This document shows positions 1 to 33,923 of a stretch of DNA of 33,923 bases, one piece after another. Source of the DNA: Candidatus Brocadia sapporoensis (GTDB lineage Bacteria; Planctomycetota; Brocadiia; Brocadiales; Brocadiaceae); contig NZ_MJUW02000097.1 in the NCBI RefSeq assembly GCF_001753675.2, positions 1-33,923 on the forward strand, in the 5' to 3' direction. Position 1 is the stretch's first letter; each line of letters begins with the position of its first letter. The notes below the pieces were generated by a model, which saw only the letters and a program-made list of their open reading frames with translations, was not told where the DNA came from and searched no databases. Position numbers and translations under genes: made by a program.

Positions 1-98
1 ATAACGATATGCTATAATAATGACATCCCTTCGGGATTACAGAATCAATATTTTGATCACTCATAGTGTTTGTGCGAGAAAGTACGCTGAATAGTTAC
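1..98. repeat. Right part of a palindromic dispersed repeat (partial copy 1)
   Basis: This stretch closely matches 15896-15993: both carry the block 'tcccttcgggatta', then 'aatcaatattttg', 'tcatagtgtttgtg', and end in 'cgctg(g/a)atagttac'. The other copy is complete, about 230 bp with inverted ends; here the left part lies outside the window. It codes for nothing visible and looks like a small non-autonomous mobile or REP-like element. From 99 to 210 I see nothing further. Confidence 0.75.
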
Positions 99-210
99 AA
101 ATTTTCTGCGTCTATTTTCTGAAGAATAGAGGATAGAATATCGTTGATATCTTAACGATGGTTTTCAAAAAATATACTGTACAGAGAACGAAGTCAGTGA
201 AACTATCAAA

Positions 211-250
211 AATAAAAAAAGCCATGCGTTTTTTGTTTCACATGGCTTTC
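211..250 (-). terminator. Rho-independent terminator after the tRNA-Glu gene
   Basis: Read on the minus strand, arms aaagccatg (241-249 complement) and catggcttt (218-226 complement) form a 9-bp stem, followed by a run of seven T and then ATTTTT. It lies 13 bp beyond the 3' end of tRNA-Glu and would end the rpsB-tsf-pyrH-frr-tRNA transcript or a shorter tRNA transcript. Confidence 0.8.
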
Positions 251-262
251 CCTGAATATATA

Positions 263-337
263 TGACCCCATGGGGATTTGAACCCCAGTTCACAGATCGA
301 AAATCTGTTGTCCTAGACCAGGCTAGACGATGGGGCC
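263..337 (-). tRNA. tRNA-Glu (anticodon UUC)
   Basis: The minus strand folds as a 75-nt cloverleaf. The acceptor arms are GGCCCCA and TGGGGTC with discriminator A. The anticodon stem acaga/tctgt closes a seven-base loop TTTTCGA with anticodon TTC. The T arm has ggttcaaatcc. No CCA is encoded. It is the last gene before the terminator at 211-250. Confidence 0.95.
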
Positions 338-474
338 ATGTAAGTGTTTTCTACTGACGTTTTCCGGAATGACCCTAAAGAAAAACGTTTTCTACTCACT
401 TTTCAGATCCGGTTTTTTCACTCCTTACTCTTCTTTGGAATATTCTGTGCCTTTCCGTGTAAACAGATATAAAA

Positions 475-547
475 TGAGGGCAGATGGACTCGAACCATCG
501 ACGCCCGCCTTAAAAGGGCGGTGCTCTACCAACTGAGCTATGCCCCC
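475..547 (-). tRNA. tRNA-Lys (anticodon UUU)
   Basis: This is a 73-nt cloverleaf on the minus strand. The acceptor arms are GGGGGCA and TGCCCTC with discriminator A. The D arm has agctcagttggtagagc. The anticodon stem ccgcc/ggcgg closes the loop CTTTTAA with anticodon TTT, and the T arm has ggttcgagtcc. No CCA is encoded. It lies 74 bp downstream of frr and 137 bp upstream of tRNA-Glu, and may be read through from the translation operon. Confidence 0.96.
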
Positions 548-621
548 ATTATAACCACTTTTTTAATAATTTCATGCAAAAAAAATCTTCTAATGAGTTT
601 TGCATTCTTCAAATTTTGAAT

Positions 622-1182
622 TTATACCTTAAGGATTTCTTCTATTTTTTTCTTAACCGCATCGTTCAGTTTGCTCTCATACTCATGAATAATTTTCTGG
701 ATCTCATCCTTCGTCCGTTTTGCATCGTCTTCAGTCAAAATGCCTTCTTTTTCTTCCTTGTCTACCTGTTTGTTTGCTTCGTGTCTAATATTCCTCAGAG
801 ATACCTTTGCAGTTTCCCCAAACTCTTTTGCATGGGTGGAAAGTTTCTTTCTTCGCTCTTCATTGAGTGGTGGAATCTGGATACGCAGAAATTTCCCTTC
901 GGCCGATGGAACTAAGCCAATATCGGACTGCAATATCGCCTTTTCAATATTTGAAACAAGAGAGACATCATACGGTTTAATCAGGATGGACTGGGCATCT
1001 GGTGTTGAGATGACTGCTACCTGCTTTAATGGAGACATATCACCATAGCACTCTATCCTTATATTTTCCACCAAACCCGTACTCGCCCTGCCGGTTCTCA
1101 GTCCTTTCAATTCCTCCTGCAGGTGCATTGCAACCTTTTCCATCTTTGTCCTTGCTTCTTTGCAGATAACATCTTTTGTCAT
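622..1182 (-). CDS. frr: Ribosome recycling factor
   Basis: The 186-residue product matches the usual length of ribosome recycling factor (about 185), which with EF-G splits the post-termination ribosome in the cytoplasm. Visible family features are the N-terminal helix (KMEKVAMHLQEELKGLRTGRAS), the central beta domain (IRIECYGDMSPLKQVA and IQIPPLNEERRKKL), and the long C-terminal helices with the EDDAKRTKDEIQK segment. The ATG lies 6 nt after the pyrH stop, so translation is probably coupled. It is the last protein gene of rpsB-tsf-pyrH-frr, a gene order common to many bacteria. Confidence 0.97.
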   Translation of the reverse strand: MTKDVICKEARTKMEKVAMHLQEELKGLRTGRASTGLVENIRIECYGDMSPLKQVAVISTPDAQSILIKPYDVSLVSNIEKAILQSDIGLVPSAEGKFLRIQIPPLNEERRKKLSTHAKEFGETAKVSLRNIRHEANKQVDKEEKEGILTEDDAKRTKDEIQKIIHEYESKLNDAVKKKIEEILKV

Positions 1183-1188
1183 ATAACG

Positions 1189-1908
1189 TTATTCCCCAAC
1201 ATACGTTCCAACCGGTTTTCCTGAAATTGCCCTTCCAATATTTTCATATTTATTTATATTAAAAACTATAATCGGTAATTTATTTTCCATACTCAAGGAA
1301 ATTGCTGTGAGATCCATTACCCTCAGTCGTTTACTCAGGACGTCCAGATAGCTTAGCTTTTTATATAATTTCGCGGATGGGTTTTTCACCGGATCATCTG
1401 TATAAATACCATCAACCTGTGTGGCCTTTAACATTACCTCAGCGCCGATCTCAATTGCGCGAAGCGCCGCTGCAGTGTCGGTTGTAAAATAAGGATGCCC
1501 CGTACCTCCTGCAAAGACGATCACTTTTTTTTCTTTCAAATATTGTAAGCAATTGCGCAGCACAAAGGGTTCGGTAATATTTTTAATTTCTATAGCACTG
1601 ACAACATGGGTGTTAACATTGAATCTTTCTAAGGTGTCCTGCAGGAGGAGGGCATTAACTGCTGTGGCAACCATGCCTGCCTGATCTGCCTGCACCCGCG
1701 ATTTACCCGTATCACTGAATTTAGCCCCGCGGAGGATATTACCGCCTCCCACGACAATCGCCAACTCAACTCCCGATCGGGAAAGTTTCTGGATTTCTTT
1801 CGCCAGGGGAATAAATCGTTCCATTTCAAGACCACGTCCACCATCATCTCCAAAACCCTCGCCGCTCAATTTTAACAATACACGCTTATAACGGACGGTT
1901 CTTTTCAT
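1189..1908 (-). CDS. pyrH: UMP kinase
   Basis: The product phosphorylates UMP to UDP in pyrimidine nucleotide synthesis (amino acid kinase fold, cytoplasmic, usually a hexamer). Visible motifs are the N-terminal LLKLSGEGFG, the GGGNILRG nucleotide loop, the TDTAAALRAIEIGAE segment and VDGIYTDDPVKNP. I chose the ATG at 1908, giving 239 residues, the usual family length. An upstream in-frame TTG at 1968 would overlap tsf and add 20 residues that do not look like the family. The ATG has no clear Shine-Dalgarno, so it may depend on coupling to tsf, whose stop lies 31 nt upstream. Confidence 0.96.
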   Translation of the reverse strand: MKRTVRYKRVLLKLSGEGFGDDGGRGLEMERFIPLAKEIQKLSRSGVELAIVVGGGNILRGAKFSDTGKSRVQADQAGMVATAVNALLLQDTLERFNVNTHVVSAIEIKNITEPFVLRNCLQYLKEKKVIVFAGGTGHPYFTTDTAAALRAIEIGAEVMLKATQVDGIYTDDPVKNPSAKLYKKLSYLDVLSKRLRVMDLTAISLSMENKLPIIVFNINKYENIGRAISGKPVGTYVGE

Positions 1909-1939
1909 GGACGCCGAGACTGAACAATTTTTACGGTCG

Positions 1940-2527
1940 TTAGCACTCCCCAACCTCAAACCGGACAAAACGATTAATTTTAATATTTTCCCCTATTTTA
2001 GCGATATTTGCAACTAATAAATCCTGGATCGTCTGCGTATCATCCTTTATGAAGGACTGCTCCAGGAGGCATTTTTCTTTATAAAAATTATCCATCTTTC
2101 CGCTAATAATCTTTTCCAGAATATTAACGGGCTTTCCCTTCGCTTCTTCATTAAATATCTTCTTTTGCTCCTCGATAAGGTGACCGGGAATGTCTTCTCG
2201 TCTCACGGCAAGCGGTTTTGTGGCGGCTACCTGCATGCAAATATCTTTCAGCAACTGTAGAAAGACCTCATTCTTTGCCACAAAATCTGTTTCACAATTC
2301 AGCTCTACCATTACCCCCAGTTTCCCATTAGTGTGGATATAGGTACCAATCCTGCCCTCCGCAGTCATTCGCTGTTCTTTCTTTGCAGCCTTGGCGATCC
2401 CCTTCTTTTTGATGATTTCCAGGGCCTTTCCAAAATCCCCTTTAACCTCATCCAAGGCGTTTCTGCACTCCAAAATTCCTGCGCCTGTCTGCTCTCTCAA
2501 CTTCATGATACTTGATGTATCCGCCAT
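1940..2527 (-). CDS. tsf: Elongation factor Ts (short form)
   Basis: EF-Ts exchanges GDP for GTP on EF-Tu. The start of the protein has the classical N-terminal domain, with KLREQTGAGILECRNAL (the TGAG...C module) followed by DFGKALEIIKKKG. The core contains LNCETDFVAKN. At 195 residues it is the short type known from Thermus and some other phyla, about 80-100 residues shorter than the E. coli protein because one core subdomain is reduced. The start at ATG 2527 is supported by GGGGGT five bases upstream; an in-frame ATG four codons earlier falls before this site. A 204-bp spacer separates it from rpsB, long for this operon; it is AT-rich and I see no gene in it, but an internal promoter is possible. 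Confidence 0.95.
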   Translation of the reverse strand: MADTSSIMKLREQTGAGILECRNALDEVKGDFGKALEIIKKKGIAKAAKKEQRMTAEGRIGTYIHTNGKLGVMVELNCETDFVAKNEVFLQLLKDICMQVAATKPLAVRREDIPGHLIEEQKKIFNEEAKGKPVNILEKIISGKMDNFYKEKCLLEQSFIKDDTQTIQDLLVANIAKIGENIKINRFVRFEVGEC

Positions 2528-2731
2528 GAAGACCCCCATAAAATACGGAAAATTATAAGATATCTTATGTTAAAATACGGCAATTTTAGTTGTAAAAAAT
2601 AATCCAAAAATAGAATCCTTTTGAAATGCTTTTTGAAGGCAGTAGTCAGACTTGTAATGTAGCGGACAAAAAACGTTTATCTTCTACAGGAATGGAAGGA
2701 TTTTATCTTGAACCTTCTGTAACTTATATTA

Positions 2732-3436
2732 TTAAACCTTTACACCAGCAGTCATGAGTTCCTTTCCGGCCAAAACAGCATTTGCCGTCCTTGTCAAAAA
2801 GAGGTCAATTGCCCGAATAGCATCATCATTTCCAGGAACACAAATATCGATCATGTCCGGATCGCAATCCGTGTCAGCAAGACATACCGTTGGAATGCCA
2901 AGTTTTTTTGCCTCTTTGACGGCATTGTGTTCGTGTTTTGGATCGACAATTACCAGCACACCGGGAAGTGAATTCATCTTACGAATACCCTCAAGGTTTG
3001 TAAGGATCTTTTTCCGTTCACGGTTAAGAGAAGAAATTATTTTCTTACTGAACTGATTAATGCCACCGGTTTTTTCCAGGTTTTCTAATTCTTCCAGACG
3101 TTCCAACCGTTTCCGAATAGTGTCGAAATTGGTCAACGTACCTCCCAACCAGCGTTCACTCACATAATGCATACCGCAACGCTGAGCCTCACGGATCGTT
3201 ATATCCCGCGCCTGCCATTTAGTTCCTACAAAAAGCACATCTTTTTTTGTCTGGACAAGATTTGTCAAAAATTTACCTGCGACCACAAGGCCCTTTACCG
3301 TTTCACGTAAATTAATGATATGAATTAAATTTCTCTTGCCGAAGATAAATGGCTTCATTTTCGGATTCCACTTGCTGGTCCTGTGGCCGAAATGAAATCC
3401 TGCATCCACTAATTCCTGAATACTCACCGTAGACAA
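2732..3436 (-). CDS. rpsB: Ribosomal protein uS2
   Basis: This is a 30S subunit protein needed for mRNA binding by S1. The N-terminal block ELVDAGFHFGHRTSKWNPKM and the later GTKWQARDI, ERWLGGTLTNF and VCLADTDCDPDMIDICVPGNDDAIRAI are diagnostic of S2. The 234-residue length is normal. It uses a TTG start at 3436, preceded by GAGGAGAGGAG at good spacing. It is the first gene of the translation operon, with a promoter at 3495-3522. Confidence 0.97.
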   Translation of the reverse strand: MSTVSIQELVDAGFHFGHRTSKWNPKMKPFIFGKRNLIHIINLRETVKGLVVAGKFLTNLVQTKKDVLFVGTKWQARDITIREAQRCGMHYVSERWLGGTLTNFDTIRKRLERLEELENLEKTGGINQFSKKIISSLNRERKKILTNLEGIRKMNSLPGVLVIVDPKHEHNAVKEAKKLGIPTVCLADTDCDPDMIDICVPGNDDAIRAIDLFLTRTANAVLAGKELMTAGVKV

Positions 3437-3494
3437 ATAATCTCCTCTCCTCGTTAATGTATAAAAGAAGCTACAAATGTTCAGAAAGTTTAGA

Positions 3495-3522
3495 ATTATA
3501 TTATCTATAAGGGAAAAGTCAA
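3495..3522 (-). promoter_or_regulatory. Sigma-70-type promoter for rpsB-tsf-pyrH-frr
   Basis: On the minus strand a -35 TTGACT (3517-3522) and a perfect -10 TATAAT (3495-3500) are separated by 16 bp. The predicted start lies about 50 nt before the rpsB TTG, leaving a short leader. Confidence 0.75.
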
Positions 3523-3530
3523 GCTTATTT

Positions 3531-3551
3531 TTCGTAAGGTGATGTTACGAA
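3531..3551. promoter_or_regulatory. Inverted repeat next to the rpsB -35 box
   Basis: Perfect 7-bp arms ttcgtaa (3531-3537) and ttacgaa (3545-3551) with a 7-bp spacer, ending 8 bp upstream of the rpsB -35. It is also 25 bp past the end of the DUF4438 gene, but no T-tract follows, so it is a poor intrinsic terminator. It could be an operator or a chance palindrome. Confidence 0.35.
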
Positions 3552-3576
3552 GAACGAAATATGATAAAAGCGCACG

Positions 3577-4473
3577 CTAACCTTTCCGTATCGTTCCTTT
3601 TCTAAACCGACCAATTTTTAAGTACATGCCAATATTCGCTGCACTATCCGGAACAGGAACTATTTTGCCTTCGGCAGAGGTAAGTAATGTGGTTACTCCG
3701 GGACCGTGTCCGGCAGTTGCGCAGTTACTGTGAACAATCACCCCAATGCTTACCGCGCCTGTTTTATAGATCCTTCCATAGGTATGGTCGGCATCCATAA
3801 TTGCCACGACATCACCAAAACGCAACGTTTGCAAATGATATTGTTCTACGGTTTGTTTGTCAAAAAGTTGTATGTCATAATCTCCCCGGTAACAGTTCTG
3901 AGACCCCAAACCTGAACCCATGATGGCCGCCGGAACGATATGCGTCACGGGAATGTGTAAGACTTGTCTCGTTTTGTCTTCCCGAATAGGGAATACCTTT
4001 AAGAGATTGGGAGACATGTTTAACGGTTTAATCTGCGGATATCCGGTAAATGACAAACCTACACCAACGCCACGAATAAGTATTTTATCTCCAATAGCTA
4101 GTTTTTCCAAAGCCTTGTCTTCAAAATCAACCAGTACGTTCTCTATACCCCCGTGTTTTCCTGTCACAATACCGGTACTGCCTTTTGCATCACCCGTTAT
4201 CACCCTGGCAACATTTCCAATGCAGGACAACAAATTTAATGCACCATTCTCTTCTCTGTCCTTATTTTTTACAGATACGCAGGGCTCTACATGATCAGCC
4301 TCCCATTGGACAGCATTGTCACCGACTTTGACATTGTACGTAATTCCACCGATACCAGGGAGCACTTTGGGTTTTCCATCAGGAGTTATACTGTATGGTG
4401 ATGAACCACTTTGCGGACTTGATACCTCACCGATAACCGAAATTTCCACGAGATTTTTTTCGTTGGTTTCCAT
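3577..4473 (-). CDS. DUF4438 domain protein
   Basis: The 298-residue product resembles the DUF4438 family, known from Thermotoga and other anaerobes and without an assigned function. Conserved-looking glycine-rich blocks are GIGGITYNVKVGD (about residues 40-53), WEADHVEPCVS, GDAKGSTGIVTGKHGG, a GDKILIRGVGVGL segment, PAAIMGSGLG and the C-terminal SNCATAGHGPGVTTLLT. There is no signal peptide or membrane segment, so it is probably cytoplasmic. It has its own ATG and is separated from rpsB by 140 bp including the rpsB promoter, so it is probably a separate transcription unit. The family assignment is from memory of the motifs; the biochemical role is unknown. Confidence 0.75.
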   Translation of the reverse strand: METNEKNLVEISVIGEVSSPQSGSSPYSITPDGKPKVLPGIGGITYNVKVGDNAVQWEADHVEPCVSVKNKDREENGALNLLSCIGNVARVITGDAKGSTGIVTGKHGGIENVLVDFEDKALEKLAIGDKILIRGVGVGLSFTGYPQIKPLNMSPNLLKVFPIREDKTRQVLHIPVTHIVPAAIMGSGLGSQNCYRGDYDIQLFDKQTVEQYHLQTLRFGDVVAIMDADHTYGRIYKTGAVSIGVIVHSNCATAGHGPGVTTLLTSAEGKIVPVPDSAANIGMYLKIGRFRKGTIRKG

Positions 4474-4649
4474 ATCTTTACCTTAAAAGATTGTCTGATG
4501 ACAGGATTCAATAAATTTAATGTATAGAAAGTTCAATCTTCTATGATCCTCTCTAAAAAAAGAGAAACACACCCCTTGGTACTCTATCGAAAGATGAGTT
4601 AGAAAGCAAAATAAGAATACCGACAAAAAAGGAGAAAATCAAGAAGAAG

Positions 4650-4979
4650 CTATTCATTCAGAAAAATCAGCGGGATGGTCGCAAAGATTAAAGTTAGTAT
4701 TCGAACGGTAACACACCAAAGCCAGGTAAAATAAGGCAAAGCCTGAGAGAATTGTTTGTGGAAGACATGATTTTGCATTAAAATAAATCTCTTGTTGCAA
4801 TGATGAATTCGACTCAAGTCTCCCTGGTTTTGTTGTCTGGCTTTTCTGAGTTCTTCCTTCCTTACCGCATCCACGGTTTCATTGAGATACTTCTTTACAT
4901 GAAAATGATCCAATACTATCATGGCATTCTTCAAATGCTCTTTCGTAGACATGCGACAAGGCCAACCAACCCAGTCCAT
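4650..4979 (-). pseudogene. ISL3-type transposase remnant
   Basis: The stretch from about residue 12 to 70 (STKEHLKNAMIVLDHFHVKK, then a segment with NETVDAVRKEELRKARQQNQ, then CNKRFILMQN) is a typical piece from the DDE catalytic middle of ISL3-family transposases, where the FH-x-x-K-x-LNE motif is diagnostic. Both the N-terminal zinc-finger part and most of the C-terminal half are missing. The last 40 residues (to IFATIPLIFLNE) look like a different frame or the far end of the element after an internal deletion. The 5' edge meets another transposase remnant on the opposite strand. Not functional. Confidence 0.75.
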
Positions 4980-5650
4980 TACTGATAGGGAGGTAACACC
5001 GGCAACAACCTCGGATGTAAAAGAGCTTCCTGGTATTCAAAAACGGTTGGAAGAAGTAGGGATGAAACCCGGCGAACAATATGCAGATGCTGGATTTGTG
5101 AACGGTCAAACCATAGGGGATTCACGCGACAGAGTCATATCGCTGGAATATCTGAGTTCGGAACGCTTCCAATCTTTTGAAAAATTTCAAGCCGAAGACA
5201 GATCGCTTGATACGGACGCTTTTGAAACTAGTCTGGAAGGAGATGGCCGAAACGAAATCGTACGTGCCAAACAGATTCCGACTGGCAAAGCACTCCGTGA
5301 AAGCACAGGAAAGATGCTGGTGGATTTTGATCCGGCGATTTGTTCCGCCTGTAGGATAAGCGATACCCGACAAAGATTGGCAAGCGTGCTGTCACCTTAA
5401 TCATTGATGATGCATCGTATCGGGGAGCACCCGGCATTATCAGTACTGGGGGAATACGGATTACCGTAAGCAGTGTGTGACCCGCGCAGGTGCGGAAGCC
5501 AGGGTGGGCGAAATGGTTTGCTTTTATGGGGTCAGAAAATCAAGCATTGAACTGAAAAAAGGGCACGATTGCAGGTACTATTTGCTGCTATTGCCCGCAA
5601 CGTAAAGAGATTCATCAGACACGGGCTCCCCCGTGGATACGTGACGTCAT
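4980..5650 (+). pseudogene. Frameshifted DDE transposase remnant (IS1182/IS4-like)
   Basis: Several frames in succession spell the C-terminal half of one transposase. First comes TDREVTPATTSDVKELPGI with YADAGFVNGQTI and DFDPAICSACRISD (4980-5370). Then KIGKRAVTLIIDDASYRGA (about 5371-5440), then YRKQCVTRAGAEARVGEMV (about 5460-5520), then LQVLFAAIARNVKRFIRHG (5569-5626). At least three frameshifts and the missing N-terminal half make it dead. The CxxC-like ICSAC segment and the ARVGEMV...RNVKRFIRHG ending suggest an IS1182-like or related IS4-superfamily element; the family name is tentative. Confidence 0.7.
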
Positions 5651-5749
5651 GTGCAGGCACAATGACGGTTGTCTGCTCTTTTTCCCATATAAAAATGGTG
5701 TTTCGACGCATTTGTTCCATTTTTTACGACTCTCATATATTGAGGTTAT

Positions 5750-5905
5750 TCAACAGGGTCGTATATTATCCCTCGCCAAAGTGAACAGTGTTGGATCTCC
5801 GATTTTAATCTCCATACCCGGATGCACAATTTTATTGACCGCTACCTTGGTATCTTTACTAACAGACACTGTTTCCTCGCTTATGAGGACTTGATTTTTC
5901 ACACA
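5750..5905 (-). pseudogene. Possible C-terminal remnant of a DUF342/FapA-like protein
   Basis: A minus-strand frame without a start codon encodes about 51 residues, including VSVSKDTKVAVNKIVHPGME followed by IKIGDPTLF and a stop. The pattern 'hPG(M/V)EIKIG' near a C terminus resembles DUF342 (polymer-forming/FapA-type) proteins. Upstream the frame closes within about eight codons, and another frame (LLDVVVGQG) may continue it across a frameshift. It could also be chance. The rest of 5651-6033 holds only the promoter of the next gene. Confidence 0.3.
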
Positions 5906-5955
5906 TACCCTGGCCAACCACCACGTCTAAGAGATTTTTGATATAACGATTTTTC

Positions 5956-5983
5956 TTGACAATTTTTTGAGGTATACTACAAT
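5956..5983 (+). promoter_or_regulatory. Promoter for the TPR gene
   Basis: A perfect -35 TTGACA (5956-5961) and -10 TACAAT (5978-5983) are 16 bp apart, about 45 bp upstream of the TPR protein start. An overlapping TATACT at 5973 is too close to the -35 to be the partner. Confidence 0.65.
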
Positions 5984-6033
5984 GCATTCTATTTAATAAA
6001 TCACAAATTAATAAATCACATAAATTTAGGGAA

Positions 6034-7044
6034 ATGTTGAAAAAGAATATGAAAAAACATTGCGAGGCGAATATTCGCGGTTCTTTAAAATGGATTTGCA
6101 GTGGGTTAGCCTTTTATATCTCTGTTTTTATTATAATATGTTCCGGATGTGGTAAAAAGAAAGAGGTTACGGAAATATCCGAAATACTTGAAGAGATTGT
6201 TTTGACACCGGTTGAAACTCAGCTTTCAGAAGAGGCAGTGGGCACATCTACGATTGCAGTTCAACAACCAACGCCTATTCACCCCATCCAGACAAGCCTC
6301 ACTCCACAACCTAACGATTCCAGGGTAGCAAATGAGCTTTACCGCGAGGGTCTGGAATATTTCAACCAGGGCAGATTGCAGGATGCCGTTGACGCCTTTA
6401 ACAAAGCCACTGACCGGGACAATACCATGGTCGATGCCTATAGAAAGAAGGCTATTACTTACCAAACACTAGGACTAACGAATGAGGCAATTGCTGCTTG
6501 TAAGAAGGTTATTGAACTGGCGCCGAATGATTCCGAGGCTTATCTGACCTTGACAACTTTTTATCTCAAAAGAGGAATGGATCATGAAGCGCTGGCAATG
6601 TTAGAAAAATATGTAGCCGCAAATCCGGAAGATGCACAGATTTATTATAATTTGGGATGTCTGTATGGAAAAATGAAGCTTTTCAACAGGGCAATTGCAG
6701 CGTATCAACAAGCATTAAAAATCAATCCTGGTTATGACGATGCTTATTACAATCTCGGCGTTGTTTATCTCGACACCGGAAAGCATGATGATGCTATAAG
6801 AGTTTTCCAGAAGGTTTTAACAAACAATCCCAAGAATTATGAAGTCCGTTATAATCTTGCGGTTGCCTACACCAAGAAAGGGGCGTATGAGGATACCATC
6901 GCAACCTGTGAAAAGTTATTAGGACTGGACCCAGGGAACGCAAATGCTCATTTTCTGATGGGTGACGCCTACAATAAATTGGGAAAGGCCGACGAAGCAA
7001 AGAAAGAATACGATCTCTATAAAAAATTGCTGTTTACACAGTGA
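6034..7044 (+). CDS. Secreted or lipid-anchored TPR repeat protein
   Basis: The 336-residue product has a positively charged N terminus, a hydrophobic stretch at about 21-36, then ICSGCGKKK, an imperfect lipobox (Cys39 would be the lipidated residue, but position -3 is Cys rather than Leu). A Pro/Thr/Gln-rich linker (about 60-98) leads to seven tandem 34-residue tetratricopeptide repeats covering about residues 100-336. Typical TPR spacing is visible in AYYNLGVVYLDTGKHDDAI and IYYNLGCLYGKMKLFNRAI. TPRs mediate protein-protein contact, so it is probably a scaffold on the outer face of the membrane; the partner is unknown. An in-frame ATG at 6049 is an alternative start; AGGGA lies very close to the first ATG. 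The following small gene starts 20 bp later and is probably co-transcribed. Confidence 0.88.
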   Translation: MLKKNMKKHCEANIRGSLKWICSGLAFYISVFIIICSGCGKKKEVTEISEILEEIVLTPVETQLSEEAVGTSTIAVQQPTPIHPIQTSLTPQPNDSRVANELYREGLEYFNQGRLQDAVDAFNKATDRDNTMVDAYRKKAITYQTLGLTNEAIAACKKVIELAPNDSEAYLTLTTFYLKRGMDHEALAMLEKYVAANPEDAQIYYNLGCLYGKMKLFNRAIAAYQQALKINPGYDDAYYNLGVVYLDTGKHDDAIRVFQKVLTNNPKNYEVRYNLAVAYTKKGAYEDTIATCEKLLGLDPGNANAHFLMGDAYNKLGKADEAKKEYDLYKKLLFTQ

Positions 7045-7064
7045 GAACCAGATAGAATTTAACG

Positions 7065-7358
7065 GTGAAGAAGATATTACTCGCTACTTTCCTGTTTTTG
7101 ATACCACAAATTCTTCATCTTGGTTTTGACGTTCTGGCGCAGGTGATTGTAGTACATCCTGCAACCGCAACAGAATCATCGGTACCCGCGCAACCTGCGC
7201 AAAGTCCTCTAGCGGAAATTCCGCCAACACCACGGTCTAAGCTTGAAATTATCCAATATGTCCTGTTGTCGTTTGCCATCGGGGCATCTATCTGGATAAT
7301 ACTACGCCTGGAAAAAATGGAAAAGGAAGGAGAGAAGGAAAACAAAGAAAAATCGTGA
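7065..7358 (+). CDS. Small membrane protein of unknown function
   Basis: This 97-residue frame starts with GTG, 20 bp after the TPR gene. Residues 1-26 look like a signal peptide (KKILLATFLFLIPQ...LAQ). A Pro/Ala-rich stretch follows, then one membrane segment (about 65-83, YVLLSFAIGASIWIILRL) and a short highly charged tail (EKMEKEGEKENKEKS). The periplasmic loop plus single anchor suggest a partner for the TPR protein. I do not recognise a family, and the Shine-Dalgarno is weak. Confidence 0.6.
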   Translation: MKKILLATFLFLIPQILHLGFDVLAQVIVVHPATATESSVPAQPAQSPLAEIPPTPRSKLEIIQYVLLSFAIGASIWIILRLEKMEKEGEKENKEKS

Positions 7359-7696
7359 CGTCCAACGCATACACATAGCCCTGACTTTTATCCACAGATT
7401 GGTAAATCATAAATAACAGGGTACTGGTTCAACACCGGCAAGTTGAGTTTGCACGTATCACCCTTTAAGGCTAGTATGACGTTTTATAAAATCTATACAG
7501 AAACGCATATCATTGCAAGGAATGGAGCGACAAGGCAGTCTGCAGTTTACAAAAGATTTAAGATTGCTTTGCTTCGTTCACGATAATAACAGCAAATGTT
7601 TTATCCCTTGAACTAACGTAAGGCAGCAAAATTTTTCTTACGTGCGGGTATGCCGGATCTTTTTCTGACTAAAACACCATTATGCAAGAGATATGA
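7359..7696. other. Intergenic region with a decayed inverted repeat
   Basis: There is no gene here. At 7511-7590 the arms 'cattgcaagg...ggagcgacaaggcagtct' and 'agattgctttgcttcgttcacgat' are imperfect inverted copies of a sequence type (attgcgagcgaagcgaagcaatct) found as dispersed repeats in many bacterial genomes. The rest shows nothing I can name. Confidence 0.45.
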
Positions 7697-8203
7697 TTAA
7701 TCCCTGGCATGTTGAGTTCCTGTGGCTGGGCGCATCATGCGGATGCCGTGGTGGTGCGGACCGTAGTAATTGGTCAGATATTTCCGATCAATGAAGCCCA
7801 TCTTATGATAAAGATTAATGGCCTTCTGGTTTTCCACATGGACTTCCAAAAATATTCGCTGAGCTCCGTGTGATGTAAGTGTTTTGAGGATATAATCAGT
7901 CAGTTTCTTTCCGATACGCTTTCCCTGTGCATCAGGGTGTACAGCTATAGCATAGAGCCGGCCGGAACACCGGTGTCGATCGCGTCGTAACAACCCAGCG
8001 GCCCAACCCATTATCGCTCCTTTCCGTTCGGCAACTACCACAATTGCGCGGGGATTTGCGATCAGTCTTTGTAACTGCCTGCGGTTAAACATCTCTTCAG
8101 CACGGTCGAAGCAGGAGGTTTCCAATTCGTAGATCGAAGCGGCATCTCCGGCTTCAGCAGAGCGGAGACGGATGTGAGGACAACAGGTCCTGGATGGCGT
8201 CAT
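7697..8203 (-). CDS. GNAT-family N-acetyltransferase (RimI-like)
   Basis: The 168-residue product has the single GNAT fold. The N-terminal RLRSAEAGDAASIYELETSCF strand-helix is followed by the acetyl-CoA loop VHPDAQGKRIGKKL (Q-x-x-G-x-G/A-type; here QGKRIGK, residues about 90-98). The ENQKAINLYHKMGF motif (N...A..LY...GF) completes it. It resembles RimI-type N-terminal protein acetylases most, but GNAT substrates cannot be read from sequence. ATG at 8203. The stretch is visibly richer in G+C than the flanking DNA, and both sides are gene-poor with repeat fragments, so it may have been acquired. It lies 303 bp downstream of the unknown 185-residue gene on the same strand. Confidence 0.87.
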   Translation of the reverse strand: MTPSRTCCPHIRLRSAEAGDAASIYELETSCFDRAEEMFNRRQLQRLIANPRAIVVVAERKGAIMGWAAGLLRRDRHRCSGRLYAIAVHPDAQGKRIGKKLTDYILKTLTSHGAQRIFLEVHVENQKAINLYHKMGFIDRKYLTNYYGPHHHGIRMMRPATGTQHARD

Positions 8204-8506
8204 AAATTCAGGCTACGGATTCTGTATCGACTTAACTCAATTGTGAAAACCTCAAACCTATTACTTAAGCTAAGAATAAATACACCCACGCTTCTCATTT
8301 GGCAATTGTTCACAACAAAATCTCAAATGTGGATTGAGAAACGGTTAAAAAAGAAGAGCCATTTGCGGTATATATAACAAATAAGTATCTTTGCAAGGAT
8401 GGTATCCGAAAGCAATCTCCGGTGATTGCATCGCCTCGCCTCACAGAGTTACACCGAGAAAAACGTTTGTGTTAACTATAGATTTTGTCTTTAAAAGCCA
8501 ATTGAA
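8204..8506. other. Intergenic region with repeat fragments
   Basis: I see no convincing gene. Around 8391-8440 the sequence (ttgcaaggatgg...agcaatctcc...attgcatcgcct) again resembles decayed halves of the 'attgc...gcaat' repeat type seen at 7511-7590. 8441-8466 (cagagttacaccgagaaaa) looks like another short dispersed-repeat motif. Confidence 0.35.
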
Positions 8507-9064
8507 TTACGGATCGCGTTTTAGAGCGGATTCTTTTTGGCTTGCCTTCTGTATGCTTTTGAGGAGCTGAGTATCATGCTCATCGCGATATGGTTTGATA
8601 TCTAAATCAAAGGGAATTCGACGCAGCTTTTCATGCCCGACATCCTTAATATGGAGTTGCATAAACCGATCGTATTCTCGCCATGATACACCCGCTGCAT
8701 GAACTGCTGCCTCTTCAGCACGGAGGGCGATCTGGTGTGCGTGTTGATAGTGCAGACCAAGTTTGTCGAGTAATGCCTTTTCTACGGCTTCATGAAGGAT
8801 GAGGAATCGGTCAACGCCGACTCGCCGGCCACGGATCTTGCAAAATCTGGGCAGATGACGGTCAATATAGATTGTCCCGCCATCGCTGCTATACCCTGCC
8901 AGGTAAGGAATATCATATGTGCGGTCTAACCTGGTACGACGCAGGATCGCCTGAACGGCGTGCTTGAGCATCGTTGCGGATACCAAGGTATCATTATGGC
9001 CTATGCGGCATCTACGCTTACTGTGTGCTGCTTTTGCCGAGGCTTTTCCGGAGCGCTGCATCAT
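8507..9064 (-). CDS. Unknown protein with HExxxE-type motif
   Basis: This is a 185-residue, basic, soluble protein. A core at about residues 48-165 contains PYLAGYSSDGGTIYIDRHLP, then VDRFLILHEAVEKALLDKLG and HQIALRAEEAAVHAAGVSW. The HEAVEK motif, a second HxxH-like YQHAHQ and a downstream Glu pair are reminiscent of a zinc-metalloprotease-like active site, but it is not a canonical HExxH. I recall similar uncharacterised proteins in alphaproteobacteria, which suggests horizontal spread. The start ATG ATG at 9064 is preceded by GGA at suitable spacing. It is 91 bp downstream of ilvC on the same strand. No function can be assigned. Confidence 0.75.
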   Translation of the reverse strand: MMQRSGKASAKAAHSKRRCRIGHNDTLVSATMLKHAVQAILRRTRLDRTYDIPYLAGYSSDGGTIYIDRHLPRFCKIRGRRVGVDRFLILHEAVEKALLDKLGLHYQHAHQIALRAEEAAVHAAGVSWREYDRFMQLHIKDVGHEKLRRIPFDLDIKPYRDEHDTQLLKSIQKASQKESALKRDP

Positions 9065-9155
9065 TCAATTCCATGTCTTTGGGATTGTCAGCAATAATAC
9101 CAATTACTTTCCCCTGGTATTGTGATAATGAATTACCCCTGGCAAGAGGCATTTT

Positions 9156-10157
9156 TTACACCTCTTTGGCGTTAATCCATTTCATCATCTTCCGTAATTC
9201 CCTGCCAACTTTCTCAATGAGGTGTCCTTTGTCCTTTTTCTCCAGGGCATTGAAGACAGGGCGACCTGCCTGATTTTCCAGGATCCATTCCCTGGCAAAC
9301 CGGCCGCTTTGTATCTCGGACAAGATCCGTTTCATCTCTTTCTTTGTTTCTTCCGTAACAATGCGTGGTCCGCGGGTGAGATCTCCATATTCGGCGGTAT
9401 TGCTGATTGAATATCGCATATAGCTGAGGCCACCCTGATAAAAAAGGTCGACAATCAGCTTCAGTTCGTGCATACACTCAAAATAAGCAAGTTCCGGCTG
9501 GTATCCCGCTTCCACTAAGGTTTCGAATCCTGCCTTGACGAGTGCTGCTGCCCCGCCGCAGAGCACGGCCTGTTCTCCAAAAAGATCCGTTTCGGTTTCT
9601 TCCGCAAAGGTGGTCTCCATTACACCGGCCCTGGTTCCGCCAATACCATGGGCATAAGCCATGGCTTTCTCTCTGGCTTTTCCCGTGGCATTCTGATGGA
9701 TAGCCATGAGGCACGGAACACCGCCTCCCTTTTCAAACTCACTGCGGACAAGATGACCCGGTCCCTTGGGTGCGACCATGATAACATCGATATTTGACGG
9801 AGGTACAACTTGGCCAAAATGGATGTTGAATCCGTGCGAAAAACACAGCGTTTTTCCATCTTTCAGGTGGGGTTTTATTTGTGCCTCATAAACCGCCCTC
9901 TGTGTCTCATCAGGCATGAGTATCTGAATGAAATCACCCTGTTGTGCCGCCTCGTCCACGCTGAGAGGTTTAAATCCATGTTTGATTGCCAACTGATAAT
10001 TTGGCGTGCCGGCCCTCGTGGATACGACAACTTCCATGCCCGATTCTCTGAGATTCTGTGCCTGTGCATGTCCCTGGCTGCCGTATCCGATTACGGCTAT
10101 CTTTTTCCCTTTCAGTATATTGATGTCTGCGTCCTTCTCATAATACATTTTTAGCAT
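9156..10157 (-). CDS. ilvC: Ketol-acid reductoisomerase (class I)
   Basis: The enzyme converts acetolactate or acetohydroxybutyrate to the dihydroxy acid with NADPH and Mg2+, the second common step of valine, isoleucine and leucine synthesis. Visible features are the Rossmann motif [13 protein letters not shown] (about 24-36), the cofactor loop [30 protein letters not shown], the metal-binding [17 protein letters not shown] and the C-terminal [20 protein letters not shown]. At 333 residues it is class I (short). The ATG at 10157 has GGAAGAG upstream. It follows ilvN by 30 bp and is last in the rnfE-rnfA-ilvN-ilvC unit. Confidence 0.97.
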
Positions 10158-10187
10158 GTTATCTCTTCCTTTTTCTTTTTAAAAATT

Positions 10188-10667
10188 TCACTTTGTGCCA
10201 CGGCCAATAGCAATACTTCCTGTCCTTACCAATTCTTTTATACCATAAGGTCTCAGCAAATTTACCATGGCTTCCAGTTTTTCTTCAGCTCCGGCAAGCT
10301 CAATAACAAGATCTTTCTGGCTTACGTCGATGATCTTACCCCGGAAAATTTCGACAATTTCAATAATTTCACCTCTTTTTCCTGCAGGAACGTTGACCTT
10401 CAGCAGCATAAGATCGCGTTCGACAAACTCTTCGTCGGTGAAGTCGATTACCTTGATTATGTCGATAATCTTTCCTAATTGTTTTCTGACCTGTTCCAGG
10501 ATGGCATCATCACCCCTGACGACAATGGTCATCCGTGAGAGAGCAGGATTCTCTGTCTCTCCAACAGCAAGACTGTCGATATTGAATCCTCTGCCGCTGA
10601 TAAGGCCCGTGATGCGGGCCAGGACGCCAACCTTGTTTTCTACAAGAAGAGAAATAACGTGTCGCAT
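10188..10667 (-). CDS. ilvN: Acetolactate synthase small (regulatory) subunit
   Basis: This 159-residue subunit activates the catalytic IlvB subunit and confers valine feedback inhibition. The N-terminal ACT domain is visible as HVISLLVENKVGVLARITGL then FNIDSLAVGETE, where valine binds between ACT dimers. The C-terminal domain runs from about residue 80. The gene starts 3 bp after the rnfA stop, so they are certainly transcribed together if rnfA is. No ilvB lies beside it, although ilvB-ilvN-ilvC is the usual order. Confidence 0.96.
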   Translation of the reverse strand: MRHVISLLVENKVGVLARITGLISGRGFNIDSLAVGETENPALSRMTIVVRGDDAILEQVRKQLGKIIDIIKVIDFTDEEFVERDLMLLKVNVPAGKRGEIIEIVEIFRGKIIDVSQKDLVIELAGAEEKLEAMVNLLRPYGIKELVRTGSIAIGRGTK

Positions 10668-10670
10668 AAT

Positions 10671-11309
10671 TTACTGAACCATTCCTGAAAAACCAAAAAA
10701 GGCAAGAGCCATGAGCCCTGTGCAAATAAAGGCGATGGGAATGCCGCGTAAGGGTTGGGGGATATTAACAATAGCCAGGCGCTCGCGGATACCTGACATC
10801 AGGAGCATGGCTAACGTAAAGCCGATTCCTGCCCCAAAACCTTGCACGGTAGCCTGCAGAAATCCCAGATGTCTCGGAGAATCGGTCGTGTTTAAAAGCG
10901 CGACACCCAATACGGCACAATTTGTCGTAATCAGAGGCAAATAAATACCAAGGCTTTCGTATAAGGCGGGCACCATTTTTCTGAGCATCATTTCAACCAG
11001 TTGTACTAGTGTTGCGATAACCAGGATATAGCTAATTGTTTTTAATACCTCGACCAGTCCCACTTCCCGTATCGATGGAAAGACCTTTGCAATGATATTT
11101 GCATCGCCGGGCAATAGAATGAAGTTGTAGACAATCCATGTAATTGCTGAAGAAAGGGTCATAACGAACGTTACCGCTGCTCCCATCCCCATTGCAGATG
11201 ATGTCTTTTGTGAAACACCCAGGAATGGGCAAAGCCCCAAAAATTTTGCCAGGACAAAGTTATTAACGAAAACAACACTTATGATAATTAATGCGATTTC
11301 CTTAATCAT
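10671..11309 (-). CDS. rnfA: Rnf complex membrane subunit RnfA
   Basis: This is an integral membrane subunit (212 residues, about six segments) of the Rnf ferredoxin:NAD+ oxidoreductase, which couples electron flow to Na+ or H+ transport. The start [19 protein letters not shown] and the segment [20 protein letters not shown] are family signatures. Cys27 and Cys131 correspond to the residues that, in the related Nqr/Rnf pair, hold an intramembrane [2Fe-2S] cluster with the partner subunit. Its ATG overlaps the rnfE stop by 8 nt (ATGATTAA). The homologous NqrE cannot be excluded from sequence alone, but the LCPFLGVS form fits RnfA best. Confidence 0.92.
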
Positions 11310-11946
11310 GTTCCATAGATACCTTATACACCTTCATAGTTTTTTCACTTTTTCTGAGTTTCCTCCAGTTAAAGAAACCCAATAAGATCCCCAGCGCAAT
11401 AAATGCCCCCGGTGCCATAATCATTACCGAAGCGGGCTGATACGATTCAGATACTTTAAGGCCAAAGATCGTTCCCGCCCCCAGCACTTCGCGTATAGCA
11501 GAAACGAGGCAGAGGGAGAGAGTCCATCCTAACCCCAGCCCTGCCCCATCAAGAACCGAAACCAGAGGTTTGTTCTTGTAAGCAAACGATTCCGCACGGT
11601 ACATGATAATGCAGTTAACCACAATGAGCGGAATGAATATACCCAGGGAGGCATTCAATTCGGGCGGTAAATATGCCTTCATAAGCAATTCCACCATGGT
11701 AACGAATGCGGCGATAATCACGATAAAACACGGAATACGGATTTCACGGGGAATGAATGACCGTACGACGGAAATAATAAAATTGGAGCAGATAAGCACA
11801 AAGGTTGCTGCTCCACCCATAGCTACTCCATTTTTTACTGAGGTTGTGACTGCAAGGCTGGGACACAATCCCAGTACAAGCACAAACAAAGGATTATATT
11901 GGATGATTCCCTTAGTAAATTCTTTCAGGTTGTTTTGCTCTGACAT
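11302..11946 (-). CDS. rnfE: Rnf complex membrane subunit RnfE
   Basis: This is the partner of RnfA, 214 residues with about six membrane segments and a cytoplasmic charged tail. Family signatures are [19 protein letters not shown] near the start, and [20 protein letters not shown], with Cys28 and Cys112 as likely ligands of the [2Fe-2S] cluster shared with Rnf[14 protein letters not shown] is also typical. It is first in the unit rnfE-rnfA-ilvN-ilvC. The subunits with the flavins and iron-sulphur clusters (RnfB, C, D, G) are not in this window. The 187 bp upstream to the glutaredoxin gene is AT-rich, with no promoter I would defend. Confidence 0.92.
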
Positions 11947-12133
11947 GGTGATTCTGCTCTTTTCGCTTATTTCTGTAGATACTTCTTTTCCCGTGAGTAT
12001 TTAATTTTTTAAAAATTTCCAATAAAAACAGGATATTACTTATAGCACAGAGGTGGGGGAGGATGGTTTATGCCGTACTTTTAAAAAATTTTCAAAAAGG
12101 TTAAACGTTTTAGGAATAAAAGTCAAGGTAAAT

Positions 12134-12388
12134 TTAACGGAGATACTTATCAATCTCGTTCTTATCAAAACCATAGAGTATCTTGTCGCCAGCCACAACA
12201 ATCGGTAACTTATCAAGTGATTCAATATCATCGTTGCCAACGATTTTAATAATCTCTTTTCTTGCTTGATCGTCCTTGTCAATATCAAAAGAGACATAAT
12301 CCGCCTTTCGTTTGCTCAAATAAGCGAGCAACTCGTTACACTTAGGACAAAATGGAGTACAAAATACTTTCAATTTGTAAGTAGCCAT
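12134..12388 (-). CDS. Glutaredoxin-like protein (CPKC)
   Basis: This is an 84-residue thioredoxin-fold protein. A beta strand KLKVFCTPFCPKC carries the redox motif C14-P-K-C17. It continues with an alpha helix, DIDKDDQARKEIIKIVG, then KLPIVVAGDKILYGF with the cis-proline position (LP-I-V-V), and ends DKNEIDKYL. It would reduce disulfides or act as a thiol shuttle; the CPKC form is not the CPYC of classical glutaredoxin. I start at ATG 12388 because GGAGGGG lies 5 bp upstream; a longer in-frame start would add poly-Phe residues with no support. Confidence 0.85.
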   Translation of the reverse strand: MATYKLKVFCTPFCPKCNELLAYLSKRKADYVSFDIDKDDQARKEIIKIVGNDDIESLDKLPIVVAGDKILYGFDKNEIDKYLR

Positions 12389-12408
12389 TGTTTCCCCTCC
12401 TTTGATAA

Positions 12409-12438
12409 AATATAATAATCTGGAAAAAAGCGATTCAA
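12409..12438 (-). promoter_or_regulatory. Candidate promoter for the glutaredoxin-like gene
   Basis: On the minus strand TTGAAT (12433-12438) and TATATT (12409-12414) are 18 bp apart, about 20 bp before the start codon. It lies back to back with the purH promoter. Confidence 0.45.
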
Positions 12439-12496
12439 AAAAAAAAAACAAGGACAGTCAATGAAAAAAACACTTTCAGATAAGGAGGATATTCTT

Positions 12497-12525
12497 TTGA
12501 CTTGAATTTTTCGTTCTGCTAAAAT
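12497..12525 (+). promoter_or_regulatory. Promoter for purH
   Basis: -35 TTGACT (12497-12502) and -10 TAAAAT (12520-12525) are separated by exactly 17 bp, about 50 bp upstream of the purH ATG. Confidence 0.65.
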
Positions 12526-12574
12526 CGCCGGATAATGAAAAAATAGGTTTTGTTTCCATAAGGAGAGAAAAACG

Positions 12575-14152
12575 ATGGCAAGATTAGAAAGGGCGCTTAT
12601 CAGCGTTTCTGATAAAACCGGAATTGTGGAATTTTCCAGGGAATTACAGCATTTAGGTGTTGAAATTATTTCCACCGGCGGTACGTCTAAATTACTCAGA
12701 GAGAATGACATCCGCGTAGTTGAAATATCTGATCATACCGGATTTCCGGAAATTATGGATGGCCGTGTAAAAACCCTGCATCCTAAGGTGCATGGGGGAT
12801 TATTGGCTTTACGGGAAAACGAAACTCACAAAAAACAGATGAAAGAACTGGGGATTAAACCGATCGATATGGTCGTTGTTAACTTATACCCCTTTGAAAA
12901 GACGATTTCAAAGAAGGGGGTAAGTATGGAAGAGGCAATCGAAAATATTGATATCGGCGGTCCCTCGATGATTCGCTCCGCTTCAAAGAATTATAAACAT
13001 GTGATCGTTGTGGTGAATCCTAAGCGCTATGAATTCATTATCGAGGAACTCAAGGCCAATCATAAGGATCTTTCCGAAAAGATGCGTTTTGAGTTGGCGA
13101 TTGAGGCATTCAGAACAACAGGCCGTTACGACAGAATTATTGCCAATTATTTTGACGGACTCGATAAAGAAAAGGGGGGATATCCTACGGCGCTCTCACT
13201 GGACTATATGAAACGGCAATCCCTGCGGTATGGTGAAAATCCCCATCAAACGGCCGCATTCTATGTAGAGGAAGATGTCAACGAACCCTGCGTATCCAAT
13301 GCCCAGCAGTTGTCCGGGAAGGAACTTTCGTATAACAATATTATCGACCTCAATGCTGCCCTGGAATTGGTGAAAGAATTTGAACGACCTTCAGCCATTG
13401 TAATAAAACATACCAACCCCTGCGGGGCCGCATCAGCGAATACCCCTGCTGAGGCATTTCAAAAGGCGTACAGCAGCGATCCGGTATCTGCCTTTGGCTG
13501 TATCCTGGGGTTAAACAAGACCGTGGACGTGGCAACCGCAGATGCCATTACCGAGCCGGGACATTTTGTGGAGGCGATTATCGCACCGGAGTTTGAGCCA
13601 AAAGCAGTAGAGATACTTACCACAAAACGCAAGTGGGGGAGCAGTTTGCGGCTGCTAAAGACAGGTGCGTTATCGGCAAATTCCGTGGATATGAGCGCTT
13701 ATGATATGAAAAGGGTTGTGGGTGGAATGCTTTTACAAAGCAGAGACCTGTCAGTCTACGATGCTGCCAGCCTTACGGTTGTTTCAAAGAAAAAACCATC
13801 TGAGAGAGAGATGTCCGACCTGCGGTTTGCCTTTATTGTTTGTAAGCATGTAAAATCAAATAGTATTGTGCTGGCAAGGAATGAGGCTGTGGTAGGCGTG
13901 GGCGCGGGACAGATGAGCCGCATCGACTCCACGGAGATTTCCATAAAAAAAGCAGGTGACAGGGTCAAAGGCGCTGTCATGGCTTCGGACGCCTTTTTCC
14001 CCTTCAGGGACAACGTGGATGTGGCGGCAAAGGCTGGTATAGTAGCAATCATCCAACCGGGTGGTTCGAATAAGGATGACGAATCGATTGCTGCGGCCGA
14101 CGAACACGGCATCGTTATGGTATTTACCGGCCAGCGGCATTTCAGGCACTAA
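12575..14152 (+). CDS. purH: Bifunctional AICAR transformylase / IMP cyclohydrolase
   Basis: The enzyme performs the last two steps of purine synthesis: formyl transfer from 10-formyl-THF to AICAR, and ring closure to IMP. The N-terminal cyclohydrolase domain (MGS-like, about 1-195) shows ALISVSDKTGIVEFSREL, IISTGGTSKLLRE, MDGRVKTLHPKVHGGLL and NIDIGGPSMIRSASKN. The transformylase domain (about 200-525) has LRYGENPHQTAAFY, the catalytic KHTNPCGAA, GVGAGQMSRIDS and DAFFPFRDNVD. The 525-residue length is normal. AAGGAGAG precedes the ATG. Confidence 0.98.
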   Translation: MARLERALISVSDKTGIVEFSRELQHLGVEIISTGGTSKLLRENDIRVVEISDHTGFPEIMDGRVKTLHPKVHGGLLALRENETHKKQMKELGIKPIDMVVVNLYPFEKTISKKGVSMEEAIENIDIGGPSMIRSASKNYKHVIVVVNPKRYEFIIEELKANHKDLSEKMRFELAIEAFRTTGRYDRIIANYFDGLDKEKGGYPTALSLDYMKRQSLRYGENPHQTAAFYVEEDVNEPCVSNAQQLSGKELSYNNIIDLNAALELVKEFERPSAIVIKHTNPCGAASANTPAEAFQKAYSSDPVSAFGCILGLNKTVDVATADAITEPGHFVEAIIAPEFEPKAVEILTTKRKWGSSLRLLKTGALSANSVDMSAYDMKRVVGGMLLQSRDLSVYDAASLTVVSKKKPSEREMSDLRFAFIVCKHVKSNSIVLARNEAVVGVGAGQMSRIDSTEISIKKAGDRVKGAVMASDAFFPFRDNVDVAAKAGIVAIIQPGGSNKDDESIAAADEHGIVMVFTGQRHFRH

Positions 14153-14193
14153 ACTTGTGGGAATGCGTTACGTACACACCCCGGTATGCGTCT

Positions 14194-14616
14194 ATGACAA
14201 ATTTGAAAGCGAGACGGTCAATTGAGGAAATCAGAGAAGGGCTTTCTCCTCTGTTTTACGATGAGGGGTTGCGGCTGGTTTTACTGTTTGGGTCAGCGGT
14301 TTCAGGAAAAATCCATAACAAAAACGACATAGACCTTGCAGTTCTCTTTGACAAACCGGTTGATATCCTGGCGCTTACGAACAGGGTCGTCCGGTTTCTT
14401 CATACCGACCAGGTTGATGTAGTCGACCTGAAGCGTACAAGTCCGCTTTTAAGATATGTATCGGTAAGGCATGGCAAGCTCCTTTATGAAAGAGAGTCTG
14501 GCATGTTCCACGAGTTTTATTCACTTGCATTCAGGCGATATGTTGACACAAAAAAACTTCGCGATGCACAGGCTCAGTCAATTCAGCAATTTTTACTATC
14601 GGGGGGTCTGATGTGA
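14194..14616 (+). CDS. mntA: MntA-type nucleotidyltransferase antitoxin
   Basis: This is a 140-residue minimal nucleotidyltransferase. The signature GS-x10-DxD is exact: Gly33-Ser34, then Asp45-Ile-Asp47 (LLFGSAVSGKIHNKNDIDLA). In characterised pairs MntA neutralises HepT by adding AMP units to a tyrosine of the toxin. I start at ATG 14194, since the 13 residues reached by a TTG at 14155 do not resemble the family; the Shine-Dalgarno is weak. Its stop overlaps the hepT start by 4 nt, the typical antitoxin-toxin arrangement. It lies 41 bp downstream of purH on the same strand and may ride on its transcript. Confidence 0.9.
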   Translation: MTNLKARRSIEEIREGLSPLFYDEGLRLVLLFGSAVSGKIHNKNDIDLAVLFDKPVDILALTNRVVRFLHTDQVDVVDLKRTSPLLRYVSVRHGKLLYERESGMFHEFYSLAFRRYVDTKKLRDAQAQSIQQFLLSGGLM

Positions 14617-15002
14617 GTCCACTTGAAAAAGAGATTATCCGGAGAAAACTCCTTATCATAGCGGAAAATCTTAAGGCGCTTGAACCAATAGGGAACATGA
14701 CCAGCGGGGAATATATCAGTGATGTATACAAAAGGAAAGTCACCGAGCGGCTCCTGCAGGAATTGATCGAGGCAGCAATTGATATAAATTCCCACCTGAT
14801 CGTTCAAACAGGTCATACGGCACCCGATGATTATTGTGAAAGCTTTATAAAAGCAGGTGTATTGAAGATAATCCCTGCTGACCTTGCAGAAAAGCTTGCC
14901 CCATCAGCAGGACTCAGAAACAGGCGGGTACATGAATACGACTTGCTTGATCACTCGTTAGTTTTAGAAGCGGTTAAAGATAGCAGAGAAACTATATTCT
15001 AA
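14613..15002 (+). CDS. hepT: HepT-type HEPN toxin
   Basis: This 129-residue all-helical HEPN protein (DUF86 family) is proposed or shown in relatives to be an RNase. The catalytic and AMPylation motif R-x4-H-x-Y is intact: Arg102, His107, Tyr109 in LRNRRVHEYD. It starts with GTG at 14613, whose GTGA overlaps the mntA stop; GGGGGG lies about 6 bp upstream. With intact motifs in both genes the pair should be active. The downstream 126 bp to trpF holds no gene. Confidence 0.92.
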   Translation: MSPLEKEIIRRKLLIIAENLKALEPIGNMTSGEYISDVYKRKVTERLLQELIEAAIDINSHLIVQTGHTAPDDYCESFIKAGVLKIIPADLAEKLAPSAGLRNRRVHEYDLLDHSLVLEAVKDSRETIF

Positions 15003-15128
15003 GTATATACAAGAGATCGAGCCCTTTATCTCAGGAAGAATTTGATTGTCGTGAATGGGAATTTAATCTTTTGGGCTAGTCAAGCCACTAGGCTAGATAT
15101 GTGGTGATCTATTTAATCAATTGTGTAA

Positions 15129-15746
15129 ATGATGAGAGTGAAAATCTGTGGCATTACCAATAGCGAAGATGCACAGGATGCGGTAGCATTGGGCGCCGAT
15201 GCCCTGGGATTCGTCTTTGCAAAGAGTTCTCGGCGGGTAACGAAGGAGCGGGCTAAGGATATTATTGAGCATCTGCCACCTTTTGTTTCACCGGTTGGGG
15301 TTTTTGTAGATGAAGCGGTAGAGGCAATAAAGGGGATCTGCAATTTTTGCAGCATACACACCGTTCAGCTCCATGGCAACGAAGATCCTTTGTATGTTTA
15401 TGATCTGAAAGGATACACCATTGTAAAGGCCTTTCGGATCAGGGAAGAAGACGACCTGGAGCCCCTGGCAAATTACAAACCCCATGCCTTTTTGTTGGAT
15501 AGTTATGTAAAGGGTGTTATGGGTGGGACGGGAGTGCCTTTCAAGTGGGAGATTGCCAGACAGGCGCATAAATATGGAACGGTTATCCTGTCGGGAGGCT
15601 TGACCCCTGAAAATGTCAGGGAGGCCATCCATATCGTACAACCGTATGCCGTGGACGTGTCTTCCGGTGTGGAATCATCGCCAGGGAAAAAAAACAAGGT
15701 GCTGATGAAACGGTTTATCATGAATGCAAAATTTCAGGACGGTTAG
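15129..15746 (+). CDS. trpF: Phosphoribosylanthranilate isomerase
   Basis: A TIM-barrel enzyme of tryptophan synthesis, 205 residues, the usual length. The catalytic cysteine is in RVKICGITNSEDA (Cys7), and the catalytic aspartate in FLLDSYVKGVMGGTG. Also visible are DALGFVFAKSSRRV, VQLHGNED, ILSGGLTPENV and the phosphate-binding VDVSSGVESSPGKK. Either of two adjacent ATGs (15129, 15132) may start it. No other trp gene is in the window, so it is detached from the classical trp operon. Confidence 0.97.
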   Translation: MMRVKICGITNSEDAQDAVALGADALGFVFAKSSRRVTKERAKDIIEHLPPFVSPVGVFVDEAVEAIKGICNFCSIHTVQLHGNEDPLYVYDLKGYTIVKAFRIREEDDLEPLANYKPHAFLLDSYVKGVMGGTGVPFKWEIARQAHKYGTVILSGGLTPENVREAIHIVQPYAVDVSSGVESSPGKKNKVLMKRFIMNAKFQDG

Positions 15747-15763
15747 AATTACCCTAACACAAA

Positions 15764-15993
15764 GTAACTATTCAGCGAAGCTGACGGTGAGAGAGAATAT
15801 TTTCTCAGAATAGTTAGGAGCTATAGGGAAAACGGGCAGACAGAAAATCCCGAAGGGATGACATGATTATAGGGTGCGGGGTTAACCATAATGGCATAAT
15901 GATATGCTATAACAATAACGTCCCTTCGGGATTACATAATCAATATTTTGTTCGCTCATAGTGTTTGTGAGCGAAAGTACGCTGGATAGTTAC
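15764..15993. repeat. Palindromic dispersed repeat, complete copy 2 (about 230 bp)
   Basis: The ends are inverted copies: gtaactattcagcg (15764-15777) and cgctggatagttac (15980-15993), 13 of 14 bp matching. Inside, aatcccgaagggatga and cgtcccttcgggatt form a second inverted pair. The right half matches 1-98. There is no coding potential. The structure fits a MITE-like non-autonomous element or a structured repeat; target-site duplication was not identifiable by eye. Confidence 0.75.
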
Positions 15994-16007
15994 AGCAAAA
16001 TATGAAT

Positions 16008-16300
16008 AAAACCAACCCTGTCAGGGCTGACTCACGAATTTCGGTAGCAAAATGGAATGTTTCGCTAGGCATGAAAGGCCGTCAGTATATAGCAGAGGGT
16101 GAAGCCCCCTGAAAACAATAAGAACACAGGTAAATCTTAAAGGGGTGAAAGAATATTGTTGTTATTTACCCATGAGACGAGAAAGATCAATCTCTTGTCA
16201 GTATTGATCTTTCTTTCACCCCTTCGGGGCTGGTTATTGTGATGTTTTTTTCTCCAGGGGCTACACCCCTGGCTAGATTCTTTTGTCCCTTTGGGACTTA
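16008..16300. repeat. Second repeat island with nested hairpins before selA
   Basis: This holds several palindromes. The longest has perfect 14-bp arms aaggggtgaaagaa (16140-16153) and ttctttcacccctt (16211-16224), with a nested 11-bp pair gaaagatcaat (16181-16191) and attgatctttc (16203-16213) that overlaps the right arm, so the two folds are alternatives. Then ccagggg...cccctgg (about 16254-16272) and gtccctttgggac (about 16287-16299). The last ends just upstream of the selA ATG. Such motifs (ttcaccccttcggggct, ccctgtcaggg) are typical of dispersed repeats in several phyla. It codes for nothing. Confidence 0.6.
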
Positions 16301-16303
16301 TTT

Positions 16304-17791
16304 ATGCGCCAGGACATCATCAGATCAATTCCATCGGTCAATGAACTCCTTGAGTCGCCGGAAATATCAAAATTAACTGATAGGTATCCGAGACGGCTTA
16401 TTGTTGACGCAATAAGGACGGTTTTAGAAGATATTCGGCAAGCCGTGACGCACAAAAAAGGCATGTTACAACATAGCCTTAACTGCGATACCTCCCATTC
16501 ATCCCCTCCTTGCGAAGAAGGAGATCCGGGGGTGGTAAAAGGACTTGCTGAAACGCAAAAGATCGATCTCTCTCCACAAAGGCTCTCCCTCTTCGTTCAA
16601 CAATGCCTGCGGCAAAAATTCTGTGGCATCGAGCATGCCATTAATGCAACGGGGATCATACTTCACACGGGACTTGGCCGGGCGCCCATTCCGGATGTGG
16701 CAGCACAGCAGATACAAAATATCTTAAAGGGTTTCTGTACCCTGGAAATTGAAAAGAATACTGGCAGAAGGGGGGGGCGGTATCACCACATTGAACAACT
16801 CATCTGTATGATTACCGGGGCCGAAGCGGCACTGGTTGTTAATAACAACGCGGCGGCTGTCTTGTTGGCCTTGGATACCATGGCCAGAGGGAAGGAGACC
16901 ATCATTTCACGTTCCCAGCTTGTTGAGATCGGTGGGTCATTCCGTATGCCCGATGTTATGACCAGAAGCGGGGCCATATTAATCGAAGTGGGAACAACCA
17001 ACAAGACATATCTTACCGACTATCGCAATGCCATTACCGAGTGTACCGGGCTTCTCTTGAAGGTGCATCAAAGTAATTTCAAAATTGTGGGTTTTACCGA
17101 GACCGTGGATTTAAAAGACCTTGTTTCTCTCGGAAAAGAACGCAGCATCCCTGTTATGTATGATCTGGGAAGCGGCGCATTGATTGATCCGGAAAGATTT
17201 GGATTGCCTCATGAGCCGACCGTCCAGGAAAGCATAAAGACGGGGGTTGATGTCGTTACGTTCAGCACGGACAAATTGTTAGGCGGGCCGCAAGGCGGCA
17301 TTGTTGCCGGAAAAAAGAAATGGGTCGACCTGTTGAAAAGGAATCCACTGACTCGTGCCCTCCGTGTAGGGAAATTGACCATTGCAGCGCTGGAGGCAAC
17401 ACTGAAGCTGTATCTGGAAGAAGATCTTGTCACTGAAAAAATTCCCGTCCTCACCATGATTTTTGCTCCCCTTGAGACGATGGAAGAAAGGTGCAAGAGA
17501 TTTATGAGCAGGGTGACTCCGGAAACAAAGGCTTTTATGAGCATTTCTACGGTGGAAGGTTTTTCAGAGATGGGTGGCGGATCATTGCCTGGTGAAGGGA
17601 TCCCCACAAAGCTCATTTCACTCCATTCGGAAAAAATAAATGCTGATAAAATAGTCGCACAATTGCGTGGTAACACCCCTCCGATTTTTGCAAGGATTGA
17701 GCAAGAACGTGTACTTCTGGATATGCGTACGGTGTATGATGCCGAAGTGGATACGATTGCCATCGCATTGGAAAATATATGCCGTTCGTAA
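16304..17791 (+). CDS. selA: L-seryl-tRNA(Sec) selenium transferase
   Basis: A PLP enzyme that converts Ser-tRNA(Sec) to Sec-tRNA(Sec) with selenophosphate, so the cell probably makes selenoproteins. Seen: the N-terminal IPSVNELLESPEI, the INATGIILHTGLGRAPI block, EIEKNTGRRGGRYHHIE, VVNNNAAAVLLAL, and the PLP lysine in TFSTDKLLGGPQGGIVAG. The ATG at 16304 gives 495 residues, some 25-30 above the usual 460-470; the excess sits at about residues 58-82 and coincides with a repeat-like DNA insertion (see separate entry). An upstream TTG at 16283 would lie inside the repeat and is less likely. No tRNA-Sec or selB is in the window. Confidence 0.95.
   Translation: MRQDIIRSIPSVNELLESPEISKLTDRYPRRLIVDAIRTVLEDIRQAVTHKKGMLQHSLNCDTSHSSPPCEEGDPGVVKGLAETQKIDLSPQRLSLFVQQCLRQKFCGIEHAINATGIILHTGLGRAPIPDVAAQQIQNILKGFCTLEIEKNTGRRGGRYHHIEQLICMITGAEAALVVNNNAAAVLLALDTMARGKETIISRSQLVEIGGSFRMPDVMTRSGAILIEVGTTNKTYLTDYRNAITECTGLLLKVHQSNFKIVGFTETVDLKDLVSLGKERSIPVMYDLGSGALIDPERFGLPHEPTVQESIKTGVDVVTFSTDKLLGGPQGGIVAGKKKWVDLLKRNPLTRALRVGKLTIAALEATLKLYLEEDLVTEKIPVLTMIFAPLETMEERCKRFMSRVTPETKAFMSISTVEGFSEMGGGSLPGEGIPTKLISLHSEKINADKIVAQLRGNTPPIFARIEQERVLLDMRTVYDAEVDTIAIALENICRS
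16490..16540. repeat. Repeat-like insertion inside selA
   Basis: The stretch holds ctcctt...aaggag arms around gcgaag, flanked by runs of C on the left and G on the right (cccctcc...ccgggggtgg). This matches the look of a dispersed intergenic repeat, yet it is read through in frame as SSPPCEEGDPGVVKG. It lies in the SelA linker between the N-terminal domain and the INATG block, where extra length is tolerable. Confidence 0.55.
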
Positions 17792-17975
17792 GAGAAAGTA
17801 TTCTATATTTTTCTATAAAGTTTTGAACATTACGTTGTTAAAAATTTAAGCGGTATTTTTTTCAGATGAACCAGAATTTTGCATATTGGGAAAAAAATGT
17901 TGTCGGGCAGTTTGTCATTGTCTTTGTATCAACCAGGTTTACTCAAAGGGTCCACAATTGATGAATATTTAGATT

Positions 17976-18028
17976 GACAGGTAGGGTGGTGACACCGACA
18001 AACTCTGTTTGTCCGTGCCACCCTGTCA
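17976..18028. repeat. Long hairpin between selA and the SBBP gene
   Basis: Arms around 17976-18003 (gacagg, agggtggtg, accgacaaac) and 18007-18028 (gtttgtccg, tgccaccct, gtc) pair imperfectly around a 3-base loop; the inner 7 bp gacaaac/gtttgtc are perfect. No T-run follows, so it is more likely a dispersed repeat than a terminator. The rest of 17792-18132 holds this, the next hairpin and the SBBP ribosome site; nothing else is seen. Confidence 0.5.
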
Positions 18029-18070
18029 GACTGTGCCAAGTTGTTAAATAACACATTGTGAGCATTTTAT

Positions 18071-18094
18071 AGAGGCAATCCATGAATTGCCTCT
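18071..18094. repeat. Short perfect hairpin before the SBBP gene
   Basis: 9-bp arms agaggcaat (18071-18079) and attgcctct (18086-18094) with a 6-base loop, about 40 bp upstream of the SBBP ATG. It could be a REP-like unit or influence the mRNA leader. Confidence 0.4.
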
Positions 18095-18132
18095 GCTGAA
18101 TTCATCGTTTTACAGAAAGGAAGGAGATAAAC

Positions 18133-20820
18133 ATGCACTCTTTATTACGCGATCGATGCCTTATCAGGTATCTTGTGGTTTGTTTATCTATTATTTTATC
18201 ATCATCGCTCATTCTCGTCCCATGTGTCTATTCGTCAAATACCATTTGCAATAATGGAGACATCATAAATACGTCTGTCATAAACAGACAAGATGACGAC
18301 ATATTTGCGCCCGATGGGTTTTCCTCGGAGGGGCAGCGGTCCGCGCGGGTATGTGCACGGGAAGGCTACAGCAAGTTTCCCCTCTGTTTTATAAAAAATG
18401 AGGGACAGATTGATGAAAGGGTGAAGTATTACGAAATGGGTGGCGGGCACCGTGTCTTTTTTGCCAAAGATGGTGTATATCTCTCATTACGGCAGAGGAA
18501 TGAAGCAAACAAAAAAAACGTCAAGAAGACGACGCCTGCAGATAGCCTTCATGAATTTATACGCCTATTTCCTCTCGGAGCCGACAGAGAGTCTGAAATA
18601 GCGGCGGAAGATTTGCAAAAAGGGGTGATAAATTACTTTGTCGGCGGTTCAGAACAGTGGCGGAGCAACATACCCACCTATGGCACCGTGGTGTATAAGG
18701 GGATTTATAACGGCGTAGATATGCGGTTTTACGGCAACAACCGCCGTCTGGAGTATGACGTCATCGTACAGCCAGGGGCAAGCCCTTCACGAGTGCAGTT
18801 GTGCTATGAGGGGATAGACGACTTGCGTTTAAGAAAGGATGGTGATCTGGAAATTGTCCTCGAAGAAGGCAGTATCGTCCAGAAAAAACCCTATATCTAC
18901 CAGATGATAGGTGGGGAAAAGATTGAGGTTCAGGGGGAGTTCAGGATATTGAAAGCAGGAGACGGAAGGCGGAAGCCGGTGGGACAGGGATATTATTTTG
19001 CGGCAAGACCACAACAGTTTATCTATGGCTTCAAGGTTGCCTCATACGACCAACGCCGTCCCATCGTCATAGACCCAACGCTGGAATACTCCACTTACCT
19101 GGGCGGGAGTGGTGAAGATTATGGTTACGGCATTGCCGTGGACGGCTCGGGATCTGCATATGTCACAGGATATACTGCCAGTAGCGATTTTCCAAAGGAA
19201 TCGGCTTATCAGGCGACTTTGGGTGGAGGGATTGATGCCTTTGTGTCCAAGTTTGATGCATCGGGTAACCTTATGTACTCCACTTACCTGGGCGGGAGTG
19301 ATGGTGACGTCGGCAGCGGCATTGCCGTGGACGACTCGGGGTTTGCATATGTCAATGGTGTTACCACTTCTAACAACTTCCCTACTACACCATCGGCTTA
19401 TCAGATGGCTTTGAGTGGATGGCAGGATGCCTTTGTATCTAAATTTGATGCATTGGGCAACCTTGTGTACTCCACGTACCTGGGCGGAAATGGTGGTGAA
19501 GAGGGCAGCGGCATTGCCGTGGATAGCTCAGGGTCTGCATATGTCACGGGTTTTACCTCTTCTAATAACTTTCCTACTACGCCATCGGCTCATCAGGGAG
19601 TATTTGGTGGAGGCAATGATGCCTTTATGTCCAGGTTTGATTCGTCTGGCAACCTTGTGTACTCCACGTACCTGGGCGGGGGCGATGCTGACAAGGGCAA
19701 CAGCATTGCTGTGGACAGCTCGGGGTCTGCATATGTCACAGGTACTACCTTTTCTAACAACTTTCCTACAACACCCTATGCTTATCAGACAATTTTTTTG
19801 GGTGGCTATAGTGATGCCTTTGTGGCCAGATTTAATTCATCGGGTAACCTTACGTACTCCACCTACCTGGGTGGAACTGCCGATGAAAAGGGCAGCGGCA
19901 TTGCCGTGGACAGCTCGGGATCTGCATATGTCACAGGCTTTACCTTTTCTTACAATTTTCCTACTACGCCATCGGCTTATCAGAAGACTTTGAGTACATA
20001 TGGTTATAGAGATATCTTTGTGGCCAGGTTTAATTCATGGGGTAACCTTGTCTACTCCACGTACCTGGGCGGGAATGATAATGATTGGGGCAGCGGCATT
20101 GCCGTGGACAGCTCGGGGTCTGCATATGTCACAGGTTTTACCTTTTCTTATAACTTTCCTACTACACCATCGGCTTATCAAAAGACTATAAGTGCAGGCG
20201 GCCTTGATGCCTTTGTGGTCAGATTTGACCCGTCGGGCGACCTCACGTATTCCACGTACCTGGGCGGGAGTGGTGGTGATTGGGGCGTCGGCGTTGCCAT
20301 GGACGACCTGGAGTCTGCATACGTCACAGGGTATACCGCCAGCAACGACTTTCCCATGAAATCGGCCTATCAGGGGGTTTTTGGTAATGGGAACTATGAT
20401 GCCTTTGTGACAAAATTAAGCCTTCTGCCGCCTCCTGTGCCAACACAGACACCTTCGCCAACGCCAGAAGTTTCACCAACAGGGGAAGTTACACCAACGC
20501 CACAGCCCACGCCACTTTGCGAGGTTGCGTATGTAATTGCCCTTCCAAGGCCGCTGATAATTCAGAAAGGGAATAGTGCAACAGAGAAGGTGACATTAAT
20601 ATGCACGAATGGAGACCTGGCTGCAGGTGTGGAAGTGACGGCAACGGTTAAGCCTGGTGGTAAGAAGTTTGCGAATGTTTCTCCGCCAGGCGCAACAACG
20701 GATGATAAAGGACAGGTAACATTCACGATTACAGCGACAGATAAAACCGGCAACGCGAAGATCGAGTTTAAGTCTGGCAGTGAGACCAGTACAGTACCCG
20801 TGAAGGTGAAGAAGAAGTGA
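18133..20820 (+). CDS. Secreted SBBP-repeat beta-propeller protein
   Basis: The 895-residue product has a long basic N terminus and hydrophobic signal (about 10-35, ending near CVYSS). An N-terminal domain at about 85-310 (FPLCFIKNEGQIDERVKYYE, VNYFVGGSEQWRSNIPTY, GVDMRFYGNNRRLEYDV) is typical of proteins that carry SBBP repeats. Seven repeats of 62-65 residues, each starting YSTYLGG and holding GIAVDSSGSAYVTG and DAFV(S/A)(K/R)F, run from about 319 to 766; seven would close a beta-propeller. A Pro/Thr linker (PTQTPSPTPEVSP) leads to a C-terminal immunoglobulin-like (Big-type) domain (about 796-895, TDDKGQVTFTITATD). It is probably exported and attached at the cell surface; the ligand is unknown. 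GGAGATAAAC precedes the ATG. Confidence 0.9.
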   Translation: MHSLLRDRCLIRYLVVCLSIILSSSLILVPCVYSSNTICNNGDIINTSVINRQDDDIFAPDGFSSEGQRSARVCAREGYSKFPLCFIKNEGQIDERVKYYEMGGGHRVFFAKDGVYLSLRQRNEANKKNVKKTTPADSLHEFIRLFPLGADRESEIAAEDLQKGVINYFVGGSEQWRSNIPTYGTVVYKGIYNGVDMRFYGNNRRLEYDVIVQPGASPSRVQLCYEGIDDLRLRKDGDLEIVLEEGSIVQKKPYIYQMIGGEKIEVQGEFRILKAGDGRRKPVGQGYYFAARPQQFIYGFKVASYDQRRPIVIDPTLEYSTYLGGSGEDYGYGIAVDGSGSAYVTGYTASSDFPKESAYQATLGGGIDAFVSKFDASGNLMYSTYLGGSDGDVGSGIAVDDSGFAYVNGVTTSNNFPTTPSAYQMALSGWQDAFVSKFDALGNLVYSTYLGGNGGEEGSGIAVDSSGSAYVTGFTSSNNFPTTPSAHQGVFGGGNDAFMSRFDSSGNLVYSTYLGGGDADKGNSIAVDSSGSAYVTGTTFSNNFPTTPYAYQTIFLGGYSDAFVARFNSSGNLTYSTYLGGTADEKGSGIAVDSSGSAYVTGFTFSYNFPTTPSAYQKTLSTYGYRDIFVARFNSWGNLVYSTYLGGNDNDWGSGIAVDSSGSAYVTGFTFSYNFPTTPSAYQKTISAGGLDAFVVRFDPSGDLTYSTYLGGSGGDWGVGVAMDDLESAYVTGYTASNDFPMKSAYQGVFGNGNYDAFVTKLSLLPPPVPTQTPSPTPEVSPTGEVTPTPQPTPLCEVAYVIALPRPLIIQKGNSATEKVTLICTNGDLAAGVEVTATVKPGGKKFANVSPPGATTDDKGQVTFTITATDKTGNAKIEFKSGSETSTVPVKVKKK
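19087..20425 (+). repeat. Seven tandem DNA repeats of about 190 bp within the SBBP gene
   Basis: The block tactccac(g/t)tacctgggcgg recurs seven times at a spacing of about 190-198 bp. Between copies, gcattgccgtgga, tctgcatatgtcac and ccatcggcttatcag are also almost unchanged at DNA level. The near-identity of repeats 3-6 suggests recent duplication or gene conversion and makes the copy number prone to change. Confidence 0.85.
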
Positions 20821-21001
20821 TAAAGATGTCAGGAGAAATCAAATCCGAAGCGTGAAATTCCCGGGCCAACCCTGTCTGGGTTAATCTTTGCTAAAAATAT
20901 CACAATTGTCTTTGGAAGATTCTAATCTGACCGTAACCTGATCCCGTGCATATACCGGACAACGGAGAAAAGGTATTTTAATAGATAGAATTGCAATCCC
21001 G

Positions 21002-21961
21002 TTAATTTGTAACGGTTCTAAAAACCATTCTAAGGATTACAAGGAGCATTCCAGCAGAAAAGAAAAAAATGGTCACAAAGGTAAGTGGAATACTGGGGTT
21101 GTTTTTTACGCTGACCGAGACTCCCGGCACTGAATTTACATCCTCGAAAACAATCTTTGCTCCATAGAGCTCCTGCCCATTTTTCATTCCGATCGGCAAG
21201 AAGATCGGCTTGTCTTCTGCAGCGGAGACTAATTTTACTACTGGATAGCGATATTGGGGAGGCATATACAAGTCAGCAACGCGAACCTGTCTGCCGTTTA
21301 CGTTAAAGGTTTCATTGACTTTAAGATCGCATGAACGATCGTCTACCTTAAGGACCATGCCCGACGCTAGCCAGCCATAATCCTGCATAAGAATCTCTGA
21401 TATCCCATGCTGCAAAAGAACGGGATTATTATAACCAAGGGTGTCTGAAAATTCGATTCCGTCTTTTCTTATAGCAACAGAGGCTGTTATTTTTTTAGGC
21501 ATACCATTTGGGTACGAACTTGTCGTCAGATTGGTAACTTTCATTTTAACACCGCCAAGATCAGTCCATTCCTCTGCTACGGTTACCGGGGGTTCCGTTG
21601 TTGAATAAAGTCCTCCGACGAGATGTGCAATCAGGGTGATAACAAATCCGATATGCACAACGGATGCACCATACAGAGTAACCTTTTTTACGCCACTCCG
21701 TGTCTTTCGTATGATGGAATCAAGTGTGCACAAAAAGGTATTAATACCATAAAGAACACAGGCAAGAAACAGGAGATAAAACCACAGGTGGATTGGGTGC
21801 TTATGAATGAAGAAAAAAGAGATGTCTTCTCCGGAAAGTCCCGCATACTGGCGGGGATTGAAGTTCATAATCAGGCTGCCAATAATAAGGAGACCCGTAA
21901 CTGAAAATCCTATAAGAATACCCAGTTTTTGCGATTTAAATATTGCGTAGAGCATTTTCAT
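21002..21961 (-). CDS. resB: ResB-like cytochrome c biogenesis protein
   Basis: This 319-residue membrane protein of System II cytochrome c maturation works with CcsA to deliver haem to apocytochromes on the outer side. Three membrane segments are seen in the N-terminal third (about 14-33, 58-80, 94-117; the last holds GASVVHIGFVITLIAHLVGG with a central His), then a large extracytoplasmic domain (about 118-285) and a C-terminal segment (about 287-310). It is shorter than many ResB proteins, close to the compact form of planctomycetes and epsilonproteobacteria. GGTGGAT precedes the ATG at 21961. It lies 66 bp after ccsA. Confidence 0.85.
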   Translation of the reverse strand: MKMLYAIFKSQKLGILIGFSVTGLLIIGSLIMNFNPRQYAGLSGEDISFFFIHKHPIHLWFYLLFLACVLYGINTFLCTLDSIIRKTRSGVKKVTLYGASVVHIGFVITLIAHLVGGLYSTTEPPVTVAEEWTDLGGVKMKVTNLTTSSYPNGMPKKITASVAIRKDGIEFSDTLGYNNPVLLQHGISEILMQDYGWLASGMVLKVDDRSCDLKVNETFNVNGRQVRVADLYMPPQYRYPVVKLVSAAEDKPIFLPIGMKNGQELYGAKIVFEDVNSVPGVSVSVKNNPSIPLTFVTIFFFSAGMLLVILRMVFRTVTN

Positions 21962-22027
21962 TTTATCATATCCACCGGGGACAAACCAGAACAGAAGAAG
22001 TCTTACCGATCCACGAGAGATGTCCGG

Positions 22028-22807
22028 CTATCGAAAACTGTGAGAACTACCAATCAGAAAACTGGTACCCACGTATGTCATCATGAGTATAAAAAATCCT
22101 ACAATAGCCATAGATGGCTTGTATCGTTTTGCCTCTTGCCAATAATCAAGGTGCAGACACGTTGCATAAAAAAACCAGATAATAACGGACCAAACGACTT
22201 TTGCATCCCAGAGGAAGTATGCCCCCCATGCAACATAGCCCCATAGCCCGCCAAAAATCATCGAAACAGAAAAAATAACAAGCCCATATTGAAATCCCGA
22301 GTCAATAAGCTGGTCGTACGTTTTTTTCCCATCCCGGGTAAAATAACGCGCCACGGCAGCAGCCATGGCACTCACCCACAAGGCGTAGCAAAAGAAAGAA
22401 AGAGGAACGTGTAAAATGTACCAAATGGTAAGCATTAAGGGCGGAGCATAACTTAATCCTTTAGGAAAATAGGCCGCCGCTGCGAAAAAGCCGTAACCAA
22501 CAGCAAACAGGGACATACGGTAGACAGGGCTTTCTGTGCTGATATTTATGAGCAAGATAATGAATGTCGCAATGGCAAATCCGTTAAAGGATTCGAATTT
22601 ATTAGTTAAGGGGAAATACTCTATTGATATGCCGCGCAGCGTAATCGTTGCAATATGAAGAACGATCATTCCTGCCAGAATAGGAAAACGTAGTTTCAAC
22701 CGGGTAAATCCAATGCCCCAATACGTTGAATAAGCAACGAAACAGAGCCAATATAAATTGACTGACAAGTGGTTAAGAGAATGTGCCGTATCGATATCCA
22801 TATCCAT
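22028..22807 (-). CDS. ccsA: CcsA-type haem-handling protein
   Basis: This 259-residue, about eight-segment membrane protein is of the CcmC/CcsA haem-handling superfamily. The WWD-type loop reads GGLWGYVAWGAYFLWDAKVV, with the usual second Trp of the YWSWD form replaced by Phe (YFLWD). Flanking histidines for haem are plausible in IWYILHVPLSFFCYALW and near HSF at the C terminus. With ResB it should form the System II haem lyase. It starts 2 bp after the PPIase gene stop, clearly one operon. Confidence 0.9.
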   Translation of the reverse strand: MDMDIDTAHSLNHLSVNLYWLCFVAYSTYWGIGFTRLKLRFPILAGMIVLHIATITLRGISIEYFPLTNKFESFNGFAIATFIILLINISTESPVYRMSLFAVGYGFFAAAAYFPKGLSYAPPLMLTIWYILHVPLSFFCYALWVSAMAAAVARYFTRDGKKTYDQLIDSGFQYGLVIFSVSMIFGGLWGYVAWGAYFLWDAKVVWSVIIWFFYATCLHLDYWQEAKRYKPSMAIVGFFILMMTYVGTSFLIGSSHSFR

Positions 22808-22809
22808 AA

Positions 22810-23919
22810 TTACAAGGTAATCTCTATCTTTGTCTTTTCCCTCAGATCCTTAATTAACGCATTCATTTCAAATGCAACCAATTCTTCCCGAACCTTGTCT
22901 TTTACCTGACTGTAACTTACGTCTTTGGCAGGGGTTTTGGCAGTGACCTTGATCAGATGATAGCCAAATTCCGTTTTGACCGGATCACTCACCTTGCCCA
23001 CCTCGGTGGCAAATGCAGCCTTGGCAAAATCTTCAACCATGACGCCATGTCTGGGGAACGAGCCTAGCTCGCCGCCTGTTTTTCCTGTCGGACAGTCGGA
23101 ATATTTTTTTGCTAATTCGGCAAAATCTGCCCCCTCATCGAGTTCCTTTTTTATGGATTCTATCTTTGCCCTTGCACGGTCTATTTCCTCCTGGGTCTTT
23201 TTTCCCTTGGTATCGACCAGGATATGGCTTGCCGTAACGGTTTCGCCATTGAAGTTGCCAATATTTTTCACAAAATACTCTTCTAATGTTTTCTCCGTGA
23301 TGTTCTTGGATACATAATTTTCAATTGCGGCAGACATATCGATCGCAGTTCTTAACTCGTCAATGTTACTGCCTTGTAATTCTAAAAACTGCTCTAATGT
23401 TTTATCTTTCGTAGCAGGATTGTTTTTAATATTGTCCCGCATTTTGGTAATCTCTTTATCTACAATATCCGGAGAGACACTCAGTTTCTTTTCAGCCACG
23501 AATTGTCTTAATAAACTCTGTGTTACGAGCTGATCTGTGATTTGCTGTTCCATGGAGGATATTGCAGCGGGATTCACGTGAGTTTTAAACCGGTCAAGTA
23601 TTTTATCAAGATCTTTCCGGAGAATTTTCTCGTTATTAACCGTTGCTATCACTTTGTTCGGATCGGCTTTTTCTTTCTTGCCATGGACACTAGTAATACC
23701 ATGTCCACCAGAAACACCTTCTTCCGTTGTCATACCCAGTGAATGCATTTTTTCTGTGTCTTCTTTATTAAAATCAACATTCTTATGTATTTTTGCAAAA
23801 TCTTGTTCGGAGGACTGGCTGCTTACCAGATAACTCTCCGGTTCGTTTCTTTTGCAACCACAAAGAGATAAAACCATGAAGCTTGCAAGAACTGAAAAAA
23901 TAGCGATTCCTTTTGCCAT
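22810..23919 (-). CDS. Parvulin-type peptidyl-prolyl isomerase lipoprotein
   Basis: The 369-residue product is a lipoprotein: the signal MAKGIAIFSVLASFMVLSL ends in the lipobox L-C-G-C22. A SurA-like N-terminal helical domain covers about 85-200 (ATVNNEKILRKDLDKIL). The PpiC/rotamase domain covers about 226-325: ASHILVDTKGK, GADFAELAKKYSDCPTGK, GGELGSFPRHGVMVEDFAKA, and EFGYHLIKV. It should help fold exported proteins. Its tight link to ccsA and resB suggests a chaperone role for apocytochromes c. A small RHH-like gene lies 49 bp upstream. Confidence 0.92.
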   Translation of the reverse strand: MAKGIAIFSVLASFMVLSLCGCKRNEPESYLVSSQSSEQDFAKIHKNVDFNKEDTEKMHSLGMTTEEGVSGGHGITSVHGKKEKADPNKVIATVNNEKILRKDLDKILDRFKTHVNPAAISSMEQQITDQLVTQSLLRQFVAEKKLSVSPDIVDKEITKMRDNIKNNPATKDKTLEQFLELQGSNIDELRTAIDMSAAIENYVSKNITEKTLEEYFVKNIGNFNGETVTASHILVDTKGKKTQEEIDRARAKIESIKKELDEGADFAELAKKYSDCPTGKTGGELGSFPRHGVMVEDFAKAAFATEVGKVSDPVKTEFGYHLIKVTAKTPAKDVSYSQVKDKVREELVAFEMNALIKDLREKTKIEITL

Positions 23920-23968
23920 AATAACTCCTTACTTAAAGATGCTTTTGGTCAGAAAAACTAAAACTTAC

Positions 23969-24199
23969 TTACAGAGATGGAGAGGTATGCTTTCTTCCAT
24001 AATATTCTGTGATAAGCTTTAGGAGGTCTTCTTCCTTCAGGTTTGAGATGTAGTCTAGGGCAATATCTATAAGAAGATTGATAGAGAGTCGGGGATTTTT
24101 TGCAGTAATCAACTGTAATGCCTCATAAATTTCAGGACTGATTTCTAACGCTGTTTTTGGCTTAAACACATGATATTTTAAAAGCTTAATAGGATTCAT
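23969..24199 (-). CDS. Small ribbon-helix-helix-like protein
   Basis: The 76-residue product contains a pattern like a ribbon-helix-helix DNA-binding domain: a short strand TALEISPEIYEALQLITAKN followed by PRLSINLLIDIALDYIS, as in CopG/Arc-type repressors. The extra C-terminal helix ends EEDLLKLITEYYG. It is 49 bp upstream of the PPIase-ccsA-resB operon on the same strand and may regulate it; this is inference. The length and frame fit a real gene. Confidence 0.6.
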   Translation of the reverse strand: MNPIKLLKYHVFKPKTALEISPEIYEALQLITAKNPRLSINLLIDIALDYISNLKEEDLLKLITEYYGRKHTSPSL

Positions 24200-24301
24200 A
24201 TTTTTATCCTCTCAAACAAAGGATAAAGCAAATTGGTTCCGTAATTATCCATAAATTTTTATAATTAATTTGATTAGCTCATTTATAATAAAGCCGTCAT
24301 A

Positions 24302-24386
24302 TGGGCGAGGTGGGAGTCGAACCCACACAACCTTTTAGGGTCAAAGGATTTTAAGTCCTTCGTGTCTGCCATTCCACCACTCGCCC
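24302..24386 (-). tRNA. tRNA-Leu (anticodon UAA)
   Basis: This is an 85-nt class II tRNA. The acceptor arms are GGGCGAG and CTCGCCC with discriminator A. The anticodon stem aagga/tcctt closes the loop CTTAAAA with anticodon TAA. A long variable arm (accctaaaaggt) and T arm ggttcgactcc follow. No CCA is encoded. Confidence 0.95.
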
Positions 24387-24493
24387 ACAGGTATAATTGG
24401 TTATTGCTCAGTTATCATTGTGCGAATGAAAAGAACCATGGATTGTCTTTTTAAAAAACCTTACGTCCCCTTGCAACGGATACTATTTTAAAA

Positions 24494-24566
24494 AGGCGGC
24501 TCTGGGATTCGAACCCAGGATAACGGTTTTGCAAACCGTGGCCTTAGTCCACTTGGCGAAGCCGCC
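24494..24566 (-). tRNA. tRNA-Cys (anticodon GCA)
   Basis: This is a 73-nt cloverleaf. The acceptor arms are GGCGGCT and AGCCGCC with discriminator U, as expected for Cys. The anticodon stem acggt/accgt closes the loop TTGCAAA with anticodon GCA; the T arm is ggttcgaatcc. It is 107 bp upstream of tRNA-Leu on the same strand. Confidence 0.95.
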
Positions 24567-24692
24567 TGCTCTATTTTTTATTTAAGCTTTGTATGTTACC
24601 ATCTAAAAATATGTATAGCAAGAGGTTTTTTTGCCTCATTAATTATGACCGCAGGAACTTTTCGTTGCCAAAATATAAAAAGATCATTTCAG

Positions 24693-24725
24693 CAAAAAAA
24701 AGGGGAAGACAGAGCCTTCCCCTTG
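24693..24725 (-). terminator. Rho-independent terminator of the coiled-coil gene
   Basis: On the minus strand aaggggaag-gctctgt-cttcccctt forms a 9-bp stem followed by eight T. It lies about 40 bp past the stop of the coiled-coil gene. Confidence 0.85.
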
Positions 24726-24764
24726 GTAGCATCTTAAACAACGTGCAAAAAACGCAGGTAGTTA

Positions 24765-25607
24765 TTATTTTAAATTTTTTAATGCCTTCTCCATTCTGGA
24801 GAGCAGGATACTTACCTCATCAAGTGATATTTGAGGAGCGGTAATCCTTTCACATAATAATGCAAAAGTCTTATCGATCTCTTCTGCCGTCTTATTTCCT
24901 GATCCCATAAGGGGGAAATGTGGCCCTGAGGTGGAAGAAGTTTCAGGCGCCGAAGGCGTACCAGACGCCTTGGACTTTGCCAACTCTGCCTCTAAGGCAT
25001 CCTTTGCCTTTTGGAGTTCTGTGATTGTTTTCTGCTTCTCTGCAAGCTCCTGATCCGCTAATTTTTTTGCCTCTGTATAATAAATGAGCTGATTTTTAAC
25101 CTCGTCTCTATTCCTCTTCACATCGGTAATCTGTAATTCAAACTTCTCCGACAGACTCTTGCTGTCTGCTTCAAGGGCACTCAAATGCTCAGCTAATTTG
25201 TTCCTTGTATTTTGTAATTCATTAAGCTTGTTTTGTTGCTCCTGAATGGTATTTTGTAACCCGCTTAACTGAACTCCGACAGCCACCTTGATGGCGCCAA
25301 AGGTGTCAACTTCCTTCTGAAGTTCAGATGCCTTTGCCGCAAAACTGTCCTTTTCAGCGGTGCATGCTGTTAATTTGTCATCAACCTCTTTTTTTGCAAC
25401 CTCAACCTTCTCAATGTTTTCCATAAGTTCCGGGACTTTTAACACTTCCTTGCGTCCGGCGCTCAGTTGTCGTTCAAGACCATGCACCCGCTCTTTCTGT
25501 AACCGGTATTTCTCGGTAACGGATACGCCAAAACCAACACACAGTAGTCCAAAAACGCCTACCAAAACTACCATAATTGCCTTTGCCTTCGTATTACAAC
25601 TTGACAT
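24765..25607 (-). CDS. Membrane-anchored coiled-coil protein
   Basis: The 280-residue product has one N-terminal membrane segment (about 9-30, AIMVVLVGVFGLLCVGFGVS). Heptad-rich, Glu/Lys/Leu/Gln-rich coiled coil runs from about 35 to 215 (LQNTIQEQQNKLNELQNTRN, ELAEKQKTITELQKAKDALE). A Ser/Thr/Pro linker (about 216-236) precedes a short helical C-terminal domain (AEEIDKTFALLCERITAPQI). It probably spans the envelope space as a spacer or scaffold. I recognise no named family. GGGGG precedes the ATG, and a good promoter is seen at 25685-25713. It is a single-gene unit with its own terminator. Confidence 0.8.
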   Translation of the reverse strand: MSSCNTKAKAIMVVLVGVFGLLCVGFGVSVTEKYRLQKERVHGLERQLSAGRKEVLKVPELMENIEKVEVAKKEVDDKLTACTAEKDSFAAKASELQKEVDTFGAIKVAVGVQLSGLQNTIQEQQNKLNELQNTRNKLAEHLSALEADSKSLSEKFELQITDVKRNRDEVKNQLIYYTEAKKLADQELAEKQKTITELQKAKDALEAELAKSKASGTPSAPETSSTSGPHFPLMGSGNKTAEEIDKTFALLCERITAPQISLDEVSILLSRMEKALKNLK

Positions 25608-25921
25608 ACCATACCCCCTTTTGGTGTACTTTGATTAAATTGTATATGTTTATGGAAGATTTCAAAAAAATTAACTAGGTGAACATAATAGCAAAAGAAA
25701 ACTCTGGTTTCAAGTAAAATTGTTCTTACGAAATTGACAACAATTTAGGCTTGATTTTCAGGGTCATGAATTACGATAATACTGGAAAATTACCATTCAT
25801 TGGCGCAATGAAGCCGCAATCAAATGAGCAACGGCATTTACGGAAATGATGAATATCCAGCACTACAAAAAACTCCATTTTTTATTTTGTTAAATCAAGA
25901 ACAAAATAATGAAAGACACGT
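25608..25921. other. Divergent intergenic region, coiled-coil gene / dnaE
   Basis: This 314-bp region holds the minus-strand promoter at 25685-25713. For dnaE, TTGATT (25751) with GATAAT (25775) at 18 bp spacing is a weak possibility. No gene, repeat or other element is seen. Confidence 0.5.
25685..25713 (-). promoter_or_regulatory. Promoter for the coiled-coil gene
   Basis: On the minus strand TTGAAA (25708-25713) and TATTAT (25685-25690) have exactly 17 bp between them. The start codon follows after about 75 bp. Confidence 0.6.
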
Positions 25922-28900
25922 ATGAAAAACGATAATTTTATTCATCTCCATGTCCATAGTGAGTATAGTCTTCTCGACGGTGCTTGCAAAATTGGCGATC
26001 TTATTGATAGAGCCGTACAACTGAAAATGCCCGCCCTTGCCCTGACCGATCATGGAAACATGTTTGGCGCTGTGGAATTTTATGAAGTGGCCCGGTCGAA
26101 AGGAATAAAGCCCATTTTGGGGTATGAGGCCTATGTGGCACAAGGCAGTCGCTTTGATAAAGAATCGAAAAACGGGAAGGAAACAATCAGCCACATTACC
26201 CTCCTTGCGGAAAACAACGAGGGCTATCGCAATCTTCTCAAGCTCACAACATCGGCATATCTTGAGGGTTTTTACTACAAACCAAGGATCGATAAGGCCA
26301 TTCTGAAAGCGCATGCTTCAGGGCTCATCTGCCTCAGTGGCTGCATGACTTCGGAAATTAATCGTTATTTGGTACATAACCGCAGAGAAGAAGCAACACT
26401 TGTTGCAAAGGAATATATGGACATCTTCGGGCCAGAACGTTTTTATCTGGAAATTCAAAATAATGGAATCGAACAACAAGCAAAATTGGTGTCTGAGGCG
26501 GCAGAGATAGGAAAAGAACTGGGCATCCCTCTTGTCGCAACAAATGACATACATTATATGAATATGGATGACGCTACGGCCCATGATGCACTGCTCTGCA
26601 TCAATACCGGGAAACATCTGGCTGACGTTCAAAGGATGCGCTTTGGAACGAATGAATTTTATTTCAAAAACTTTCAGGAGATGTACGCCGTTTTCCAACA
26701 CATACCGGAAGCCATCGAAAATACTGTAAAAATTGCCGACCGATGTAATGTGGAAATGTCTTTCGGAAAGATGCACCTGCCTAAATTTACTGCACCAAAC
26801 GGTATGACCAATAATGCCTACCTGAGAAAACTTTGTGAGGAGGGCGCAGTACAAAAATACGGCTCTGTTACCCAGAATGTCCGTGAACGTCTGGACTATG
26901 AACTTGCAGTTATCGAAAATACAGGATTTGTGGACTATTTCCTGATTGTCTGGGACTTTATTCGTTTTGCTATTCACCATCGTATTCCCGCCACTGGCCG
27001 TGGTTCCGGTGCAGGCAGTCTTGTTGCTTATGTGCTGAATATTACGAACATTGATCCTCTCGAAAACGACTTGTTGTTTGAGAGGTTTCTGAATGCCGAG
27101 AGAATTTCCATGCCGGATCTGGATATCGATTTCTGCGCTGAAGGCCGCGAAAAGGTTATCCAATATGTCCGGGAAAAATATGGCGGCAACAGCAATGTTG
27201 CTCAGATCATCACCTTTGGAACGATGAAGGCAAAGGCTGTTATCCGGGACGTTGGGCGGGTGATGAATATACCGTTATCCGAAGTAGACAAGGTGGCTAA
27301 ACTGATTCCCAACACACTCAATATAACCTTAAAGGAGGCCATGGAACAGGAGCCCGCATTAAAGGCGCTCTACGAAAACGAAAAACACATCCATGAGCTG
27401 TTTGATATTTCAAAAAAACTGGAAGGACTCTGCCGCCATGCATCGGTGCATGCCGCAGGGATTGTCATTTCAGATGAACCCTTAACGGAATATGTCCCGC
27501 TGGCAAAAAATGGCGACGTGGTTACCACGCAATTTTATGATGAAATCCTGGTGGATAAAATTGGATTACTGAAGGCGGATTTTCTTGGTGTCCGGAAACT
27601 GACCGTTATAGATAAAGCGCTGAAGCTGATCCGGGAAACGACAGGGGAGGATATTGATCTGGCAAAGATTCCTATGGATGACAAAAAAACCTATGAATTG
27701 TTATCCCGCGGGGATGTGAAGGGAGTCTTCCAGGTCGAAACCAGCCGGGGTTTCAAAGAACTGCTCAAAAAGCTAAAACCCGACGCCTTTTCAGACATCC
27801 TGCCTCTCGTAGCCCTGTACAGACCGGGTCCATTGCAAAGCGGAATGGTAGACTCCTTTATTAACCGAAAGCACGGGAGGGAAGAGGTCGCCTACCTTCA
27901 TCCATCCCTTGAACCGATCCTGAAAGAAACCTACGGGGTAATTTTATATCAGGAGCAGGTCATGCGTATTGCCAACCGTTTGGCGGGATTTTCCCTGAAT
28001 CAGGCCGACAATCTCCGCAAAGCCATGGGTAAGAAAAAGCCGGAGATTATGGCAAAATTCAAAGACCAGTTTATTAACGGCTCTATCGCGAATGGAATCC
28101 CGAAAGAGACCGCGATCAGCATATTCGAATTAATGGAGTACTTTGCGGGATACGGATTTAATAAGTCTCATTCTGCAGCCTATGCAGTAATCACGTACCA
28201 AACTGCTTATCTGAAGGCAAACTATCCGGTGCAGTACATGGTCGCCCAGCTTAGTTGTGAAAAACAGAACATGGATAAGATCGCGGACTATATTGAGGAC
28301 TGCCGCCATATGGGCATCGGGTTGCTTCCTCCGGATATTAACGAAAGTCAAAACGACTTTACCATCTTCCAGGGAAACAAGATACGGTTTGGATTAGGGG
28401 CGATCAAGAATGTTGGTGAAAAGGCTATCGAGTCCATTATCCAGTCCAGGGACAAAGGAGGTCGTTATGCCTCAATCCTGGATGTATGCAAGCGGGTTGA
28501 TATGCGGGTGGTAAACAAACAGGTGTTCGAGTCTTTGATCAAATCCGGATGTTTTGACTCACTGCATGACAACCGGGCAAAACTTCTTGCGGGACTGGAT
28601 ACCGCTATGCAATTGGGTGGTATCGCAAGCAAAGAAAGGCGAAAAGGCCAGAAATCCCTCTTTGATATCGAAAGTGATCTGGATATTGGCGTAAAAGAGG
28701 ATACCGGAGCAGAAGCCGATGTGAAACAATGGTCGGAAAAGGAGATCCGCCAGGCAGAAAAGGAAAGTCTGGGTTTCTACCTGAGTTCGCATCCATTAAA
28801 TGCCTGCCAGCAAAAGATTAAACAGTTGTCTACGGTATCTTCCGCAGAAATATCCGAACATGCTGAGGGCGAAGATATCATTATCGGGGGGATTATTACC

Positions 28901-29392
28901 AACCTTAAACCGAGCGTAACGAAACGGGGCGACCCCATGATGTATATTACCCTGGAGGATATGAAAGGTACTGTTGAATGTGTTATCTTTAGCAAAGAAA
29001 TAAAGGTATGTCAGTCCCTGTTAAAAACAGATGAGATTGTTTTTGTAAAGGGACAGATCGGTTTCCAGAGCACAGCCCCGTCTGTGAGGATAAAAGAGAT
29101 AATATCCGAAAAGGACGCATTAAAGCGTCTGACCAAATGCATAACACTTCAGATTGAAGGAGTGTGTTATGACGAGGCAAAATTACTGCAGATCAGGGAA
29201 ATGATCAAAAAACACTCCGGCTCATGCCCGCTCTTTTTTGAAATCCGCACACCTGAACAAACCAGTACGGTAATCAAATCATCAAGTCAGTATTTCGTGT
29301 CGGTAACAGACGATTTTCTGTGTTGTATGAAGGAACTCTTTGGTTCCGTGGCGCTCAAACTTAACCAGGCAGAAATGCTTGCAATAGTTTAA
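25922..29392 (+). CDS. dnaE: DNA polymerase III alpha subunit
   Basis: This 1156-residue polymerase is the main replicative enzyme. The N-terminal PHP domain begins FIHLHVHSEYSLLDGA (about 7-22) and keeps the HxH metal ligands. The catalytic site has GRGSGAGSLVAYVL (about 358-372) and PDLDIDF (about 399), with the catalytic aspartates intact. Further along are SVHAAGIVIS, YRPGPLQSGMV, YQEQVMRIA, the helix-hairpin-helix GLGAIKNVGEKAI (about 820), and an OB domain (about 985-1020). It is the DnaE1 type; no intein or frameshift is seen. The Shine-Dalgarno before ATG 25922 is weak. Confidence 0.98.
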   Translation: MKNDNFIHLHVHSEYSLLDGACKIGDLIDRAVQLKMPALALTDHGNMFGAVEFYEVARSKGIKPILGYEAYVAQGSRFDKESKNGKETISHITLLAENNEGYRNLLKLTTSAYLEGFYYKPRIDKAILKAHASGLICLSGCMTSEINRYLVHNRREEATLVAKEYMDIFGPERFYLEIQNNGIEQQAKLVSEAAEIGKELGIPLVATNDIHYMNMDDATAHDALLCINTGKHLADVQRMRFGTNEFYFKNFQEMYAVFQHIPEAIENTVKIADRCNVEMSFGKMHLPKFTAPNGMTNNAYLRKLCEEGAVQKYGSVTQNVRERLDYELAVIENTGFVDYFLIVWDFIRFAIHHRIPATGRGSGAGSLVAYVLNITNIDPLENDLLFERFLNAERISMPDLDIDFCAEGREKVIQYVREKYGGNSNVAQIITFGTMKAKAVIRDVGRVMNIPLSEVDKVAKLIPNTLNITLKEAMEQEPALKALYENEKHIHELFDISKKLEGLCRHASVHAAGIVISDEPLTEYVPLAKNGDVVTTQFYDEILVDKIGLLKADFLGVRKLTVIDKALKLIRETTGEDIDLAKIPMDDKKTYELLSRGDVKGVFQVETSRGFKELLKKLKPDAFSDILPLVALYRPGPLQSGMVDSFINRKHGREEVAYLHPSLEPILKETYGVILYQEQVMRIANRLAGFSLNQADNLRKAMGKKKPEIMAKFKDQFINGSIANGIPKETAISIFELMEYFAGYGFNKSHSAAYAVITYQTAYLKANYPVQYMVAQLSCEKQNMDKIADYIEDCRHMGIGLLPPDINESQNDFTIFQGNKIRFGLGAIKNVGEKAIESIIQSRDKGGRYASILDVCKRVDMRVVNKQVFESLIKSGCFDSLHDNRAKLLAGLDTAMQLGGIASKERRKGQKSLFDIESDLDIGVKEDTGAEADVKQWSEKEIRQAEKESLGFYLSSHPLNACQQKIKQLSTVSSAEISEHAEGEDIIIGGIITNLKPSVTKRGDPMMYITLEDMKGTVECVIFSKEIKVCQSLLKTDEIVFVKGQIGFQSTAPSVRIKEIISEKDALKRLTKCITLQIEGVCYDEAKLLQIREMIKKHSGSCPLFFEIRTPEQTSTVIKSSSQYFVSVTDDFLCCMKELFGSVALKLNQAEMLAIV

Positions 29393-29625
29393 TTGTATAG
29401 GAATTTTCATTTTTTTAAGCGGGTAACCGAAGACACAACTTGAAAGATTCTCAGGAATGCACCTGACGTTTTTGTCCTGAATGTAATGCCCGTTAGAATG
29501 AAAAATAGAATACGGTATTGCAAATACAATTTTCCTTTTGTGTGTTTTTGCTAAAAAGTGATTTGTCTCTGAAATTAAGCCATCTTCCTTATTTTTCCGG
29601 CATGATATCCACTCTTTAAAATATG

Positions 29626-29653
29626 TTGTAATTTCGAGTCAATAAATTATAAT
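29626..29653 (+). promoter_or_regulatory. Candidate promoter of the DUF6754 cluster
   Basis: TTGTAA (29626-29631) and a perfect TATAAT (29648-29653) are 16 bp apart, 30 bp before the first gene of the cluster. The remainder of 29393-29625 shows nothing recognisable. Confidence 0.6.
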
Positions 29654-29683
29654 GATGTCGGCTGGTAAAAGGGGGGAAGGGAG

Positions 29684-30973
29684 TTGTCTTCCAATCGTAC
29701 GTTTCCTGTGTCTTTTTTTACGGTAAAAACATTTGTTGTGAGAAAATACTTTTTTGTTGCTGCTATTATTCTTTTATCACCATGCCTCCTGAATACAGGC
29801 ATCTTTGCTCAACTACCATCCTTTCTCATCCCACCGACAGAATTTAAGGCATTCGATACACCAAACGACGCAGGGGAAACGATATCACTGACCTGGTCAA
29901 TCTCTCCCAGTGATGCCCCCGATGTTTTCTATGTGGTATACATCGACAAGGATAAAAACGGCGACTTTGAAAAGGAGGCAATTCGCATAAAGTCTAATGC
30001 CAGTTATCGAACTGCTGCCCCTGAAATTTATGGGCATAAAAAATCGAATGGAAATTACCACTATGTTCAGATATTTCCCAAAAAGGTTTTTAACGGGGAA
30101 ACGATTGACAAGAGACGGGTCTATTACTTCAAATTAGCGATGGTTGCGGGGAATAATAAAATTGTCCTGGATACGATAGCCTCCGCCAGGGCGCATGGGA
30201 ACTGGTTGCACCTGAAAAAGACAAACAATTTTCTCATTATGATGACTCTCTCGGCCATTATCCTCTATTTTATTGTTCATGCACGGCAAAACCCCAACAT
30301 GTTTTTACGAAAGATTAGTGGATTGGATGCCGTGGATGAAGCGCTGGGACGTGCCACGGAAATGGGTAAGCCCGTGCTGTTTGTTCACGGGCTAACCGGT
30401 ATGGGAAGTATATCAACCATCGCCGCAACGAATATTCTGGGCAGGATTGCGCGAAAGATTGCAGATTATGATGCAAACTTAAAAGTCGTGAATAATGACC
30501 CCATTGTAATGTCGGTTAGTCAGGAGGTAGTGAAGGAATCGTACCTTGAAGCGGGACGTCCCGATGCCTATAGCCCGGACAATGTCTTTCTGGTTGCATC
30601 AGAGCAATTTCCATATGTTGCGGCTGTGGGAGGTATTATGACCCGCGAAAGGCCCGCCGCTAATTTTTTTGTAGGATATTTCTATGCAGAGGCATTAATC
30701 CTGGCAGAAACCGGCGCTTCTACCGGCGCTATCCAGATTGCCGGCACGGATGCCTATACCCAGTTGCCTTTCTTTATTACTACGTGTGATTATACCCTGA
30801 TTGGAGAGGAGCTTTATGCCGCCAGCGCCTATTTGTCGAGGGAACCCATGCTTATGGGTACGCTCAGGGCACAGGATGTGGGGAAAGGAATCCTCATTGT
30901 CATCTTGATATTAGGCACGATACTCGCCAGTTTCGGGCTGACATTTATCACGCATCTGTTTGAGGCTTTTTGA
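29684..30973 (+). CDS. DUF6754-type membrane protein
   Basis: The 429-residue product has a signal-type N terminus (about 19-43, FFVAAIILLSPCLLNTGIFA). A fibronectin III-like beta domain follows at about 50-165 (SLTWSISPSDAPDVFYVVYI with DKDKNGDFEKEA). A membrane segment lies at about 185-203 (LIMMTLSAIILYFIVHA). A soluble alpha/beta region covers about 210-400 (EMGKPVLFVHGLTGMGSIST, ILAETGASTGAIQIAGTDAY), then a C-terminal membrane segment (about 405-425). I believe this is the DUF6754 family, unassigned in function. It probably starts at TTG 29684 with GGGAAGGGAG in front; GTG 29738 is an alternative giving a neater signal peptide. First of four genes in one direction. Confidence 0.75.
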   Translation: MSSNRTFPVSFFTVKTFVVRKYFFVAAIILLSPCLLNTGIFAQLPSFLIPPTEFKAFDTPNDAGETISLTWSISPSDAPDVFYVVYIDKDKNGDFEKEAIRIKSNASYRTAAPEIYGHKKSNGNYHYVQIFPKKVFNGETIDKRRVYYFKLAMVAGNNKIVLDTIASARAHGNWLHLKKTNNFLIMMTLSAIILYFIVHARQNPNMFLRKISGLDAVDEALGRATEMGKPVLFVHGLTGMGSISTIAATNILGRIARKIADYDANLKVVNNDPIVMSVSQEVVKESYLEAGRPDAYSPDNVFLVASEQFPYVAAVGGIMTRERPAANFFVGYFYAEALILAETGASTGAIQIAGTDAYTQLPFFITTCDYTLIGEELYAASAYLSREPMLMGTLRAQDVGKGILIVILILGTILASFGLTFITHLFEAF

Positions 30974-31058
30974 AAAATGTGAAAAGAGTAAAAAACGTGA
31001 GGTGTTTCGAAGGATTTTTGATGATTCCGTGTAATTCCGTGAAAATTGGTGGTGAACT

Positions 31059-31712
31059 ATGAATTTCTTAAAGCGCACGATTCCGCTCATCATCGCATTT
31101 GTCATGGGCGTGCTCATGGCTATGCAGTATTATGTCCCTCATAAACTTTCACAGGACTTGCTGGAGGTAGTATCCAAATGGGATAGGATTATTGCAGGTT
31201 TTGCCGTATTTATTGGCGCCTATAGCCTGCTCCATCTCCACTGGACGAGGATTAAGCGGAAGGTGGAGGGATGGGGATACAGCGTCTTTGTCTATTTTGG
31301 GGCAATTATTACCCTGCTCTTTGGTTTTCTGAACGGGGGAAAATTTTTCTGGAATGACAAACAGGACGGGACGATGTTTGACTGGCTTTATTATTATGTA
31401 CAGGTACCGGCAGGGGCTACCATCTTTTCCATTCTGGCCTTCTTTATTGCATCAGCGGCCTACCGGACATTTCGCGCCCGTACCAACGAATCGACGGTGT
31501 TGCTTATTGCCGCTATCGTCGTTATGCTCGGAAGGGTGCCCATTGGGAATTATATCTCTCCGTATGTTCCGGCAATAGCCGACTGGATCATGGCCGTTCC
31601 CAACCTTGCAGCCAAACGCGGCATTCTTTTGGGAGTCAGTCTCGGGGCAATTGCGACCTCCCTGAAAATCATTTTTGGCATTGAACGGTCTTATCTGGGA
31701 GGAGGGGACTAA
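31059..31712 (+). CDS. Polytopic membrane protein, DUF6754 cluster gene 2
   Basis: This 217-residue, very hydrophobic protein has about six membrane segments (near 8-23, 43-60, 77-95, 113-133, 145-163, 188-207). Charged stretches between them include RIKRKVEGWGY and KFFWNDKQDGTMFD. No family is recognised. GGTGGTG precedes the ATG at 31059. Its stop TAA shares a base with the next start (TAATG), showing translational coupling. It probably forms a membrane complex with its neighbours. Confidence 0.75.
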   Translation: MNFLKRTIPLIIAFVMGVLMAMQYYVPHKLSQDLLEVVSKWDRIIAGFAVFIGAYSLLHLHWTRIKRKVEGWGYSVFVYFGAIITLLFGFLNGGKFFWNDKQDGTMFDWLYYYVQVPAGATIFSILAFFIASAAYRTFRARTNESTVLLIAAIVVMLGRVPIGNYISPYVPAIADWIMAVPNLAAKRGILLGVSLGAIATSLKIIFGIERSYLGGGD

Positions 31713-32527
31713 TGGAAAGATTTTTACGGATAGACCGTCGCATTATCTTCGCAAGCATCACGGTCGCCGTTATTGTTTCTCTTATCTTGCAGTTTGAACT
31801 GCCCATACCCGCCTCGGAACCCGTTCAGGAAATTTATGAAGAGATAGAGTCTTTGCCGAAGGGTTCCCGTGTCATGATCGCCTTTGATTATGACCCTGCA
31901 TCCAAGGAAGAACTCCAGCCCATGGCTGTCGCCTTTCTTCATCATTGCTTTAGCAGGGATTTGAAAGTTATCGGCATGACGCATTACCCGGGCGCTCCCG
32001 GTCTGGCCGAGCAGGCAATGACCTCTGTAGCCAATCAATATCAGAAAAAATATGGTGAAGACTATGTCTTTTTAGGCTATAAACCAGGGTCGGCCTCTCT
32101 CATCATTAATATGGGGGAAAACCTTTATTCAGCATTCCCCAAGGATTTTTACGGGAATGATACCACGACATTGCCGGCCTTACAGGATGTTGATTCGTTA
32201 CGGGAAATCAATTTCTTGTTCGATCTTGCGGCTGGAACGACAATCGAAACATGGATAGCCTTTGGAAAGGAAAAATATAAATTTGATATGGGCGCAGGAT
32301 GCACCGCCGTGATGGGTCCTGATATGTATCCCTTTCTTCAGTCAAAGCAGCTTACGGGTTTGTTGGGAGGTCTCAAAGGGGCGGCAGAATATGAGGCGCT
32401 GATCAGGAAAAAGGCCAATGCCGTGAGTGGAATGCGACCCCAAAGCGTGGTGCATGTGATTATTATTATTTTTGTCATATTCGGTAATATCGTCTATTTT
32501 ACAACCAGAAGGACGCGGCATGCGTAA
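31712..32527 (+). CDS. Bitopic membrane protein, DUF6754 cluster gene 3
   Basis: The 271-residue product has an N-terminal membrane segment (about 11-28, IIFASITVAVIVSLILQF). A soluble alpha/beta domain at about 40-235 contains GSRVMIAFDYDPASKEELQP, DLKVIGMTHYPGAPGLAEQA, VFLGYKPGSASLII and FDMGAGCTAVMGPDMYPFLQ. A C-terminal membrane segment ends at about 264 (VHVIIIIFVIFGNIVYFTT). The domain looks Rossmann-like, but I see no catalytic signature. GGAGGGG precedes the ATG, inside the end of the previous gene. No family recognised. Confidence 0.75.
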   Translation: MERFLRIDRRIIFASITVAVIVSLILQFELPIPASEPVQEIYEEIESLPKGSRVMIAFDYDPASKEELQPMAVAFLHHCFSRDLKVIGMTHYPGAPGLAEQAMTSVANQYQKKYGEDYVFLGYKPGSASLIINMGENLYSAFPKDFYGNDTTTLPALQDVDSLREINFLFDLAAGTTIETWIAFGKEKYKFDMGAGCTAVMGPDMYPFLQSKQLTGLLGGLKGAAEYEALIRKKANAVSGMRPQSVVHVIIIIFVIFGNIVYFTTRRTRHA

Positions 32528-33269
32528 GGATTCTAACTTTTTCGTCTTAGTGGGCACCATCGGATTGTTCGTTTGTATTAATATCTTTTTAATGGCATCT
32601 GGAAAACTTCCGTTCTCGTTTGATGGGTTTGGCGTTATCCTTGGCGCCGGACTTACTCTGGCCATCTACAGCTTCCTGTACAAGGACAATCCCGCCTTTA
32701 AGATTGCCGAGAATCTTTATGTAGGCGTTTCCCTGGGTTATACCATTATTATTACCTGGTTCAATTTCTTGAAACCCGACCTGTACGATTCCCTTATTGT
32801 GCCAATGTTTTCAAAGGCCGCAACGAAAGCCCCTCAGTATGCATTAATATTTCCTTCCATGCTGGGCGTCTTTATGTTCCTGAGATTTTCGAGAAAGTTA
32901 TCATGGCTGAGCCGCTGGACGTTTGCCTTTGTGGTGGGCCTTGGGGCAGGAGTAAGCATTCCACGAGTCATCTCGGCATTCATCCTTGAACAGATAAAAC
33001 CCTCCTTACATCCTGTCTTCTCCGGCGGAGAAACACTCTTTTCCAGCGTCAACACCTTGCTGATTATGCTGGGGGTCATCTCGGTGCTTATCTATTTCAT
33101 CTTTTCTGTCGAACACAAGGGCGCAATTGGAAAGATATCCAAGATTGGGATCTGGTTCCTCATGATCTCCTTCGGCGCTTCTTTTGGCTACACGGTCATG
33201 GGCCGGCTATCGTTACTCATCGGCCGCATTCAGTTCTTACTCAGGGATTGGCTGGGTGTTTTGCAATAA
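32520..33269 (+). CDS. Polytopic membrane protein, DUF6754 cluster gene 4
   Basis: This 249-residue protein has about seven membrane segments (for example LVGTIGLFVCINIFLMAS, GVILGAGLTLAIYSFLY, FAFVVGLGAGVSI, LLIMLGVISVLIYFIF). I start it at ATG 32520, overlapping the preceding stop by 8 nt (ATGCGTAA); an earlier in-frame ATG at 32472 would overlap gene 3 by 56 nt. No family is recognised. Its stop codon is followed within 3 bp by the 3' end of the group II intron-like element on the other strand. Confidence 0.75.
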   Translation: MRKDSNFFVLVGTIGLFVCINIFLMASGKLPFSFDGFGVILGAGLTLAIYSFLYKDNPAFKIAENLYVGVSLGYTIIITWFNFLKPDLYDSLIVPMFSKAATKAPQYALIFPSMLGVFMFLRFSRKLSWLSRWTFAFVVGLGAGVSIPRVISAFILEQIKPSLHPVFSGGETLFSSVNTLLIMLGVISVLIYFIFSVEHKGAIGKISKIGIWFLMISFGASFGYTVMGRLSLLIGRIQFLLRDWLGVLQ

Positions 33270-33272
33270 TGG

Positions 33273-33821
33273 ATAGGGGTAGGGAAGGCTTTCGCCTCCC
33301 CTTCCTCCGAACCGTACAGGCGGGTCTCCAGTCAGTGGTTACCCCTTCGGGATTAACCGTTGAGAATACAAATTGCGGATACGTGAACAATTCCTACCTC
33401 ATAATGATGACATCGATTCTCATCATTCGCCTTATGCAGGCCGTCAACAGGTATTCCGCTATAAGCCAGGTTCAAATCCGTTTCTACGGATTTCTCCAAC
33501 TTGTTTAGGCATTTCTGCCACTCACTTTTGGTTTGTCTTCCCAGCTTGCCCACTTCATACCTCCACTTTCCTGCCTCCCTTCGCTCCACATCCATTACGA
33601 TGCTTCCTCGCTCCTATGGAGGCTCTGTCTCCTGACATTGTCACTCCCTCTGTCAGGTATCCCTGATTCATGCACCTTGCCTTCCAGCCATTCCGTCTCC
33701 AACCACCCCTTGCTCCCCACCCCATCTCACGATGACGCAGTTATGATCGGTTACAGGGTTGGAAAGCGTTTCCCCTGAAGGGGACTTTCACCCCTCTGAC
33801 ACTATGCACTCTCAGGCGCAC
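33273..33821 (-). mobile_element. ORF-less, probably degenerate group II intron
   Basis: Read on the minus strand, the element starts GTGCGCC (33821 down) and soon has the domain I signature gggtgaaagtcccc. It ends with tgtacggttcggagg, then a domain VI-like hairpin ggggaggc-gaaa-gccttccc followed by tacccctat, giving a 3' AT and a bulged A near the end. These are group II intron hallmarks. The roughly 550-nt length leaves no room for the reverse transcriptase. Domain V seems damaged: gtacggttc is kept, but its gagccgtac-type partner strand is reduced to ggagacccgcc. An 80-codon frame inside (33353-33595) is not a recognisable protein. From 33822 to the window end I see nothing. Confidence 0.6.
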
Positions 33822-33923
33822 TAGGCCTTATCCAAGCGTGATTTTTTTATCGAGAGAGATGAAGTTGTTTGAAATGCCCGATTTTACTGGTTAAAATGGA
33901 GACGTGTGAAAACTTTAATAACC

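Follow-up and report, generated by a model that had tools for sequence, protein, structure and literature searches.

Several inner-membrane platforms are built around an actin-like (ASKHA) protein, including GspL/PilM in type II secretion and type IV pili, and MreBCD. In these platforms, a cytoplasmic ASKHA protein is combined with polytopic subunits and anchored outer domains. The ASKHA fold also characterizes the superfamily to which the GlmL/MutL proteins belong (PF13941, NF040745, and TIGR01319). The Pfam entry for the DUF6754 family (PF20539), on the other hand, gives no function and is silent on an operon, on neighboring proteins, and on any link to an ASKHA protein. No mention of DUF6754, PF20539, or PF13941 was found in the open-licence literature, and wider word searches returned nothing relevant; because these searches covered open-licence papers, a description may exist elsewhere.

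The window, that is, the whole stretch of 33,923 nucleotides from Candidatus Brocadia sapporoensis that was analyzed, contained a DUF6754 gene (p1) followed by three further membrane protein genes (p2, p3, and p4). Neighbor clustering across genomes added three same-strand families upstream of p1, designated u0, u1, and u2, of which u1 is a predicted ASKHA-fold ATPase. The seven families almost certainly constitute one functional system. We place the probability that p1–p4 are the membrane module of this seven-part system, and that the whole is an ATP-driven inner-membrane platform, at roughly 0.45. The likeness to GspL/PilM and MreBCD is an analogy in the manner of working: u1 had no PilM, GspL, or MreB sequence match above cut-off, no PilM/GspL-type family occurred among the u1 matches with E up to 0.5, and genes for a secretin, a pilin, or an export ATPase did not recur at p1–p4 loci. 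As a whole, the system matches no known kind tested; its individual folds are known.

Gene cluster and family assignments

The cluster spanned positions 29684–33269 (Table 1). The open reading frame coordinates confirmed the initial annotation of four consecutive genes of these sizes, with an overlap of 1 nt between p2 and p3 and of 8 nt between p3 and p4; p1 and p2 were separated by 85 bp. The same annotation had proposed a promoter candidate for the cluster. The site is present, but the scan yielded nine promoter-like sites compared to 7.7 ± 3.0 expected from shuffled sequence, and it therefore carries no evidence value.

Table 1. Features of the p1–p4 cluster, with positions in the window.
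Feature	Position	Strand	Description
Promoter-like site	29626-29653	+	TTGTAA-16-TATAAT, upstream of p1; weak
p1	29684-30973	+	TTG start, 429 aa; DUF6754
p1, fibronectin-III-like ectodomain	29816-30208	+	About aa 45-175; Fn3 chains at Z about 9
p1, DUF6754 (PF20539) region	30194-30958	+	aa 171-425; 398.8 bits, curated cut-off 27
p2	31059-31712	+	217 aa, 6 TM; no Pfam/NCBIfam family
p3	31712-32527	+	271 aa; TM, Rossmann-like domain, TM; no Pfam/NCBIfam family
p4	32520-33269	+	ATG start, 249 aa, 7 TM; no Pfam/NCBIfam family

Profile searches against Pfam and NCBIfam identified p1 as a clear member of DUF6754 across the whole domain and assigned no family to p2, p3, or p4, which agrees with the earlier view that DUF6754 is the sole named family among the four proteins. 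Profile-profile comparison detected no homology between p1 and p3, between p2 and p4, or between u2 and p1 or p3, and no credible sequence relatives with solved structures were found for p1–p4, u0, u1, or u2. The long ectodomains and inserts of p1 and p2 homologs contained no informative Pfam domain. A sirtuin identity for p1 was rejected, since only DUF6754 scored above cut-off and the likeness to Sir2 (Z 11.9) is one of fold alone. An anti-phage defence role or a phage origin was likewise unsupported: PADLOC and PHROGs gave no match for p1–p4, u0, or u2 and only a weak ASKHA match for u1, and p1 was absent from the phage and plasmid records searched.

Gene order, upstream partners, and co-inheritance

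The 80 best named loci from a scan covering 84,980 species genomes span more than a dozen phyla. They come from Planctomycetota, Latescibacterota, Gemmatimonadota, Methylomirabilis, Nitrospira, WOR-3/Stahlbacteria, Poribacteria, Armatimonadota, Elusimicrobia, Zixibacteria, Edwardsbacteria, Fermentibacter, Coatesbacteria, and TA06. A search of 14 well-known control genomes yielded no DUF6754 match. The order p1-p2-p3-p4 was retained in 74 of these 80 loci; five of the six exceptions were cut by a contig end, and one (L162) was genuine. Relatives from the same taxonomic order and phylum likewise carried the DUF6754 gene followed by p2, p3, and p4. The neighbors of DUF6754 in other genomes are nearly everywhere the same three families rather than unrelated ones. 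Whole p1–p4 cassettes occurred two or three times in tandem at several loci (L052, L057, L064, L065, L069, L165, L171, and L174). An apparent natural p2-p3 fusion at one locus (L140) was rejected, because the join, located inside p2, does not keep the reading frame and thus reflects a frameshift or deletion.

The cluster had been taken as a unit of four genes, which is incomplete because u0, u1, and u2 belong to the same unit. The u0 family comprises helical proteins of about 125–135 aa. The u1 proteins (about 600 aa; mean column identity of 73%) fall into the MutL family PF13941 of the MutL/GlmL superfamily, with two homologs scoring 423 and 432 bits against a cut-off of 27, and show an ASKHA hydantoinase/MreB-like signal. 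The u2 proteins (about 380 aa; mean identity of 65%) are soluble barrel-sandwich/KOW proteins with weak matches to RnfC_N/biotinyl-lipoyl and KOW domains. Fifty of the 80 loci had the u2 gene directly upstream of p1, usually together with u1 and u0, and in the genome of the window the u0-u1-u2 trio was intact on a separate contig (G000:C29:30169-33515).

The membership of u1 in the MutL/GlmL family raises the alternative that u1 and u2 act on a coenzyme-B12 enzyme, as the GlmL annotation would have it, with p1–p4 as an independent neighbor, and the separation of the trio from p1–p4, seen here and in other genomes of the genus, is in line with it. However, u1 fell below the GlmL equivalog (NF040745, 236 bits compared to a cut-off of 475), Or-4 (216 compared to 600), and glmL_fam (168 compared to 204) thresholds, and glutamate mutase E (PF06368), the one B12 enzyme examined, was absent from all 45 carrier genomes tested. 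The GlmL label is therefore unfit for u1, which shares the ASKHA-fold superfamily with GlmL but is associated with a membrane operon; these results suggest that u1-type proteins should not be named glutamate mutase accessory proteins. Since the presence of u1 and u2 also tracks that of p1–p4, this alternative is highly improbable.

This tracking was followed for the six larger families in 294 Planctomycetota genomes, in which they occurred in nearly the same genomes: p1 was present in 76, p2 in 75, p3 in 77, p4 in 74, u1 in 74 (strong matches), and u2 in 71. All six families were found together in 63 genomes and any of them in 81, and the presence of p1 and p3 agreed in all but one of the 294. 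Four p1 carriers gave no p4 match; in at least three of them (G014, G037, and G313) the operon meets a contig end. Fisher p-values for co-occurrence ranged from 1e-50 to 1e-70, but they are overstated because shared descent is ignored. Shared descent is not the whole explanation, since the parts are kept even when they are scattered: one genome (G082) carries them at five loci (u1 at 0.79 Mb, u2-p1 at 0.29 Mb, p4 at 2.30 Mb, p2 at 3.48 Mb, and p3 at 3.53 Mb), and in two others (G160 and G143) p2-p3-p4 lie apart from p1 with all parts retained. Chance falls far short of explaining the gene order and the co-occurrence. The p1–p4 and u1/u2 halves are not perfectly bound, because p1–p4 were found without detected u1/u2 in three genomes (G095, G107, and G197), u1/u2 without p1–p4 in two (G010 and G110), and u1 alone in one (G129).

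Correlations between the evolutionary distances of the four proteins were 0.81–0.88 over 114 distinct cassettes. At nine loci, each with two or three cassettes, native partners outperformed swapped partners in 49 of 54 comparisons. This preference reflects inheritance as a unit and not contact; inter-protein residue coupling did not exceed a neighbor-swap null in the 114 cassettes, a sample that is probably underpowered. The undescribed multi-gene membrane unit that had been postulated from the window alone was upheld, and shown to be conserved, by gene order, by genome-by-genome co-occurrence, and by native partners in tandem cassettes. We consider it likely that p1–p4 form one physical membrane complex.

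Membrane topology, folds, and conservation

AlphaFold models of p1 and p3 were confident (pLDDT of 91.9 and 93.7, respectively). The p1 protein consists of a signal/TM segment (aa 22–40), an Fn3 domain, a TM segment (aa 182–200), the Rossmann-like DUF6754 domain, and a final TM segment (aa 402–420), whereas p3 has two TM segments flanking a Rossmann-like domain. These high-confidence models confirmed both the fibronectin III-like outer domain and the two alpha/beta domains foreseen in the initial annotation. Its two polytopic proteins, p2 and p4, agree with the topology analysis. Its two bitopic proteins do carry soluble domains, but "bitopic" is inexact because p1 has two TM segments in addition to the signal/TM segment and p3 has two. 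Both termini of p2 were predicted to be cytoplasmic. Charge bias in 130–150 homologs places the DUF6754 domain of p1 and the ends of p2 inside and the p3 domain outside, so that the Rossmann-like domains of p1 and p3 would face opposite sides of the membrane; for p3, the predicted extracytoplasmic location has the positive-inside rule as its single basis.

The cytoplasmic face was more conserved than the outer face in all four proteins (0.69 and 0.37 in p1, 0.70 and 0.48 in p2, 0.63 and 0.56 in p3, and 0.65 and 0.44 in p4). Mean identity in the cytoplasmic domain of p1 reached 69% across phyla, and the Fn3 ectodomain was the variable part of this family. The cytoplasmic domain of p1 and the cytoplasmic loops of p2 and p4 were free of recurrent insertions measuring at least 20 aa. 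A few insertion sites in p1 and p4, close to the N-terminus or bordering TM segments, are alignment-edge cases.

Foldseek searches with the p1 and p3 models returned no strong whole-domain match except for the Fn3 part. The solved folds closest to the second domain of p1 were Sir2, MT0777 (Z 10.2), and the RCK domain of MthK (10.1), followed by transhydrogenase domain III (9.6–9.7) and CODH epsilon (9.6); those closest to p3 were MT0777 (9.9), CODH epsilon (9.5), TrkA (9.1), and a periplasmic sugar-binding protein (8.6). Sir2, CODH epsilon, MT0777, transhydrogenase domain III, and RCK share the overall fold with the p1 and p3 domains but have no sequence similarity or family match to them. The Rossmann fold is common, and likeness at Z 9–12 implies no function. 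A single ligand pocket in p1 was not supported, as its invariant residues do not cluster at the expected site; conserved sites at strand ends numbered 9 in p1 compared to 9.2 expected, showing no concentration, and formed only a weak trend in p3.

Two other roles for the membrane module are suggested by these folds. In the first, p2 and p4 would form the pore of a transporter or channel, with p1 regulating it from the cytoplasm in the manner of RCK/TrkA and p3 providing a binding domain outside, consistent with the two polytopic subunits and with the MthK, TrkA, and sugar-binding likenesses. However, conserved charged TM residues were absent from p2 and limited to R122 and R236 in p4, and p1–p4 had no transporter, TrkA, or channel family match. 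This role, which would also leave the retained ASKHA protein u1 and the absence of linked substrate genes unexplained, is unlikely. The earlier description of the polytopic subunits as channel-like is also without support, because the p2 TM segments hold no conserved charged residue.

The second is a membrane redox or transhydrogenase-like complex, in which the Rossmann/DHS-like domains would bind NAD(P) and the RnfC/NqrA-like barrel-sandwich of u2 would provide a link to electron transfer. The resemblance of p1 to transhydrogenase domain III, CODH epsilon, and Sir2 and of p3 to CODH epsilon, the weak RnfC_N match of u2, and the presence of anammox bacteria and Nitrospira among the carriers all point in this direction. 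On the other hand, the RnfC_N match of u2 stayed below cut-off (18.1 bits compared to 25.6), and no redox genes recurred beside the operon. The absence from p1–p4 of conserved Cys/His sets for Fe-S, heme, or copper also argues against a redox complex: p1 has one conserved Cys, p2 two His, p4 one His, and p3 two His and one Cys conserved at 64%. A redox function is unlikely.

Proposed ATP-driven platform

The ATP-driven platform draws on directly observed gene content, gene order, co-occurrence, co-inheritance, and conservation asymmetry, together with the predicted folds. Conserved surfaces on the cytoplasmic side and variable ones outside suggest a common cytoplasmic drive with a lineage-specific outer face, and we infer the topology of the p1–p4 system and the direction in which it works. 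In the proposed scheme, p2 and p4 would make up the membrane core, p1 would hold its highly conserved Rossmann-like domain in the cytoplasm and its Fn3 domain outside, and p3 would present the second Rossmann-like domain outside. The u1 protein, with u2 as an adaptor, would bind the invariant cytoplasmic face; u1 and u2 are probable partners of the cytoplasmic domain of p1. ATP used by u1 would power conformational or assembly cycles, and it is an even bet that such cycles drive p1–p4. They would be relayed through p2 and p4 to the outer domains, which may act, in a manner specific to each lineage, on a component of the envelope or an exported substrate. An outward-facing role in the envelope or in transport is only tentatively proposed, and at best we infer the kind of work, whether export, envelope assembly, or transport. 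A machine of this type, in which u1 and the adaptor u2 drive a four-subunit module with Rossmann-like domains at both membrane faces and an outer face that differs between lineages, could represent a new class at the cytoplasmic membrane, a possibility held with slightly less than even confidence.

Five of the seven families are unnamed in the databases, and the system as a whole has no recorded function. The retention of order across distant phyla, and of the parts even when scattered, implies importance to the cells; among the carriers are anammox and nitrifying bacteria, which are relevant to the nitrogen cycle. The outer face would be exchangeable, and duplicated in some lineages, while the u1/u2 drive would stay single. 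Several two-cassette genomes (for example, G070, G119, G198, and G278) contained a single u1 and a single u2, which fits a shared drive.

Surroundings and variants of the p1-p4 cassette

The stretch directly after p4, the last gene of the four-gene membrane cassette (window 33270-33870), is a repeated element with incomplete copies at other sites in the same genome, several of which lie close to contig ends. It contains a match to a group II intron domain (33643-33686) that falls below threshold. The element is probably a group II intron remnant, and probably also caused the assembly break at this point.

Among relatives, p2 of G082, G160, and G143 contains an insertion of several hundred amino acids at a predicted outer loop, and one p3 homologue is also enlarged (table). 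G010, a 99% complete assembly from the same genus, harbored the partner genes u1 and u2 but yielded no match to p1-p4, reflecting either a real loss or an assembly gap.

Divergent u1-like loci with adjoining u2-like sequence

The divergent u1-like sequences of G219 and G177, together with the u2-like sequence adjoining each, are located within long open frames (727-839 aa) and stand apart from the p1-p4 cassettes. They may represent a second system that is related to the u/p system.

Other genes

Given the presence of selA, the window organism probably synthesizes selenoproteins. Three consecutive window genes resemble a gene cluster for cytochrome c maturation (system II) that includes an isomerase of its own. 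No Pfam family matched the 690-aa protein beside u2.

Coordinates of the additional features
Feature	Location	Remark
selA (L-seryl-tRNA(Sec) selenium transferase)	window 16283-17791	
SBBP beta-propeller protein, 895 aa	window 18133-20820	with DUF7948
CcsA-like protein, weak ResB-like protein, SurA/PpiC-type isomerase	window 21002-23919	consecutive
Divergent u1-like sequence	G219:C30:71265-73736	u2-like sequence adjoining
Divergent u1-like sequence	G219:C34:25324-27828	u2-like sequence adjoining
Divergent u1-like sequence	G177:C37:236-2712	u2-like sequence adjoining
690-aa protein	L194:5868-7940 (G000:C29, own genome)	directly downstream of u2
p3 with large insertion	L061 / G097:C31:4096-5994	about 340 aa, in predicted outer domain
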